Positions 1-64,000 of a stretch of 64,000 bases of DNA are shown in pieces. A model generated the notes under the pieces. That model saw only the letters and a list, made by a program, of their open reading frames with translations, was not told the origin of the DNA and ran no database searches. Positions within the stretch are counted from its first letter, which is position 1; the number at the start of each line of letters is the position of its first letter. The position numbers were made by a program, and so were the translations under genes. The stretch is from an uncultured Tateyamaria sp. (GTDB taxonomy: Bacteria > Pseudomonadota > Alphaproteobacteria > Rhodobacterales > Rhodobacteraceae): the NCBI RefSeq assembly GCF_947494755.1, contig NZ_CANLVZ010000001.1, forward strand, positions 186,001 through 250,000, read 5' to 3'.

Positions 1-1409
1 CTCGTGTGCAAGAGGTGCTGCCCGGTGATGTGGGCGGGTTTGCCGCCGCCGTCACCACAGGGGATCGCAGCGGCATTTCCCAAGACGGTCTGGACGATTT
101 GCGCGCGTCCAATACAGCTCATTTGCTTGCCATCTCGGGCCTGCACATGGGGTTGCTGAGCGGCTTTGTCTTTGGCCTCTTGCGGTTGATCTTTGCGTTG
201 ATCCCGCTGATCGCATTGCATTGGCCCGCACGGAAAATGGCGGCTGTGGGCGCGTTGATTGCGGCGTCGGTCTACCTCGCGCTGTCGGGCGGCAATGTCG
301 CGACCGAGCGGGCCTTTGTCATGGTTGCGGTGGCCCTCTGCGCAATCCTGATCGACCGGCGCGCCATCAGTTTGCGGGCGGTGGCGATTGCAGCCTTGAT
401 CGTGCTTTCCTTGCGCCCCGAAGCGTTGATGGGGCCGGGGTTCCAGATGTCCTTTGCCGCCACGACCGCACTGGTGGCGGTGTTCGGCTGGATGCGCGAT
501 GCGGAGTGGCAGTTGGGTCCGAAATGGGCGCAGCCGGTTGTCGGTGTGATGCTGTCCTCGGCCATTGCGGGGCTCGCCACTGCGCCCATCGGGGCGGCGC
601 ATTTCAACGCAATCGCGCATTACGGATTGATCGCTAACCTTGCCAGCGTGCCCTTGATGGGGGTGCTGGTGATCCCTGCCGCGGTGCTGGCGCTGGCCTT
701 GGCCCCGTTCGGGGCGGAGGCGGTGGGCCTATGGCTCATGGGCGCGGGGTTGCAGTGGATCCTGTGGGTGGCGGACTATGTGTCGTCACTTGAGGGGGCA
801 CGCGGCTATGTGCCGGAGCCGGGGGCATGGGTGCTGCCGGTCATGGCGATGGGCGCGCTGTTTGTGATCCTGTGGCAAGGGCGGGTCCGTTTTGCCGGAG
901 TTGCGGCGATGGCGGGCGCGGTGATGCTGTGGCAATCAGGCGCGCGCCCAACGGTGCTGATCGCCGATACCGGGGGGCTTGTGGGCGTTATGACGGATGA
1001 GGGCCGCGCGCTCAGCAAGCCGAAAGGGGCCGGGTTCGTCGCGCGCAACTGGCTTGAGAATGACGGCGAGGGGATCGACCAAGAGGCCGCCGCAGCGCGC
1101 TGGCCCGATGATGTGCCGGTGATCCACCTCAGCGGTAAAAGGGCGCTTGCGAGCTTCGATGGCTGCGCACCCGGCCAGATCGTGGTCGTCAATGGCACGC
1201 TTGAGAATACAGAAAATGGGGCATGTCTGCTGCTGGATGCAAAACTGTTGCGGAAAACCGGATCGGTTGCGGTGCTGGGGCAGGGCGCGGACGCCAAACT
1301 GGTCACCGCACGGGATGTGACGGGGGATCGGATGTGGTCGGGGTGGCGGCGCTATGCGGCACCGGCCTTGGCGCTGTCTCAAACCGATTTGACGTTGGCG
1401 CAAAAGTAA
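1..1409 (+). CDS. comEC: ComEC/Rec2 family membrane protein, 3' part
   Basis: The reading frame is open from the window edge, so the N-terminus is missing; about 468 residues remain against roughly 650-750 for the family. The competence-domain signature SNTAHLLAISGLHMGL lies near residues 35-50, followed by several hydrophobic segments to about residue 300. ComEC forms the inner-membrane channel for single-stranded DNA uptake. The C-terminal 150 residues are soluble and I see no HxHxDH metallo-beta-lactamase motif, which fits the alphaproteobacterial form lacking that domain. The TAA stop sits inside a palindromic repeat (1406-1429). It is convergent with lexA. The family call is firm; competence of this organism is not shown. 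Confidence 0.88.
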   Translation, partial: RVQEVLPGDVGGFAAAVTTGDRSGISQDGLDDLRASNTAHLLAISGLHMGLLSGFVFGLLRLIFALIPLIALHWPARKMAAVGALIAASVYLALSGGNVATERAFVMVAVALCAILIDRRAISLRAVAIAALIVLSLRPEALMGPGFQMSFAATTALVAVFGWMRDAEWQLGPKWAQPVVGVMLSSAIAGLATAPIGAAHFNAIAHYGLIANLASVPLMGVLVIPAAVLALALAPFGAEAVGLWLMGAGLQWILWVADYVSSLEGARGYVPEPGAWVLPVMAMGALFVILWQGRVRFAGVAAMAGAVMLWQSGARPTVLIADTGGLVGVMTDEGRALSKPKGAGFVARNWLENDGEGIDQEAAAARWPDDVPVIHLSGKRALASFDGCAPGQIVVVNGTLENTENGACLLLDAKLLRKTGSVAVLGQGADAKLVTARDVTGDRMWSGWRRYAAPALALSQTDLTLAQK

Positions 1410-1429
1410 GGCGGACCTGTTGGTCCGCC
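1406..1429 (+). repeat. GTAAGGCG hairpin element, copy A
   Basis: GTAA followed by the stem GGCGGACC, loop TGTT and GGTCCGCC. The comEC stop codon is the TAA of the element. The same pattern with different but self-complementary arms occurs at 32391, 35024 (reverse) and 40212. It may terminate or bound the convergent comEC and lexA transcripts; no long T-run follows. Confidence 0.75.
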
Positions 1430-1458
1430 CCTGCGTTGCGTAAATCTGACGGCGGTGA

Positions 1459-2157
1459 TCAGTAGGTGCGGATCAGCCCGACCAGCTTGCCCTGCACCTT
1501 CACATGCCCCACCGGAAACACACGGGTCTCGTAGGCGGGATTGGCCGCTTCGAGCGCGATCTGGTCGCCGCGGCGCATATAGCGTTTCAGGGTCGCCTCG
1601 TGATCCTCGACCAGTGCAACCACGATATCACCATTGTCCGCGGCGGACGTCTCGCGGATCACAACAACATCGCCGTCATTGATCCCGGCGTCGATCATCG
1701 AATCCCCTTTGACTTCAAGGGCATAGTGATCGCCTTGCCCGGACAGCATCTGCCCAGGCACAGCCACCGAATGGGACACCTCGGAAATGGCCGAGATCGG
1801 GACACCAGCAGCAATCCGGCCCATTACGGGCAACTCGACCGCGTGTACCGCCTCGACCGACATGGCCGAAGGGGGTGGGGGCAGGTCGGGGCGGTCGCCA
1901 TCAATGACCTTGGGCGTAAAGCCGGAGGCCGCGCCGCCAAGCGCTTCGGGCAGGCGCACCACCTCGATGGCGCGGGCGCGGTGGGCGAGGCGGCGGATGA
2001 ACCCGCGTTCCTCAAGGGCTGTGATCAGCCGGTGAATCCCGGATTTGGAGCGTAGATCAAGCGCCTCTTTCATCTCGTCAAAACTGGGCGGCACGCCATC
2101 GCGCTGCACCCGTTTGTGGATGAACTCCAGCAGATCCAACTGCTTTTTCGTCAACAT
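1459..2157 (-). CDS. lexA: LexA SOS repressor
   Basis: 232 residues. An N-terminal winged helix-turn-helix (about 1-65) is joined to an S24 peptidase domain. The self-cleavage Ala117-Gly118 pair, the nucleophile Ser153 in GDSM and the general base Lys191 are all present. The start is the ATG at 2157 because GGAGGA lies 7-8 bases upstream; a longer frame reaches 2193 but adds 12 non-family residues. LexA represses DNA-damage genes and cleaves itself when RecA is activated. A consensus alphaproteobacterial operator lies 49 bases upstream, so the gene is autoregulated. It lies downstream of moeA on the same strand but has its own promoter region. Confidence 0.97.
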
Positions 2158-2205
2158 GCCCTGTCCTCCGTTTTGTCGCGTACCAAATGTCATTGGTTTG
2201 CGTTT

Positions 2206-2220
2206 GTTCTACGGACGTTC
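2206..2220 (-). promoter_or_regulatory. SOS box (LexA operator) of lexA
   Basis: GTTCTACGGACGTTC is a perfect match to the alphaproteobacterial LexA operator GTTC-N7-GTTC. It lies between the moeA stop and the lexA start, 49 bases before the lexA ATG, where it would block the lexA promoter. Confidence 0.92.
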
Positions 2221-2238
2221 TTGTTTTGTGTCAACTGG

Positions 2239-3414
2239 TCAGAGCAAAGCGATGGTGTCGACAAGATCACCGGGCACGCGGGCGGGATCATTTGGGGGCC
2301 GCACGATCAGCGCATTGGAGCGGGCAAGCACCGACAGAAGCGAGCTGTCCTGCGCACCCGCACCCTGCACGGTGCCGTCTTGGATTGTGCCGCGCATGTA
2401 ATGCTCGCGCGGCCCGTTCTGATCCAGAGGGGCCGAGAGTGGCAACGCCACCCGCGCCGCAGGTGCCTGCCCAAGCCCCAGCATCGCGTTGATCATTGGC
2501 GTCAGAAACACGGTGCCGCAGACCATGGCAGAGACCGGATTGCCGGGCAGGCCCACCATCGCCGTGCCATTCAGACGCCCCGCCATCAGCGGTTTGCCGG
2601 GGCGCATGGCAACTTTGTAGAACGATTGCTCCATACCCAGATCAGCGGCAACACCGCCAACCAGATCATGATCGCCCACCGATGCGCCACCGATTGTGAC
2701 AATAAGATCAGCGCCTTGGGCGAGGGCAAAAACGGTGCGCAACGCACTGTCGCTGTCGCGCGCAATGGGCAGCATACGGGTCTGCGCGCCCACAGCCTCA
2801 AACATCGCGGCCAGTCCGAACGTGTTGGAGGCGATGATCTGGTCCGCACCGGGATCTTCGCCGGGCTGCACCAGTTCATCCCCGGTCGAGATGATGGCCA
2901 CCACGGGTGCGTGGTGTACGGGCACTTCAGGGATGTTCATGGCTGCGAGCAAGGCGATGTCGCCCGGTGACAGGCGGCGGGGGGCCTCAAGCGCCATGCC
3001 TGCGGTGAAATCGACGCCTGCGGGGCGGATATTGTCCTTTGGGCCGGGATCGTCGGTGATGGTGATCAGATCGCCCGTGCGGGTTACGTCCTCTTGGATG
3101 ACAACCTTGTCGGCCCCCTCGGGCACAGGTGCGCCGGTGAATATCCGTACGGCATGACCTGCGCCAAGCGTGCTAGTCCAGCGATGCCCTGCGGCGGCTT
3201 CGCCCACCACCTTGAACTGAGCGTGCAGGTCGGCCTCGACCCCCTTGAGCGCGTAGCCATCCATGGAGGAGGCCGCAAAAGGGGGCTGGGTGCGCCGGGC
3301 TGTGACGGTTTCGGCGAGGATGCGGCCATGTGCTGCGCGCAGCGGGACCGTTTCGACGGGCAAAGGGTCGGCAAGGGCAAAGAGATGGTCAAGCGCTTGG
3401 GCGACGGTGATCAT
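2239..3414 (-). CDS. moeA: Molybdopterin molybdenumtransferase MoeA
   Basis: 391 residues, the normal length. MoeA inserts molybdate into adenylated molybdopterin, the last step of molybdenum cofactor synthesis in the cytoplasm. Recognisable segments are the N-terminal AAxSMDGYA region, the STGDEL turn and the C-terminal [11 protein letters not shown] motif. The start codon overlaps the moaC stop by four bases (ATGA), indicating translational coupling. It is the last gene of the trpG-trpD-trpC-moaC-moeA run. Confidence 0.95.
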
Positions 3415-3884
3415 GGGGCCTCGTAACGCCCTGATTTCCCGCCGTCTTTCAGGCGCACGCGCAGCCCGCCGATTTCCATGCCCTTATCCACGGCCTTGGC
3501 CATGTCGTAGACCGTCAGCGCAGCGGTGGAAGCGGCGGTCAGCGCCTCCATCTCGACCCCGGTCTGGCCGGTGGTTTTGACCGTGGCAGTGATACGCAGG
3601 CCGGGCAGGTCCGCATCGGGTTTGATATCCACGGCCACCTTCGTGATCGGCAGCGGGTGGCACAGCGGAATGAGTGTCGAAGTCTGCTTGGCCCCCATGA
3701 TCCCGGCCAAGCGGGCCACACCGATCACGTCACCCTTCTTTGCCCGCCCTTCGGTAACGATATCAAAGGTTTCAGGACGCATCTTGATCCAGGCCTCGGC
3801 CACTGCGATGCGGTGGGTGACGTCCTTGTCGGATACATCGACCATATGCGCGGCCCCCGAGGCGTCGAAGTGGGTCAGCGCCAT
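3411..3884 (-). CDS. moaC: Cyclic pyranopterin monophosphate synthase MoaC
   Basis: 157 residues from the ATG at 3884, one base after the trpC stop, with a GGGGGA Shine-Dalgarno. MoaC makes cyclic pyranopterin monophosphate from the MoaA product. Signature segments are [26 protein letters not shown] and the C-terminal [14 protein letters not shown] region. A longer frame upstream reaches 3905 but overlaps trpC and lacks support. It is coupled to moeA. Confidence 0.95.
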
Positions 3885-3885
3885 C

Positions 3886-4701
3886 CTACATCCCCCCGCC
3901 CGCATTCAGCGGATTGGCGAGCAACGTGCGCGTCGCACCCGCCACATCCGCCTGCCGCATCAGGCTTTCCCCGATCAGGAAGGTGCGGGCGCCATACATC
4001 GCCAGATCAGCCAGATCAGCCGGGGTGTTCAGCCCGCTTTCGGCCACGATCATCCGATCCATGGGCACCTGTTTGGACAGCATCCGCGTGGTGTCGAGGG
4101 TCACGTCAAAGGTCTTGAGATTGCGGTTGTTGATCCCAATGAGGGGGCTTTTCAAGGCGGAGGCCCGTTCCAGTTCAGCAGCGTCATGCACTTCGATCAG
4201 CGCATCCATGCCCCAGGTTGTGGCCGCATCCTCCAGTTCTTGGGCCTGCACGTCGCTGACCGAGGCCATGATGATCAGGATACAGTCCGCCCCGATGCTG
4301 CGCGCCTCGGCCACCTGATAGGTGTCGTACATGAAATCCTTGCGCAGCGCGGGCAGGTCGCAGGCGTTGCGGGCTTGGGTGAGGAAGTCCTTGGCCCCCT
4401 GAAAACTTGGCGTATCGGTGAGCACCGACAGGCAGGTCGCCCCGCCTTCGGCATAGGCGGCGGCAAGGGCGGCGGGATCAAAGTCCTCGCGGATCAAGCC
4501 CTTGGAGGGGCTCGCCTTTTTGATCTCGGCGATCAGCCCGTAGGCTTCGCGGCTGGCATATTGCAGCGCCTCGGCAAAGGGGCGCACGGGGCCTGCCTCT
4601 TGCGCTTCGGCCTCGACCACCTCAAGCGGTTTGGCGGCCTTGTCGGCGGCGATCTCCTCCAGTTTGTAGGCTTTGATCTTGTCGAGGATCGTGTCGGTCA
4701 T
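3886..4701 (-). CDS. trpC: Indole-3-glycerol phosphate synthase TrpC
   Basis: 271 residues from the ATG at 4701. TIM-barrel enzyme of tryptophan synthesis that closes the indole ring. Catalytic segments are visible: [11 protein letters not shown] (substrate-binding Lys and Ser), LRKDFMYD (general acid Lys), INNRNLKTF and ESGL. The frame extends 24 codons further upstream, but that part reads through an intergenic repeat element and is not family-like. It follows trpD after an 81-base gap that holds the repeat at 4732-4779. Confidence 0.96.
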
Positions 4702-4731
4702 GGCGGTGGCCCTTGCGGATGGGGTGGGACC

Positions 4732-4779
4732 GAGGGGCCTGCCCCTCGGGCTCCCCGCGGTATTTTTGGTCAAAAGAAG
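4732..4779. repeat. GC hairpin plus GTATTTTTGG element, copy 1
   Basis: A perfect GAGGGGC-CT-GCCCCTC hairpin (4732-4747), then CCCCGCGG-TATTTTTGGT-CAAAAGAAG. A near-identical core is at 36363-36389 and a degenerate relative at 13705-13745. In every case the element begins just past the stop codon of a minus-strand gene; here it is trpD. Confidence 0.7.
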
Positions 4780-4782
4780 CGG

Positions 4783-5802
4783 TCAGACGGTGCTTTGCGT
4801 GATCTGTGCCACTGCTTTCAGTTTAGCCTGTGCTGCGCCGCTGTCGATGCTGGTGCGGGCCTGTTCCACGCCGTCCTTGAGGGAGTCGGCGTGGCCAGCC
4901 ACCTTGAGCGCGGCAGCGGCGTTGAGAAGAACCGCATCGCGATAGGCGTTTTGGGCTCCGTTGAGCAGCGCGTCGAAGGCCTTGGCGTTGTCTTCGGGTG
5001 TGCCGCCTACGATGTCCTCAAACGGGTGGGTGGGCAGTCCGGCCTCTTCGGGGTGGAGTTCGAAGTCGGCCACGGTGCCGTTTTCCAGCGCGGAGACCCA
5101 CGAGATGCCCGTGATGGTCAACTCATCCGTCCCGTCCGAGCCGTGCACAAGCCATGCCGCTTCTGAGCCGAGTTGCCCAAGCGTTTCGGCCATGGGCCGG
5201 ATCAGATCGCGAGAGAATGCGCCTGTCAGTTGCCGTTTCACCCCTGCCGGGTTCGTGAGGGGGCCGAGAATGTTGAAGATCGTGCGCGTCCCAAGCTCGG
5301 CCCGGGTGGGCATGACATGGGCGATGGCGGGGTGGTGCATGGGGGCCATCATAAAGCCGATCCCGGCCTCGTGGATCGCCTTTTCAACGATCTTTGGGCC
5401 CACCATCACGTTGATCCCCATCTGCGTGAGCGCATCCGCCGCGCCGGATTTGGAGCTGAGGTTACGGTTGCCGTGTTTGGCCACGGGCACGCCTGCACCG
5501 GCCACCACAAAGGCGGTGGCGGTCGAGATATTCAGCGTGCCTTTGCCATCCCCGCCGGTGCCGACAATGTCCATCGCGCCCTCGGGGGCCTGCACCGCGT
5601 TGCATTTGGCGCGCATGACGGCGGCGGCAGCGGCGTATTCATCGACCGTCTCGCCGCGTGTGCGCAGCGCCATCAGCAGCCCGCCGATCTGGCTTGGTGT
5701 TGCCTCGCCGTCAAAGAGGATCTGGAAAGCGGCCTCGGCCTGTGCGCGGCTCAGTGGCCCGTTGGCGGCCGCATCAATGAGGGGTTTGAGAGCATCACTC
5801 AT
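4783..5802 (-). CDS. trpD: Anthranilate phosphoribosyltransferase TrpD
   Basis: 339 residues, the full family length. It transfers phosphoribose from PRPP to anthranilate. The [18 protein letters not shown]/metal loop and the [12 protein letters not shown] segment are intact. The start codon overlaps the trpG stop by four bases (ATGA). It works with the trpG and trpC neighbours; trpE lies separately at 9081. Confidence 0.97.
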
Positions 5803-6380
5803 GCTGGCACCGCCATCAGGTCTGTGAAGTTGCGCAGCAGCGCGTGCCCGTGTTCTGAGCGGATGGATTCAGGGTGGAATTGCACACCGTGGATCGGCAA
5901 CTCGCGGTGGGAAAGGCCCATGATCGTGCCGTCCTCGACCTCGGCGGTGATCTCGAGGCAGTCAGGCAGGCTGGCCCGGTCCACGGTCAGGGAATGATAG
6001 CGGGTGGCCTCGAAGGGGGTGGGCAGCCCGGCAAAAAGGCCGGTGCCTGTATGGTGCATCGTGCCGACCTTGCCGTGTACGATATCGGGCGCGCGCACGA
6101 CTTTGCCGCCAAAAGCCTGCCCGATGGTCTGATGCCCAAGGCACACGCCCATCAGCGGCACGCGGGTTTCAGCCGCCGCTTGCGTCAGCGCCAGACAAAT
6201 TCCCGCCTGATCGGGATCGCACGGCCCCGGAGACAGCAAAATCCCCGCGGGGCGCATCCCCATCGCCTCTTGAACGTCCAGCGCATCATTGCGGCGCACC
6301 ACCACATCGGTGCCCAATTCGCCCAGATAGTGGACCAGATTGTAGGTAAAACTGTCGTAATTGTCGATCAGCAGCAGCAT
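5799..6380 (-). CDS. trpG: Anthranilate synthase glutamine amidotransferase TrpG
   Basis: 193 residues from the ATG at 6380. Class I glutamine amidotransferase with nucleophile Cys80 in GVCLGHQ and the His169-Glu171 pair in FHPES. It supplies ammonia to TrpE. Because a pabA-type dual role is common in bacteria it may also serve folate synthesis. It is first in the trpG-D-C-moaC-moeA run and divergent from the gene at 6552. The 171 bases between hold the promoters. I found no run of Trp codons that would suggest a trp leader peptide. Confidence 0.95.
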
Positions 6381-6551
6381 CGTGAAATCTCGTATTCCAA
6401 GGGGGCGCATAGGGCCTTATAGTTGCGCGCATACATGCTCAGGCTTGCCCGTGACCGTCAAGGGGACGCGCGGTCTGGACGACGGGATAAAGCAGACGGC
6501 ACGTTACACCGCAAAGCGGGGGCGGCCACAAAAACGGGCGGAGACAGCGAC

Positions 6552-7997
6552 ATGGCACGGGGATTTCTGAGCGGCTTGGTATGGGGCGGCGTGGCCAGTG
6601 TGCTGGGAGCCGGGATTGTGTCGGTCGTGGCCGAAGGGCCATCGCGCCCCGATGCGGTTGTCGAGGCCCCGACCGAAACCCGCGCCCCCGAGGCCGGAGA
6701 GGCGAGCACTGCAACGGCGGTGACCGACGCGGACCTGGCCCGCAACGCCAACGCCCCGGAAGTGGCAGAGCCTGAGGCGGACGATGTGGCCTCGGTCGCG
6801 GAGGCCGGATCGGACACCGCTGTGGTGCCTCAGACCGGTGCGGCGGACGATCTGGCGGGCCCCGCCGAGGCGACTGATACAGGCGCGGTCGATGTGGGAG
6901 ATGTCGCCCCTGTGCAACCCTCGACCCAAGGGGACGCGCCTGTGGTGCCCGGCTCCGAAACCGAGTTGTCGATCTCGACCGATCCTGCGCAGCCTCCGGC
7001 CCCTGAAATGTCCGACACCTCCACCGCCTTTGCCCCCGAGGCGGACGTCGCGCCAGACAGCCCCGCCTCCGAAGATCCCGCGCCACAAGCACCTGATACG
7101 ACCCCCGCACCCAGTGCGCCTGATGTGGCCGATGCCCCGGCTGATCCGCCCGCCGACGACATTGCGGCCCTGGCCCCCGGGGACGCGGCGCAACCGGGCC
7201 GCCCAACGATTGGTGAACCTGCGGGATCGCTGGTGGACCGCACCCCAGAGGTGCCCACGACCACCGACACCACTGCGGAGGCCGAGGCAAGCCCCTCTGA
7301 TGCTCCGCCCATTGTGGCCTTTGCCGCGCCGTTCGAGAACCCGGATGACAAGCCGTTGATGTCCATCGTGCTGATCGACAGCGGCGTTGATCTGACGGGT
7401 GGGCCGGTTGGCCTCGCCGCGTTGCAAACCTTTCCCTATCCGCTGAGCTTTGCGGTCGAGGCGACCCTGCCGGATGCGCAGGCCCGCATGGCAAGTTACC
7501 GCGCCGAAGGGTTTGAGGTGATGGCGCTGATGGACTTGCCGACCGGAGCCACGGCGGGCGATGCCGAGGTCGCCTTGTCCGCTGCGCTTGATGCTGTCCC
7601 CGAAGCGGTGGCGGTGATGGAGGGAACCGGCGAGGGGATGCAGGGCAGTCGCGACGCCTCGGATCAGATCACCGATGCGTTGTTGGCCTCGGGCCACGGC
7701 CTCGTCTTGCAGTCCAAAGGGCTCAACACCGCACAGAAACTCGCGGCGCGCGATGGCGTGCCCGCAGGTCTGGTGTTCCGCGACTTTGACAGCGCGGATC
7801 AAAGTCCGACGGTGATCCGACGCTTTCTGGATCAGGCCGCGTTTCGCGCCGGTCAGGAGGGGGGCGTGATCATGGTGGGTCGCGTGCGCCCCGACACGAT
7901 CTCGGCGCTGTTGTTGTGGGGGTTGCAGGACCGGGCAGAGCGGGTCGCGCTTGCGCCGATCTCGGCTGTGCTGACCACGTTGAACACGGCCCAATAA
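6552..7997 (+). CDS. Divergent polysaccharide deacetylase family protein
   Basis: 481 residues from the ATG at 6552; the frame is open further upstream without support. An N-terminal hydrophobic segment (about 4-22) anchors it in the inner membrane. About 220 residues of Ala/Pro/Asp/Glu-rich low-complexity linker follow, then a C-terminal domain from roughly residue 270 containing SIVLIDSGVD, PYPLSFAV and a long helical-barrel pattern. That pattern fits the YibQ-like divergent polysaccharide deacetylase (formerly DUF610) family. The substrate is unknown; cell-envelope polysaccharide work in the periplasm is inferred. It runs toward the convergent hydrolase gene, 3 bases away. Confidence 0.78.
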   Translation: MARGFLSGLVWGGVASVLGAGIVSVVAEGPSRPDAVVEAPTETRAPEAGEASTATAVTDADLARNANAPEVAEPEADDVASVAEAGSDTAVVPQTGAADDLAGPAEATDTGAVDVGDVAPVQPSTQGDAPVVPGSETELSISTDPAQPPAPEMSDTSTAFAPEADVAPDSPASEDPAPQAPDTTPAPSAPDVADAPADPPADDIAALAPGDAAQPGRPTIGEPAGSLVDRTPEVPTTTDTTAEAEASPSDAPPIVAFAAPFENPDDKPLMSIVLIDSGVDLTGGPVGLAALQTFPYPLSFAVEATLPDAQARMASYRAEGFEVMALMDLPTGATAGDAEVALSAALDAVPEAVAVMEGTGEGMQGSRDASDQITDALLASGHGLVLQSKGLNTAQKLAARDGVPAGLVFRDFDSADQSPTVIRRFLDQAAFRAGQEGGVIMVGRVRPDTISALLLWGLQDRAERVALAPISAVLTTLNTAQ

Positions 7998-8000
7998 GCG

Positions 8001-9050
8001 TCAGATAATCTCATCTTCGTCGAACAGCGGGTCGCTGTCGAGCTGTACGGTCAATGCCTCGACCGTGTCCTCATCCGCCTTCGGGCTGAGGGCGGCCAGG
8101 TGGAACACTGCGTCGCCCTCGTTCACGACAGGCAGCACGGCGCGCCCGATCAGAATGCCGGGGGCCGGGGCCAGCAATTCGGTTTCGGCCTGGCCTGCGG
8201 GGTCCGAGACAGCGGCCAGCACATCGCCCTTTTCGACGATCTCCCCTTCGGCGCGGAAGGTGCGCAACAGACCTCCAACAGGCGCGCGCAACCAGGATGA
8301 GGCAAGACAGATCAGCGATGGGGTGCGGGCCTTGGCGATGCCTTTGGCGGCCACCATACCCTGATCGCGCATCACCCGCAGAATGCCCGCCAGCCCGACG
8401 CGCACCGCGAACTCGTCAAACCGCAGCCCTTCGCCGGCTTCATAAAGCAGCACCGGCGTGCCGCGCTCTGCCGCCTCGCCGCGCAGGGACCCGTCGCGCA
8501 AGGGCGAGGTCAGGATCACCGGCGCCCCGAAGGCCTGCGCCATGCGCGCCGTGGTCGTGTCGCGTGGTGTGACGCGGATCTGGGGCAGGTTGGTGCGGTG
8601 CTCGGCTGCGGAATGCAGATCAATCCCGAAGTCGCACCGCAACACGACCTCGCGCAGAAAGATATGCGCCAAACGCGACCCAAGCGAGCCGGATGAGGAA
8701 CCGGGAAAACAGCGGTTCAAATCGCGCCGATCCGGCAAATAGCGCGAGCGGGCCAGAAAGCCGAAACTGTTAACGACCGGGACCACAAGCAAGGTGCCGC
8801 GCAAGGCGTTGATTTGCGGGGCGCGCAGCAGCCGTCGCACGATCTCGACCCCGATCACCTCGTCTCCGTGGACGGCGGCGCTGACAAACATGGTGGGGCC
8901 GGGGCGCTTGCCGTGAATGACCTCGACGCTGAGGTTGATGGGCGTGTGATCCGGCAGGGCCGAGACGGGCAGAGCGACAGTTGCGCGGGTTCCGGGGGCG
9001 ACTTCGACGCCACCCAGGGTGAACGGCTCAACCGGCACGGCGGTCCTCAT
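8001..9050 (-). CDS. Succinylglutamate desuccinylase/aspartoacylase family protein
   Basis: 349 residues. Zinc carboxypeptidase-like (M14 AstE/AspA) deacylase. The zinc ligands appear in AVHGDE near residues 59-64 and in IDLHSA; DLNRCFPG is the usual substrate-binding segment. The C-terminal 100 residues (LRAPVGGLLR...GDVLAAVSDP) resemble a biotinyl/lipoyl-like beta-barrel seen in this family. It is 30 bases downstream of trpE and probably co-transcribed. The substrate could be an N-acylated amino acid; ectoine-pathway relatives exist, but no ectoine genes are nearby. Confidence 0.82.
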   Translation of the reverse strand: MRTAVPVEPFTLGGVEVAPGTRATVALPVSALPDHTPINLSVEVIHGKRPGPTMFVSAAVHGDEVIGVEIVRRLLRAPQINALRGTLLVVPVVNSFGFLARSRYLPDRRDLNRCFPGSSSGSLGSRLAHIFLREVVLRCDFGIDLHSAAEHRTNLPQIRVTPRDTTTARMAQAFGAPVILTSPLRDGSLRGEAAERGTPVLLYEAGEGLRFDEFAVRVGLAGILRVMRDQGMVAAKGIAKARTPSLICLASSWLRAPVGGLLRTFRAEGEIVEKGDVLAAVSDPAGQAETELLAPAPGILIGRAVLPVVNEGDAVFHLAALSPKADEDTVEALTVQLDSDPLFDEDEII

Positions 9051-9080
9051 CGGAGGGGGTAGTCGCAGCGATCAGACACA

Positions 9081-10589
9081 TCACCGATTGCCCCCCGCAA
9101 ACCGCGCCGCATCCTCGGCGGCGCGCCGGATGGCACCGGATTTGTGCACCGTCTCCATGAATTCGGCCTCGGGGTCGCTGTCATAGACAACCCCGCCGCC
9201 CGCCTGGATATACAGCTTTTGATCCTGCACCACGGCGGTGCGCAGCGCGATACACATGTCCATATCGCCGCCCGCGCTGAAATAACCGACGCCGCCGCCA
9301 TAGACGCCGCGCTTTTCGGGTTCCAACTCGTCGATGATCTCCATCGCTCGGACCTTGGGTGCGCCAGACACCGTGCCTGCGGGCATCCCGGCAAAGAACG
9401 CATCCAGCGCGTCCTTGCCCTCTGCCAATTCGCCCACGACGTTGGACACGATGTGCATCACGTGAGAATAACGTTCGACGATGAACTCTTCGGTGGGGCG
9501 CACGGTGCCGATGCGCGCCACCCGGCCCACATCGTTGCGGCCCAGATCGAGCAGCATCAGATGCTCGGCCAGTTCCTTCTTGTCGGCCAACAGATCGGCC
9601 TCGAGCGCGCGGTCCTCTTCCGGGGTCGCGCCGCGTTTGCGGGTGCCAGCGATGGGGCGGATCGTGACCTCGTTGCCGAACACGCGCACAAGGATTTCGG
9701 GGCTTGCCCCGATCACCTGAAAGCCGCCGAAGTTGAAATAGAACATGAAGGGCGACGGGTTGGTGCGGCGCAGCGAACGATAAAGCGCAAAGGGCGGCTC
9801 GCGAAACTCCTGCGTCCAGCGTTGCGCCGGCACCACCTGAAAGATGTCGCCCGCCTTGATATAGTCGCGCGCTTTTTCGACGGCCTGCATATAGCCTGAT
9901 TTGGTAAAATTCGACACCGGGTCCGCCACGCTGCCTGCATCGCCCAGATCGCGGGTTTCGGACGGCATCGCGCGTTCCAGATCGCGCACCGCGTCCATGA
10001 CACGCTCGGCGGCTTGGGCATAGGCGGCGCGGGCCGATTGCCCGTCGCTGACCCATGCGGGCGAGACCACGGTGACCTCACCCTTGACCCCATCCAGCAC
10101 CGCAATGACCGAGGGGCGCAGCATGATTGCATCGGGCAGGCCAAGCGGGTCGGGGTTCACATCCGGCAGATGTTCGACAAGGCGCACCATGTCATAGCCA
10201 AGATAGCCAAACAGGCCCGCCGCGGCCTGGGGCAGATCGTCAGGCAGATCGATGCGGCTTTCGGCGATCAGATCGCGCAATACGTCGAGCGGGTCGCCCG
10301 CGACATCCTCGAACGCGTCCCCGTCATAGCGGGCGGTGCGGTTGATGGCCGAGGTCGTGCCGCGACAGCGCCAGATCAGGTCGGGCTTCATCCCCACGAT
10401 GGAATAGCGCCCCCGCACTTCGCCGCCCGTCACCGACTCGAGCACAAAGGCGTCCTTTTGCGCGCCCGTGAGCTTGAGCATCAGCGACACCGGCGTGTCG
10501 AGATCGGCCGCAAGCCGGGTATAGACCACCTGATTGTGCCCCGCGTCATAGGCGGCGGCAAACGTGTCGAAATCAGGGATCAGCGCCAT
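9081..10589 (-). CDS. trpE: Anthranilate synthase component I TrpE
   Basis: 502 residues. Converts chorismate to anthranilate using ammonia from TrpG. The chorismate-binding half is intact: GASPEILVR, IAGTRKRGATPEED, LLDLGRNDVGRV, GTVSGAPKVRAMEII and the C-terminal AGGGVVYDSDPEAE. Its ATG shares one base with the stop of the upstream foldase gene (TAATG), so the two are coupled. Separation from trpGDC is usual in Rhodobacterales. Confidence 0.97.
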   Translation of the reverse strand: MALIPDFDTFAAAYDAGHNQVVYTRLAADLDTPVSLMLKLTGAQKDAFVLESVTGGEVRGRYSIVGMKPDLIWRCRGTTSAINRTARYDGDAFEDVAGDPLDVLRDLIAESRIDLPDDLPQAAAGLFGYLGYDMVRLVEHLPDVNPDPLGLPDAIMLRPSVIAVLDGVKGEVTVVSPAWVSDGQSARAAYAQAAERVMDAVRDLERAMPSETRDLGDAGSVADPVSNFTKSGYMQAVEKARDYIKAGDIFQVVPAQRWTQEFREPPFALYRSLRRTNPSPFMFYFNFGGFQVIGASPEILVRVFGNEVTIRPIAGTRKRGATPEEDRALEADLLADKKELAEHLMLLDLGRNDVGRVARIGTVRPTEEFIVERYSHVMHIVSNVVGELAEGKDALDAFFAGMPAGTVSGAPKVRAMEIIDELEPEKRGVYGGGVGYFSAGGDMDMCIALRTAVVQDQKLYIQAGGGVVYDSDPEAEFMETVHKSGAIRRAAEDAARFAGGNR

Positions 10590-12433
10590 TAGGGAAAGTT
10601 CACATGCACAGCGTCCAGCGCCTGCTGGTTGATCTGTGGGCTGGCGCGCACGACGACATCCTCGGAAAAGATGTTGAACAACTCGGTTGCAACCATCTGG
10701 CCGACCTCAGCACTCAGCCCTTCGGTTTCGCCCTGCAGATCTTCATTCTCGGTCGCCGGGTTGATCCCGTCCAGACGCACGATCAGGACCGCGCCAAAAT
10801 CGGGGACGACGCGCACATCACCCGTCTCCATCTCGAAGACCGTCGTCATGAACGAGGGCGGTGTGCCTTGGACAAAGGCGCTGCGGTCCTGGTCTTTTTC
10901 GATAATGGAATCAAGGGATTGGCTGGCGAAACTTTGCCCTTCTTGCAATGCGGGCAAGATCGCCTCGGCCTGTGCGGACAGGGCGGTTTCAGCCTGCGCG
11001 GCCTCCCAATTGCTGCGCACGTCGTCCTCGACATCCTCGAAGGGGGCCGGGCGCGGCGGCAGGACTTCCTCAAGGCGCATGGCGACAATGCCGCCTTCGT
11101 CGAGCGCGATGATTTCAGGGAAATCCTCAATTGTCAGGGCGGCGGCCGCGGCGCGGAAATCGTCGTAGGCTGCGATGCCTTCGTCCTGCGCAGGAAACCA
11201 GTCGATGCTGCCAAGCTGCATGTCCGTCTCGGTGCCCAACTCTTCGAGCGTGGCCCCCCCGGCGAGCAGATCGTCATATTCCTCGGCTGAAAAGGCGACC
11301 TGACGGCTGGCGGCATCCAATGCCAGTTCCTGCTGGATCTCGGCGCGGGCGTCCTCGAACGAGGTTTGTTGCGCGGCCAGAACACCATTCACGCGGAACA
11401 GTGCAGGCCCAAGGGCCGAGGGCAGGGGGCCGACCACATCACCGACCTCGGCGGCAAACACGGCCTCACCGGCGGCGTCGAGTTCAAGGCGGGATACATC
11501 GCCCAGATCGACATCCTCAAGGGTCAGGCCACGGTCCTGCACCAGCGCATCAAACGTGGTGCCGTTTACCTCAAGCTGTGCGGCGGCCTGATCGGCTGAC
11601 GCCTCATCCAGATAGACCAGCCGTTCAACCAGTCGCCGCTCGGGGCGGTTATACTCGTCAGCGCGCGTCTCATATTCGGCGCGCAAAGTCGCCTCTTCGA
11701 CCTCGACTGTATCAAGGATCATGTCGGGGAGCAGGCTCACATAGGTGATCCGCTTGGTTTCGGGCAGTTCGTAGTCGTCAATGTTCTCGTCGTAAAAGGC
11801 GCGCAGCACCTCGTTTGTAGGCGTATCAAGCGGGGTGGTCAGATCGCTTTGATCAAGGCGGACCCATGTGAAGTCGCGGGTTTCGCCCAGAAAGGCCACA
11901 AGCGTTTCGGCGTAGGTGTCGGGCATCGAAATCCCCGACATGATTGCACCCTGCAGGAGGGACCGCGCCACCTCGTCGCGCAACTGCTGTTCAAACTCCG
12001 CTTCGCTGCTGCCCGAATTGCTGAGTGCAAAGCTGTAGGCTTCGCGATCAAAGCTGCCATCAAGGCCGCGGAAGGAGGGGATATTCAGGATTTCGTCACG
12101 CAGGGTTTCGTCCCCCACGCTGAGGCCCATCTGATCTGCCTCGTGATCAAGCGCGCGGGCCCGCACCAATTGGGACAGAACAGCCTGATCAAGCCCGATG
12201 GCTTGGGCCCGTGCAAAGGTCAATTGGTTGCCGGTTTGTTGGCTGACGGCCTGAATCTCCTGCTGGAGATTGCGGGCATAATCCTGCACGTCGATATACT
12301 TGTCACCGACCTGACCCACGGTGCGGATCGTGCCGCTGAGGTTCGTTGCCCCAAAGCCGCCAAGTGCCAGAATAAGCAGACCCAAAAGGATCCAGACTGC
12401 GGTTTTCGAAAAGGAGTTCGTGCCCTTGGCCAT
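10589..12433 (-). CDS. ppiD: SurA/PpiD-like peptidylprolyl isomerase, membrane-anchored
   Basis: 614 residues from the ATG at 12433. One N-terminal membrane helix (about 10-32, VWILLGLLILALGGFGA) is followed by a SurA_N-like helical chaperone region with many Gln, and a central PPIC-type domain around residues 265-365 (RRLVERLVYLDEASAD...GPLPSALGPALFRV). PpiD-type foldases assist outer-membrane and secreted proteins at the periplasmic face. The frame continues 21 codons upstream without family similarity. It is coupled to trpE by TAATG. Confidence 0.9.
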   Translation of the reverse strand: MAKGTNSFSKTAVWILLGLLILALGGFGATNLSGTIRTVGQVGDKYIDVQDYARNLQQEIQAVSQQTGNQLTFARAQAIGLDQAVLSQLVRARALDHEADQMGLSVGDETLRDEILNIPSFRGLDGSFDREAYSFALSNSGSSEAEFEQQLRDEVARSLLQGAIMSGISMPDTYAETLVAFLGETRDFTWVRLDQSDLTTPLDTPTNEVLRAFYDENIDDYELPETKRITYVSLLPDMILDTVEVEEATLRAEYETRADEYNRPERRLVERLVYLDEASADQAAAQLEVNGTTFDALVQDRGLTLEDVDLGDVSRLELDAAGEAVFAAEVGDVVGPLPSALGPALFRVNGVLAAQQTSFEDARAEIQQELALDAASRQVAFSAEEYDDLLAGGATLEELGTETDMQLGSIDWFPAQDEGIAAYDDFRAAAAALTIEDFPEIIALDEGGIVAMRLEEVLPPRPAPFEDVEDDVRSNWEAAQAETALSAQAEAILPALQEGQSFASQSLDSIIEKDQDRSAFVQGTPPSFMTTVFEMETGDVRVVPDFGAVLIVRLDGINPATENEDLQGETEGLSAEVGQMVATELFNIFSEDVVVRASPQINQQALDAVHVNFP

Positions 12434-12508
12434 GCGTGCTCTCTTGGGTAAGAAACGGGTTTTGCGTTGTCTATCTGTGCGCGCGGGGGCGGGCAAGGGC
12501 CGTTGCGT

Positions 12509-13684
12509 TCACAGCTTCAGGGCCGAGAGCCTTGCGTAAAGGTCGGCAATGCCACGCGCGTCGAGATTTGCGAAGGCGATGCGGAGTTGCCGCGCGCCCT
12601 CCGGCGATCCATCAGGCCAGAACATCGTACCCGGCAGGCACAGGATACCGGCCTCCTTCACCAATTTGGGCGCAAGGTCAGCCGAGGAGATGTCGAACGG
12701 GTGTTCGAGATAGGCGAAATAGGCCCCAAGCCCGAGCAGTTGCCACCCTTTGTCCGTGAGGGCGTCGAAGCCATCCGTGATGGCGGCGCGACGCGCAAGG
12801 ATTTCATCGCGCTCGCCCGCGACCCACTGGCCGAGGTTTTCCAAGCCCCAGAGGGCGGCGTATTGCCCGATCTGGCCGGGGCAGATCGCGACGGTGTCGA
12901 GGAATTTTTCCGCCTCTGCCAGCCGCTTCGCCGATGTGACCAGCGCACCCACACGGTGCCCGGTCAGCCGGTAGGCTTTGGAAAAGGAATAGAGGTGGAT
13001 GAACGTCTCGTCCCACTTGTTTTGAAAAAAGAGCGGGTGGGGCGCGCCCGTACGGCTGTCGAAATCGCGATAGGTTTCATCGACGATCAGCGCGATGCCA
13101 TGTTTCTGCGCCAGTTTGAAAAAGGCCAGCACCAGATCGGCAGGGTATTCGACGCCCGCCGGGTTGTTGGGGGTTACAAGGGCGATGGCGCGAGTGCGCG
13201 GTGTGATCAGGGCGCGGGCGGCAGCGACATCCGGCAGCATACCTGCGCCAACAGGCAGGGCGACGGCGGTCACGCCGGTCATGTCCAACCACATTTTATG
13301 GTTGAAATACCACGGGGTTGGCAAGATAACTTCATCCCCTTCGGCGCACAGCGATGATAGCGCCGCCGCAAAGGCCTGATTGCAGCCCGAAGTGATCGCC
13401 ACCTGATCCGGCGTTGTGTGTGCACCGTAATGCGCATTGATCTGCGCACTGAGGCCGTCGCGCAATGCAGGCATCCCCAGAACGGGCCCGTAAAGATGCG
13501 CGTCGTCCTGCGTCAGCGCCGCGTCGGCCATGGCTTGGCGCAACGCGGGCGGGGGTGGGTCGACCGGGGCCGCCTGGCTGACATTGATCAGGGGCCGGTC
13601 GGGCGCAAAGGTGGCCCCTTCAAGCCAGCGCCGCGCCTCCATGACCGGGGGCGGAAAGGTGGCGGCGGTGCGGGTGATCGGCAT
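12509..13684 (-). CDS. PLP-dependent class I/II aminotransferase
   Basis: 391 residues from the ATG at 13684, with GGAGG about 5 bases upstream. Fold type I: Asn in TPNNPAG (171-177), Asp202 holding the pyridine nitrogen and Schiff-base Lys236 in YSFSKAYRLTGHRVG. Substrate specificity cannot be read from sequence; aspartate- or aromatic-type activity is possible. An open frame continues 80 codons upstream through the repeat element and gpt, but out of register with any known N-terminus. It is downstream of gpt on the same strand. Confidence 0.88.
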   Translation of the reverse strand: MPITRTAATFPPPVMEARRWLEGATFAPDRPLINVSQAAPVDPPPPALRQAMADAALTQDDAHLYGPVLGMPALRDGLSAQINAHYGAHTTPDQVAITSGCNQAFAAALSSLCAEGDEVILPTPWYFNHKMWLDMTGVTAVALPVGAGMLPDVAAARALITPRTRAIALVTPNNPAGVEYPADLVLAFFKLAQKHGIALIVDETYRDFDSRTGAPHPLFFQNKWDETFIHLYSFSKAYRLTGHRVGALVTSAKRLAEAEKFLDTVAICPGQIGQYAALWGLENLGQWVAGERDEILARRAAITDGFDALTDKGWQLLGLGAYFAYLEHPFDISSADLAPKLVKEAGILCLPGTMFWPDGSPEGARQLRIAFANLDARGIADLYARLSALKL

Positions 13685-13704
13685 GGGGGCCTCCGTCTCG
13701 ATGA

Positions 13705-13745
13705 CGCCGGAGCCTCCGGCGATTTTTTGGGGAACTGAGATGAAG
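13705..13745. repeat. GC hairpin plus ATTTTTTGG element, degenerate copy 3
   Basis: CGCCGGAGCCTCCGGCG is a perfect palindromic stem followed by ATTTTTTGGGG and ...GATGAAG. Arrangement (GC stem, T-rich core, GAAG) and position (just past the gpt stop, read on the minus strand) match the copies at 4732 and 36345. Read on the plus strand it has the form of a factor-independent terminator. Confidence 0.55.
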
Positions 13746-13751
13746 GGGGAG

Positions 13752-14267
13752 CTAATCCGTGCCGCGATAGGGCTGGACGTATTGCAGCGCCATGTCCCAT
13801 GGGAAGAAGATCCACGTATCCTGACTGACGCCCGTGATGAACGTATCCACCATCGGCTCGCCCTTGGGCTTGGCATATACGGTGGCGAAATGCGCCTTGG
13901 GATAGAGCGCGCGCACGACTTCAAGGGTTTTGCCCGAGTCCACCAGATCGTCGATGATCAGGATACCGTCGCCGTCGCCCATCAGCTCTGTATCGGGCGA
14001 TTTCAGCACTGTTGCGCTGCCTTGGGTCTGGTGGTCGTAGGATTTCACGGAAATCGTGTCGACGGTGCGTACATCCAATTCGCGCGCGATGATCATGGCC
14101 GGGGCCATGCCGCCCCGTGTGATCGCGACGATACCACGCCAACTGCCCTCATCCGGCCCTTTGCCATCCAGCCGCCAAGCCAGCGCGCGGCTGTCACGGT
14201 GGATTTGATCCCAACTGATGTGGAACCCTTTTTCGTGAGGCAGGCGGCTTTGGTCGTCGGCAGACAT
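13752..14267 (-). CDS. gpt: Xanthine phosphoribosyltransferase
   Basis: 171 residues. Salvages xanthine and guanine with PRPP. The PRPP loop [12 protein letters not shown] is at residues 103-114, and the [12 protein letters not shown] loop (48-60) is the metal/pyrophosphate segment. The C-terminal [14 protein letters not shown] matches the bacterial Gpt tail. It follows the LysE-type gene after 1 base and is part of the minus-strand run fabI-lysE-gpt-aminotransferase. Confidence 0.94.
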
Positions 14268-14268
14268 A

Positions 14269-14877
14269 TTACTTCTCCAGAATCAGGCGCAGGCCAAGCG
14301 CGCCGAGTAGGGCGGCAGCGATGCGGTCAAGCAGGGGTTTGAGACTGACATAGCCCGCGCGCGCAGGCCCCGAGCTGAGCAGGGTGGCGAGCAGGCTGTA
14401 AAAGGCCAGTTCGAGCAGCCAGTGGTTCAGCACAATCAGCGCGACGTCAGCAGCCGCCAGCCCCTGGGGGAAGATGACCACGATGACAGCGGCAGCGAAC
14501 AACATGGATTTCGGATTGCCCGCATTGACCAGCAGTCCGGACGCAAAGGCGCGCCCTTTTGGCGTCGGGGCATCGCCCAGAGGCCGCCGGGCATGCCGCC
14601 ATGTCTGGATCGCAATCCAGATCAGGTAAGCCGCACCGCCGAGTTTCAGCGCGGTGTATGTCCATGGAAACAGGGTGAATACGGCCTCAAGCCCCAGAAA
14701 GGCCGCCAGCGTCCAGAGGGCTGCAGCGGTGCCAAGACCCAGACCCGTGGCCAGACCTGCCATCCGGCCCGAGGCCACCGTCATCCGTGTGATATAAAGC
14801 ATCGCCGCCCCCGGTGAGGCGAGGGCTGCCAGCAGGACCACGTTGAAGGCCAGAAGGTCGGGAAGGGTCAGGCCCAT
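14269..14877 (-). CDS. LysE/RhtB family amino-acid exporter
   Basis: 202 residues with about six hydrophobic segments. The N-terminal region [18 protein letters not shown] has the Gly/Pro pattern of the LysE family, although the canonical PGP is not exact. The central [20 protein letters not shown] is a family hallmark. Substrate unknown. It begins 3 bases after the fabI stop, so it is likely co-transcribed with it. Confidence 0.87.
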
Positions 14878-14880
14878 CGC

Positions 14881-15687
14881 TTAACCCTTTGAGATGTCAG
14901 GGGCGTCGACCGCCTTCATACCAACCACGTGATAGCCTGCATCCACGTGCAGGTTCTCACCCGTCGTGCCCGAGCCGAGGTCAGAAAGCAGGTAAAGCGC
15001 GGATTTGCCCACATCGTCGATGGTCACATTGCGGCGCAGGGGCGAATTATATTCGTTCCACTTCATGATATAGCGGAAATCGCCGATGCCCGAGGCGGCC
15101 AGCGTCTTGATCGGGCCGGCGCTGATGGCGTTGACGCGGATACCGTCCTTGCCCAGATCCTCGGCCAGATATTTGACGGACGCCTCAAGCGCAGCCTTGG
15201 CCACACCCATGACGTTGTAATGCGGCATGACCTGCTCGGCCCCGTAATAGGTGAGGGTCAGCGCGCTGGCACCGGGCTTCATCATCTTTTCGGCGCGCTG
15301 CATGATCGCGGTAAAGGAATAGACCGAGATATCCATGGTCAGCGCAAAGTTGCCGCGAGTGGTGTCGACATAGCGGCCGCGCAACTCGTTTTTGTCTGAG
15401 AACCCAATGGCATGGACGACAAAATCAAGGCTGTCCCACCGCTCTTTGAGGCCTTCAAACAGTGCATCCATCGATGCTTCGTCACCTACATCGCAAGGCA
15501 ACACGATATCGCTGTCCAACTGACCGGCCAATGGATCGACCCGTTTTTTCAGCGCATCGCCCTGATAGGAAAACGCCAGTTCCGCGCCTGCCTCGTGCAG
15601 GGTGCGTGCAATGCCCCATGCGATCGACTTGTCGTTGGCCAGACCCATAATAAGGCCCCGTTTGCCCGCCATCAAATTGCTTGCCAT
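14881..15687 (-). CDS. fabI: Enoyl-[acyl-carrier-protein] reductase (NADH) FabI
   Basis: 268 residues from the ATG at 15687. Last reduction of fatty-acid elongation. The FabI-type NADH motif GLANDKSIAWGIA (15-27) and the catalytic Tyr157-x6-Lys164 pair, with Tyr147/148, are present. The open frame extends 95 codons upstream, antisense to pdxH, and that part is not real. The promoter should lie in 15688-15823, shared with divergent pdxH. Confidence 0.97.
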   Translation of the reverse strand: MASNLMAGKRGLIMGLANDKSIAWGIARTLHEAGAELAFSYQGDALKKRVDPLAGQLDSDIVLPCDVGDEASMDALFEGLKERWDSLDFVVHAIGFSDKNELRGRYVDTTRGNFALTMDISVYSFTAIMQRAEKMMKPGASALTLTYYGAEQVMPHYNVMGVAKAALEASVKYLAEDLGKDGIRVNAISAGPIKTLAASGIGDFRYIMKWNEYNSPLRRNVTIDDVGKSALYLLSDLGSGTTGENLHVDAGYHVVGMKAVDAPDISKG

Positions 15688-15823
15688 GTGCTGCGCGTCC
15701 CGTCCCCGTGTTTTATGACGCACAGCTTTAGGCCATTGCCCCAGAGGCATCAAGGGAGGGCAGTGTGGTTGAAGCGCGGCTGTGACAACGCTAGCTGTGC
15801 GCAAACCCTTTAGGAGTTGCGAT

Positions 15824-16429
15824 ATGGCGGACCGGGACGGAAAATTTGCAGGCGACAGCCCGTTTGAGATCGTGCGCGCGTGGATGGCGGAGGCCGAGCA
15901 GGCCGAGCCGAACGACGCAAACGCCATCGCGCTCAGCACGGTGGATGCGTCTGGCATGCCCAATGCGCGCATGGTGCTTTTGAAGGATGTCGAGGATGAC
16001 GCCTTTGTATTTTATACCAACTACACCTCCGCCAAGGCGGGGGAGTTGGACAGCGCCAAAAAGGCGGCCTTTGTGATGCACTGGAAGTCGCTGCGCCGAC
16101 AAGTGCGCGTGCGTGGCGATGTCGAAAAAGAGAATGGCCCCAAAGCGGATGCCTACTATGCGTCGCGCTCGCTCAAATCGCGGCTTGGGGCGTGGGCGTC
16201 GGACCAAAGCGCCCCGCTCGACAGCCGCGCCACGCTGATGGCAGAGGTCGCCAAGGTCACCGCCAAACACGGCCACAACCCCAAGCGCCCGCCGTTTTGG
16301 GGCGGCTACCGCATCATCCCGACCGAAGTCGAATTCTGGGCGGATGGCGCATTTCGACTGCATGATCGGTTCCGTTGGACCCGCCTAAATCCCGCAGAAC
16401 CTTGGGAAATTGTGCGCCTGAACCCGTGA
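15824..16429 (+). CDS. pdxH: Pyridoxamine 5'-phosphate oxidase PdxH
   Basis: 201 residues from the ATG at 15824, with AGGAG 9 bases upstream. FMN enzyme producing pyridoxal phosphate. It shows the N-terminal [23 protein letters not shown] flavin segment, the central [16 protein letters not shown] and the C-terminal [19 protein letters not shown] tail typical of PdxH. A 19-base palindrome starts directly after the stop codon. Divergent from fabI. Confidence 0.95.
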
Positions 16430-16448
16430 ATTTCATGTGACATGAAAT
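16430..16448. promoter_or_regulatory. 19-bp palindrome between pdxH and the cold-shock gene
   Basis: ATTTCATGTGACATGAAAT: 8-base perfect arms around TGA, starting one base after the pdxH stop and about 100 bases before the cold-shock start. It may be a repressor operator for the downstream gene or a short 3' hairpin. A related imperfect arrangement occurs near 25453 (ATGTGAGACATGAAAT). Confidence 0.4.
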
Positions 16449-16548
16449 GCAATTGACTGTAAGTAAACAACTTTTTCGGGTTGAAACCGGAGTGCAAAAT
16501 AGCGCAAGTCTAACACTACGTCATAGGACACTCAAAGAAAGACGCACG

Positions 16549-17085
16549 GTGTCAGATCACATCGAAGAGCCGGACCTGGTTGCAGGTACAGTCAAATGGT
16601 TCGATCCCGTCAAAGGGTTCGGCTTTATTGTTGCGACTTCCGGTGGCCCTGACATCTTGCTTCATGTCAATGTGCTGCGCAATTTCGGCCAATCCTCTAT
16701 CGCGGACGGAACGGCCATTGATGTGCGCGTGCAAAAGACGGATCGCGGCGTGCAGGCGGTCGAAGTGGTGCATATCGTTCCGCCCCACCAGGAAGAGGGC
16801 TCCGCGCTGAGCGACATCGCCGATCTGGATATGGTCGAAGTGTCCAATGCGCCGCTGCAACCGGGGCGGGTCAAGTGGTTCGACAAGGGCAAGGGATTTG
16901 GCTTTGCCAATGTGTTTGGCCTGACCGAAGATGTGTTCCTGCATGTCGAGGTGCTGCGCCGCTCGGGCCTGTCGGATTTGCAACCGGGCGAGGCGCTCGC
17001 GATGCGCGTCATCGACGGCAAACGCGGCCGCATGGCGGCAGAGGTGCTGGCATGGGAAGCAGCCCTGAACCGCGATGACGACTAA
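16549..17085 (+). CDS. Protein with two cold-shock domains
   Basis: 178 residues from a GTG at 16549; an in-frame ATG at 16447 would add 34 residues that overlap a palindrome and look non-coding. Two CSDs are joined by an acidic linker (about 80-105): domain 1 with VKWFDPVKGFGFI (15-27) and domain 2 with VKWFDKGKGFGFA (108-120). Each carries the KGFGFI RNP1-like strand that binds single-stranded nucleic acid. Double-CSD proteins are frequent in alphaproteobacteria and act as RNA chaperones. The 3' end overlaps the DUF192 gene by 11 bases. The start has no strong Shine-Dalgarno. Confidence 0.88.
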   Translation: MSDHIEEPDLVAGTVKWFDPVKGFGFIVATSGGPDILLHVNVLRNFGQSSIADGTAIDVRVQKTDRGVQAVEVVHIVPPHQEEGSALSDIADLDMVEVSNAPLQPGRVKWFDKGKGFGFANVFGLTEDVFLHVEVLRRSGLSDLQPGEALAMRVIDGKRGRMAAEVLAWEAALNRDDD

Positions 17086-17563
17086 AGCCCACGCGTTGCG
17101 GACCCGGATGGCAGCGGCTTTGGTCGCCCTTTTCTGGTTGGTATCTCAAGCGGCGGCGAATTGCAGCGACACCCAGGTTTGGGTCCGGGGCGACTTTGGC
17201 CAGGCGCGTTTCAATGTCGAAATTGCCGATGATGATGCGACCCGCGCCTTGGGGTTGATGAATCGCACCGAGATGGCGACGTCGGCGGGGATGCTGTTTA
17301 TCTACCCTGCGCCGACTCGGTTGTCGTTCTGGATGCGCAACACGCTCATTCCGCTCGACATGCTGTTTGCCGATGAAACCGGCGTGATCCGCCACATCCA
17401 TGAAAACGCGATTCCCCTTGATGAGACGCCCATCCAGGGCGGTGACGGGCTGACTCACGTGCTTGAAATCAACGGCGGGCTGGCCAGCCAGCTTGGGATT
17501 TCCGTGGGCGATGCGCTGCGCCACCCCAGCTTTGATCAGATGGACGCCGCTTGGGCGTGTTAG
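17075..17563 (+). CDS. DUF192 family secreted protein
   Basis: 162 residues. An N-terminal signal peptide (about 10-28, ending AANC) suggests export; the Cys after AAN could also be a lipobox variant. The DUF192 core is visible: IADDDATRALGLMNR, MLFIYP, LSFWMRNTLIPLDMLFAD and the conserved NGG in EINGG. Biochemical function unknown. It starts inside the last codons of the double cold-shock gene (11-base overlap), so the two are probably translated together. Confidence 0.87.
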   Translation: MTTKAHALRTRMAAALVALFWLVSQAAANCSDTQVWVRGDFGQARFNVEIADDDATRALGLMNRTEMATSAGMLFIYPAPTRLSFWMRNTLIPLDMLFADETGVIRHIHENAIPLDETPIQGGDGLTHVLEINGGLASQLGISVGDALRHPSFDQMDAAWAC

Positions 17564-17606
17564 GTCTTTTCAATCGCGCAAAGCACGTCTAAGAGAGGCG
17601 CACGGT

Positions 17607-17683
17607 CGGAGCGTGGCGCAGCCTGGTAGCGCACCTGTTTTGGGTACAGGGGGTCGGAGGTTCGAATCCTCTCGCTCCGACCA
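17607..17683 (+). tRNA. tRNA-Pro (TGG)
   Basis: 77 bases including an encoded CCA. Acceptor stem CGGAGCG/CGCTCCG, anticodon stem CCTGT/ACAGG with loop TTTGGGT (anticodon TGG), and T-arm GGAGG-TTCGAAT-CCTCT. No integrase or duplicated 3' end was seen next to it. Confidence 0.97.
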
Positions 17684-17766
17684 TTTTCAAAACTTTGATG
17701 TGAGACTGGCGGCGGCTGCGCTTTTCGATGGCCGTGTACGACGTGCTGCCGTTTGCGGTCCGCGCG

Positions 17767-18183
17767 CTAGTTGTCCCATCCGGGTTCATTTGGATCGCTG
17801 GAAAACAGCGCGATCTTGTTGCCCTGAGGGTCACGCAGATAACTGACATAGAAATGTGGGCCGTAGGTTGAACGGAAGCCGGGCTGCCCCTCATCGGCCC
17901 CACCGGCCGCGAGGGCCGCGGCGTGCAGGTCGCGCACGTGTTGTTGACTGCGCGCCTCAAACGCCACCATTGCGCCGTTCCCTGCCGAGGCGGGCCGCCC
18001 ATCGAAGGTCGGCTTGACGTAGAAGTCGGGAAACATCGGGCGCTGGCCGGGAGGGACGGGCAGTGCATAGCTCAGCCCCTCGGGACCTTCCGAAAGCCTA
18101 TAGTCCAGAGCTGGCAGCAACGCGTTGTAAAACCGTTTGGCCCGGGCAATGTCATCAGCACCGACGGTGACATAGGCGATCAT
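17767..18183 (-). CDS. VOC (glyoxalase/bleomycin-resistance fold) family protein
   Basis: 138 residues from the ATG at 18183. Begins MIAYVTVGADDIARAKRFYNALL and ends with YLRDPQGNKIALFSSD, the paired beta-alpha-beta pattern of a vicinal-oxygen-chelate domain. Such proteins may be metal-dependent lyases, dioxygenases or drug-binding proteins; the substrate is unknown. A near-perfect palindrome at 18224-18243, 41 bases upstream of the start, may be its operator. A longer frame upstream runs antisense to other sequence and is not supported. Confidence 0.85.
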   Translation of the reverse strand: MIAYVTVGADDIARAKRFYNALLPALDYRLSEGPEGLSYALPVPPGQRPMFPDFYVKPTFDGRPASAGNGAMVAFEARSQQHVRDLHAAALAAGGADEGQPGFRSTYGPHFYVSYLRDPQGNKIALFSSDPNEPGWDN

Positions 18184-18223
18184 AGGGGGCGTGTCCTTTT
18201 CAGTGTGCTGCGGTCTCGCCTCG

Positions 18224-18243
18224 TCGATACAATATTGCATCGA
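18224..18243. promoter_or_regulatory. Palindrome upstream of the VOC gene
   Basis: TCGATACAATATTGCATCGA: 18 of 20 positions obey dyad symmetry around the centre of AATATT. AT-rich core in GC-rich surroundings and close to a start codon, as expected of a repressor site; no regulator can be assigned. Confidence 0.35.
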
Positions 18244-18295
18244 ACAACACACGTGTCCTGTCACCGCCGGGGCGCGTTCAGAGCGTGGACCCGTT

Positions 18296-18754
18296 TCAGG
18301 TATTGGCCGCCGTTCCGCCCGTCGCCGCAAGCAGGCGATCCATGAGGCCATCGAGTGCGCGTTGCTTGAAATAGATGCGCCGCGCGTTGCCGGACTTTTG
18401 CACGACCTCGGCAAAGTAAGACAGTTCGACCACGAAGTTGCCCGCATTTTCATCCGTCGTTTTCTGAACCACCAGGGTGGGGGCCTCAAGCGCCCCGTCA
18501 TATTGCAACAGCAGAAACGCGGCCACATCTGGCGGGGGCAGGATGCGGCACTGCAAAACCCCGGTCGAGACCTCACGCAAGACATCCCCCGGCGCGTCGC
18601 ACGAGGCACGGAAGGCCGAATCTAGCGGTTCGGGCATTGTGGCAAAAACTGCGCGACGAACGGGCAGGTCTTGTTCTGAATTGACCGGTTTCTCTACATA
18701 TTGTGGTGCGCAGGCGCCAAGGGCGACCAACAAAAAGGGCAAAATGGGTCGCAT
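18296..18754 (-). CDS. Putative lipoprotein, uncharacterised
   Basis: 152 residues from the ATG at 18754. The N-terminus MRPILPFLLVALGAC has a lipobox (LGAC), so the mature protein should start at Cys15 and be membrane-bound. The rest is soluble with no family I recognise; it contains CDAPGDVL and a VVELSYF strand. A frame extending to 18874 reads through the upstream regulatory region. Oriented away from nrdJ; the 537 bases between the two starts are non-coding. Confidence 0.7.
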   Translation of the reverse strand: MRPILPFLLVALGACAPQYVEKPVNSEQDLPVRRAVFATMPEPLDSAFRASCDAPGDVLREVSTGVLQCRILPPPDVAAFLLLQYDGALEAPTLVVQKTTDENAGNFVVELSYFAEVVQKSGNARRIYFKQRALDGLMDRLLAATGGTAANT

Positions 18755-18838
18755 GAGAGGCCTTTGTGTGGGGGATGTGATCAGATGACCATATTTTCCG
18801 CAGCGCGGCAAAAGCTTTCTCCTCACAGCTGTGTCAAC

Positions 18839-18847
18839 TGTGGATAA
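18839..18847 (-). promoter_or_regulatory. DnaA-box sequence upstream of nrdJ
   Basis: TGTGGATAA, the exact complement of consensus TTATCCACA. About 450 bases before nrdJ. DnaA is known to control ribonucleotide reductase genes in other bacteria, but a single 9-mer is weak evidence here. Confidence 0.4.
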
Positions 18848-19071
18848 CTTCACGTGAAGCATCCACAGGCCCATCTAAGTCAGCCGGTTTATTCGACAAA
18901 TTGGGGTGGGGCCGGGGGATGGTTTTCCCTTGCGTCAATGGCGTGAATCGGGGGGTGGCGGGATCGGCGAATACCCGCCGGTTGGTCAAGGAAAAAGTTG
19001 CGAAAAAAGATTCAAAATTGCGTTGACGTCGCCCCCTTGAATACGTCACCTTGTGTGGGCCGGATCGTTCA

Positions 19072-19087
19072 CCACAACATTTAGTGG
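19072..19087 (+). promoter_or_regulatory. Candidate NrdR box of nrdJ
   Basis: CCACAACATTTAGTGG matches 12 of 16 positions of the NrdR consensus ACACWATATATWGTGT, including the outer CA...GTG core. It lies 205 bases before nrdJ. A second good box at the usual 31-base spacing was not found (best about 8 of 16 near 19043). Confidence 0.4.
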
Positions 19088-19291
19088 CCAACACTAGGGG
19101 TGATCAATCGGGTACGAGGGACATAACATACACGCCAATTTAACCGGCTTTTCGATCTGCGTGCCAGATTTCCATCTGCGCACACCCGTATCGTCTTGTT
19201 TGTTTGTCCCGTCGTATCGGCACCACATGAGGGCCCCTGCAACGTCGGGTCAGTCCTTGGAAACGACACATGCTGGAAACGAGGCAGCGCG

Positions 19292-22200
19292 ATGAAAATT
19301 GAACGTCAATTCACCAAGACCGGTCAGGACGCCTATGCCGACCTTGATTTCGTGACCACAGTGTCCGAGATCCGCAATCCGGACGGCACAATCGTCTTTC
19401 GTCTGGACGAGGTCGAGGTGCCCGCCAAGTGGTCACAAGTGGCCAGCGACGTCATCGCGCAGAAATACTTCCGCAAAGCGGGCGTGCCTTCCGAACTGGT
19501 GAAGGTCAAAGAGGCGGGCGTGCCGGAGTTCCTGTGGCGTTCGAAAGCCGCCGAAGGGGCCGAGATGGGTGGTGAGACGTCCTCCAAGCAGGTGTTTGAC
19601 CGTCTGGCCGGTGCCTGGGCCTATTGGGGTTGGAAGGGCGGCTATTTCACCACCGAAGAAGATGCGCGCGCCTATTATGACGAAATGCGCCACATGCTTG
19701 CCACGCAACGCGCCGCCCCCAACTCGCCGCAGTGGTTCAACACCGGCCTGCACTGGGCGTATGGTATCGACGGGCCGGCTCAAGGCCACCACTATGTCGA
19801 TTACAAGACCGGCAAGCTGACGAAATCCAAATCCTCCTACGAACATCCGCAACCGCATGCCTGCTTTATCCAGTCCGTGTCGGACGATCTGGTGAATGAC
19901 GGTGGCATCATGGATCTGTGGGTCCGCGAGGCGCGCCTGTTCAAGTATGGCTCCGGTACGGGCACCAACTTTTCCTCCCTGCGCGGTGAAGGCGAAAGCC
20001 TGTCGGGCGGTGGTAAATCCTCGGGCCTCATGGGTTTCCTGAAAATCGGTGACCGTGCTGCGGGTGCCATCAAATCGGGCGGTACGACGCGCCGTGCGGC
20101 CAAGATGGTGATCGTCGATGCCGACCACCCCGATATCGAAGACTTCATCAACTGGAAGGTCATCGAAGAGCAGAAAGTGGCGAGCATCGTCGCAGGCTCC
20201 AAGATGCACGAAGAGAAGCTGAACAGCCTCTTTGCGGCGATCAAGGCATGGGACGGGGCGATTGAAGATGCGTATGATCCCAAAAAGAACGACGCGTTGA
20301 AAGAAGCTGTCAAAGCTGCGAAAAAAGTCGCGATCCCCGAGACTTACGTCAAGCGCGTGCTGGACTATGCGCGTCAGGGTCACACCTCGATTGAGTTCCC
20401 CACATACGATACCGATTGGGACTCAGAGGCCTACAACTCCGTTTCGGGCCAGAACTCGAACAACTCGATCCGCGTCACCAACGCGTTCCTCACGGCAGTA
20501 GAAAAAGACGCCGATTGGGAGCTGATCAACCGCGTGAACGGCAAGGTGCAAAAGGTCGTGAAGGCTCGGGATCTGTGGGCACAAGTCGGCCACGCGGCAT
20601 GGGCCTGTGCCGATCCGGGCATCCAGTACCACGACACGGTCAACGACTGGCACACATGCCCCGAAGATGGCGCGATCCGTGGCTCGAACCCGTGTTCCGA
20701 ATACATGTTCCTTGACGACACGGCCTGTAACCTGGCCTCGATGAACCTGCTGACCTTCCTCAAAGACGGCCAGTTTCAGGTCGAGGATTACATGCACGCC
20801 TCGCGTCTGTGGACAGTGACGCTGGAAATCTCGGTGATGATGGCGCAGTTCCCGTCCAAAGAAATCGCGCAGCGGTCCTATGACTTCCGCACCCTTGGTC
20901 TGGGCTATGCCAACATCGGCGGTTTGCTGATGAACATGGGTCACGGCTATGACAGTGACGAGGGCCGCGCGCTGTGCGGTGCGCTGACCGCGATCATGAC
21001 CGGCGTGGCCTATGCCACATCCGCCGAGATGGCGGGTGAGTTGGGGCCGTTCCCCGGCTACAAGAAAAACGCCGACCACATGCTGCGGGTGATGCGCAAT
21101 CACCGCACGGCCGCGTACGGGGCGAGCGAGGGCTACGAGAAACTGGCGGTGAAACCTGTTGCCCTCGATCACGCCAACTGCCCCGATCCACGTCTGATCG
21201 ATCTGGCCATGTCCACATGGGACGAGGCGCTGAAACTGGGCGAAGCCCACGGCTATCGTAACGCCCAATCGACCGTGATCGCGCCCACCGGCACCATCGG
21301 TCTGGTCATGGATTGTGACACCACCGGGATCGAGCCCGACTTCGCGCTGGTGAAGTTCAAGAAACTCGCGGGGGGCGGTTATTTCAAGATCATCAACCGG
21401 TCTGTCCCTGCGGCGCTTGAAAACCTCGGCTACGGGTCGGCCCAGATCGAAGAAATCGTGTCCTACGCGGTTGGTCACGGCTCCATCGGGAACAGCCCTG
21501 CAATCAACCACACGTCGCTGACGGGGCATGGCTTTGGCCCCAACGAGTTGGCGAAAGTGGACGCAGCGCTCGAAAGCGCATTCGACATCCGCTTCGTGTT
21601 CAATCAGTGGACATTGGGCGAAGAGTTCTGCACCCAAGTCCTTGGCATCCCTGCCGAAAAGCTGAACGATCCGACTTTCGATCTGCTGAAATCGCTTGGT
21701 TTCTCCAAGGCGGATATCGACGCGGCGAACGACCATGTTTGCGGCACCATGACCCTCGAAGGGGCACCGCACCTCAAGGAAAGCCACTACCACATCTTTG
21801 ACTGCGCGAACCCGTGCGGCAAGAAAGGCAAGCGGTTCCTGAACGTCGACAGCCACATCACCATGATGGCCGCGGCACAGTCGTTCATCTCGGGCGCGAT
21901 CTCCAAAACGATCAATATGCCCAACGATGCGACCATCGAGGACTGCCAGAAAGCCTATGAGCTCAGCTGGTCCCTCGGGGTGAAGGCCAACGCGCTCTAC
22001 CGCGACGGCTCTAAACTCTCGCAACCTCTGGCGGCATCGCTGGTCGAGGATGACGAGGACGCCCAGGAAGTGCTGGAAAGCGGCGCACCGTCCGAAAAGG
22101 CGGCTGTGCTGGCCGAAAAAATCGTCGAAAAGATCATCGTCAAGGAAATCGTCAAATCGCACCGGGAAAAGATGCCGCAACGTCGCAAGGGCTATACCCA

Positions 22201-22963
22201 GAAGGCGATTGTGGGCGGCCACAAGGTCTATCTGCGCACCGGTGAATACGAAGACGGCAACCTGGGCGAAATCTTCATCGACATGCACAAGGAAGGGGCG
22301 GGCTTCCGCGCCATGATGAACAACTTCGCCATCGCGGTGTCGGTTGGTCTGCAATACGGTGTGCCGCTCGAAGAGTTCGTGGATGCCTTCACCTTCACCA
22401 AATTCGAGCCTGCGGGCATGGTGCAGGGCAATGACAGCATCAAGAACGCGACATCCATTCTGGACTATGTGTTCCGCGAACTGGCCGTCAGCTATCTGGA
22501 TCGCACGGACCTCGCGCATGTGAAACCCGAAGGGGCGACCTTCGACACGCTTGGTCAGGGCGAAGAGGAGGGGGTGTCCAACCTTTCCGAACTGAGCGAG
22601 ACAGCGGCGTCCAAGTCCTTGGAAGTACTGAAACAAATCAGCTCGACGGGGTACTTGCGCAAGCGTCTGCCTCAGGATCTGGTGGTGTTGCAGGGCGGCA
22701 TGGCCGAGCCAAGCGGGATGGCGGTAGACGCCGCCGTCGCCCTCGAAACCCTGGTGCCCGAAGTGGCGGTCAGCGGCGGTGTCGCGGTCAGCACGACGAC
22801 GACAGCGGTCTCTTCGGGGTCAGTCGGTCTGGATGCGCGCACCAAAGCGAAAATGCAGGGCTACGAGGGCGAGGCCTGCGGCGAATGCGGCAACTACACC
22901 CTCGTGCGCAACGGCACCTGCATGAAATGCAACACCTGCGGCGGAACGTCGGGGTGTAGCTGA
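19292..22963 (+). CDS. nrdJ: Adenosylcobalamin-dependent ribonucleotide reductase, class II
   Basis: 1223 residues from the ATG at 19292. Reduces ribonucleotides to deoxyribonucleotides using a cobalamin-derived radical, with no need for oxygen or a NrdB partner. Recognised segments: SPQWFNTGL near the N-terminus, [45 protein letters not shown], an inserted helical charged region (about 950-990), and a Cys-rich tail with CGECGNY and CMKCNTCGG that should bind zinc or relay electrons. The TGA stop overlaps the next ATG (TGATG). The B12 gene cobK is also in the window at 42327. Confidence 0.96.
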
Positions 22964-23508
22964 TGGGGTATTCGATGCGTTCTATGCGAGACATAATGAA
23001 AAAACTGTCCTTGAACGGCGAGGTGCGCGACCTGCTGAGGCAATTTAATTTGAGTCCTCAGATTGCCAACAAGGCAGCATCAGTCAAAAAACTATCCGAG
23101 GGTCTTGGAGTGGATGTGCATCGTACCGACTTGCCGCGCGGCATGGCCGGTCGTTTGGTGCAGGACCCTTTCTCGGAGAGTAGTTACGCTATCGAGGTGA
23201 ACAAGAGCCACGATGTTCGAAGCCAACGATTTACAGTGCTCCATGAATTGGGTCACTTCTTACTCCATGCGGATCGTACAGATTTCCTAGCTGAACCAAT
23301 GCACTTGAATAGATCTTCTGATGAATTCTACTTCGATACTACTCAAGAGCAGGAGGCAAACGACTTCGCGGATACGTTGTTGTTTGGGGACGGGGCACTT
23401 GCGGCAGCTCACTCTCTTTATCGAGGCGATGTTCCTTCTTTGGCCCACTATTTTGGCGTCACTGAGCCGATGGTGAAAGTTGCTCTGAGGAAATTTGGAG
23501 TAGTTTGA
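22963..23508 (+). CDS. ImmA/IrrE family metalloprotease-like protein
   Basis: 181 residues. HELGH at 94-98 gives a zincin site, with Glu131 in EQEANDFA as the likely third ligand, as in ImmA/IrrE (DUF955) proteases that cleave repressors or stress regulators. Residues 1-60 look helical, but I see no convincing HTH. The first ATG overlaps the nrdJ stop (TGATG); in-frame ATGs at residues 5, 8 and 12 are alternatives. Base composition is visibly more AT-rich than nrdJ, with codons rare in the neighbours, suggesting a recent insertion behind nrdJ. A structured region and terminator follow. Confidence 0.83.
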   Translation: MGYSMRSMRDIMKKLSLNGEVRDLLRQFNLSPQIANKAASVKKLSEGLGVDVHRTDLPRGMAGRLVQDPFSESSYAIEVNKSHDVRSQRFTVLHELGHFLLHADRTDFLAEPMHLNRSSDEFYFDTTQEQEANDFADTLLFGDGALAAAHSLYRGDVPSLAHYFGVTEPMVKVALRKFGVV

Positions 23509-23509
23509 G

Positions 23510-23737
23510 AGAGTTACGTGTCCCGGGGAAGGGATGCGAGGGGGTCGGGCCGGTTTCGGTCGGTCCGGTCCCCGACGAAGATAGGGTGGGGCGGTACGTT
23601 ACGTCCCCCCACCTTTACACGGGGCGGGTGCGCTCGCCCCTAACGACGTTCAGGCCGCAGGCAAAAAAGTACCGGGCGGTTAACATATTGAGCCTGAACG
23701 GCGAAACTAACGGGGAGCGTTCGCGCTCCCCTTTTTT
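23510..23737 (+). ncRNA. Candidate structured RNA or long 3' UTR with five stem-loops
   Basis: After the metalloprotease stop come consecutive inverted repeats: GTCGGG/CCCGAC (23544-23576), GGTGGGG/CCCCACC (23585-23613), GGGGCG/CGCCCC (23621-23640), a 9-base stem CGTTCAGGC/GCCTGAACG (23647-23700) enclosing an AAAAAAG tract, then a terminator. No open frame explains it. It could be an independent small RNA or the 3' UTR of the nrdJ operon. I compared it by eye with tmRNA, 6S, SRP and RNase P RNA motifs and it does not match. Confidence 0.4.
23712..23737 (+). terminator. Factor-independent terminator
   Basis: GGGGAGCG-TTCG-CGCTCCCC followed by TTTTTT: a perfect 8-base stem with a stable UUCG tetraloop and a T-run. 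It ends the nrdJ/metalloprotease transcript or the candidate RNA before it. Confidence 0.92.
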
Positions 23738-23953
23738 GTGGGGGGGCGATCCTGCTGCGGTTTACGGCAGCAGTTTCGATGCGCAGAGTGCAGGCTTTGA
23801 CATGCCTAGACCGTTTCTCGACAGCGGACGTTCACGCCGAACGCAGCGAACGGAAATTTTGAGCCCAACTTGACCGATGCTGCGCCTTGCGCGAATGGCG
23901 GCTTCCGTTCACACTTCGATCCAGAACGAAGCATTTGAAAGACGATACTTGAT
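23738..23953. other. Non-coding segment at the left edge of the accessory region
   Basis: 216 bases with no supported gene. Contains GATGCTGCGCC (23876) and GCGAATGGCGGC (23891); both motifs recur at 31043 and 31070 near the other edge of the accessory region. Confidence 0.4.
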
Positions 23954-24655
23954 ATGGGTTTGCCAACAACCATCATCGAGGATCGCCACATGCTACTGAA
24001 TTATCTTTACACAAATTTCTTTGAGGAAACTCAGTTCTCAGATGCCATCGGCACGACGACCGAAGACCTTCACGCGCTGATCGATGCAAAAGTCTTTCCC
24101 GCCCCATCCTATGTCTACGATGGCAGCGGTCGGTCGATGTCATTCGTCGCGGATTTCATAGACCAGCAAACATATCGCTTTCATCTTCGCGGCCATACTG
24201 ATTGGTATCGCGACATCACCCAACTCGGCCTTGATTCCGAAACCCGTGCCCGAGATCATTTCTTCAGCCGATATGACCATGCAAAAAACGCATTCCTTAC
24301 CAGCCCCCTCGGCGCTGAGTTGCAGGCACAAGCTCCTGCCGTCGCGGATCAATTCGATAAGGAACACGCCACCTCGACCTGGGGTCACTTCCTGAAAGGT
24401 GTATACGGTGTCTGCACCCGCGATGGTCGGCCGGAGTCTGTATTTCTAAAACAGGCTGGTGTGATGTTCATTGAACAGATGATTGGTGTTGGACCCGAGA
24501 AGCTGTCGCATGAAAAAACGGGCTTGCTTCGCCGCGCTGTCGACTTTCTTGACAGGGTGGAGTCCGACTTTGCGCCTCACGAGGCACCGAAAGCATCGCG
24601 CCAGCGTTGTATCGCAGATGTAAGGGCGCAATTCTTTGATATGAAAGCTGCATGA
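23954..24655 (+). CDS. DUF6058-like protein
   Basis: 233 residues; an ATG at codon 13 (MLLNYLYTNF) is an alternative start. Soluble. The N-terminal part looks like an HTH-ish module (FSDAIGTTTEDLHALIDAKVFPAPSYVYD), then helices with RFHLRGHTDWYRDI and a C-terminal region with Lys/Arg. From memory this resembles the DUF6058 'natural product biosynthesis' family, without a demonstrated function. Its stop overlaps the following ArsR-type start (ATGA), so the pair is co-translated. Lower GC than the core genome. Confidence 0.55.
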   Translation: MGLPTTIIEDRHMLLNYLYTNFFEETQFSDAIGTTTEDLHALIDAKVFPAPSYVYDGSGRSMSFVADFIDQQTYRFHLRGHTDWYRDITQLGLDSETRARDHFFSRYDHAKNAFLTSPLGAELQAQAPAVADQFDKEHATSTWGHFLKGVYGVCTRDGRPESVFLKQAGVMFIEQMIGVGPEKLSHEKTGLLRRAVDFLDRVESDFAPHEAPKASRQRCIADVRAQFFDMKAA

Positions 24656-25329
24656 AAGAGGGACCAGACATCGCCCGAATTGCCGCGCTGATCGGTGATC
24701 CAGCACGGGCAAACATGCTGACGGCCTTGATGAGTGGAAAGGCTCTAACCGCTACCGAACTGGCAGCGGAGGCGGGTGTCACCCCACAGACTGCCAGTGT
24801 GCATCTGGGCAAGATGACAGAGGTACATATTCTTCAAAAGAGAAAGCAGGGCCGCCACAGATACTACGCGATACGCGACGAGAACGTGGCCGACGTCATT
24901 GCTGGTTTGATGGGTCTTGCTGAAAAAGTGGGCCTCACACGTACGCGAACCGGGCCAAGAGATGCCGCCCTGCGAACGGCACGGAGCTGCTACAATCATC
25001 TCGCAGGCGACATGGGAGTACGACTCTTCGATGCACTCTATGAACGTGGCTATCTATCGAGATCAGGTGAAGACTTAAGATTAACCGATGCAGGGCACGA
25101 TTTTTTCGCAGATTTTGGCATCGACTTTTCAGCCCTGGATCAGAAAACATCCCCGATGTGCCGGGAGTGCTTAGACTGGAGCGCGCGCCGATCTCATCTA
25201 TCGGGCAATCTTGGCCGTGCGATCCTCGATAGGTTGATAGAGCTGAACTGGGCTGCTCGTGATACCAACAGCCGAGCGATTATCTTCACGAAAAGAGGCA
25301 AAGCTGCATTCATCGACACATTTGGATAA
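24652..25329 (+). CDS. ArsR-family winged-helix regulator
   Basis: 225 residues. Residues 5-85 form an ArsR wHTH: IARIAALIGDPARANMLTALMSGKALTATELAAEAGVTPQTASVHLGKMTEVHIL then a RKQGRHRYYAI wing. The C-terminal 130 residues hold MCRECLDWS, whose two Cys could sense metal or redox state, and resemble the long ArsR proteins related to YdfF/SoxR-like de-repressors. Overlaps the DUF6058-like gene by four bases. Target unknown; autoregulation of the pair is likely by analogy. Confidence 0.85.
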   Translation: MKEGPDIARIAALIGDPARANMLTALMSGKALTATELAAEAGVTPQTASVHLGKMTEVHILQKRKQGRHRYYAIRDENVADVIAGLMGLAEKVGLTRTRTGPRDAALRTARSCYNHLAGDMGVRLFDALYERGYLSRSGEDLRLTDAGHDFFADFGIDFSALDQKTSPMCRECLDWSARRSHLSGNLGRAILDRLIELNWAARDTNSRAIIFTKRGKAAFIDTFG

Positions 25330-25598
25330 CCGGACATTGGCGCAAGTGCGGCGAATTCACACTTCGTCCCGCACTGCGTGAGTTCGTGTATCATGTGGCG
25401 AATGGCAGGTGTACGGTTAAGGTGGGGAATCTGATATTCTTACCGTACCAGTTATGTGAGACATGAAATCAGCCAGTTTTATTTGGTTCGCGCTTGGTCG
25501 GGGGCTGTAACACTGATCGAACCCCTTATGATACGATCCTGCCCCTTACCGTAATCGACACCTTAACGGGGGATCTAGCACTCAGCCGCACTCGACCC

Positions 25599-26210
25599 CT
25601 ATTTGTCTGCAAACAGCAGTTTCAGATACGTACGAAACAGCATGATCTGCTCAGAGGCGTTGTTGTGCTCGCGAAGGGCGCGTTGCAGGACCAATCCGCC
25701 TTCTACCACGCCGGACACCATATCGCCGAGAGCGTCCATATTGACAGCTTCACGGGGCTCATAGACCTGCGCAATCTCTTCAAACATCCCCCGAAACCGC
25801 TTGCGCCAACCAAGGATAGCCTGCCGGTTCAGATCGCGCACGCCCTCATCAAACAAGCGATCCTGATAGGCTGTTGAGGCAATTACGCAGCCAGGATGCC
25901 CAGAAGGCATCTCTTCAAGCATCTCGGCCAAAAGCTTCAAACCTATGAGCATGCAATGAAGTGGGTCATCGTTGAGTTCGCGGGCGCGCGCAAAGAGATC
26001 ATCATAGAGCGCGTTTTCGGCATCAATGTATCGTTCCAGCATTGCCCGGGCCAATGCGTTCTTGTCTTTGAAATGATAAAAGAACCCGCCGCGTGAGATT
26101 TCGGCCCCGGCCACGATCTCTTCGATTGACGTGGCCTCAAACCCTTTTTCGAGAACCGCCGCCTCTGCAATGTTGAGGATTCGGCTGCGTGTATCAATTT
26201 TCTGATCCAT
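25599..26210 (-). CDS. TetR/AcrR family regulator
   Basis: 203 residues. N-terminal HTH: SRILNIAEAAVLEKGFEATSIEEIVAGAEISRGGFFYHFKDKNALARAMLERY (about 8-60), the typical TetR DNA-binding module. The C-terminal ligand domain contains HPGCVIASTAYQ. Divergent from the homocysteine-methyltransferase gene with 188 bases between the starts, so it probably represses that gene and the following run. The effector is unknown. Confidence 0.9.
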   Translation of the reverse strand: MDQKIDTRSRILNIAEAAVLEKGFEATSIEEIVAGAEISRGGFFYHFKDKNALARAMLERYIDAENALYDDLFARARELNDDPLHCMLIGLKLLAEMLEEMPSGHPGCVIASTAYQDRLFDEGVRDLNRQAILGWRKRFRGMFEEIAQVYEPREAVNMDALGDMVSGVVEGGLVLQRALREHNNASEQIMLFRTYLKLLFADK

Positions 26211-26398
26211 TGATCCCGTCCTGGCTGTACTGCGAGTCCAGTTGACCCCTTTTCTACGGTCCGATGCCGATCATGACGCTGCTTTCGACGCTGAAAATAA
26301 GGGCAAAAACAGATTCAGACAACCGTACCACGCGGCAACTATCTGCCCGATACAGCCTCAGGCTAGTCCTTTTGCATCAACTGCAATGGAAAACCTCA

Positions 26399-27343
26399 AT
26401 GCGTATTCAAGAATTGACCAATGCCAAACGTTTCTTTCTCTCCGACGGAGGGCTTGAGACATACATGATCTTTGAAAAGGGATATGATCTTCCTTGTTTC
26501 TCAGCGGCGGTATTGCTCGACTGCGAACCGGGACGCCGCGACCTGACGGAGTATTTTGAGCGCTTCATCGGCATTGCGCGCCAATCCAATCGTGGTTTTA
26601 TTCTGGATGCACCAACGTGGCGCGCCGGAACAGCTTGGGCCGGTCCATTGGGACAGACCCTTTTGGAGGTCATTGAGACGAACAAGCGTGCCGTTGCCTT
26701 TGTCTCTGACATCCGTGACCAGCAAGAAACTTCGAGCTCTCCGATCCTGATCAACGGCCTGGTCGGCCCAGCGGGCGATGCTTACGCGCCCGATACAATG
26801 CTCGCCCCTCAAGACGCGTTGCTTATCCACGCCCCGCAAGTCCATGCCCTGGGCAAGGCAGGCGTGGATATGATCAGCGCAATGACGCTGACTCATGCAG
26901 GTGAGGCCATTGGAATTGTACAGGCCGCCAAGGAAATCGACATCCCAGTCGTGATTGCCTTCACCTTGGAAACTGATGGATGTCTTCCGTCCGGTCAGTC
27001 GTTGGGCGATGCCATTGCCGAGGTCGATGCGGCAACCAACGGCGGCCCGATCTACTACATGATCAACTGTGCCCATCCGGATCACTTCCGAGATGTGATT
27101 GACACGTCTGAGGCATGGACGCTGCGCATTGGCGGTCTTCGCTCCAATGCTTCGCGGATGAGCCATGCTGAGCTGGACGAGGCCGAGGTATTGGATGCCG
27201 GTGATCCGGTCGAGCTTGGTCAACTCAGCGCGGAGCTTCTTGCGCTCCTCCCGAACATCCGTGTGATTGGTGGCTGTTGCGGCACTGATCATCGGCATGT
27301 GGGCTGCATTGCCGGGCACGATCACGCCCGCTCGGCAGCCTAA
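26399..27343 (+). CDS. Homocysteine S-methyltransferase family protein
   Basis: 314 residues from the ATG at 26399; an in-frame frame extends to 26264. TIM barrel starting FFLSDGGLETYMIF. Three zinc ligands are present: Cys224 in MINCAHP and Cys293-Cys294 in IGGCCGTDH. Family members move a methyl group from S-methylmethionine, betaine or other donors to homocysteine. The donor here cannot be told. First gene of a plus-strand run that also holds the barrel protein, GNAT, dihaem peroxidase and RidA. Confidence 0.86.
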   Translation: MRIQELTNAKRFFLSDGGLETYMIFEKGYDLPCFSAAVLLDCEPGRRDLTEYFERFIGIARQSNRGFILDAPTWRAGTAWAGPLGQTLLEVIETNKRAVAFVSDIRDQQETSSSPILINGLVGPAGDAYAPDTMLAPQDALLIHAPQVHALGKAGVDMISAMTLTHAGEAIGIVQAAKEIDIPVVIAFTLETDGCLPSGQSLGDAIAEVDAATNGGPIYYMINCAHPDHFRDVIDTSEAWTLRIGGLRSNASRMSHAELDEAEVLDAGDPVELGQLSAELLALLPNIRVIGGCCGTDHRHVGCIAGHDHARSAA

Positions 27344-27387
27344 TTTCTAACCACTCCCAACACCTTCTCCCTGAAAGGAAAACTCCA

Positions 27388-28053
27388 ATGTTGAAAACAC
27401 TTATCTCTTCTTCTGCCCTGATCTTATCAATGACCAGCTTTGCACAAGCGGACGCCCTGACGGCATTTGACGTGGCCGAAGATCATACCCGTATCCATAT
27501 GGCGGCAGCGCCCGTGCACGAAAACGGGATGCCCGCGCACGGCAACGCTTTCGTCAGCCAGGGTTACATCTACCCCGAAGGCACACTTGCCGATGGTGTT
27601 GTCGGCGTTCAAGAAGACGGCAGCCCCGTTTTCCCAGAGCTGGTTCTGGGCACCTGGACTTGCGATGGCTACTTTGTGGGCGAAGCCGGGAACGCCACGA
27701 CAGGTGTGTGGGTTATCAGTCGGCAGGTCTTTGCCTTTGATGACGGCGCAACGATCATTACGCAAGGCACTGAAATCGCAGATATCGGCAAGGCCAACCT
27801 GCGCCCCGTGACTGGCGCAACCGGCTCATACGCTGAATTTGATGGCGGTCTGATCCAGACCACTTTGGGCTTCAACGATTTCTGGGGTTTGAGCGCGACC
27901 TACACGTTTGAAGATCACCCGATGGACAAGGAAAAAGCCCAAGACGCTTCTTACTCTGGCCATAACCCCATCGATGAGGATGACCATCTGGAATGGGACT
28001 CCGGCGTGCCTGTCGGCCCGGTCTTTGATGCCAGTGTCATCCCGTCGATCTAA
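27388..28053 (+). CDS. Secreted protein, possible allene-oxide-cyclase-like barrel
   Basis: 221 residues, with AAAGGA 8-9 bases before the ATG. Signal peptide 1-22 (ending AQA). Mature protein rich in beta strands: GTWTCDGYFVGE, GVWVISRQVFAF, and LRPVTGATGSYAEFDGGLI, the last resembling the GGTG-x-Y/F-x-x-A/F-x-G turn of allene-oxide-cyclase/dirigent barrels. That assignment is by eye and tentative. The tail (HPMDKEKAQDASYSGHNP) is acidic and hydrophilic. 44 bases after the methyltransferase gene, so likely in its operon. Confidence 0.6.
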   Translation: MLKTLISSSALILSMTSFAQADALTAFDVAEDHTRIHMAAAPVHENGMPAHGNAFVSQGYIYPEGTLADGVVGVQEDGSPVFPELVLGTWTCDGYFVGEAGNATTGVWVISRQVFAFDDGATIITQGTEIADIGKANLRPVTGATGSYAEFDGGLIQTTLGFNDFWGLSATYTFEDHPMDKEKAQDASYSGHNPIDEDDHLEWDSGVPVGPVFDASVIPSI

Positions 28054-28124
28054 GGCCTGACGCTTGCGGTCGGGGCCGTCTCCCGCCCCGACCGCATCCA
28101 GCTATCCTCGAAAGGACCCTCAAA

Positions 28125-28736
28125 ATGAACATTCAAACGACTTCTCTGATCCGCCAGGCAGATGCCTCTGATGCAGAAAGTCTGGCGAGGCTGATCAACC
28201 TCGCGGGTGAAGGCATCCCGAATTGGCTGTGGGCCCGCGCCTGCGTCGAAGGACAAACGCCGCTGGACATCGGCATAGAGCGGGCCAAGCGCACGCAGGG
28301 CGGCTTCTCTTACACGAACGCATTGGTCGCAGATCGGTACGGCTATCCCATTGGCATGGTTCTGAGCTATGCGATTACCGCAGCGCCCGCTGAGAACCCC
28401 GACGAATTGCCTGCGCCAATTGCCCCATTTGTCGCGTTGGAAAAACTGTCAGTCGATACTTGGTTTGTGAATGCTCTGGCTGTGTTTGCCGAAGGCCAAA
28501 ATCACGGCATTGGTTCGCAACTGCTTGCGGCGGCAGAAGAGTTGGCGCAGGCAAACGGCTTCGTGGAAATGAGCATTCAAGTCTACAGCCAGAACAAGGG
28601 TGCAGTTCGGCTCTATGAGAGGCTTGGGTACCAGCTTGTGGCACGTGAACCGGTGCGTTTGCACCCGTGTCCGCCGTATTACACAGGCGATGTTCTGCTG
28701 CTCATCAAGAAGCTCAAGAACCAGCCGAAACCCTGA
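28125..28736 (+). CDS. GNAT family N-acetyltransferase
   Basis: 203 residues. Acetyl-CoA-binding motif A is clear: VNALAVFAEGQNHGIGSQLLAAAEELAQANG (the Q/R-x-x-G-x-G/A pattern), followed by EMSIQVYSQNKGAVRLYERLGYQ, the classic motif B. Substrate unknown. The start has AAAGGA upstream. Third gene of the TetR-flanked run, 71 bases after the barrel protein. Confidence 0.88.
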   Translation: MNIQTTSLIRQADASDAESLARLINLAGEGIPNWLWARACVEGQTPLDIGIERAKRTQGGFSYTNALVADRYGYPIGMVLSYAITAAPAENPDELPAPIAPFVALEKLSVDTWFVNALAVFAEGQNHGIGSQLLAAAEELAQANGFVEMSIQVYSQNKGAVRLYERLGYQLVAREPVRLHPCPPYYTGDVLLLIKKLKNQPKP

Positions 28737-28784
28737 GCATCGCGCTCAACAAACAGCATTAGTTCCCAAATTTGGAGATTTCCC

Positions 28785-30302
28785 TTGGCCAGGAGAATGT
28801 CACCCCTATCGATATTGGCTACGTTGTCCATTACTGGCTTGGCCGCGGCCTTTGCAGCCCAAGCTGGTGAGGAAGCCCAGCTGTCTGTCCCACTTCCGCG
28901 GCCACTTGAGGACACGGATTTCCTCTATGACGGAGCACCTGCACCGTCGCTTGTAGAACTTGGACGGAACCTGTTTTTTGATCCTGTTCTATCTGGGAAC
29001 GGAAACATTTCCTGCGGCACGTGTCATGATCCCGCCTTGGGGTCAGGTGATGGGTTGGCGCTGGGTATCGGTGAAGGCGGGGTGGGCTCAGGTTCGGATC
29101 GCGCAACCGCCGATCCTGTGACTGGCAGGGTGCCACGAAACGCGCAGCCGCTCTGGAACATCGGTGCGCGCAGCTATGTCTCGATGTTTCACGACGGTCG
29201 AGTCGAGGAATTGGATGGCTCTCACACGACGCTCGCGATCCGCAATCCAGCCGGGCGAGATTTGCCCAAAAATCTATCTGGTGTGCTGACGGCACAGGCG
29301 TTTTTTCCAGTCACTTCTCCAATTGAGATGGCAGGCCAATATGGGGAAAACCCGATTGCGGAGGCTGCACATCACGAAGATCGACCTGCGATCTGGAATA
29401 TGTTGGCGCAGCGCGTTGCGACGCACATCAATTATTTTGAGATGATGCAGTTTGCTTTTCCGGAGATCACATCTCCCGACCAAGTCACCTATAGCCACAT
29501 CGCGGAAGCGCTCGCTGCCTTCCAAACCGTCGCCTTTCGTTCGGACCAAAGCCAATTCGACGCTGTTCTGCGCACTGGTGAATTGTCGATCCTGTCGCCT
29601 GCCGCTCAAAACGGAGCCGACCTCTTCTATGGCAAAGCCAAATGTGCGGACTGCCATAGCGGACCGCTCCTCACGGATCATCAATTTCATGCTATTGCGG
29701 TGCCTCAGATTGGACCAGGCAAGGGCCATGGAGGCGACATGACCTACCTGCGAACGACCGGCCTGCCGGGTCGAACTGAGGACGAGGGTCGTTACCGCGT
29801 TACAAGCGATCCTGCGGACCTGTTTGCATTCCGCACGCCTTCCCTGCGTAACGTTGAACTGACTGGTCCTTGGGGGCATAGCGGTGCGTTTGATAAACTA
29901 GATGACATGGTCCGACATCATCTTGATCCAAAAACAAGCCTCACCGCATTCGATCCGGCAGAGGTGCTGTTGCCGCCTCTTGCAAGTCTTCAACGCCTGA
30001 AATCCCGGGGGTCTGGTTTAAGCTTTGCGCCGCTAGAGCCTGGTCGGCGTGCCGCCTTCGACCGACGGGACAGCTGGGTCATGCGCTCAAGCGATTTGCG
30101 CCAGCGTATCGCTTCAGCAAACGTCCTGACACCCATTGCGCTTACCGAGGATGAGATCCGGGATCTTATTTCGTTTCTAGAAACTCTGACCGACCCATCT
30201 GCTCTCGACCGCAGTGAGATGATCCCCATCCATCTGCCCTCCGGACTGCCGCCGCAACCTACTGCAGCGGTGTCAAAACAACACGTCTCTGAGACAGAGT
30301 GA
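28785..30302 (+). CDS. Dihaem cytochrome c peroxidase / MauG family protein
   Basis: 505 residues if it begins at TTG 28785, which has GGAG 8 bases upstream; ATG 28797 (four codons in) is the alternative, but AGGAGA lies too close to it. Signal peptide to about residue 27. Two c-haem sites: CGTCH at 77-81 and CADCH at 287-291. Periplasmic. CcpA enzymes reduce peroxide and MauG relatives oxidise proteins. The length exceeds the usual 330-380, with extra C-terminal sequence containing FRTPSLRNVELTGPWGHSGAF. Fourth gene of the run. Confidence 0.88.
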   Translation: MARRMSPLSILATLSITGLAAAFAAQAGEEAQLSVPLPRPLEDTDFLYDGAPAPSLVELGRNLFFDPVLSGNGNISCGTCHDPALGSGDGLALGIGEGGVGSGSDRATADPVTGRVPRNAQPLWNIGARSYVSMFHDGRVEELDGSHTTLAIRNPAGRDLPKNLSGVLTAQAFFPVTSPIEMAGQYGENPIAEAAHHEDRPAIWNMLAQRVATHINYFEMMQFAFPEITSPDQVTYSHIAEALAAFQTVAFRSDQSQFDAVLRTGELSILSPAAQNGADLFYGKAKCADCHSGPLLTDHQFHAIAVPQIGPGKGHGGDMTYLRTTGLPGRTEDEGRYRVTSDPADLFAFRTPSLRNVELTGPWGHSGAFDKLDDMVRHHLDPKTSLTAFDPAEVLLPPLASLQRLKSRGSGLSFAPLEPGRRAAFDRRDSWVMRSSDLRQRIASANVLTPIALTEDEIRDLISFLETLTDPSALDRSEMIPIHLPSGLPPQPTAAVSKQHVSETE

Positions 30303-30461
30303 AGAGGGGTATATAACGGACATTGGGATAGTTCTTGAAAGGAAACCGGCATTGTTTGCCGTAGCGCCCCCGACGCTCTATCGCACCTGACCTGAACCCT
30401 CATTCCAGCGGAGCGCTGTCCGCTTTTGACCGTAACGAAAACTCAGAAAAAGACGAAGACA

Positions 30462-30845
30462 ATGATTACACCTGTGAACCCGGAGCACATTGCGCCGCCT
30501 GCCAGCCACTATACACATGGTTTCCTTATTGATGCGGGCGCTAACTGGATGACCCTTTCCGGCCAGTTGGGCGAAAGGGCGGACGGAACCTGCCCCGAAA
30601 GCATCGGAGAACAGGCCCAGATTGCGTGGGCAAACGTGTTGGCCGTTCTCGAGCAGAAGGCCTTTGGCGTTGCGAATGTCGTCAAAGTCACAAGCTATAT
30701 CGTCGGGGAAGAGAATATTCCGGACTACGTTCAGGTGCATCGTGAGGTCGTTGGCGACTACCTTCCTCCCTGGACTTTGGTCGTCGTCGGGGCGTTAGGG
30801 CATCCGAATTACAAGATCGAGATTGACGTTACCGCAGCCGGGTAG
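30462..30845 (+). CDS. RidA family protein
   Basis: 127 residues from the ATG at 30462; a TTG at 30426 would add 12 Lys/Thr-rich residues. Shows the YjgF/RidA core: GFLIDAGANWMTLSGQLGE, NVLAVLEQKAFGVANVVKVTSYIV and PPWTLVVVGALGHPNYKIEIDVTA. RidA enzymes hydrolyse reactive enamines/imines. The usual catalytic Arg (...R in the CxxR segment) is not seen; PPWTLVVV stands where PARTxVxV is normal, so this member may have another role. Last of the plus-strand run, 159 bases after the peroxidase. Confidence 0.82.
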   Translation: MITPVNPEHIAPPASHYTHGFLIDAGANWMTLSGQLGERADGTCPESIGEQAQIAWANVLAVLEQKAFGVANVVKVTSYIVGEENIPDYVQVHREVVGDYLPPWTLVVVGALGHPNYKIEIDVTAAG

Positions 30846-31274
30846 GCGGAAATCATCCGCTATTAATATTGAACAGTGCGTTATCAATAAGTGCTTTTTG
30901 ACAATGTGGATCCAGACGGTCGTCGCATAAGCGGCCTGCCAGCGAAGAAGCGGATTGAAATCGAGCTTCCAAAACCACTTTGAATGGCTGCTCTGGTGAA
31001 AGCCACTGCAGCGCAACAAAAAACTTGCCGCGACTGCGAATAGATGCTGCGCCAGCGAAGGCTGGAAAACGAATGGCGGCAAAGTCCGCCTCTTACCAAT
31101 TCAGCCCGCGCAAAATACATGTCAGTTATTGAAGATTAGCGCAGGCAGCAACGCGTCCAGTCTGGGCTGGCAGCAGTCGTTTGGTTTGCGCCGAGCAAAC
31201 CATAGTCGAGTGCGCCCCACAGCCTTTCCAACACTGCGGATTCAACACGCTGCGTTAGGCTAAGGCATCCCCCC
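30846..31274. other. 429-base region without a recognisable gene
   Basis: Right edge of the accessory segment. Short frames on both strands have no family-like content. It contains GATGCTGCGCC (31043) and CGAATGGCGGC (31070), matching words near 23876 and 23891, suggesting degraded, related sequence at both edges. Confidence 0.4.
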
Positions 31275-31751
31275 TCACTCCTCCGCCAGCGTCATCCGCA
31301 GCCTTGCCCGTGCCCGCGCAAGTCGCGACATCACCGTTCCAAGGGGCAATCCCGTGGCGCGGGAAAGGGCGCGAGGGGAGGTTTCTCCGGCAATCACAAG
31401 GTCCAGCAATTGTCGCTGGGGCGTGGGCAGCATCGTGATTGCCGCCAGCGTGTCCGCGCAATCCAGCCGGATCAGCGCGTCGGGTTCGGTCATGGCGTGA
31501 TCCTCTTCGAGCTCGTCCGTGGCCACGCGCCGCCAGTCGCGCCGCGCGCGGTTCGTGAGCGTGCGCATCGCATAGGCGTTCAGATCGTCGATGTTTTTCC
31601 CATCTGCGATCCGCTGGCACAGGCTGAGCAAGGTGTCCTGCACGATATCCTCGGCTTCGGTGCGCGAGCGGGCCAGGCGTCTGGCCCGGCGGGTCAGCAT
31701 CGGGATCAGCGGCACGAGGCGGGGCGGGGTGTTCTGCATGGTGTGTGTCAT
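31275..31751 (-). CDS. ECF-type RNA polymerase sigma factor
   Basis: 158 residues from the ATG at 31751. Sigma-2 region LVPLIPMLTRRARRLARSRTEAEDIVQDTLLSLCQ (12-46) and sigma-4 region TLAAITMLPTPQRQLLDLVIAGETSPRALSRATGLPLGTVMSRLARARARLRMTL (101-155), the latter with the HTH of ECF factors. It directs RNA polymerase to a specialised regulon. No anti-sigma gene is adjacent. Divergent from the EF-hand gene, 234 bases between starts. The open frame continues another 100 codons upstream without support. Confidence 0.9.
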   Translation of the reverse strand: MTHTMQNTPPRLVPLIPMLTRRARRLARSRTEAEDIVQDTLLSLCQRIADGKNIDDLNAYAMRTLTNRARRDWRRVATDELEEDHAMTEPDALIRLDCADTLAAITMLPTPQRQLLDLVIAGETSPRALSRATGLPLGTVMSRLARARARLRMTLAEE

Positions 31752-31985
31752 GAATATAAGGTGCGCCTTTGCAGGCGGTCTGCCTAGCCCGGGGGTTTTT
31801 GCCGATCGCCAGAGGCCCCCCTTTTTGGGCAAAGCCCCGCCCATGTCTGAGGCACCAATCGGCGTGGCCTCGCGGGTTTTCAGATACGTGCCCTTGGGGT
31901 GGATGCGAGAGGCCCGCTGCGGCTCATACACTGTGAGGGCGCCACTCACGGACCCTCGCAATGCAAAACTCAAAGGGAGTTTCCA

Positions 31986-32234
31986 ATGACCAAAATTGCT
32001 TCGCTGACGTTCATGGCCGCGCTGGCCATTCCTGCCCTCGCAATGGGACAAAGTGCGTCCGGGCTGGATGTGAACGGCGATGGCGTTCTGACCATTGACG
32101 AGGTTCAGGCCAGCTTTCCTGAGGTCACGTCTGACGCGTTCACCGCGATGGATCTGAATGCCGATGGTGCGCTGGACGCAGATGAGATCACAGCCGCACA
32201 GGAGGCGGGCCTGATGCCTGCCACTGACGGCTAG
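31986..32234 (+). CDS. Small secreted EF-hand protein
   Basis: 82 residues from the ATG at 31986, with AAAGGGAG 7 bases upstream. Signal peptide 1-22 (ending AMG). Two calcium loops: DVNGDGVLTIDE and DLNADGALDADE, each with Asp/Asn at loop positions 1, 3 and 5 and Glu at 12. Probably a periplasmic calcium-binding protein. Divergent from the ECF sigma gene. A frame open from 31899 is not supported. A terminator follows. Confidence 0.87.
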   Translation: MTKIASLTFMAALAIPALAMGQSASGLDVNGDGVLTIDEVQASFPEVTSDAFTAMDLNADGALDADEITAAQEAGLMPATDG

Positions 32235-32283
32235 AGGGACTTGCTGACCCGTCTGGACCTGTCTGGACGGATCAGTAGGCTGT

Positions 32284-32323
32284 GAGGTCCGGTCTCCCCC
32301 CAGGGGCCGGGCCTCATTTTTTT
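32284..32323 (+). terminator. Factor-independent terminator of the EF-hand gene
   Basis: GAGG-T-CCGG ... CCGG-G-CCTC stem with a C-rich loop, followed by ATTTTTTT. It lies 50 bases past the EF-hand stop. Confidence 0.8.
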
Positions 32324-32390
32324 GGATGTGCCGGGTCAGTGTGAGCCACGCGTTAGGGAGTCTTCCCAGACTGAACGGGGCCGGGCGCGT

Positions 32391-32413
32391 GTAAGGCGGA
32401 CGTGTCGTCCGCC
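32391..32413 (+). repeat. GTAAGGCG hairpin element, copy B
   Basis: GTAA then GGCGGACG-TGT-CGTCCGCC. Its last arm base differs from copy A (GGCGGACC) on both sides, so pairing is kept. Lies between the EF-hand terminator and the stop of the outer-membrane gene. Confidence 0.75.
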
Positions 32414-32444
32414 CGCTTTTGTGGCTGGCTCGGGTTGGCTGCGT

Positions 32445-33047
32445 TCAGAAGCGGATCGAGCCCCACACCGTCGGCGTTGTGGCATCCGCGTCCAGGCCGG
32501 TGCCGCTGATATCATCGAAGTTGTGCTCAAGCAGTTCGGCCCCGACGGTATGTTGATCCGTGATCTGGTAGGACACGCCGATCCCGTAGAATTCACCGGA
32601 TTCCGAACCGAGCGATGTGTCCGCCTCTGCCACACCGGCCATGACGTACCCAAGCGCCTGTCCGACATCATACCCTGCTTTCACCTTCAGCCGCGCAACG
32701 TCGTCCACATCGACGCCGCCGCCCAGATCGATATCGGTCAAGTCATAGTCAAGCTCGCCACCCGGGACGAATGTGCCGAAGTCGTAGTTGTAACCGACAT
32801 GCACTCCATAAAGGAAATCGTCCCCGTCTGCGCCGCCGCTGGCATCCACATCGCCGTATCCGAGTTGCACACCGGCATATCCGCCGGTCCACTCATCGCC
32901 CAGGGTCGGAGCGGGTGCGACGGTCATTGGCACTGTGGCTGCGGCAGCCGGGGCCGGGGTGTTGACGCTGACAGCTTGGGCCGCGCTTGCGGCAAATGTC
33001 AGTGCAGTGGCTGCGCTGGTGGCGATCAGCTTTGCGCGTGTCCTCAT
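32445..33047 (-). CDS. Outer-membrane beta-barrel protein (Omp25/opacity-like)
   Basis: 200 residues. Signal peptide 1-25 (ending AQA), an Ala/Pro-rich spacer (30-48), then amphipathic strands: WTGGYAGVQLGYGDV, DDFLYGVHVGYNYDFGTFVPGGELDYDL, ARLKVKAGYDVGQALGYVMAGVAE, FYGIGVSYQITDQHTVGAELLEHNFD. It ends in Phe (SIRF) as outer-membrane proteins do for BAM recognition. Acidic external loops. Structural or adhesion role; no specific function can be assigned. Confidence 0.87.
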   Translation of the reverse strand: MRTRAKLIATSAATALTFAASAAQAVSVNTPAPAAAATVPMTVAPAPTLGDEWTGGYAGVQLGYGDVDASGGADGDDFLYGVHVGYNYDFGTFVPGGELDYDLTDIDLGGGVDVDDVARLKVKAGYDVGQALGYVMAGVAEADTSLGSESGEFYGIGVSYQITDQHTVGAELLEHNFDDISGTGLDADATTPTVWGSIRF

Positions 33048-33469
33048 ACTGCTCCTTCGTTTTTTGGGCTGCTTTGTCTTTGTTTTTGACTGCTGATGCT
33101 CTCCAACTGGGAAGGAATACGTTCAGCTCGACCATTGCTCTGCCGCTGCCTTCTGCGTGGGCAGTCCTTTGCACATTCTTGCTGTGCGCGTGCGCAAAAA
33201 GCTGCTTGTCGGGCGTCGCAAACAGGACAGATTGGCGCAAACTGGCGCATTACCCTGACGCCGGAGACCCGGATACAGTCGCCGACCGCGTGGTGGTCCA
33301 CTGATCTGGTGATGAGCAGGGAGGCTTGTCATGCAAGGATGCCGCAGCAAGATCGCGCTGGTGGCCCGCACCATCGGGGCCGAGCGTGGCCGTGCGGCCC
33401 GTGGACGCCCCTGTTCTGTCTGACCCGTTGCCTTTCAATTGACGCCCAGACAGATGGACACCCCCGAAC
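33048..33469. other. 422-base divergent non-coding region
   Basis: Between the outer-membrane protein start and the MttB-family start. No supported frame or RNA. Short frames on both strands are Arg-rich and shadow-like. Presumably holds both promoters. Confidence 0.45.
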
Positions 33470-35011
33470 ATGAACGAACAGACCCCTTTGCGCACAGGTG
33501 GCCGTGCGGCCCGTCGCGCCGCCCGTGCTGCCCCATTGGCAGACCACCTGCGCCCCATTCGCGCCGGTATGGAAGGGGGGCGCTATAACCCCCTGAGCGA
33601 GGCCGAGGTGCAGCGCATCCATGTCGCAGCACTTGATGCGCTTGAAACCATCGGCCTTGCAGATGCCCCACCAAGCGGGGTGGCCTACCTGACCGCCGCC
33701 GGGGCCCTGCAGGGCGAGGATGGCCGTATCCGGTTCCCCCGCGCGCTGGTCGAGGATACGTTGGCCCGCGCCAACCGATCGCTGACCCTGCACGGGCGCG
33801 ACCCGGCCCATGACCTCGAACTCTCAGGGGCCCGTGTACACTACGGCACCGCTGGTGCAGCTGTGAACTTGGTCGAAATCGACGGAGAGACATACCGCGA
33901 ATGCGGTGTGCAGGATCTGCATGACGCCGCGCGCATCGCCGACACCCTCGACAACATTCATTTTTTGCAACGCCCTATGGTTTGTCGCGACATCCCCGAT
34001 ACGATGGAGATGGAGTACAACTCGATCTACGCCTGCGTGTCGGGCACCACCAAGCACGTCGGCGCGAGCTTTTCCGAGCCCGAATGCGTCGCCCCCGCGA
34101 TCGAGATGCTGCACATGATCGCGGGCGGTGAGGACAAGTGGCGCGAGCGCCCCTTCGTGTCCAACTCCAACTGCTTTGTCGTGCCCCCGATGAAATTCGC
34201 CCCCGAAAGCTGCCTCGTGATGGAGGAATCTATCAAACACGGCATGCCGGTGTTGTTGCTGTCCGCAGGGATGGCCGGGGCAACGGCGCCCTCGACCATC
34301 GCAGGGGCCATCGTGCAGGCCACGGCGGAATGCCTGGCGGGCCTTGTCTATGTGAACGCCGTCAAACCCGGCGCGCCTGCGATCTTTGGCACATGGCCCT
34401 TCGGCCTCGATCTGCGCACGGGGGCCATGTCCATCGGGTCGGGCGAGCAAGCCTTGCTGACGGCGGGCTGTGGTCAGATGCACCGGTTCTACGATCTGCC
34501 GGGCGGGTCTGCGGGGGGCGCGTCGGATTCCAAACTGCCCAACATGCAGGCCGGGTGGGAGCAGATGTGTTCCAATCTCACCGCGGGTCTGTCGGGTGTG
34601 AACATGGTTTATGAGGCGGCGGGCATGCATGCCTCACTGCTTGGGTTCTGCCATGAATCGCTGATTCTCGCGGATGATGTGATCGGGCAGGCGCTGCGCT
34701 GCGTGCGCGGCATCGAGGTCACGGATGAAACCCTCGCCCTCGATCAGATCGCGGATGTGTGCATGAACGGCCCTGGGCACTACCTCGGGACTGAACAGAC
34801 GCTGAGTCGGATGCAGTCGGACATGGTTTACCCGACCTTCGGCGATCGCACCTCGCCCAAAGAATGGGTGGAGTTGGGCAAGCCCGATCTGCTGGCCCGT
34901 GCCACCGCGCGCAAGGAAGAGATCCTGGCGTCACGGCCCGCAGCGGCCCTTGATCCGGGCCTTGATGCTGCGATCCGGGCGCAGTTCAACATCCATTTGC
35001 CAGCGCGCTAG
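33470..35011 (+). CDS. MttB family (trimethylamine methyltransferase-like) corrinoid methyltransferase
   Basis: 513 residues. TIM-barrel family PF06253: N-terminal LSEAEVQRIHVAALDALETIGL, mid-region FVSNSNCFVVPPMKFAPESC, and C-terminal EWVELGKPDLLARATARKEEIL. No in-frame TAG (pyrrolysine codon), so it belongs to the non-pyrrolysine branch, some members of which demethylate glycine betaine, proline betaine or carnitine onto a corrinoid protein. No corrinoid protein or MtbA-type partner lies beside it. Residues 1-25 are Arg/Ala-rich. Roseobacters carry many such genes; the substrate is unknown. Confidence 0.86.
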   Translation: MNEQTPLRTGGRAARRAARAAPLADHLRPIRAGMEGGRYNPLSEAEVQRIHVAALDALETIGLADAPPSGVAYLTAAGALQGEDGRIRFPRALVEDTLARANRSLTLHGRDPAHDLELSGARVHYGTAGAAVNLVEIDGETYRECGVQDLHDAARIADTLDNIHFLQRPMVCRDIPDTMEMEYNSIYACVSGTTKHVGASFSEPECVAPAIEMLHMIAGGEDKWRERPFVSNSNCFVVPPMKFAPESCLVMEESIKHGMPVLLLSAGMAGATAPSTIAGAIVQATAECLAGLVYVNAVKPGAPAIFGTWPFGLDLRTGAMSIGSGEQALLTAGCGQMHRFYDLPGGSAGGASDSKLPNMQAGWEQMCSNLTAGLSGVNMVYEAAGMHASLLGFCHESLILADDVIGQALRCVRGIEVTDETLALDQIADVCMNGPGHYLGTEQTLSRMQSDMVYPTFGDRTSPKEWVELGKPDLLARATARKEEILASRPAAALDPGLDAAIRAQFNIHLPAR

Positions 35012-35023
35012 AGGTCGGGGCAG

Positions 35024-35046
35024 GGCGGAGGACACCTCCGCCTTAC
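35024..35046 (-). repeat. GTAAGGCG hairpin element, copy C (reverse)
   Basis: On the minus strand GTAA then GGCGGAGG-TGT-CCTCCGCC. It sits in the 41 bases between the convergent MttB-type and aminotransferase stops. Confidence 0.75.
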
Positions 35047-35052
35047 GGTACC

Positions 35053-36243
35053 TCAAGTCAGCGTTTCGGCAAAATCGCAGAGCGTTTTCAAAGCCGTCTC
35101 AAAGGCCGCGTCCTCAATCGTCATGGCAACGCGGATATGCCCGGCGGCGGCCTCTCCGAAACTCTCGCCCGGCATGACGGCGATGTGGTGCGTGTCGAGC
35201 AGGGCGTTGGCGAAGTCGTTCCCGCTCATCCCCGTCGCGCGGATGTCGAGCATTAGGTACATCGCCCCTTGCGCCGGGATCAGCCCCACGGCATTTTGCT
35301 GCGCCAGCACGTCGCGCGCCAAGGCGCGACGGCGTTCGAAGGGCGCCGCGATCTCGGCCTCGAACGCGGTGCCCTGGTTCAGCGCAAAGACGCTTGCATC
35401 CTGAATGAACCCCGGCACTCCGTAGGTCGTATGCGTGGCAAAGGTGATCAGGTGGTCGATGATCTCAGCCGGTCCGATCAGCCAGCCACAGCGCGAGCCG
35501 GTCATGGCGTGGCTTTTGGACATGGACCCGACGACCAGCGTGCGCCCGGCCATGTCGGGCAGGGCGCGCGGGCTGAGATGCGTACCCTCCCACACTTGGG
35601 TGTCATAGACCTCGTCCGAGATTAGCCACAACCCGTGGCTTTGGCAGACTTCGGCGATCCCCTCCATCGTGGCTTGGGAGTATACCGTGCCGGTGGGATT
35701 GTTGGGCGAGTTGATCAGCAGGCTTTTGGCGTTTTGAGTGGCGCGCGCGGCGGCGTCGATGTCGCTGGCGCGCGGCTGAAACGCGTCCTCGGCCCGCGTC
35801 TTGATCGCGTGCGGGATGGCAGAGACGCCCCGCAGCGTGCCGGGGTAGGTGGCATAGTATGGGTCAAGGTAAAGTGCCGTGTCGCCGGGATCGCAGGTCG
35901 CGGCATGGGCGGCAAACAGCGCCGATTGCCCGCCCGGAGTAATCAGCACGTTGTCGCGGGTGGTGGGCACGCCTGTGCGCTCTTGCGTGCGCTTGGCGAC
36001 GGTGTCGCGCAAGGCGTCGATGCCCGGCACCATGGCGTATCCTGTGTGCCCGCCCATGGCCGCGCGGTGCATGTCCTGCAGGATGGGTGCTGCGGTGCGG
36101 ATGTCGTGTTCGCCGATGGTCAGCTCGGTCACAGGCGTGCCTGCAGCGATCAACTTGCGCGCCTTGATAAACACGTCCCACCCGTCAGAGCCGCCCCCTG
36201 TCAGGGTGGTGATCCGCTTGGACATGGGGGTGTGGATGGTCAT
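35053..36243 (-). CDS. PLP-dependent class I/II aminotransferase
   Basis: 396 residues. Fold type I: NSPNNPTG (178-185), Asp210 and Schiff-base Lys243 in VGSMSKSHAMTGSRCGW. It begins MTIHTPMSKRITTL; Met7 is a possible alternative start. The SMSKS-type active-site segment resembles aspartate/arginine-pyruvate aminotransferases, but the substrate is unknown. It is convergent with the MttB-family gene. Confidence 0.87.
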   Translation of the reverse strand: MTIHTPMSKRITTLTGGGSDGWDVFIKARKLIAAGTPVTELTIGEHDIRTAAPILQDMHRAAMGGHTGYAMVPGIDALRDTVAKRTQERTGVPTTRDNVLITPGGQSALFAAHAATCDPGDTALYLDPYYATYPGTLRGVSAIPHAIKTRAEDAFQPRASDIDAAARATQNAKSLLINSPNNPTGTVYSQATMEGIAEVCQSHGLWLISDEVYDTQVWEGTHLSPRALPDMAGRTLVVGSMSKSHAMTGSRCGWLIGPAEIIDHLITFATHTTYGVPGFIQDASVFALNQGTAFEAEIAAPFERRRALARDVLAQQNAVGLIPAQGAMYLMLDIRATGMSGNDFANALLDTHHIAVMPGESFGEAAAGHIRVAMTIEDAAFETALKTLCDFAETLT

Positions 36244-36344
36244 GTGCGCCTCGCGGGATTGGGGTTTGGCCCAAGGGGTCAGAGGGGTGGCGGTTTGTCA
36301 ATATGTGGGTGATGTGCGGAGTGCCAGGTCAGGCTTGGTGGCGC

Positions 36345-36389
36345 TGCCCCCGGCTGCGCCTCCCCCGCGGTATTTTGGGTCAAAAGAAG
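36345..36389. repeat. GC hairpin plus GTATTTTGGG element, copy 2
   Basis: GGCGC ... GCGCC hairpin upstream, then CCCCCGCGG-TATTTTGGGT-CAAAAGAAG. The core differs from copy 1 (4753-4779) at one base. It begins about ten bases past the stop of the YjbR-type gene when read on the minus strand. Confidence 0.7.
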
Positions 36390-36399
36390 ATTTGAGGCG

Positions 36400-36783
36400 T
36401 CAGTCGGCTGAGGGCGTGGGGGCGAGCGTGGCTTGCAGTTTCTTGGGCAGGCTGGCGCGGATGATCTTGTAGGAGGTGAGGATCCTGTCCTGCATTTCGC
36501 TTGCATCCTTGCCGTCAAAGGGGATGCGCACCCAGGAGCGGTGAAAGTATTTTGCTTTGGTCGCCGCTCCGATTTCGATCAGAAACTGGGCGCTGTCCAC
36601 ATCGGCGCATTTCACCGACACTCCGTCATTGGCGATCCCGATGCAGGCGAACATTTTGTCACCCACTTTCCATGCGTCCAATCCACCTTCGTGGTGGCTG
36701 GCCCAGTGTGCGCCGGGCAGGGCGGCGCAGATCATATCGACGGTTTCGCGGCTCATGGGCACAGAGTGGCGCGAAGTGGCCAT
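36400..36783 (-). CDS. MmcQ/YjbR family protein
   Basis: 127 residues from the ATG at 36783; ATG 36804 and ATG 36756 (MSRETVDM) are alternatives and no Shine-Dalgarno decides. YjbR/CyaY-like fold: ALPGAHWASHHEGGLDAWKVGDKMFACIG, then VSVKCADVDSAQFLIE and SWVRIPFDG. Members bind DNA or act in phosphoribosyl-like roles, but the function is not established. Divergent from the cysS leader; the cysS promoter overlaps the upstream edge. Confidence 0.8.
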   Translation of the reverse strand: MATSRHSVPMSRETVDMICAALPGAHWASHHEGGLDAWKVGDKMFACIGIANDGVSVKCADVDSAQFLIEIGAATKAKYFHRSWVRIPFDGKDASEMQDRILTSYKIIRASLPKKLQATLAPTPSAD

Positions 36784-36794
36784 TGAAACAAGCC

Positions 36795-36823
36795 TTGACC
36801 CCAAGTCGTGTCGCGCGCTAGGC
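36795..36823 (+). promoter_or_regulatory. Candidate promoter of the cysS leader
   Basis: TTGACC (36795-36800), a 17-base spacer and CTAGGC (36818-36823). The expected transcription start, about 7 bases after the -10, falls at or next to the leader ATG at 36832, giving a nearly leaderless transcript. The -10 is a weak match. Confidence 0.4.
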
Positions 36824-36831
36824 CTACGCCC

Positions 36832-36873
36832 ATGACCCGGATGATTTGCATTTCCTGCTGCATTATCTGCTGA
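36832..36873 (+). CDS. Cysteine-rich leader peptide of cysS
   Basis: A 13-residue ORF, MTRMICISCCIIC, ending TGA. Four of the last eight codons are TGC (Cys), including a TGC-TGC pair and one just before the stop. It precedes cysS (start 36957) by 83 bases that contain competing stems. No Shine-Dalgarno is present, but the predicted transcription start coincides with the ATG, as in leaderless trpL of rhizobia. Inferred role: a ribosome stalls at Cys codons when charged tRNA-Cys is scarce and changes downstream RNA folding. Too short for ordinary gene callers. No peptide evidence. Confidence 0.62.
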   Translation: MTRMICISCCIIC

Positions 36874-36876
36874 GCA

Positions 36877-36929
36877 TCTCAGCGGGCCGGTTCACTGTTT
36901 TCATAACATCTGAGACTTGATAGGCCCGC
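36877..36929 (+). promoter_or_regulatory. Candidate attenuator with mutually exclusive stems
   Basis: TCTCAG (36877-36882) can pair with CTGAGA (36910-36915), and the adjacent GCGGGCC (36882-36888) with GGCCCGC (36923-36929). The two interlock, so they cannot form together except as a pseudoknot. No T-run follows the second stem, so control could be of translation or rho-dependent rather than classic termination. Confidence 0.5.
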
Positions 36930-36956
36930 GCCAACCTTTGTCGCGCGAGACCCTTC

Positions 36957-38453
36957 ATGTCGATCACCCTCTATAATACCGCCACCCGCCGCAAGGAGCT
37001 TTTCGAGCCCATCGATCCTGCGAATGTGCGCATGTATCTGTGTGGCCCGACGGTCTATGACCGCGCCCATCTAGGCAATGCGCGCCCCGTGCTGGTCTTT
37101 GACGTGCTCAACCGTTTGCTGCGCCACGTTTATGGCGAGGGTGCGGTGACCTATGTGCGCAATTTCACGGATGTGGATGACAAGATCAACGCGACGGCTT
37201 TGGCGCGCCAAAAGGCAGGTTCGGCGGGTACGCTTGAGGAGCTGGTGGCCGAGCGCACGGACGAGACGATCGCTTGGTATCACGCCGACATGGATGCGCT
37301 TGGGGCCTTGCGCCCGGATCACGAACCGCGCGCGACGCAGTATATCGCACAGATGATCGCCATGATCGAAGGGCTGATCGCGGATGACTTCGCCTACGCG
37401 CGCGACGGTCACGTGCTGTTTCGGGTGCGCGCCTACGAGGCTTATGGCGCGCTGTCGGGGCGGTCAGTCGATGACATGATCGCAGGCGCCCGGGTCGAGG
37501 TGGCGCCGTACAAAGAAGACCCGATGGACTTCGTGCTCTGGAAGCCCTCGGACGACGAGCTGCCCGGATGGGACAGCCCATGGGGCCGGGGCCGTCCGGG
37601 CTGGCATATCGAGTGCTCGGCGATGGCCTATGAGCTGTTGGGCAAGTTTGATCCAGAAAAGCGCGGTCGTTTTGACATTCACGGCGGAGGCAACGATTTG
37701 CAGTTTCCGCACCACGAGAATGAGATCGCGCAGAGCAAATGTGCGGGCCACGACTTTGCCAATGTGTGGCTGCACAACGAGATGTTGCAGGTCGAGGGCA
37801 AGAAGATGTCCAAGTCTCTGGGCAATTTCTTCACCGTGCGGGATTTGCTCGATCAGGGGGTGCCGGGTGAGGTGATCCGCTTTGTGATGCTGAGCACGCA
37901 TTACCGCAAGCCGATGGACTGGACCGAGAAGAAACGGGCGGAGGCGGAGGCGACTTTGAGGAAGTGGCGGGAGCACACCAACCACTACCCCCTGGTATTG
38001 GCGGACCAGAGAGCTTGGGATGCGCTGGCTGACGATTTGAATTTGGCTGAAGTGTTTATGCGGATGCACAGCCTATTCGACCAAGGTCATTTTTCCACGC
38101 TTAAAGCTACCGGCCATTTCATCGGGCTTCTCGGCGACGAGATGGGGGATTGGATGCATGAGGATGAACACGAGTACGAATTGATTGCTCAACTCGTTGA
38201 GATCCGAAATCAAGCGCGTTCAGCAAAGGATTTTTCTAAGTCGGATCAAGTTCGTGACGGTTTAAGGGAGATCGGCATTGTTGGACGTGATACAAGTGAG
38301 GGCTTTAAATTTGAGATTGATAGCGGCCCGGCCCACCGGGCGGTCTCTACTGATCTAGTAGCCGAAAATGGTGGGCTGTTTTCATACGGGACTAAACGGC
38401 TTTCCGACTGGCGCTCAAAGAAGCTGAAAAATCTTCTGGAGGCTCTCAAATGA
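36957..38453 (+). CDS. cysS: Cysteinyl-tRNA synthetase
   Basis: 498 residues. Class I synthetase charging tRNA-Cys. HIGH-type motif in [11 protein letters not shown] (31-41) with the zinc Cys29, KMSKS in [10 protein letters not shown] near residue 282, and the [14 protein letters not shown] segment. From about residue 345 (38000 onward) the DNA becomes more AT-rich with codon choices unlike the first 340 codons. The tail ([26 protein letters not shown]) is not the usual one, suggesting recombination of the anticodon-binding domain. Likely controlled by the upstream Cys leader. Confidence 0.96.
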
Positions 38454-38468
38454 CCCGTGCTCAACTTA

Positions 38469-38531
38469 GGCCAGCCCCCGACCGCGGGTGGGGGTCTAGC
38501 CCCCGCCCGGGGGGGCGGTCGGGGGCTGGCC
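38469..38531. repeat. 17-bp perfect inverted repeat with inner hairpin
   Basis: Arms GGCCAGCCCCCGACCGC (38469-38485) and its exact complement (38515-38531) flank a G/C-rich loop that itself contains GGGGG/CCCCC pairing. It begins 16 bases after the cysS stop and ends 58 bases before cimA. No T-run. Possibly a transcription barrier or a dispersed palindrome. Confidence 0.75.
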
Positions 38532-38589
38532 GTGACGCAAGCGCCACGGCCCGGTCATTGCAATCAACCGCTACAAGAGTGTCGATGCC

Positions 38590-40203
38590 ATGACCGAACG
38601 CCTCTCCCTCTTCGACACCACCCTGCGTGACGGACAGCAGACCCAAGGCGTGCAATTCTCGACCTCGGACAAGCTGCAGATCGCGCAGGCTCTCGACACG
38701 CTCGGCGTCGACTATATCGAAGGCGGCTGGCCTGGGGCCAACCCGACCGACAGCGCCTTTTTCGACGCTCCGCCGAAAACGCGCGCGACCTTCACCGCCT
38801 TTGGCATGACCAAGCGGGCAGGTATCAGTGCGGAAAACGACGACGTGCTGGCCGCCGTGCTGAATGCGGGCACACCCGGCGTCTGCCTCGTGGGCAAGAC
38901 CCATGATTTTCATGTCAAGACCGCCCTCGGCATCTCGCTGGACGAAAACACCACCAACATCGCGCAATCCTTTGCCCATGTGATCGCGCAAGGGCGGGAG
39001 GCTGTGTTTGATGCCGAACATTTCTTTGATGGATACAAATCCAATCCCGACTACGCACTGCAAGCCGTCCACGCCGCCTATGACGCAGGCGCGCGCTGGA
39101 TTGCGCTCTGTGACACCAATGGCGGCACGCTGCCCCATGACATCCACGACATCACCAAGGCGGTGATCGCCTCGGGCATTTCCGGCGACCGCCTTGGCAT
39201 CCACACGCACAATGACACCGAGAACGCGGTGGCCGGATCGCTGGCGGCGGTCGACGCGGGCGCGCGCCAGATCCAGGGCACGCTCAACGGTCTGGGCGAG
39301 CGCTGCGGCAATGCCAACCTCACGGCTCTGATCCCGATCCTGCTGCTGAAAGAACCCTATGCCAGCCGGTTCGAGACCGGGGTGAGCCTTGAGGCGCTCC
39401 AAGGGCTGACCAAAACCTCGCGCATGCTTGACGATATCCTGAACCGGGTGCCGCAGAAACAGGCGGCGTTCGTGGGGGGATCGGCCTTTGCACACAAGGC
39501 GGGGCTGCATGCCAGCGCGATCCTAAAGGATCCCACCACCTATGAGCATATCGAGCCCGCGCTGGTCGGCAATGCGCGCATCATCCCCATGTCCAATCAG
39601 GCGGGCCAGTCCAATCTGCGCAAACGGCTTGGCGATATGGGGCTGAAGGTCGCGCCAAAGGACCCGGCGCTATCGGTGATCCTTGATCGGATCAAGACGC
39701 GTGAGGCGGATGGTTATAGCTATGACACGGCCCAAGCCTCGTTCGAGCTGCTGGCGCGGGATGCGTTGGGGCTGATGCCGGAGTTCTTCGAGGTCAAGCG
39801 CTACCGCGTCACGATCGAGCGGCGCAAGAACAAGCGCAATCGTATGGTGTCGTTGTCCGAGGCCGTTGTGGTGGTGAAGGTCGATGGGACAAAGATGCTG
39901 TCGGTCAGCGAGTCCATGGACGAACAGGGGACGGATCGTGGCCCCGTTAACGCGCTGTTCAAGGCTTTGGCCAAGGATCTGGGTCGCTATCAGGCCAATG
40001 TGGAGGACATACGGCTGGTGGACTTCAAGGTGCGCATCACTCAAGGCGGCACCGAAGCCGTCACTCGCGTCATCATCGACAGCGAGGACGGTCAGGGGCG
40101 ACGCTGGTCCACGGTCGGCGTGTCGGCCAACATCGTGGACGCGAGTTTCGAGGCCCTGTTGGACGCGATCCGCTGGAAACTGGTGCAGGACGGCGTGGCA
40201 TGA
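38590..40203 (+). CDS. cimA: (R)-citramalate synthase CimA
   Basis: 537 residues. LeuA-type aldolase barrel: LFDTTLRDGQQTQG at the N-terminus with the catalytic Arg-Asp, HTHNDTENAVAG (metal His-x-His) and a C-terminal LeuA-type dimer/regulatory domain (about 400-537). The GWPGANPTD and HKAGLHASAI segments are characteristic of the CimA branch rather than IPMS. It condenses pyruvate and acetyl-CoA for threonine-independent isoleucine synthesis. It is preceded by the strong inverted repeat at 38469 and followed by hairpin copy D. Confidence 0.92.
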   Translation: MTERLSLFDTTLRDGQQTQGVQFSTSDKLQIAQALDTLGVDYIEGGWPGANPTDSAFFDAPPKTRATFTAFGMTKRAGISAENDDVLAAVLNAGTPGVCLVGKTHDFHVKTALGISLDENTTNIAQSFAHVIAQGREAVFDAEHFFDGYKSNPDYALQAVHAAYDAGARWIALCDTNGGTLPHDIHDITKAVIASGISGDRLGIHTHNDTENAVAGSLAAVDAGARQIQGTLNGLGERCGNANLTALIPILLLKEPYASRFETGVSLEALQGLTKTSRMLDDILNRVPQKQAAFVGGSAFAHKAGLHASAILKDPTTYEHIEPALVGNARIIPMSNQAGQSNLRKRLGDMGLKVAPKDPALSVILDRIKTREADGYSYDTAQASFELLARDALGLMPEFFEVKRYRVTIERRKNKRNRMVSLSEAVVVVKVDGTKMLSVSESMDEQGTDRGPVNALFKALAKDLGRYQANVEDIRLVDFKVRITQGGTEAVTRVIIDSEDGQGRRWSTVGVSANIVDASFEALLDAIRWKLVQDGVA

Positions 40204-40211
40204 GGGGGGCC

Positions 40212-40234
40212 GTAAGGCGCACCTTTGGTGCGCC
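40212..40234 (+). repeat. GTAAGGCG hairpin element, copy D
   Basis: GTAA then GGCGCACC-TTT-GGTGCGCC. The arms differ from copies A-C but remain complementary. It ends three bases before the GTG start of the next gene. Confidence 0.75.
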
Positions 40235-40237
40235 CGC

Positions 40238-41005
40238 GTGAGCCTGCCCGAACCTGTCATTGCCTGCGCGCGCATCGTGGAACAGGGCGACCCGGACCGA
40301 TTTCGCACCGTCATGGCCGCGCCCGTGGCGGCGCGCGCGATGCTGTTTCCGATCTATGCGATGAATGTCGAGGTTTCGCGCGCGCCCTGGGTCACGCAGG
40401 AGGCGATGATCGCCGAGATGCGCCTGCAATGGTGGCGTGATGCGCTCGAGGAAATTGCCCGAGGGCGCGCGGTGCGCAAGCATGAGGTCACGACCCCATT
40501 GGCCGGTGTGATCGGCCCCGAGCAGGCCAAAATGCTGGATGAAAGCGTGACCGCGCGGCGATGGGATATTTACCCCGAGCCTTTCGAGGATGAGGCGCAT
40601 ATGGACGCCTATATCGACCAGACGGCCGGGCATCTGATGTGGACAGCGGCCGCCGCGCTCGGCGCGCCTGCGCAAGCTGAGGGCGACGTGCGTGCGTTGG
40701 CTTTCGCAGCGGGGACGGCAGCATTTCTGCGGGCGGTGCCCGCCTTGGCGGCTGCGGGTCGCATTCCGCTGCTTGATGGTACGCATGAGGGGCTGATCGT
40801 ACTGGCGAAACGGGCCAAGGCACGGAGCGTGCGGCCCGCATTGCCCAAGGCTGCCCGCCCGGCCTTGTGGCCCGCAATCGGCGCCGGAAAACTGCTCGAT
40901 CAGGTGATCCGGAACCCTCAAGCGGTCGGTGATGGGACGCTGCCCGCACCGCTCACGCCGCTGCGCTTGGGCCTCAGCGCCACGACCGGGCGGCTCGCAC
41001 TCTAA
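40238..41005 (+). CDS. Squalene/phytoene synthase family protein
   Basis: 255 residues from the GTG at 40238. Begins SLPEPVIACARIVEQGDPDRFRTVMAAPVAARAMLFPIYAMNVEVSRAPW; RLQWWRDALEEI is the family's first aspartate-rich helix, though the DxxxD is reduced to D-x-x-E. TAGHLMWTAAAALG stands where the second metal motif lies. The missing second Asp-rich motif hints at a non-enzymatic relative, such as NDUFAF6-type complex I assembly factors. No Shine-Dalgarno: hairpin copy D ends 3 bases upstream. It overlaps the convergent MFS gene by 4 bases. Confidence 0.75.
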   Translation: MSLPEPVIACARIVEQGDPDRFRTVMAAPVAARAMLFPIYAMNVEVSRAPWVTQEAMIAEMRLQWWRDALEEIARGRAVRKHEVTTPLAGVIGPEQAKMLDESVTARRWDIYPEPFEDEAHMDAYIDQTAGHLMWTAAAALGAPAQAEGDVRALAFAAGTAAFLRAVPALAAAGRIPLLDGTHEGLIVLAKRAKARSVRPALPKAARPALWPAIGAGKLLDQVIRNPQAVGDGTLPAPLTPLRLGLSATTGRLAL

Positions 41006-42231
41006 ACTGTCGCGGCGCGCTGGCGCATCATCAGCCAGATGATCGACGCCCCGGCCAGCACGAGGAAGGGGACCATCGCGATATTGACCGCCGCCCAGCC
41101 CTCGACTGGGTCCCCGCCGATGCAGTTCATCAACCCGCCTGAGGCGAGCGAGGCGACGGTGACCCCGCCAAAGACGATCAGGTCGTTCATGCCCTGCATC
41201 CGGCCACGTTCCTGCGCGGTATGGGCCCCGGCGAGCATGGTGGTGGCACCGATAAAGCCAAAATTCCAGCCAAGACCGAGCAGGAAGAGGGCGACATAGA
41301 AGTTGCTCAACTCGACCCCATTCAGCGCCACGATCCCGGCCCCGCCAAGGATCGCGAGGCCCAAGCCCATGATCCGCTCGACCCCGAAACGGGTGATGAG
41401 GTGGCCGGTGAAGAAGGACGGCGCGAACATCGCAAGCACATGTACGGTGACGACATTGGCTGCGTCCGGCTCGGTGAACCCGCAACCCACCACTGCCAGC
41501 GGGGTCGACGTCATCACAAGGTTCATCAGCGCATAGGACACCGCCGCACAGATCACCGCGACGGCGATGCGCGGGCTGGCGAGCAGCTCGGCGCGGGTCC
41601 GTCCGGGGCCATCCGTGGCAGAGGGCGGCGGCGGTTTGGGAATGTCGAGCAGCAGGAACAGCGCCATGCCCATCAGGTTGAAGCCCATCGCGACCCAGTA
41701 GATCGGGATGTAGCGGGCGACCGTCGCGTCCACTGCCCCGGCGGTCACATAAGCGACAACCTGCGGTCCGATGATGGCCGACAACAGCCCACCGGCCATC
41801 ACATAGGAAATCGCCTTGGGCCGGAACGCATCAGACGCGGTGTCGGCGGCAGCAAAGCGGTAAAACCCTTGCGCTGACATGTAGATGCCGGTCATGTAGC
41901 TGCCCACGAGGAACAGCCAGAAGCTGCCGATGCTGAGCGCCCAAACTCCGATAGCGGCCCCAACCAGCCCACCAAGGGCACCAAGGATGAACCCGGTTTT
42001 GCGCCCAAACCGTTGCATCACGTTCGACAGCCACGGCGCGGTCGTCATCGACCCGAAGACGATCAGCGAGATCGGCAGGGTGGCCAGACAGGCAATGGGC
42101 GAAAGCTGCTGACCCGCCAGCCCTGCAACCACGAACATCATGGTGATCTGGCTGCCCAGAAAGGCTTGGGCGGCCACCAGCACGGCCACATTGCGCTTGG
42201 CGCGGGTGTCATCCACTTGGGTCATAAGCAC
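41002..42231 (-). CDS. MFS transporter
   Basis: 409 residues (or 407 from Met3). About 12 hydrophobic helices with a central hydrophilic loop (DIPKPPPPSATDGPGRTRAELL). The loop 2-3 motif appears as NVMQRFGRKTGFILGAL. The substrate is unknown. It converges on the squalene-synthase-like gene and is divergent from cobK, with 95 bases between starts. Confidence 0.88.
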   Translation of the reverse strand: MLMTQVDDTRAKRNVAVLVAAQAFLGSQITMMFVVAGLAGQQLSPIACLATLPISLIVFGSMTTAPWLSNVMQRFGRKTGFILGALGGLVGAAIGVWALSIGSFWLFLVGSYMTGIYMSAQGFYRFAAADTASDAFRPKAISYVMAGGLLSAIIGPQVVAYVTAGAVDATVARYIPIYWVAMGFNLMGMALFLLLDIPKPPPPSATDGPGRTRAELLASPRIAVAVICAAVSYALMNLVMTSTPLAVVGCGFTEPDAANVVTVHVLAMFAPSFFTGHLITRFGVERIMGLGLAILGGAGIVALNGVELSNFYVALFLLGLGWNFGFIGATTMLAGAHTAQERGRMQGMNDLIVFGGVTVASLASGGLMNCIGGDPVEGWAAVNIAMVPFLVLAGASIIWLMMRQRAATV

Positions 42232-42326
42232 TGACTAGACCGCCTGCCTGCGCGCGGCAAGCGCCCCGTACTCTGCGTGCGCGCACAAACGGTTGCGCAG
42301 GGCAGGGATGGCACTAGGGTGGGGCC

Positions 42327-43019
42327 ATGACCACATCCCCGTTGATCGCTGTTCTGGCCGGTGCCCGCGAGGTGCACGACGCGGTCGCATGGCTGAACGC
42401 GGCACAGGCGCGGGCCTGCGTGGTCTGGGGACGCGAGGGCGAGGCGGTGCCGCTTGGGCTGTCGGAACATGCCACCGTGCCTGCCGATACCCGCGCCATT
42501 GTCGATGTGAGCCACGCCTTTGATGTGTTCACCCGCATTGGCGCCCTCGCCGCTGTTCCACACGCCGCTTATGCGCGGGTGGGGCGCGATCCGTGGATGC
42601 CGGGCGCGGGGGAAAAGTGGCAACAGGTCAACACGATGGAACAGGCCGTCGCCGCTTTGCCCGCTGGCGCGCGGGTGTTTGCCGCGACCGGGCGCGGCAG
42701 CCTGACCGAGCTTGCCCGCCACCGGGGTCGCGTGTTCCTGCGCCAACTGACTGCGCACCGCGAGCCAACGGGCTTTGGCAATTGCGAATTTGTGTTTGGG
42801 TCGGCCCCTCTGGATGCGGCAGGGGAGGCCGAGCTGCTGAAACGCCTCGAGATTGACGTGGTTCTGGCGCGCAATATCGGGGGCCCGGATGCCTTTCCCA
42901 AAGTGCAGGCAGCGCGTGATCTGGGCTTGCCGGTGGTGATGCTGCGCCCACCTGCATTGCCATCGGGGCCACGGTTGCGCAGTGCCGAACAGATGGCCGA
43001 CTGGCTCAAGACCCTATGA
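42327..43019 (+). CDS. cobK: Precorrin-6A reductase CobK
   Basis: 230 residues. Reduces precorrin-6A in aerobic cobalamin synthesis. The family pattern is visible: VLAGAREV at the N-terminus, IVDVSHAFDVFTR (the DATHPFA-like segment), GRGSLTEL and VLARNIGGPDAFPKVQAARDLGLPVVMLRPP near the C-terminus. It stands apart from other cob genes. Its stop overlaps alkA by four bases. The host also uses B12-dependent nrdJ and an MttB-family gene in this window. Confidence 0.85.
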   Translation: MTTSPLIAVLAGAREVHDAVAWLNAAQARACVVWGREGEAVPLGLSEHATVPADTRAIVDVSHAFDVFTRIGALAAVPHAAYARVGRDPWMPGAGEKWQQVNTMEQAVAALPAGARVFAATGRGSLTELARHRGRVFLRQLTAHREPTGFGNCEFVFGSAPLDAAGEAELLKRLEIDVVLARNIGGPDAFPKVQAARDLGLPVVMLRPPALPSGPRLRSAEQMADWLKTL

Positions 43020-43645
43020 GTGGACGCATCATCGAAACAGAGGCGGATGTGGTCGAAGGGGCGGCGTGGCTGGCAGCCCATGACCCGGCTCTTGCCCGGG
43101 CGCTCAAGATCGCAGGCCCGCTGCCGCTGCGCCGTCGTCCGGACGGGTTTGCCGCACTTTTCAACGCGATCATCGGGCAGCAGGTCAGCACTGCGTCTGC
43201 GGCGGCAATCTGGGGCCGGCTTGAAGCCGAAGGGCTGACCTCGCCAGTCCCCATCATCGCTGCCGGAGAGGACGGGTTGCGCGCGGCGGGCCTCAGCCGT
43301 CAAAAGATCGCCTACGCGCTGGCGCTGGCCGAGGCGGGCATAGATTATGATGCCCTGCGCACAGCGCCCGATGCTGAGGTGATCGCGACCCTCACAGCCG
43401 TGAAAGGCATCGGGGTCTGGACGGCGGAGATCTATGCGATGTTCGCTTTGGGTCGGGCGGATGTGTTTGCACCGGGCGATCTGGCCCTGCAGGAGGCCGC
43501 GCGCCTGATCTATGATCTGCCCGCACGCCCAACCGAAAAGGCCTTGCGCGCCATGGCCGCCGACTGGAGCCCGTGGCGGGCGGTTGCCGCGCGCCTGTTC
43601 TTTACCTATTACCGGGTGGCCAAGGGCCGGGAAGGGATCACATGA
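43016..43645 (+). CDS. alkA: DNA-3-methyladenine glycosylase (AlkA-like)
   Basis: 209 residues. Base-excision enzyme with a helix-hairpin-helix at about 127-140 (LTAVKGIGVWTAEIY) and catalytic Asp155 in FAPGDLALQ. IIGQQVSTASAAAIW is the family N-terminal helix. Shorter than E. coli AlkA because the N-terminal beta domain is missing, as in many alphaproteobacterial forms. It overlaps cobK and the following esterase by four bases each, making one translationally coupled run. Confidence 0.9.
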   Translation: MSGRIIETEADVVEGAAWLAAHDPALARALKIAGPLPLRRRPDGFAALFNAIIGQQVSTASAAAIWGRLEAEGLTSPVPIIAAGEDGLRAAGLSRQKIAYALALAEAGIDYDALRTAPDAEVIATLTAVKGIGVWTAEIYAMFALGRADVFAPGDLALQEAARLIYDLPARPTEKALRAMAADWSPWRAVAARLFFTYYRVAKGREGIT

Positions 43646-44307
43646 CACGGGTGTTGCAAGCAGGGCGGGTCGAACCGCAATCGGGCGCATTGCGCTCGAT
43701 CGTCGTATTTCTGCATGGCTACGGGGCCAATGGGGCGGACCTGCTCGGGTTGGCCGAGCCGCTGAAGGATCATCTGCCCGACACGCTGTTCGTGGCCCCC
43801 GACGCGCCTGAACAAATCCCGGGCTATCCGGGCGGCTACCAGTGGTTCCCGATCCCGTGGATCGATGGTAGCAGTGAGGAAGAGGCCGAGCGCGGCTTGA
43901 ATGCCGCCGCCGAAGACCTCAACGCCTTTCTCGACGCGCTGATGGTGGATGAGGATGTGCTGCCAGAACAGGTCGTGCTGTTCGGTTTTTCCCAAGGGAC
44001 GATGATATCGCTGCATGTGGCCCCGCGCCGCGAGGACCCTGTGGCGGGGATCGTGGCCTTTTCGGGCCGTCTGCTGAACCCCGAAGTGCTGGCCGACGAG
44101 GTGGTCAGCCGCCCGCCGATCCTGCTGGTGCACGGCGATCAGGACGATGTGGTGCCACCACAGTCACTGCCGCAGGCCGCAGAGGCCCTGCAAGAGGCCG
44201 GGTGGAAGGACGTATATGCGCACGTCATGGAAGGGACCGCGCATGGGATTGCGCAGGACGGGCTGAGCGTTGCGCTCGCCTTCATGCGCGACAAGCTGGG
44301 GCTGTGA
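43642..44307 (+). CDS. Carboxylesterase/phospholipase-type alpha/beta hydrolase
   Basis: 221 residues from the ATG at 43642, overlapping the alkA stop (ATGA). FLHGYGANGADLLGL oxyanion region; catalytic triad Ser117 (GFSQG), Asp169 (GDQDDVVP) and His201 (EGTAHGI). This pattern fits the abhydrolase_2 family of small esterases/acyl-protein thioesterases. The natural substrate is unknown. Its stop overlaps the next gene's GTG. Confidence 0.88.
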   Translation: MTRVLQAGRVEPQSGALRSIVVFLHGYGANGADLLGLAEPLKDHLPDTLFVAPDAPEQIPGYPGGYQWFPIPWIDGSSEEEAERGLNAAAEDLNAFLDALMVDEDVLPEQVVLFGFSQGTMISLHVAPRREDPVAGIVAFSGRLLNPEVLADEVVSRPPILLVHGDQDDVVPPQSLPQAAEALQEAGWKDVYAHVMEGTAHGIAQDGLSVALAFMRDKLGL

Positions 44308-44966
44308 AAGTGATGCACTTGCGCAAGGTGGCCTGGGTTCTGGCGCTGGCAGCACTTGGCGCGACGGCGGGTCCGCACTGGATGGGCACCCCGGTATCCG
44401 CGCAGGATACAGGTGAAGAACAGACGACACCAGATACGCCCGCGACCCCCATGGTTCCGCTGGAGACCACGCTTGGGCGCCAATTCGTGCTGCTGCTGGA
44501 GGGCGTGAAGTCGCCATTAATCCTGCCCAACATGCTGCAACTTGATGCGGCCACGGCTGGATGGAATTTCGCCGCAGCGCCGCAAAGCCTGCTGGACGTT
44601 GATGCCTATGTGCTGATGGCCGACAACTGGGATGCGGTGCGGGCGATGTCGTCACACGTGTTGCACAACGTGATGGTGGCCAATCTGGACGGGGTGAGCA
44701 ACGAGGTGGGGATGCGCTGGTTCTCGGTGACGCTGAACCTGTCGGACGGGTCGGGGCATCCGGTGCAGGTGGTGCTGGGCAACCGGTCCGGGTTGACCCA
44801 GATCACACCGTTCTGCCTGTCGATGATGCTGCATGATATCGCACGGTTTTCGCACAATCAGGATCAGTTTTCGACCGCAACGGCAGGGCCGGGGACCGGC
44901 TGGCGATCCTGCGGGGCGCAGGGCTGGACCAGCGTGGCTGACATGAGAGCACGCCCGGTCGAGTAG
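44304..44966 (+). CDS. Uncharacterised exported protein
   Basis: 220 residues from the GTG at 44304 (GTGA overlap with the esterase stop); ATG 44313 is an alternative. Signal peptide about 4-30 (VAWVLALAALGATAG...VSAQD), a short Thr/Pro spacer, then a soluble domain with FVLLLEGVKSPLILP and NEVGMRWFSVTLNLSDGSG. No family recognised. It is the last gene of the cobK-alkA-esterase run. Confidence 0.65.
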   Translation: MKVMHLRKVAWVLALAALGATAGPHWMGTPVSAQDTGEEQTTPDTPATPMVPLETTLGRQFVLLLEGVKSPLILPNMLQLDAATAGWNFAAAPQSLLDVDAYVLMADNWDAVRAMSSHVLHNVMVANLDGVSNEVGMRWFSVTLNLSDGSGHPVQVVLGNRSGLTQITPFCLSMMLHDIARFSHNQDQFSTATAGPGTGWRSCGAQGWTSVADMRARPVE

Positions 44967-44972
44967 GGCGTT

Positions 44973-45587
44973 TCAGCAGAGCGCTCCGAAAGGAACCCGG
45001 CGGGGGCTGGCCTCTTGCGAGACCTGCGCCCGTTTCCACGCCGCATAGATCACAAAACCGATCTGCGGTTCGGCGCGCATCAAACGCGCGGCTGTCTTGC
45101 CCGATATCCGCTTCAGCCCGAACAGGCCCGCCGAGGTCATGACTGCGCGAAACCCAAGCGGGCACATGGGCGCGTGACGCGCATCCTCAAGGGTGACGTC
45201 AAACTCTTGCCGGCCGGCCAGCAGATCACGGGCGATGGCCTGAACCGAGTGCCATTGATCCATCAACTGGCGCTGCGCGCATTGGGCTTCTGAGGCTTGG
45301 GTCATTGCCACATAGGGATCGTCGCATTGGGCGTGATAGACCGACGCCCCGTTTTCAAACACCACATACCACAGCAGATCACCCCCCGTCGTGATCGCGC
45401 GGTAGGCGGTCATGGTGCCGAAATCCGACCGGATCGCATTGGCCGGATCATACCACAGGGCCACCGCATGTGTGGTGTCATGGATGAAATCGGTGGGGGT
45501 GGTCCCGCCCGTGTCAGCCATCGGGCGTGCGGCATGCAAGCGCTTGAACAGACGGGCAGTGCGCTTGGCAGGGGCAGGCAATGACAT
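44973..45587 (-). CDS. Uncharacterised soluble protein
   Basis: 204 residues from the ATG at 45587. No signal peptide or membrane helix. Segments: YDPANAIRSDFGTMTAYRAITTGGDLLWYVVFENGASVYHAQCDDPYVAMTQASEAQ, then a positively charged C-terminus. No family that I recognise; it could be a lineage-specific regulatory or phage-derived protein. A longer frame reaches 45752, within the shared upstream region. It ends six bases from the convergent exported-protein gene. Confidence 0.6.
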   Translation of the reverse strand: MSLPAPAKRTARLFKRLHAARPMADTGGTTPTDFIHDTTHAVALWYDPANAIRSDFGTMTAYRAITTGGDLLWYVVFENGASVYHAQCDDPYVAMTQASEAQCAQRQLMDQWHSVQAIARDLLAGRQEFDVTLEDARHAPMCPLGFRAVMTSAGLFGLKRISGKTAARLMRAEPQIGFVIYAAWKRAQVSQEASPRRVPFGALC

Positions 45588-45934
45588 GTGTGGGCTCCAA
45601 AAAATCAGTGGCAGCGGAGAGCCTCGGTATCGACTAAAATGAGGTCGCAAGAGCATCCGCCTTGAATTGCGGTCATATTGCGCCGTTACAACGTCGCAGG
45701 CGAGTGGTGTATTCCTTACCTTTGATCGATATGGCGCTTTTTCCTGGCCCAAGCGGCGCGATGGCGCGCGTCATTTGCCTGTTACGCCTACACCCTATGC
45801 AATATGCGACATATCGTGGTGGACTGCGCTCTTGCAGATCGGTTTCCACAAGATATAGTCGCGATATAAGGCTGGGGCGGCTCCCCGCTCTGGTGTCAGT
45901 TTTGGCGGACCGGGCAAGGATGGAGTCACGCGAG
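45588..45934. other. 347-base divergent upstream region
   Basis: Between the minus-strand hypothetical and the HNH gene. A plus-strand frame is open from 45662 in frame with the HNH gene but has no family-like sequence. AT-rich patches near 45850-45870 (ATATAGTCGCGATATA) are the best promoter candidates. Confidence 0.45.
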
Positions 45935-46519
45935 ATGGACGGCGATTTCAGAACAGATTTTGTGCGCAGCTCTGGCGCGCTCAGGCATCACCCGGCGCTG
46001 GTGCTGAATGCGGATTATCGACCGCTCAGTTACTACCCGCTGTCGCTGTGGCCCTGGCAGGAGGCGATCAAGGCGGCCTGGCTCGACAGGGTGGATATCG
46101 TCGCTGAATATGACGAAGTGGTGCGAAGCCCGAGTACCGAGATCAGGATACCGTCGGTTGTCGTCCTCAAAGACTATGTCAAACCTCAAAAGCGCGTGGC
46201 CTTTACGCGCTTTAATTTATTTCTGAGGGATGAATTTCGCTGCCAGTATTGCGGCGCGCGGGGCGATTTGACCTTTGATCACGTGGTGCCCCGCGCCAGT
46301 GGTGGTGTGACCAGTTGGCAAAACGTGGTCGCGGCCTGCAGCCCTTGCAACCTGCGCAAAGGGTCCAAACCGCTGCACCGCACCGGCATGGGCCTGCGCA
46401 AACCGCCCCGCCAACCCGCCGCCGAAGAGTTGCGCAACATGGGCCGAAAATTCCCGCCCAACCATCTGCACGAAAGCTGGATGGATTTTCTTTATTGGGA
46501 TGCTGAACTGGAAGCGTGA
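45935..46519 (+). CDS. HNH endonuclease family protein
   Basis: 194 residues from ATG 45935, with GGAG 9 bases upstream; ATG 45920 adds five residues. HNH core: FRCQYCGARGDLTFDHVVPRASGGVTSWQNVVAACSPCNLRKG, with two zinc CxxC pairs (CQYC, CSPC) and the His-Asn-x catalytic array (DHVVPRASGG). The N-terminal 100 residues are the standard extension of the widespread single-copy bacterial HNH protein with VLNADYRPLSYYPLSLWPW. Its role is thought to be DNA processing or repair, not proved. Convergent with xth. Confidence 0.9.
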   Translation: MDGDFRTDFVRSSGALRHHPALVLNADYRPLSYYPLSLWPWQEAIKAAWLDRVDIVAEYDEVVRSPSTEIRIPSVVVLKDYVKPQKRVAFTRFNLFLRDEFRCQYCGARGDLTFDHVVPRASGGVTSWQNVVAACSPCNLRKGSKPLHRTGMGLRKPPRQPAAEELRNMGRKFPPNHLHESWMDFLYWDAELEA

Positions 46520-46611
46520 TTCAATCACGAAGGTGATTGCATCAAGTGGCAAGGACTGCTTTCGCAAGAAAGCTGCCGGACACACCCTCACGATGGCGCG
46601 ACGAGGTCAAG

Positions 46612-47394
46612 TCAAGCCGCCAGATCAATCCAGACCGGCACGTGATCCGACGGCTTTTCCTCGGCCCGCACCTGCTTGTCGATCTGACAGTCGGTCATCA
46701 TGTCCGCGCAGGCAGGCGACATCAGGAAATGGTCGATACGAATGCCGTCATCACGGTTCCACGCGCCCGCTTGATAGTCCCAGAATGAATAGTGACCGGG
46801 CCCGAGGCTGCGCGCACGGAAGGCTTCGGTCAGCCCGAGATTGATCAGGCGGCGATAGGCGGTGCGGCTTTCCAGCCGGAACAATGCGTCCTCGCGCCAT
46901 GCGTCGGGCCGTTTGGCATCTTCGGCCTGGGGTATGATGTTGTAATCACCCGCCATCAGAAATGGAGTCTCTTCGGCCAGCAATTCCACGGCACGCTGGC
47001 GCAACCGCTCCATCCAGGCCAGCTTGTAGTCGTATTTCGGCCCCGGTGCCGGGTTGCCGTTGGGCAGGTACAGACCGCACAGGCGCACCGCTTGGCTCTC
47101 GCCCATTACCGTCGCTTCGATATAGCGGGCCTGTTCGTCACTCTCATCGCCGGGCAGGCCACGGCTCACGTCTTCCAGCGGCAATTTAGACAGGATGCCG
47201 ACGCCGTTGAACGACTTTTGCCCGTGCGTTTCGACATTGTATCCGCGGTCTTCGAACATCTCGCGGGGGAAATTTTCGTCCACGGATTTGATTTCCTGCA
47301 TCAGCACCACGTCAGGCTGCGCCGCATCAAGCCATCGCGGCAGCGCCTCGGCGCGCGCTTTGATCCCGTTGATGTTGAACGTCGCGATTTTCAT
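46612..47394 (-). CDS. xth: Exodeoxyribonuclease III
   Basis: 260 residues from the ATG at 47394. Class II AP endonuclease/exonuclease. Motifs present: FNINGIKAR with Asn7, LMQEIKS with metal Glu, GLYLPNG, the GDYNIIPQAED Asp-Asn pair, and the C-terminal RIDHFLMS and SDHVPVW (catalytic Asp-His). An open frame extends 73 codons upstream without support. Divergent from the tandem-repeat protein across 346 bases. Confidence 0.95.
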   Translation of the reverse strand: MKIATFNINGIKARAEALPRWLDAAQPDVVLMQEIKSVDENFPREMFEDRGYNVETHGQKSFNGVGILSKLPLEDVSRGLPGDESDEQARYIEATVMGESQAVRLCGLYLPNGNPAPGPKYDYKLAWMERLRQRAVELLAEETPFLMAGDYNIIPQAEDAKRPDAWREDALFRLESRTAYRRLINLGLTEAFRARSLGPGHYSFWDYQAGAWNRDDGIRIDHFLMSPACADMMTDCQIDKQVRAEEKPSDHVPVWIDLAA

Positions 47395-47740
47395 AAAGGG
47401 CCTCCGCTGCCTGTTGATCCAGATGTGACCGATCCGTTCGGGGATCGCAAGCAGGCTGCGCCGCGCGGTCGGTGAACGCTTTTTCAACGATCTGATTCGG
47501 CGTGCGGTGAGGCTGATTCCGGGCGAGCGGCTCTCGATCCATGAAAAATCGGCGCTGTGGACAAATTTTTTTTGCAACCGATCAGGCAACAACATCTGTC
47601 CAGAGGTCAGCACCTTCTGAGGGGGTCTTCATGTGGATAAACCGCCAGAAAACACGCGTAAGGAGAATTTGTGCTTCGCAACACACTTTTAACGAGCAAA
47701 GGTTGAGAGGTCACAACCAAGAGATGAAAAGGACCTCAAC
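47395..47740. other. 346-base divergent upstream region with DnaA-box-like sites
   Basis: Contains a T-tract (47565-47572), TGTGGACAA (47556) and TGTGGATAA (47632), two GATTC sites, and AAGGA before the repeat-protein start. No gene seen. It must hold promoters for xth and the repeat-protein operon. Confidence 0.5.
47632..47640 (-). promoter_or_regulatory. DnaA-box sequence upstream of the repeat-protein gene
   Basis: TGTGGATAA, exact complement of TTATCCACA, 101 bases before the start; a one-mismatch copy TGTGGACAA lies at 47556 beside a T-tract. Too few sites for an origin. Confidence 0.35.
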
Positions 47741-48259
47741 ATGACTGCTCAACGTAAAGTTTCTGTCTCAACCACTACCACTGAAATCGACGGCCTGCAC
47801 TGCGGCGATGCGACTGAAATGTTTTCGTCCGGCTTGGCCCCGGCGGCGAGTGATGCACTGATGGGTGATGCGATTTCCATGTTTTCTTCAGGCTCTGCGC
47901 CAATGGCCAGCGAAGCCAGTGCAGGGGACGCGGTCGAGATGTTCTCGTCAGGCTCCACAGCGACAACAGCGCACACCACAACAGGTGATGCCGTCCACAT
48001 GTTCTCGTCTGGTTCGGCCCCCACGGCCAGCGATGCAACAGCAGGGGATGCGACTGAAATGTTCTCCTCCGGCTCTGCACCAACCGCTTCGGATGCAACA
48101 ACGGGTGATGCGACGCACATGTTCTCCTCCGGCTCCACGCCCACCGCTTCGGATGCCAGCGCAGGGGACGCGACAGAAATGTTCTCCTCCGGCTCGGCCC
48201 CTGTCACGGGCACTGTGACGGATGGTGCGGTGACTGGCCTCTTCTCGTCGGGCTCGTAA
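47741..48259 (+). CDS. Protein built of 20-residue tandem repeats (GDAxxMFSSGS)
   Basis: 172 residues: a 21-residue head (MTAQRKVSVSTTTTEIDGLHC), seven 20-residue units (22-161) and an 11-residue cap ending LFSSGS. Each unit reads GDA-x-x-MFSSG-S/L followed by nine variable Ala/Thr/Ser/Pro residues. The Met-Phe-Ser-Ser-Gly core is invariant in all seven units, and the cap has LFSSGS. No signal peptide, no membrane helix, one Cys (21, at the junction). It could be a structural repeat or a multi-core peptide precursor. From memory it may belong to the rhodobacteral DUF6749-type proteins. Co-directional with the next gene, 52 bases apart. Confidence 0.8.
   Translation: MTAQRKVSVSTTTTEIDGLHCGDATEMFSSGLAPAASDALMGDAISMFSSGSAPMASEASAGDAVEMFSSGSTATTAHTTTGDAVHMFSSGSAPTASDATAGDATEMFSSGSAPTASDATTGDATHMFSSGSTPTASDASAGDATEMFSSGSAPVTGTVTDGAVTGLFSSGS
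47804..48256 (+). repeat. 60-bp tandem coding repeats (7 units plus partial)
   Basis: Seven 60-base units (47804-48223) and a 33-base partial unit encode the 20-residue repeats. Synonymous differences between units are frequent, so the protein sequence is conserved more than the DNA. Confidence 0.85.
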
Positions 48260-48311
48260 ACGTCGCTGCCGCGGCGGGACGACATATTGCAATCAAAAGG
48301 ACACTACCCCC

Positions 48312-49376
48312 ATGTCAAATGTCATTGCCCTCAACGTCCTGCCGCGCCGCCAACGTTTGGCCGAGCGAACCGACGCCCTGATCGACGGCTTCGCCCGCCA
48401 TCGCCGCATCCAGGATGATGTGTTCTGGCTGAAAGAGAACGCCGAACTGCTCAACATTCTGGAATGCACCGGCACGCCTGTGTCCCAAGAGGCGCTGACG
48501 CCGCACCTGGCCTTTTACGGCAGTCTGACCGAGCGGTTGCAGTTTTTCCCGCAATATTACCGGTTCCTGCTGTCCATTGGCCTCGACCTCGAAGACCTTG
48601 GTGTGGCCGGCGCGCAAATGGAGCGTCTGTGTGAATGGGTCGCCAAACAGGGCCTGCCCGAAGCGGAGCTAAGCGATCTGCAACGCGCCGAAGCGCGCCG
48701 GTTGCTGGCGCGGCGCGGTGTGCACACAGCGGCGGCTGATCCGGGCCTCGATGACCGGTTGCACGCCTTCATCAATCGCCCGGCCACCTTTGCGCTGCCC
48801 AATAAAAAGGCGGCCTACGAGCTGACGCATATCGTGTTCTATCTGTCCGAATACGGGCGCAAGGACCCCGGCCTCGACCCCCGGGCGCTGGTCAGTCTGG
48901 AATACGCAGGCATTCTTGCGCTTCTGGATCAGAACATGGATTTGCTGGCTGAGATCTGTGTCGCCATGCGCCAGGCTGGCCAGGCCGCGAACCCGGTGTG
49001 GGAAGCGGCGGTGCGCCAGACCGTCAATGGCTTTGACGTTCGGCAAGACGGCGATGCGCCGCTGTCGGATGACTATCATGAATATCTTGTGGCCAACTGG
49101 GCCTGCGCCACGGCTGGTCAGGACCAGATGGCGCGCGCCGTGCCCGAGGGGCGTGCCGTGTTCCAACGTCCGGTTCTGGCGGCAGGGGCGTTGCGCCCGA
49201 TGTCCTCGGCGCTGCTGAGTTTCGCGGATGCACGCAGCGCGGATTGGGAGCAGATGCAGGCGGGCCTATACGATATGCTTGACCCTGACGCCGGAGACAC
49301 ATTGCGCACAAGCGAGGCGTCCTCGCCCCATTTCGCCGCTTTCTTTGAGCAATTCGCGCGGGCCGTGCCCGCCTGA
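48312..49376 (+). CDS. Uncharacterised helical protein paired with the repeat protein
   Basis: 354 residues, with AAAGGA upstream. All-helical by eye, soluble, no signal peptide. Notable segments: ERTDALIDGFARHRRIQDDVFWLKENAELLNILECTG, PHLAFYGSLTERLQFFPQYYRFLLSIGLDLEDLG and ELTHIVFYLSEYG, the last with His/Tyr/Glu residues that could bind metal. From memory it resembles the DUF6902 group; TH-x-x-FY-x-x-x-G motifs are also seen in some proteins near peptide-biosynthesis genes, which is only suggestive. It follows the repeat-protein gene and is probably its operon partner. Confidence 0.65.
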   Translation: MSNVIALNVLPRRQRLAERTDALIDGFARHRRIQDDVFWLKENAELLNILECTGTPVSQEALTPHLAFYGSLTERLQFFPQYYRFLLSIGLDLEDLGVAGAQMERLCEWVAKQGLPEAELSDLQRAEARRLLARRGVHTAAADPGLDDRLHAFINRPATFALPNKKAAYELTHIVFYLSEYGRKDPGLDPRALVSLEYAGILALLDQNMDLLAEICVAMRQAGQAANPVWEAAVRQTVNGFDVRQDGDAPLSDDYHEYLVANWACATAGQDQMARAVPEGRAVFQRPVLAAGALRPMSSALLSFADARSADWEQMQAGLYDMLDPDAGDTLRTSEASSPHFAAFFEQFARAVPA

Positions 49377-49380
49377 GGCG

Positions 49381-49704
49381 TCACATCGAAAAGGATGTGC
49401 CGCAGCCGCAGGAACTGGTCGCGTTCGGGTTTTCGATCACAAAACGCGCGCCGATCAGCTCTTCGGAAAAGTCGATGGTGGCGTTGGACAGGAAGGGCAG
49501 GCTAATCGCGTCCACCACGACCTTTTGTCCGGCCCCTTCGAGGATCAGATCATCCTCTTTGGGCTGATCGAGCGCAATCTCGTACTGAAAGCCGGAACAT
49601 CCACCCCCCTCAACAGCCACGCGCAGGGCCTGACCCTGATCTGCGGCCCCGATTTCAGCCAGACGTTCGAACGCGCGGGAGGTCACGGTGGGGGGGAGTT
49701 GCAT
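49381..49704 (-). CDS. erpA: Iron-sulfur cluster insertion protein ErpA (A-type carrier)
   Basis: 107 residues. A-type carrier with the three cluster ligands Cys36 (GGGCSGFQY), Cys99 and Cys101 (SSCGCGTSF). It delivers Fe-S clusters to apoproteins. The sequence SNATIDFSEELIGARFVIENPNATSSCGCG is close to ErpA rather than IscA. Convergent with the helical protein gene (4 bases) and divergent from dgt. Confidence 0.94.
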   Translation of the reverse strand: MQLPPTVTSRAFERLAEIGAADQGQALRVAVEGGGCSGFQYEIALDQPKEDDLILEGAGQKVVVDAISLPFLSNATIDFSEELIGARFVIENPNATSSCGCGTSFSM

Positions 49705-49800
49705 CTGTCGGCTCCGATCACTGTTTGCGGGTGCGGCGGTTTCAATCGCGCTGCACCTGCAATATATGGATCATTGGAACAGGCGACAAGGATCAGCAAC

Positions 49801-50943
49801 ATGACCGCGCCCTTTGCCTCTGATCCTGCGCGTGCCCGGGGACGGCGTGTGCCGGAGACAGAGTTGCCCTTTCGCTCGTGTTTTCAGCGCGACCGGGACA
49901 GGATCATCCATGCCTCGGCCTTTCGCCGGCTCAAGCACAAGACACAAGTGTTTGTCGAACATGAGGGTGATTATTACCGCACACGGCTGACCCATTCGAT
50001 TGAAGTGGCGCAGGTGGCACGCACCATTGCGGGGGCTTTGGGGCTGAACGATTGTCTGACCGAGGCCATCGCGTTGGCCCATGATCTGGGCCACCCGCCC
50101 TTCGGGCACACCGGCGAGGATGCGTTGCAGGCGCTGATGGCGCCCTATGGCGGCTTCGATCACAATGCCCAAGCCATCAAGATTGTGACGCAGCTTGAGC
50201 GTCACTATGCCGAATTTGATGGGTTGAACCTGACATGGGAATGCCTTGAGGGGATCGCCAAGCATAATGGACCGGTGACCGGTGATCTGCCTTTCGCGCT
50301 GGCGGAATACAACGCGATCCATAATCTCGAACTCGACACCCATGCCAGTGCCGAAGCGCAGGTGGCCGCCCTTTCCGACGACATCGCCTATAACAACCAC
50401 GATCTGCATGACGGGCTGCGGGCCGGGCTGTTTGACGAGGATGACATCCTGCACCTGCCCATGATCGGGGCCGCATATGCCGAAGTGGATGCGCAATATC
50501 CGGGCCTTGACCCCATGCGGCGGCGTCACGAGGCGTTGCGGCGCGTCTTTGGGCAGATGGTCAGCGATGTGGTCGCAACCTCGGGTGAGTTATTGAGCAC
50601 AAGCAAGGCTCAATCGGTCGAGGATATCCGCCATCTTGGACGCCCTGTGATCCGGTTTTCCGACCGCCTCTGGGCCGATCTGCAGGACATTCGCGCATTC
50701 CTGTTCACCAATATGTACCGCGCCCCAAGCGTCATGGAAAAGCGCGCCCAAGTCACCCAGGTGGTCGAGGATCTGTTCCCGCTGTTCATGGAACAACCCG
50801 AACTGCTGCCCCCGGAATGGCGCCGCCACGCCACAGGGGGCGATGAAACGGCGCTCGCACGGGCGGTCTCGGACTATATCTCGGGCATGACGGACCGCTA
50901 CGCGTTGCAGGAACATGCGCGCCTGATCGTGGAGCCTGATTGA
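49801..50943 (+). CDS. dgt: Deoxyguanosinetriphosphate triphosphohydrolase-like protein
   Basis: 380 residues from the ATG at 49801. HD-domain dNTP triphosphohydrolase: RLTHSIEVAQVAR and LAHDLGHPPFGHTGEDAL give the metal His, His-Asp and the GH-x-PPFGHxGE loop. DIAYNNHDLHDGLRAG is the third HD helix. It lowers dNTP pools. Located before argS, 53 bases apart; the order dgt-argS-SPOR-nagZ is common in Rhodobacterales. An upstream extension of the frame overlaps erpA and is not used. Confidence 0.93.
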   Translation: MTAPFASDPARARGRRVPETELPFRSCFQRDRDRIIHASAFRRLKHKTQVFVEHEGDYYRTRLTHSIEVAQVARTIAGALGLNDCLTEAIALAHDLGHPPFGHTGEDALQALMAPYGGFDHNAQAIKIVTQLERHYAEFDGLNLTWECLEGIAKHNGPVTGDLPFALAEYNAIHNLELDTHASAEAQVAALSDDIAYNNHDLHDGLRAGLFDEDDILHLPMIGAAYAEVDAQYPGLDPMRRRHEALRRVFGQMVSDVVATSGELLSTSKAQSVEDIRHLGRPVIRFSDRLWADLQDIRAFLFTNMYRAPSVMEKRAQVTQVVEDLFPLFMEQPELLPPEWRRHATGGDETALARAVSDYISGMTDRYALQEHARLIVEPD

Positions 50944-50996
50944 CGCGCCCGGTGGCCGTGATACACCGCCCGAACCCTAACCTGAGTAACTGAGAC

Positions 50997-52760
50997 ATGA
51001 ACCTTTTCGCCGATATCCGCGCCCTTGTGCTGTCCGACCTTGCCGCCATGGTGGCAGATGGCGCGCTGCCCGAAGGGCTGTCGACTGACAACGTCGCGGT
51101 GGAGCCGCCGCGGGATGCAGCGCACGGCGATATGGCGACGAATGCGGCGATGGTTCTGGCCAAACCGGCGGGGATGAAACCGCGCGATATTGCCGAGACA
51201 CTCGCCACCCGGCTGTCAAATGATCCACGCGTCACCAGCGCCGAGGTGGCCGGGCCGGGGTTCCTGAACCTGCGGTTGGCACCCGTCGTGTGGCAGGGGA
51301 TTGTGGGGGATGTCTTGGCGGCAGGCGCGGATTTTGGCCGCTCTGATATGGGCGCAGGCAAGCGGGTGAACGTCGAATATGTCTCGGCCAACCCCACGGG
51401 GCCTCTGCACGTGGGCCACACGCGCGGCGCGGTGTTCGGGGATGCGCTGGCCTCACTGCTCGCCTTTGCGGGCCACGATGTGACACGCGAATACTATATC
51501 AATGACGGCGGCGCGCAGGTCGATGTGCTCGCGCGGTCGGTATACCTGCGCTATCTCGAAGCGCACGGACAGGACGTCGCCTTTCCCGATGGCACCTATC
51601 CCGGCGACTATCTGATCGAAGTCGGCCAGGCGCTGAAGGAAAAGGTCGGCGACAGGTTCGTCGACAAAGGCGAGCAATTCTGGCTGGATGAGGTGCGCGA
51701 CTACGCGACCCAAGCGATGATGGACCTGATCCGGGCCGACCTCAAAGCCCTCGGCGTCGAGATGGACGTGTTCTATTCCGAAAAGTCGCTCTATGGCACG
51801 GGTCGGATCGAAGCGGCGCTGGACGATCTGCGTTCCAAGGGCCTGATCTACGAAGGCGTGCTTGAGCCACCCAAGGGCAAAAAGCCCGAGGATTGGGAGC
51901 CGCGTAAGCAAACGCTGTTCAAGTCCACCGACCACGGGGACGATGTGGACCGGCCTGTGATGAAGTCGGATGGGGCGTGGACCTATTTCGCACCCGACAT
52001 CGCCTATCACTATGACAAGATCACGCGACAGAACCCGGATGGAACCGTGGGCTTTGATGCGCTGATCGACGTCTTCGGGGCCGATCATGGCGGATATGTC
52101 AAACGGATGAAAGCGGCCGTCAGCGCGCTGTCGGGGGGCACCGTCCCGCTCGACATCAAACTGACGCAACTGGTTAAGCTGTTCAAAAACGGCGAGCCGT
52201 TCAAGATGTCCAAGCGGGCTGGGACTTTCGTGACCCTGCGCGATGTGGTCGATCAGGTCGGCCCCGGCGTGACCCGGTTTCACATGCTGACGCGCAAGAA
52301 CGACGCGCCGCTCGATTTCGATTTCGACAAGGTGCTGGAGCAAAGCCGCGAAAACCCGGTGTTTTACGTCCAATACGCATTCGCGCGGGTGACGTCCGTT
52401 CTGGGCAAGGCCGAAGAGGCGGGGATTGCCGTCGATGATGGGACGCTGGCCGCCGCCGACCTGTCGAAACTCGATCACGAGGCGGAATTGGCGCTTGCGG
52501 CGAAGCTCGCCGAATGGCCCCGGCTGGTTGAAACGGCGGCGCGCAGCAATGAACCGCACCGGATCGCCTTCTACCTTTATGATCTGGCGGGCACCTTCCA
52601 CGGGCTTTGGAACCGGGGCAACGACGTTCCCTCCTTACGCTTCCTGCAAGAGGGTGCGGCCACCTCGCAGGCAAAAATTGCCCTCGCGCGTGCCTGCGCC
52701 GTTGTAATTGCGGCTGGCCTTGGTATTCTTGGCGTAGAACCAGCCAAAGAGCTGCGTTAG
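50997..52760 (+). CDS. argS: Arginyl-tRNA synthetase
   Basis: 587 residues. Class I synthetase: [12 protein letters not shown] (the HIGH motif) near 140, [11 protein letters not shown] (KMSK) near 402, and a C-terminal DALR anticodon-binding domain (TKLxEWPR-like [39 protein letters not shown]). An N-terminal Add1 domain precedes it. No Arg-rich leader ORF seen upstream (53 bases). A GCCCC...GGGGC pair follows the stop. Confidence 0.97.
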
Positions 52761-52871
52761 CCCCGCCAAAAGGGGCACAGCAGGCACCGACTTCCCCTTG
52801 CGCTTCTTTGGGGCGCACCCACAATCAGATGATCCGCGCGGGCACGCATCGGCGCGGACAACGAGGCACAG

Positions 52872-53852
52872 ATGGCAGATATGCAGTTCACCCACCATGT
52901 GGGTCACGTGGGATATACATCCCCCAACACAACTTCAAAAACGCCTTCCAACCCACTGAAGAACATGACCAATCTGGCAGGGGCTGCCGTGTCTCTGGCG
53001 CTGATCGCGGGCGTGTCGATCTGGGGCTACAAGCTGGTGATGCGCGATGTTTCGGGCATTCCGGTGGTGCGCGCGGCTGAGGGGGACATGCGCATCCGAC
53101 CAAGTGAACCGGGCGGACAGCTTGCACAAAACACCGGCCTTGCCGTGAACGAAGTGGCCGCCGTCGGCGAAGCATCCGGCCCTGTGGATCGGCTCGTTCT
53201 GGCCCCGCGCCCCATGGATCTAAGCGACGAAGATTTGCCGATGACAGCCAAAACGGTGGCCCCCGTGCAACAGCCTGAACCGCTGAACGTGTCCGCCAGT
53301 TTTGAGACGTCGCCGCGTGATGTGCTGGCGATCGACAATGTGGACGACCTTGTGAACCAGCTTACCGCCGGGGTCGACGCCATCGATGCTGACCCGGTTG
53401 AGCCGGAGCCGGCCAGCATTGCTGCCGCCGCGGTGCCCGCTCCTGCCGCGACAGCATCCGAGCCAAGCGTCACGGGCCCCGGACCATCCCAATCCAGGCG
53501 TCCCCAATTGCGCCCCAAAAGCGCGCCGGCTGTTGTCGTGCCCGTCGCAGCCATTGCCGAGGCGCAAGGCACGCAAGACCTTGATGCAGCAACGATTCCG
53601 ACCGGCACCCGTCTCGTGCAGCTTGGGGCCTTCGACAGCCCCGAAATCGCGCGCGAACAGTGGGACAAGATGCAGGGTCGCTTTGGCGACTACCTCAAGG
53701 GCAAGGACCGGATTGTACAGCAGGCGCAATCGGGCGGGCGCACCTTTTACCGTCTGCGCGCCCACGGTTTTGCCGACCTCAGCGACGCGCGCCGGTTCTG
53801 TTCGGCCCTTGTTGCCGAAGGCGCGGACTGCATCCCGGTCGTCACGCGATGA
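52872..53852 (+). CDS. SPOR domain-containing membrane protein
   Basis: 326 residues. A short cytoplasmic N-terminus, one membrane helix (about 34-54, NLAGAAVSLALIAGVSIWGYKL), a long Pro/Ala/Glu periplasmic linker (70-245) and a C-terminal SPOR domain (about 255-326): TRLVQLGAFDSPEIAREQWDKMQGRF ... RLRAHGFADLSDARRFCSALVAEGADCIPV. SPOR domains bind denuded peptidoglycan at division sites. Overlaps nagZ by four bases (ATGA), linking it to peptidoglycan recycling. Confidence 0.9.
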   Translation: MADMQFTHHVGHVGYTSPNTTSKTPSNPLKNMTNLAGAAVSLALIAGVSIWGYKLVMRDVSGIPVVRAAEGDMRIRPSEPGGQLAQNTGLAVNEVAAVGEASGPVDRLVLAPRPMDLSDEDLPMTAKTVAPVQQPEPLNVSASFETSPRDVLAIDNVDDLVNQLTAGVDAIDADPVEPEPASIAAAAVPAPAATASEPSVTGPGPSQSRRPQLRPKSAPAVVVPVAAIAEAQGTQDLDAATIPTGTRLVQLGAFDSPEIAREQWDKMQGRFGDYLKGKDRIVQQAQSGGRTFYRLRAHGFADLSDARRFCSALVAEGADCIPVVTR

Positions 53853-54847
53853 ATTTCGGCGCGACCATTCTCGACGCGGATGGGGGGGCACTCAGTGTCG
53901 ACGAAAAGGCGTTCTTTCGTGAGGCTGACCCGTTCGGCTTCATCCTGTTTGCCCGCAACATCGACACGCCGGATCAGGTCTATGGCCTGTGCTCTGAAAT
54001 GCGCGAGGCTGTGGGGCGCGACGCCCCGATCACCATTGATCAAGAGGGCGGGCGCGTGCAGCGTCTGCGCGGGCCAACCTGGACGGAACATCTGCCGCCG
54101 CTAGACTTCGTACGCCGCGCCGGAGACAATGCAGAACGCGCAATGTACTTGCGTCACAGGCACATAGCGCACGAACTTAAAGCCCTCAGCATCGACAGCA
54201 ATTGCGCGCCGATGGTCGATATCATCGTCAAGGACACCCATGATTTTCTGCGCAACCGCTGTTACGGCACGTCGCCCGCGGACATCGCCCTGCTTGGCCG
54301 CGCCGCCGCCGACGGCATGCTGGACGGGGGTGTTCTGCCAGTGCTCAAGCACATTCCGGGCCATGGGCGCACCGATCTGGATAGCCACTATGATCTACCG
54401 CGCGTGGACGTGAGCCTTGATACACTGCGCGAGACGGATTTTGCTCCGTTTCACGCGCTGAATGACCTGCCTATGGGGATGACCGCCCACGTGGTCTATG
54501 AGGCCGTCGATGAGGTGCCAGCCACCCTGTCGCGCGCCACAATGACCCTGATCCGCGAAGAGATCGGCTTTGACGGGCTCATTATGACGGACGATATCGG
54601 AATGAAGGCGCTGAGTGGGACCGTGGATCAGATCGCGCGCCGGTCGCTTGAGGCGGGTTGCGACGTGATCCTCCATTGCAATGCACCGCTTGCCAGCCGG
54701 ATCGCCTCTGCCAATGCGGCGGGCCCTATGAGTGATGCCGCGCAACGCCGGGCCGAGGCCGCATTGGCCGCCCGTCGCACCCCTGATGACATTGACATTG
54801 CCGACCTGAACGCCGAACTTGAGGCGCTTTTGGGCGGGGGCGTGTGA
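53849..54847 (+). CDS. nagZ: Beta-N-acetylhexosaminidase NagZ
   Basis: 332 residues from the ATG at 53849. Glycoside hydrolase family 3 enzyme that removes GlcNAc from recycled muropeptides in the cytoplasm. Segments: GFILFARNI, ITIDQEGGRVQRLR, LKHIPGHGRTDLDSHYDLPRVD (His-containing catalytic loop) and GLIMTDDIGMKAL with the nucleophile Asp. Overlaps the SPOR gene and lies 12 bases ahead of scpA. Confidence 0.95.
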   Translation: MNFGATILDADGGALSVDEKAFFREADPFGFILFARNIDTPDQVYGLCSEMREAVGRDAPITIDQEGGRVQRLRGPTWTEHLPPLDFVRRAGDNAERAMYLRHRHIAHELKALSIDSNCAPMVDIIVKDTHDFLRNRCYGTSPADIALLGRAAADGMLDGGVLPVLKHIPGHGRTDLDSHYDLPRVDVSLDTLRETDFAPFHALNDLPMGMTAHVVYEAVDEVPATLSRATMTLIREEIGFDGLIMTDDIGMKALSGTVDQIARRSLEAGCDVILHCNAPLASRIASANAAGPMSDAAQRRAEAALAARRTPDDIDIADLNAELEALLGGGV

Positions 54848-54859
54848 CGATGAGCAGGC

Positions 54860-55663
54860 ATGGCTGAAGACAGCTTTGAAGAAGACAGCGTGTCGGTTGC
54901 CGACCGCCTCGCTGCCGAGGCGCTGATCATTGACGTGGACGGGTACGAGGGGCCGCTGGACCTGCTCTTGACCCTGTCGCGGACCCAAAAAGTCGATCTG
55001 CGCAAGATTTCGGTGCTGCAACTGGCGCATCAATATCTCGCTTTTGTCGAAAAAGCGAAACAGTTGCGCCTAGAACTGGCTGCTGACTATCTGGTGATGG
55101 CGGCCTGGCTCGCCTTCCTTAAATCCCGCCTGCTCTTGCCGCCCGACCCGACCGAAGAGGGGCCATCTGGCGAAGAACTGGCCGCCCATCTGGCCTTTCA
55201 GCTCGAACGCCTGCAAGCGATGCGCGATGCCGCCGCGCGGTTGATGGCGCGCGACCAGTTGGGCAGGGATTTCTTTGCACGCGGCCAGTCCGAGATGGTC
55301 ACGCGGGTGCGCAAGGTGACCTATTCGGCGACCCTGCTTGATCTGATGCAAGGCTATGCCCGCATCCGCACCCGCGACGAATTCCGCCCCTTCGTGATGG
55401 ACCGCGACGCAGTGTTCACGATGGAACAGGCGCTTGAGCGGATGCGCGGGTTGATCGGCTATGCGGGCGAGTGGACCGACATTCTGTCCTATCTGCCCGA
55501 AGGGTGGGAACTGGACCCGATCAAGCGCCGCTCGGCCACAGCGGCAACCTTTGCCGCCAGCCTCGAACTGGTCAAGGAAGGCCACCTCGAAATCCGGCAA
55601 ACCGACACATTCGCGCCGATCCAACTGCGCAAACGAGATGAGCCCCGTGACAGAAGCACCTGA
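54860..55663 (+). CDS. scpA: Segregation and condensation protein ScpA
   Basis: 267 residues. Kleisin subunit of the bacterial SMC condensin. The N-terminal VDGYEGPLDLLLTLSRTQKVDLRKISVLQLAHQYLAFVEKA and the C-terminal winged-helix region match the family. Overlaps scpB by 26 bases. Confidence 0.95.
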   Translation: MAEDSFEEDSVSVADRLAAEALIIDVDGYEGPLDLLLTLSRTQKVDLRKISVLQLAHQYLAFVEKAKQLRLELAADYLVMAAWLAFLKSRLLLPPDPTEEGPSGEELAAHLAFQLERLQAMRDAAARLMARDQLGRDFFARGQSEMVTRVRKVTYSATLLDLMQGYARIRTRDEFRPFVMDRDAVFTMEQALERMRGLIGYAGEWTDILSYLPEGWELDPIKRRSATAATFAASLELVKEGHLEIRQTDTFAPIQLRKRDEPRDRST

Positions 55664-56300
55664 AGAAAAAGAAGAAAGCCTGTTTGAAGCCCCTCCGATG
55701 GCTGAACAGGAACGGATGGTCGAGGCGATCCTGTTTGCGACCGCCGAACCCATCACCGTGCGTGAACTTGAGGCGCGGATGCCCCATGGCTGCGACCCGG
55801 CAGAGGCGCTGGTTTACCTGCGCAAACGCTATGAGGGGCGCGGCGTGCAGGTGATGAAGATCGGTGATGCCTGGGCGATCCGCACCGCCGCTGACCTTGG
55901 GTTCCTCATGCAAAAGGAAACGGTCGAGACGCGCAAGCTGTCCCGCGCCGCCATCGAAACGCTCGCCATCATCGCCTATCACCAGCCCGTCACCCGCGCC
56001 GAGATCGAGGAGATCCGGGGCGTGTCCGTCAGCCGGGGCACGGTGGATCAATTGCTTGAACTCGAATGGATCCGGTTCGGGCGGCGCAAGATGACGCCGG
56101 GGCGGCCTGTGACCTTTGTGGTCACGCAAACCTTCCTTGATCACTTTGGCCTTGAGAACGCGCGCGATCTGCCCGGCCTCAAGGAATTGCGTGCTGCCGG
56201 ATTGCTGGAAAATCGCCCGCCGCCCGGCACGATGCCCGGCCCCGAGACCGAAGAAGAGGCCGAAGACACCGAAGGCCAATCCGAGCTCTTTGAGGATTAG
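55638..56300 (+). CDS. scpB: Segregation and condensation protein ScpB
   Basis: 220 residues from the ATG at 55638, inside scpA. Winged-helix partner of ScpA: MVEAILFATAEPITVRELEARMP, LSRAAIETLAIIAYHQPVTRAEIEEIRGV and the GRRKMTPGRPVTFVVT tail are family signatures. It ends in an acidic, low-complexity tail (EEEAEDTEGQSELFED). Overlap with scpA suggests coupled synthesis of the two subunits. Confidence 0.95.
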   Translation: MSPVTEAPEEKEESLFEAPPMAEQERMVEAILFATAEPITVRELEARMPHGCDPAEALVYLRKRYEGRGVQVMKIGDAWAIRTAADLGFLMQKETVETRKLSRAAIETLAIIAYHQPVTRAEIEEIRGVSVSRGTVDQLLELEWIRFGRRKMTPGRPVTFVVTQTFLDHFGLENARDLPGLKELRAAGLLENRPPPGTMPGPETEEEAEDTEGQSELFED

Positions 56301-56380
56301 AGACCGGGCGGGCCTGAAATTCGCCGCATTTGATGCTATATTGAACGCAACAGGACGCAGAACAGGGCAGGAGCAGTGCC

Positions 56381-56650
56381 ATGAATGCAAATCAGATCAT
56401 CAACATGGTCATGCGCATCATCATGCGCAAAGCGATCAATTCTGGGATCAATGCGGGTGTGAACCGCATCGGGCGGGGTCGTAAATCGGGGCCGCCACCG
56501 GTCCAGAACCGGGCGCGCCAGCCGCAAAATCAGATGGCTGAAAGCTTTGACATCGACGACGACGCCCCACCGACCCAAGCGGAAATCCGGCAGGTGCGCG
56601 CGGCGCGTCGCGCGGCCAAACAGGCCCGCGCCCAGAACAATCAGGGCTGA
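56381..56650 (+). CDS. Small uncharacterised basic protein
   Basis: 89 residues. N-terminal amphipathic helix MNANQIINMVMRIIMRKAINSGINAGVNRI, a Pro/Gln linker, an acidic patch (ESFDIDDDAPP) and an Arg/Ala-rich C-terminus. No known family; a similar short gene commonly follows scpB in Rhodobacterales from memory. Codon use is like its neighbours, which supports a real gene. GCAGGAGCAG precedes the start. Confidence 0.72.
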   Translation: MNANQIINMVMRIIMRKAINSGINAGVNRIGRGRKSGPPPVQNRARQPQNQMAESFDIDDDAPPTQAEIRQVRAARRAAKQARAQNNQG

Positions 56651-56743
56651 GCTGACCACGGTCCGGTCAGGAAAACCCCCGTTGATCCACTATAAGTAGT
56701 GCCCTAGCGTACCCCCATTGCTTTCAAGTGGGGGATTTAAGCT

Positions 56744-57949
56744 ATGGGCGATAACACGACGGGAAACCGTGTGGGCTCCGTTTCGTTGGGGGTCACGGTT
56801 GTGGCCCTTTACGTGTTGTTTGTGATGCTCGTCACGTTTGGCTTTGGCAGCTACATCTATCGCACCGCCTGGCAAAGCGAACCCATGCGCACCCAGATCG
56901 AAGGCGACACCGCGACCGCCGGGCAAGACGCGGATATCGACAACATGATCTTTATCCTGCGCCGCGAGCAGAACCTCGAATATGCCAAGCTGCAGCTGGC
57001 CGAGGGCCTGCGCGATCTGCGCAGACAGGTGGCCGATTACGAGGCGCGGATCCGGTTGTCCTTTGGCCCGATCAATCGCGACCGCGAGACGCTGCGGGTG
57101 CAGGCGGATCTGATCGTGGCAGACCTGACCGAGTATCAATACGCCCTGCAAGCCCCGGCGCGCAGCAGATATGAGCTGGTGTTGAACCAGACCGGCCTTG
57201 GCCCGCACACCCGCGTGACGACCCTGATCAGCGTGGTTGAGGAGGGGATCGGGGACGCCGACCTTGATGCGGCTGGCCGGGACGCCTTTACCACCATGGC
57301 CAACGCCTCCCGGCTCAGGCTGGACGACCTGCTGGCCGCGCTTGAGCGTACAAACAAGGCTTCGCACGATCTTCAGCAGGAACGCGATGTGGTCAAAGAC
57401 CAGATCACAGCCCTTGAGGCGCAGCGCGGCCAGCATGACGAGCGCATCAAGGCGCTGCGCGAGGTGCTGCCGATCGGGTCCGTGACCCGCGCCCGGCTGG
57501 CGGCCTTGTCGATGAATATACCGCTGATCCCGGATGCGTTGATGCGGCTGGTCAGTTTCCCCACCATCTTCCTGACCCTAATCGTGACCATTGCGGCAGG
57601 GGGGTTGGGCACCGTGGTTGCGTTCTCGCGCCGTTACTATTCCTCGGCGCATGCCGATACGCTGACCCTGTCGCGCCTGTTCGTGAATGTGGGCGAGGGG
57701 ATTGCCGCCGCCATCGCGATCTTTTTGTTTTCCGGGGCGGGTATGCTGGCCCTGACCCAAGGCGGGGGCACAGGCAATGACGTCGAACTCAGCCCCTATA
57801 CCGTGGCCTTTATCGCCTTCCTGTCAGGATTCATGGCAGAGGATGCGTTTGCCTCGATCCAATCGGCGGGCAAGCGCATTTTCAAGCGGGACATGCCCAA
57901 CGACACGGAGGTCAACGTACCACCACCCGAGGCGGGCGACCCCGCCTAA
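56744..57949 (+). CDS. Uncharacterised membrane protein with coiled coil
   Basis: 401 residues. One N-terminal helix (about 14-36), a long coiled-coil region (70-225; LRREQNLEYAKLQLAEGLRDLRRQVADYEARI and NKASHDLQQERDVVKDQITALEAQRGQHDERIKALREV), then three C-terminal hydrophobic segments near 262-287, 320-342 and 353-372. No family recognised. A hairpin (CCCCCATTG...CAAGTGGGGG) lies just upstream at 56713-56735, where it could affect translation. Ends convergent with dcd (4-base overlap). Confidence 0.7.
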   Translation: MGDNTTGNRVGSVSLGVTVVALYVLFVMLVTFGFGSYIYRTAWQSEPMRTQIEGDTATAGQDADIDNMIFILRREQNLEYAKLQLAEGLRDLRRQVADYEARIRLSFGPINRDRETLRVQADLIVADLTEYQYALQAPARSRYELVLNQTGLGPHTRVTTLISVVEEGIGDADLDAAGRDAFTTMANASRLRLDDLLAALERTNKASHDLQQERDVVKDQITALEAQRGQHDERIKALREVLPIGSVTRARLAALSMNIPLIPDALMRLVSFPTIFLTLIVTIAAGGLGTVVAFSRRYYSSAHADTLTLSRLFVNVGEGIAAAIAIFLFSGAGMLALTQGGGTGNDVELSPYTVAFIAFLSGFMAEDAFASIQSAGKRIFKRDMPNDTEVNVPPPEAGDPA

Positions 57950-59025
57950 TGCGGCGCGGCGAAGTGTTTGGAGAGCTTAAGGCCCTGGCCCTGATAGTTT
58001 GATGCGATCCCCGCGCCATACATCTGTTCGGGGCGCGCCTTCATCCGCTCATAGATCAGCCGACCGACGATCTGGCCGTGTTCCAGCACGAAGGGGGCCT
58101 CATGGCAGCGCACCTCAAGCACACCGCGTGATCCGGCCCCGCCCGCAGGGTCGTGCCCAAAGCCGGGATCGAAAAAGCCTGCATAATGGACCCGGAACTC
58201 ACCGACCATGGCAAGGTAGGGGGCCATTTCGGCGGCATAATCGGGCGGGATGTGGACCGCTTCGCGGCTGACCAGAATGTAAAACGCGCCGGGGTCCAGA
58301 ATGATGTGACCATCGCTGCTGTGGACGTCTTCCCAGAATTCGGTCGGATCATAGTGCCCGATCCTGTCCAGATCGATCACACCGGTGTGGGGCTTGGCGC
58401 GGTAGCCAACCAGTGTGGTGTCCTTCAGGCGCAGATCGACCGAGAACCCCAATCCCTCGTCAATGACCGCAGTCCCATCAACGAGGGGCATATCCGCGTG
58501 AAGCGCCCGCAATTCGTCGTCACCCAACACCGCCTGACCATCGCGAAACCGGATTTGGTTGAGACGCATGCCGGGCCGGACCAGAACAGAGAACGAGCGT
58601 GGGCAAATCTCGGCATAAAGCGGCCCCTGATAGCCCGGCGCGATCCGGTCAAACTCGGCTCCGCCATCGGTGATCAGCCGGGTCAGCAGATCAAGTCGCC
58701 CGGTCGAGCTTTTGGCGTTGGCGACCGCCTGAATGCCCTCGGGCAGGTCCAACCGCTCCATTAAGGGCACCACGTAGACACAGCCCTTCTCAAGAACGGC
58801 CCCATCCGACAGATCGACCCGGTGCATTTCAAATTCGGTCAGGCGATCCGTGACCGTGCGCCCATGCCCCGCCAGAAACGAGGCGCGCACGCGGTAGGCC
58901 ACATGGCCAAGGCGCAGATCAAGGCTGGCGGGCTGCACTTGGGCATCGGTGATCGCCACATCAGCCGCGATTTCGGCGCGGGCAATCATGGTCTTCAGAT
59001 GTGTGTCTGCAAGTACGCCGGTCAT
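57946..59025 (-). CDS. dcd: dCTP deaminase, long two-domain form
   Basis: 359 residues from the ATG at 59025. Dcd/dUTPase-fold protein that is about twice the length of E. coli Dcd, as in the alphaproteobacterial 2'-deoxycytidine 5'-triphosphate deaminase group. Segments: VQPASLDLRLG, ANAKSSTGRLDLLTRLITDGGAEFDRI with the Ser/Arg substrate site, and a second repeat DPTEFWEDVHSSDGHIILDPGAFYILVSREAVHIPP. It provides dUTP for thymidylate synthesis. Which half is active cannot be seen. Confidence 0.87.
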   Translation of the reverse strand: MTGVLADTHLKTMIARAEIAADVAITDAQVQPASLDLRLGHVAYRVRASFLAGHGRTVTDRLTEFEMHRVDLSDGAVLEKGCVYVVPLMERLDLPEGIQAVANAKSSTGRLDLLTRLITDGGAEFDRIAPGYQGPLYAEICPRSFSVLVRPGMRLNQIRFRDGQAVLGDDELRALHADMPLVDGTAVIDEGLGFSVDLRLKDTTLVGYRAKPHTGVIDLDRIGHYDPTEFWEDVHSSDGHIILDPGAFYILVSREAVHIPPDYAAEMAPYLAMVGEFRVHYAGFFDPGFGHDPAGGAGSRGVLEVRCHEAPFVLEHGQIVGRLIYERMKARPEQMYGAGIASNYQGQGLKLSKHFAAPH

Positions 59026-59095
59026 CCCATCCCCTCGATATCGTTGGCTTTCAGGGCGGCGATGCATGGCCCCGTAGCGCGGAAGCCGTTGTAAA

Positions 59096-59172
59096 TGGTC
59101 GGGCTAGCAGGACTCGAACCTGCGACCTTCCGTCCCCCAGACGGACGCGCTACCAGGCTGCGCCATAGCCCG
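59096..59172 (-). tRNA. tRNA-Pro (GGG)
   Basis: 77 bases including encoded CCA. Acceptor stem CGGGCTA/TAGCCCG, anticodon stem TCCGT/ACGGA with loop CTGGGGG (anticodon GGG), T-arm GCAGG-TTCGAGT-CCTGC. The second proline tRNA of the window. Confidence 0.97.
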
Positions 59173-59242
59173 ACTTTGCCCGTGTCATAACCGAATTTTG
59201 GCCGGGGGCAAGGGGGAATTGGCACGGATGGACGTTCTTGGC

Positions 59243-60274
59243 TTAGGGGGCGTCGGTGCGGGTGCCAGCCATCTGATCGCGCAGCGCGGACAGTTGGGCG
59301 ACAAGGGGGCGGATCGCGCTGATCTGATCGGGGCTGAGCCGGTCAATCTGGCCGACACGCGTCAGCGCGGAGGGCGCAACCTCATAGCTGGCCGGGTCCG
59401 CATCATCTGGCACATCCACCACACGGGCGACCGGGCTTGTGGGCGCGGGCGCAAGCGGCTCGGTCAGGAAAGATGGCAGGGTGTGTGTTTCGGCAGGCGC
59501 AGGCTCGGCAGGGGCCTCGGTTGCAATTTGAGGCTCGACCTCAGGCTCGGTCTCTGGTGCGGGTTCAGGCGCGCTGGCCGCAATCGGCTCGGGAATTGGG
59601 TCGAGGGGTGCGGCCGGTGCCTCTGGCGCTATGTCAGAGGGGGGCGGGTCTGTCGGCATTGGGGCTACGTCAGCCTCAAAAGGAGCGGCCTCGGGTGTTG
59701 TATCCTCGGGCGGCTCAACAGGCTCGGGCTGCGCTTGTGGCGTGACCTCTGCCGCCTGCATCGGCTCTGCCGGTGGTGTAGGCTCGGCCAGCACGTCGGG
59801 CATGGTTGGGGGTGGCGGTGCAGCAGCGTCCGGTGGCTCCACCGGCGTGGGGGACAGCACGGTTTCGGACAGAAAGGCCGCGTTGGCCTCGGTCGGTTCG
59901 CGCGAGATCGGAGGTGGCGCGCTTGGGACTGGGGCGGGGGGAATATCCTCCTCCACATGGGTCACCAGATCGCTGTCAAGCTGCGCCTCGGTTTCCTCGT
60001 CCAAGGGTTTGGACATGTCCGAGACATAGGCCATGCCCTCTTCGCGCAGGATTTTCTGGACGCCCTTGATTGTCAGCCCATCGTCGTGCAGCAATTTGCG
60101 GATGCCGCCCAACAGCAGCATGTCGGCGGGGCGGTAATACCGCCGTCCACCTGCGCGTTTGACGGGTTTCACCTGAGTAAACTTGCTTTCCCAGAACCGC
60201 AGCACGTGGGTTTGCACCCCGAGCCAGTCAGCCACTTCAGAGATGGTGCGAAAGGCGTCTGCGGATTTGCTCAT
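59243..60274 (-). CDS. MerR family regulator with long acidic tail
   Basis: 343 residues from the ATG at 60274. MerR-type winged HTH at residues 5-80 ([69 protein letters not shown]). The rest is a Pro/Ala/Glu-rich low-complexity region of about 190 residues, ending in a short helix ([25 protein letters not shown]). No metal Cys. The usual neighbour of ihfA in Rhodobacterales, 4 bases downstream of it. Target unknown. Confidence 0.9.
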
Positions 60275-60278
60275 CGGC

Positions 60279-60581
60279 TCAGGACTTGTTGCCGCTGGCC
60301 ACACGATCTTTCATCAGATGCGAGGGGCGGAAGGTCAGGACCCGGCGCGGGTTGATCGGCACCTCTTCGCCCGTTTTGGGGTTGCGGCCCACGCGGGCGG
60401 ACTTGTTGCGCACCGAGAATGTGCCAAAGGACGAAATTTTGACCTGCTCGCCCTTCACCAGCGAATCAGACATGTGATCCAGCACGCTTTCAACCAATTG
60501 CGCGCTTTCATTCCGCGACAAACCCACCTCGCGAAATACCGCTTCGCTCAGGTCCATCCGCGTCAAAGTCTTGTCAGTCAT
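60279..60581 (-). CDS. ihfA: Integration host factor subunit alpha
   Basis: 100 residues from the ATG at 60581. HU/IHF fold: [37 protein letters not shown], then [48 protein letters not shown] with the Arg-Pro DNA-intercalating arm. The [10 protein letters not shown] and RRVLTF segments favour IhfA over HU. It is followed 4 bases later by the MerR gene. Confidence 0.95.
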
Positions 60582-60709
60582 GTGAACTCCCCTTTGGTGA
60601 AGCATAAGTGGAGTGGAAATTCCGAGTCAATATCAATGGCTTGGACAATGGACGAAAACTGCAATCAGAGCGAGTGCGTCTTAAGACATAGCGGCTCAAA
60701 ACAGCATTT

Positions 60710-61681
60710 TCACCAGCGCAGCACGACCGCGCCCCAAGCCAGACCACCGCCAATCGCCTCGGTCACGATCAGATCGCCGTCCTTGATCTGTCCGCGGGCG
60801 CGCCCCACCGACAGTGCCAAGGGGATTGAAGCCGCCGAGGTGTTGCCGTGGTCCTGAACGGTGACCACGACACGCTCCATCGGGACATTCATCTTTTTGG
60901 CGGTGCCTTGAATGATGCGGATATTGGCCTGATGGGGTACGATCCATGTGACGTCCTCCGCTGTCACTCCGGCACTGTCCATGGCCGTGTGGGCGGTGCT
61001 CGCCAGCTTTTCGACCGCGTGGCGGAAGACCTGATTGCCCTGCATCCGCAGATAGCCGCTCGTGCCGGTGCTGACGCCCCCATCCACATATAAAAGGTCG
61101 CGGTGGCGCCCGTCCGAGTTGAGGTCCGTGGCCAGAATACCGCGATCCTGCGCGGTCCCCGCACCCTCCTGCGCCTCAAGCACCAGTGCGCCTGCGCCAT
61201 CGCCAAACAGCACGCAGGTGGCGCGGTCGGTCCAGTCCATGATCTTGGAGAACGTCTCGGCCCCGATCACCAGCACCCGTTTGGCCTGACCGGACACGAT
61301 CAGCGCGTTGGCATTGGTCAACGCATAGACGAACCCCGCACAGACCGCCTGAATGTCAAAGGCAAAGCCGCGCGTCATGCCCAGTTGGGCCTGTACCATC
61401 GTGGCTGCCGACGGAAAGGTCAGATCGGGGGTCGAGGTTGCCAGGACAATGGCGTCGATGTCGTTCACATCCATTCCAGCATCGGCCAAGGCGGCCTGTG
61501 CGGCTGCGGTTGCCATTGAAGATGTGGTGTCGTTTTCAGTGGCAAAATGGCGCCGCTCAATTCCGGAACGGGCGCGAATCCACTCATCCGTGGTCTCAAG
61601 CGTGGCCTCGAATTCGGCGTTTTCGACCACGCGCGCAGGCAAATAGTGCCCGACACCGCGCACAACGGCACGCAAGGTCAT
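60710..61681 (-). CDS. fabH: Beta-ketoacyl-ACP synthase III FabH
   Basis: 323 residues. Starts fatty-acid synthesis by condensing acetyl-CoA with malonyl-ACP. Catalytic Cys114 (QAVCAGFVYA), His250 (PHQANIRI) and Asn280 (DHGNTSAAS). The start overlaps the plsX stop by four bases, as usual for the rpmF-plsX-fabH run. Confidence 0.96.
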   Translation of the reverse strand: MTLRAVVRGVGHYLPARVVENAEFEATLETTDEWIRARSGIERRHFATENDTTSSMATAAAQAALADAGMDVNDIDAIVLATSTPDLTFPSAATMVQAQLGMTRGFAFDIQAVCAGFVYALTNANALIVSGQAKRVLVIGAETFSKIMDWTDRATCVLFGDGAGALVLEAQEGAGTAQDRGILATDLNSDGRHRDLLYVDGGVSTGTSGYLRMQGNQVFRHAVEKLASTAHTAMDSAGVTAEDVTWIVPHQANIRIIQGTAKKMNVPMERVVVTVQDHGNTSAASIPLALSVGRARGQIKDGDLIVTEAIGGGLAWGAVVLRW

Positions 61682-62769
61682 GTTTCGCTCTCCTCAGCCT
61701 GCATCGTCACTTTGGCGACGCGCGCAGCCAGCTTATCGTTAAAGCCAAGTTCGGCCAATTGGGCCGCAAGCTTGATGGCGGCCGACACACCCGTAGCATC
61801 TGCGCCCCCGTGCGATTTGACAACCGTACCATTCAGGCCAAGGAACACGCCCCCATTGACCCGGCGCGGATCGATCCGCTTTTTGAGGCGGCGCAGCGAG
61901 GTGAACGCGAGCAACGAGGCCAGGCGCGACAGGGGCGAGAATTTGAAGGCCTCGCGCAGCCGTTCGCCGATGAGAGTCGCGGTGCCTTCGCCGGTCTTGA
62001 TGGCGACGTTGCCGGTAAAGCCGTCGGTGATGACCACGTCCGCCATGTCACCCGAGATATCGCCACCCTCGACAAAGCCGACAAATTCGAAATCGGCAGC
62101 GCCCGCGTGATCCTTGATCAGCTCATAGGCTTCTTTCAATTCGGCGCGACCCTTGTGCTCTTCGGTGCCCACATTCAGCAGGCCGATGCGGGGGCGGGAC
62201 AGGTCAAGGCCGTTGCGGGCATAGGATGCGCCCATGAGCGCAAAGCGCAGCAGATCGTCAGCATCCGCGCGCACATCCGCGCCCACATCGAGCATCACAT
62301 TGAAGCCCTGGGGGTTTGAACTGGGGTAAAGCACGGCAATAGCGGGGCGGTTCACGCCGGGCAGCTTGCGCAGGCGGATCATCGACAAAGCCATGAGCGC
62401 GCCGGTGTTGCCGCAGCTGACGGCCACGGTGGCCTCGCCCGCGCGCACCGATTCGATAGCGGACCACATTGAGGTGTCCTTGCCGTTGCGCACCACGTGG
62501 CTGGGCTTGTCTTCCATGGTCACGACGTCTGCGGCGTCGCGAATCTCGCAGCGGTCGGCAAGGCCCTTGCGGCGCGCGACCAGCCGTTCAAGCTCGTCCT
62601 TGGGGCCGTGCAGGATAAAGCCGAGTTTGGGATTGATCTGTGCAGAAGTCGCACAGCCAGACACAACAACGGCGGGGCCCGCGTCCCCGCCCATTGCGTC
62701 AACAGAAAGTATGATCGGAAAAGCGAGCGCTGACCTCGTGTCGGCCGTATCGGATGGGGGGGCCGTCAT
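61678..62769 (-). CDS. plsX: Phosphate acyltransferase PlsX
   Basis: 363 residues. Transfers the acyl group from acyl-ACP to phosphate in phospholipid synthesis. PlsX features: LSVDAMGGDAGPAVVVSG near the N-terminus, AVSCGNTGALMALSMIRLRKLPGVNRPAIA, GTEEHKGRAELKEAY and ITDGFTGNVAIKTGEGTA. Four-base overlap with fabH and 34 bases after rpmF. Confidence 0.95.
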   Translation of the reverse strand: MTAPPSDTADTRSALAFPIILSVDAMGGDAGPAVVVSGCATSAQINPKLGFILHGPKDELERLVARRKGLADRCEIRDAADVVTMEDKPSHVVRNGKDTSMWSAIESVRAGEATVAVSCGNTGALMALSMIRLRKLPGVNRPAIAVLYPSSNPQGFNVMLDVGADVRADADDLLRFALMGASYARNGLDLSRPRIGLLNVGTEEHKGRAELKEAYELIKDHAGAADFEFVGFVEGGDISGDMADVVITDGFTGNVAIKTGEGTATLIGERLREAFKFSPLSRLASLLAFTSLRRLKKRIDPRRVNGGVFLGLNGTVVKSHGGADATGVSAAIKLAAQLAELGFNDKLAARVAKVTMQAEESET

Positions 62770-62803
62770 TGCTGATGTCTTGCGTGTATCGCTTTCAATC
62801 CAC

Positions 62804-63010
62804 TTAGGCCGCGTCGTCTTCCAGATCGATCTCTTCGGTCAGGGCGACAACTTCGTTGTCGTCGTAGTGACCGCAGGCTGCACAGATATGGTGGGGGCGT
62901 TTCAGCTCGCCACAGTTGGTGCACTCGTTGGGGTTTGCGGCGGTCAAGCTGTCGTGGGCGCGGCGATTGTTGCGGCGCGATTTCGACACTTTGTTCTGTT
63001 GCACAGCCAT
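62804..63010 (-). CDS. rpmF: 50S ribosomal protein L32
   Basis: 68 residues from the ATG at 63010 ([22 protein letters not shown]). The zinc-ribbon form, with [20 protein letters not shown] giving four Cys ligands, followed by an acidic tail. Lies between DUF177 and plsX. The 256-base gap to DUF177 holds three 27-base tandem repeats. Confidence 0.96.
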
Positions 63011-63075
63011 TGGAATGGGCCTTTGGATTTGGGCAGAGCCGCATCGCAAAGCGACGGGGATGCGAGATTGTCAGG

Positions 63076-63156
63076 TCGCCCGACAAAGGGGCGCGGTTTA
63101 AATCGCCCGACAAAGGGGCGCGGTTTGGGTTGCCCTGCAAAGGGGCACGGGTTCGA
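63076..63156. repeat. Three 27-bp tandem repeats between DUF177 and rpmF
   Basis: Units at 63076, 63103 and 63130 share GCCC-GACAAA-GGGGC-GCGGTTT, units 1 and 2 differing only in the last three bases and unit 3 at several sites. Each holds a short GCCC...GGGC pair. On the minus strand they lie in the presumed 5' region of rpmF. Confidence 0.8.
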
Positions 63157-63266
63157 TCATCCTGATCAGGTGTGACGTGCGTTTAGGCAAGTGCCCACGC
63201 CATGTCCAACCGAAAATTGCGTGAAGGGCGCAAAATACTCAATCCATCCTTGCGTGCAAGGGCAAA

Positions 63267-63833
63267 TCAGTCCTCCTTGTCGCCCTCCATCTGCGCCTTG
63301 AGGTCCGCAAGCCCTGCAAAGGGGCGAATGGCCTCGTCGGTGAGGGGGGCCACACCCGGCTCAGTCAGAATCGTTTCGCCCAATGCGGCGTCCGGCGCGC
63401 GCGGATATTCGGGCACCGCAAGGCTCAGCGCTTCGATCAGGATCGCCTCGGGGTCAATCCACTGGCCAAGGGGTTCGATGGTGTCATCCTCGGGCATTTC
63501 CACCTCGTCGCCCTCGGCCACATCCTCGTCCGGGCGGAAGTCATGCACGAAGAGGCGGCGCACCGGCACATCGAGCCGCGTGGTGACAGGCACAAGTGTC
63601 ACGCCGCAGGGCTGGGTCACCGTCGCCCCCAATGTGCCCTCAAGGTGCCAGTCTCTCGCGCCATGCCCCGAGATGGCCCCGGCAAAGCGCACCTTGCGCA
63701 ACCCGCTGAGGTCTAGCGTGTCAGCCATGGCGGCCATCGCTGCGGCATCGGGGACCACTTCGAAAGCCGTCTCACTGTTCTGGGACAGGTCGGCCACACG
63801 CAGGGCCGCACGTGACGGAGGGGTCTTTGACAT
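63267..63833 (-). CDS. DUF177 (YceD) family protein
   Basis: 188 residues from the ATG at 63833. DUF177 proteins are encoded next to rpmF and are thought to assist 23S rRNA/large-subunit maturation. The family region with HLEGTLGATVTQPCGVTLVPVTTRLDVPV and the acidic EVEMPEDDTIEPLGQWIDPEAILIEALSLAVPEYPRAPDA is present; the usual second Cys near that region is absent, so zinc binding is doubtful. Divergent from the lipoprotein gene at 63937. Confidence 0.9.
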   Translation of the reverse strand: MSKTPPSRAALRVADLSQNSETAFEVVPDAAAMAAMADTLDLSGLRKVRFAGAISGHGARDWHLEGTLGATVTQPCGVTLVPVTTRLDVPVRRLFVHDFRPDEDVAEGDEVEMPEDDTIEPLGQWIDPEAILIEALSLAVPEYPRAPDAALGETILTEPGVAPLTDEAIRPFAGLADLKAQMEGDKED

Positions 63834-63936
63834 GCTGGATGCTTTCGTTTCTTGAACCGGAGGAAACCTTTTAGTAAGTCGGGATAAAAGCACTCCGCCT
63901 CCTGAGCAAGGGGCGGCGCAACAAAGGGGGGTCACA

Positions 63937-64000
63937 ATGCGGACCTTTACACCACTTCTCGGCGCAGTTCTGGCGCTTTCGCTGGCGGGCTGTTCCCCCA
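63937..64000 (+). CDS. Lipoprotein gene start, probably BamE/SmpA
   Basis: Only the first 21 codons lie in the window: MRTFTPLLGAVLALSLAGCSP, a lipoprotein signal with lipobox LAGC. In alphaproteobacteria the bamE (smpA/omlA) gene sits divergently next to DUF177-rpmF, so BamE is the expected identity, but the diagnostic domain is outside the window. Confidence 0.6.
   Translation, partial: MRTFTPLLGAVLALSLAGCSP

Follow-up and report, generated by a model that had tools for sequence, protein, structure and literature searches.

A cysteine-codon leader ahead of cysS in an uncultured Tateyamaria sp., a member of the candidate attenuator class uORFC-8-2

The leader of the cysteinyl-tRNA synthetase gene cysS in the window, the whole 64-kb stretch of DNA analysed here, is by its sequence a member of uORFC-8-2, an already described candidate attenuator. 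It is likely that the element is the Rhodobacter-family uORFC-8-2 working as a ribosome-mediated transcription attenuator with charged tRNA-Cys as its signal. This reading is based on the distribution of a conserved upstream open reading frame (uORF), its tandem UGC codons, the spacing of its promoter, the covariation of a stem, P1, and a U-rich tract adjacent to that stem. As described in the section on uORFC-8-2 in Brewer et al. (2021, RNA Biol., PMC8632094), the motif is known from 145 examples, all of them in Rhodobacterales and ahead of cysS, and features a conserved AUG, tandem Cys codons that are mostly UGC and usually codons 14-15, a stem holding the Cys codons, a second stem and a terminal U run. 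The same section proposes that stalling on a shortage of cysteinyl-tRNA allows read-through, which makes the motif a candidate for a ribosome-mediated transcription attenuator. The idea of a first-pass annotation of this DNA, that cysteinyl-tRNA levels control cysS through ribosome stalling, is not novel, as it had been published for Rhodobacterales under uORFC-8-2; leader control of this kind is well supported by comparative sequence. The literature searched yielded no other paper naming uORFC-8-2 and no experimental test of it.

The leader uORF and its distribution

36832-36873, + strand: leader uORF MTRMICISCCIIC with a UGA stop, read in the sequence; the peptide is conserved in the genus and family
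36957-38453, + strand: cysS, cysteinyl-tRNA synthetase, the gene predicted to be regulated; an open reading frame with homologues in 142 of 149 family genomes

The 13-residue frame with four TGC codons reported at first pass is present in the sequence, and its coordinates are right. It begins with ATG ACC CGG, continues with ATG ATT TGC ATT TCC and ends, after the tandem TGC TGC of codons 9-10, in ATT ATC TGC TGA. The distance from the uORF stop to the cysS ATG is 83 nt. Relatives of the window's CysS were taken from the family, from named genome records and from the window's own genus, and the best named relatives are Rhodobacteraceae. The same-genus leaders are almost superimposable (example peptide MTRTICIICCIIC), and the family-wide peptide features a variable start and a strongly Cys/Ile-rich end. 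Among 81 analysed uORFs, representing roughly one leader per lineage of the family, at least two Cys residues are found in 78 and a Cys-Cys tandem in 61. The codons at the two tandem positions are 55 TGC/6 TGT and 53 TGC/8 TGT, so that UGC is dominant with synonymous UGU exchanges. The alignment upstream of cysS that had been suggested for Cys-codon conservation bears the claim out, as the ORF is kept in the genus and in most family leaders. Sequence comparison confirms that the conservation of the leader ORF is more than chance. Besides Cys codons the leader ORF has many Ile codons, and the gene after cysS (38590-40203, + strand) encodes what we take, from its N-terminal sequence, to be a citramalate/isopropylmalate synthase-type enzyme.

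A profile built from 66 leaders was used to follow the element across genomes; it is sequence-only, since the MAFFT alignment yielded no pairs. The profile matches 248 of 293 genomes of the order Rhodobacterales, nearly always with one copy per genome. The window's own genome has one copy, and two of the listed order genomes have two matches each. In a class sample of 289 genomes the convincing matches (E below 1e-13) fall only within the same family. Weak class-wide matches (E 7.8e-4 to 0.009) were rejected as chance, being low-scoring, partial and scattered over families. The element is dispensable, because about 15% of the order genomes have no profile match. No uORF was found in 23 of 127 unique leaders, a number that is an upper limit because the contigs of L088, L097 and L110 end early and some lineages have diverged. 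The uORF is absent from several lineages: L038 and L063 (Paracoccus), L036 and L061 (Gemmobacter), L011 and L055. In the two Paracoccus loci the stretch directly before cysS resembles the end of an upstream coding frame. The same-genus leader L131 has no visible Cys-rich uORF and keeps a region, TAGGTCCGCGCCAA, that corresponds to the 3' arm of the stem P3 described below.

Leader promoter, stems and U-rich tract

36795-36822, + strand: promoter PL of the leader, with -35 TTGACC at 36795-36800 and -10 GCTAGG at 36817-36822, from the family alignment
36833-36840, + strand: P1 5' arm, TGA.CCGG, in uORF codons 1-3, from the minimum free energy (MFE) fold and covariation with the 3' arm
36866-36886, + strand: stop-codon hairpin TCTGCTGAG/CTCAGCGGG, 9 bp with the loop CAT, from the MFE fold and conserved sequence
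36882-36888, + strand: P3 5' arm, GCGGGCC, mutually exclusive with the stop-codon hairpin, from sequence and swap tests
36887-36894, + strand: P1 3' arm, CCGG.TCA, which abuts the stop-codon hairpin, from the MFE fold and swap tests
36891-36904, + strand: U-rich tract TTCACTGTTTTCAT, 8 T in 14, from the T frequency profile and the U run of the published consensus
36923-36929, + strand: P3 3' arm, GGCCCGC, swap test z -6.9

The promoter first proposed, TTGACC (36795-36800) and CTAGGC (36818-36823) separated by 17 nt, is present as noted, and the first T of the -35 box lies 37 nt from the A of the uORF ATG. When 87 family leaders are aligned on this ATG, two boxes stand out, T-T-G-G/A-C from -36 to -32 and G-C/T-T/A-A from -14 to -11, and C occupies -1 in 84%. 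The GCTA-like box begins 14 or 15 nt before the ATG in most leaders, and no Shine-Dalgarno-like sequence was seen at a fixed place before the ATG in these 87. With a spacing this constant there is hardly any space for a 5' UTR, so the RNA is expected to begin with the A of the ATG. From this promoter geometry, the fixed spacing and the C at -1, we infer that the uORF is very probably leaderless, with the RNA starting at the AUG or no more than one or two bases from it. Comparative sequence lends good support to the earlier, predicted placement of the transcription start at the leader ATG. A divergent small ORF (36400-36804, - strand), presumably for a YjbR/MmcQ-type protein, faces away from cysS, and its likely start near 36757 leaves a gap of about 40 nt to the leader promoter.

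The MFE fold of the RNA from the ATG to the U tract features P1, which joins the uORF start to the bases before the U tract, and inside it the stop-codon hairpin, whose arms (36866-36874 and 36878-36886) span the last codons and the stop. The window's leader folds modestly better than its shuffles (z -1.65). RNAalifold on the MAFFT alignment of leaders found no pairs; the uORFs differ in length, and this probably throws the P1 arms out of register. Partner-swap tests were chosen for this reason. They compare the pairing of a leader's own arms with pairing to the arms of other leaders, over 81 leaders at roughly one per lineage, and their statistics ignore shared ancestry. The P1 duplex has a mean energy of -7.53 kcal/mol versus -4.76 ± 0.22 kcal/mol with swapped partners (z -12.4, 81 leaders), and at least 6 contiguous Watson-Crick pairs are formed in 36 of 81 leaders versus 5.4 expected. 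Two pairs of segments between which no stem is proposed served as controls, and their z is near 0. The paired leaders have 43 different P1 arm sequences (examples are GAAGAGC/GCTCTTT, GAAGACA/TGTCTTC and TGAACAC/GTGTTCA), which makes one ancestral coincidence unlikely. The stop-codon hairpin shows little covariation (z -1.8). Leaders L004, L009 and L026 have an extra GC-rich hairpin (for example GGTCGGGGCCCCCGACC in L026) between the uORF stop and GCGGG.

The stretch from 36891 to 36904 is a probable weak intrinsic termination site. A family-wide T peak is located at the same position, with a mean of 7.2 T in 14. The window's tract is interrupted by CAC and G, and in most relatives it is broken by C, A and G. 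With just 6-8 bp around a large loop, P1 would make an unusual intrinsic terminator. The first-pass annotation had reported that no terminator T-run was visible. This is right for the bases after GGCCCGC, but the U-rich tract lies between the arms of P3.

That annotation had also proposed two mutually exclusive stems, one of which holds. GCGGGCC/GGCCCGC (P3) is conserved and covaries, mainly through its outermost pair, where G-C (30 leaders) alternates with C-G (24); replacements by U-A or A-U occur in a handful of leaders (L102, L003 and L020, for example). P3 and the stop-codon hairpin compete for the bases GCGGG, and P3 ends about 27 nt upstream of the cysS start codon. It cannot be the terminator or decide termination at the U tract, because its 3' arm is transcribed after the tract; P3 is formable in read-through RNA only. 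TCTCAG/CTGAGA is a chance match that is not conserved even in the genus, where its counterparts are mostly TTCTTCA and TCTCAGA or GATCAGA and the longest pairing run is 3-4 bp.

Candidate internal promoter, proposed mechanism and alternatives

36898-36924, + strand: candidate internal promoter PI, TTTTC at 36898-36902, 16 nt, and GATAGG at 36919-36924

PI has its -35 element within the U tract, overlaps both the tract and the P3 arm, and its -10 is of the same type as that of the leader promoter. As many as 31 other leaders carry the pattern TTTYC-N16-[GC][ACT]TA with a spacer of exactly 16 nt, and other spacings are rare. New here is the evidence for a second promoter in this place, between the U tract and the gene; it would probably give a basal cysS transcript that bypasses the attenuator. 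The candidate is not universal, because the -10-like GCTA box is lost in some uORF-bearing lineages (e.g. L031, L066 and L079).

In the proposed mechanism, ribosomes would load at the 5' end of the RNA without a Shine-Dalgarno sequence, as the fixed promoter spacing suggests. When cysteinyl-tRNA is sufficient, the ribosome would reach the UGA and leave. The freed uORF start could then pair before the U tract to form P1, the stop-codon hairpin would stack on it, and polymerase would tend to terminate at 36891-36904. When cysteinyl-tRNA is scarce, the ribosome would stall at the tandem UGC codons and cover most of the 5' arms, so that neither P1 nor the hairpin would form and polymerase would read into cysS. 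The freed GCGGGCC of the read-through RNA could pair with the downstream GGCCCGC as P3, and PI would add its transcript past the attenuator. Stalling, termination and the effect of cysteine are what we infer from the sequence comparison. A more elaborate form of this mechanism, a two-promoter, two-structure device, is held tentatively: the leaderless start would also be the 5' arm of the terminator, so that initiation and termination compete, and P3 and PI would set the basal and post-terminator output.

It is rather unlikely that the attenuator is a minor layer, with PI making most of the cysS mRNA and the leader only boosting it under starvation. This would fit the presence of the PI pattern at one exact spacing in leaders with and without the uORF (6 of 18 uORF-less leaders versus 0.065 expected by shuffling), but most of the family retains the leader promoter, the uORF and P1, and some lineages, including the three named above, kept the uORF and lost the GCTA box. 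Rho-dependent termination after release from the uORF, with a stalled ribosome shielding the RNA and with no intrinsic terminator, is improbable. The U tract is weak and interrupted, and a role of Rho has been suggested in actinobacterial cys operons whose Cys-codon leaders have no terminator (PMC1262725); however, the strong P1 covariation would be needless for Rho, and the stretch from the uORF stop to the U tract is short and structured. Least probable of all is the translational control considered at first pass, in which stalling would switch between the hairpin and P3 and alter access to the cysS ribosome binding site: the restriction of P3 to read-through RNA, its competition for GCGGG and the imperfect U tract speak for it, but the case is weak because a U-rich tract exists at 36891-36904 with the covarying P1 directly before it, which favours termination, and because P3 ends upstream of the start codon and the cysS Shine-Dalgarno region has no convincing covariation with leader segments (usable z -2.6 to +2.9).

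The attenuator reading, to which Brewer et al. (2021) had come independently, is preferred. Its meaning is that in a whole bacterial family a minimal leaderless leader gene probably serves as the cysteine sensor that regulates cysteinyl-tRNA synthetase. Larger sampling and covariation measured against controls support this family-wide reading here. The proposed leaderless start, the use of the start codon region by P1 and the candidate internal promoter give precise predictions for testing.

Comparison with known systems

T-box leaders of Gram-positive cysS genes bind uncharged tRNA directly, and they resemble the window's element in the regulated gene and the signal. No T-box match was found in the window, where the Rfam gathering thresholds were passed by two tRNAs only.

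The window's element agrees with uORFC-8-2 in its location directly upstream of cysS in Rhodobacterales, with profile matches confined to the same family, and in its AUG and tandem UGC UGC, though the tandem is at codons 9-10, counted from the AUG that fits the promoter, and not at 14-15. It also agrees in having two stems, P1 and the stop-codon hairpin of the MFE fold, when compared with the motif as published in words, and in a U run, here interrupted. The leaderless start, the internal promoter and a stem beyond the U run are not mentioned in the section of PMC8632094 on uORFC-8-2.

In actinobacterial cys/cbs operons the sulfur-metabolism genes are preceded by short ORFs that contain stretches of consecutive Cys codons (PMC1262725). 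These leaders differ from the window's in belonging to another phylum and to biosynthetic operons rather than cysS, and PMC1262725 reports no conserved terminator hairpin for them. In Sinorhizobium meliloti the trpL attenuator RNA (peTrpL/rnTrpL; PMC7298713) carries the AUG of its leader ORF, 14 residues long, at the very 5' end. It is unlike the window's leader in its Trp codons, its trpE(G) operon and its classical attenuator, and no sequence relation is implied; like the window's leader it is an alphaproteobacterial attenuator, and it provides a precedent for a leaderless leader ORF.
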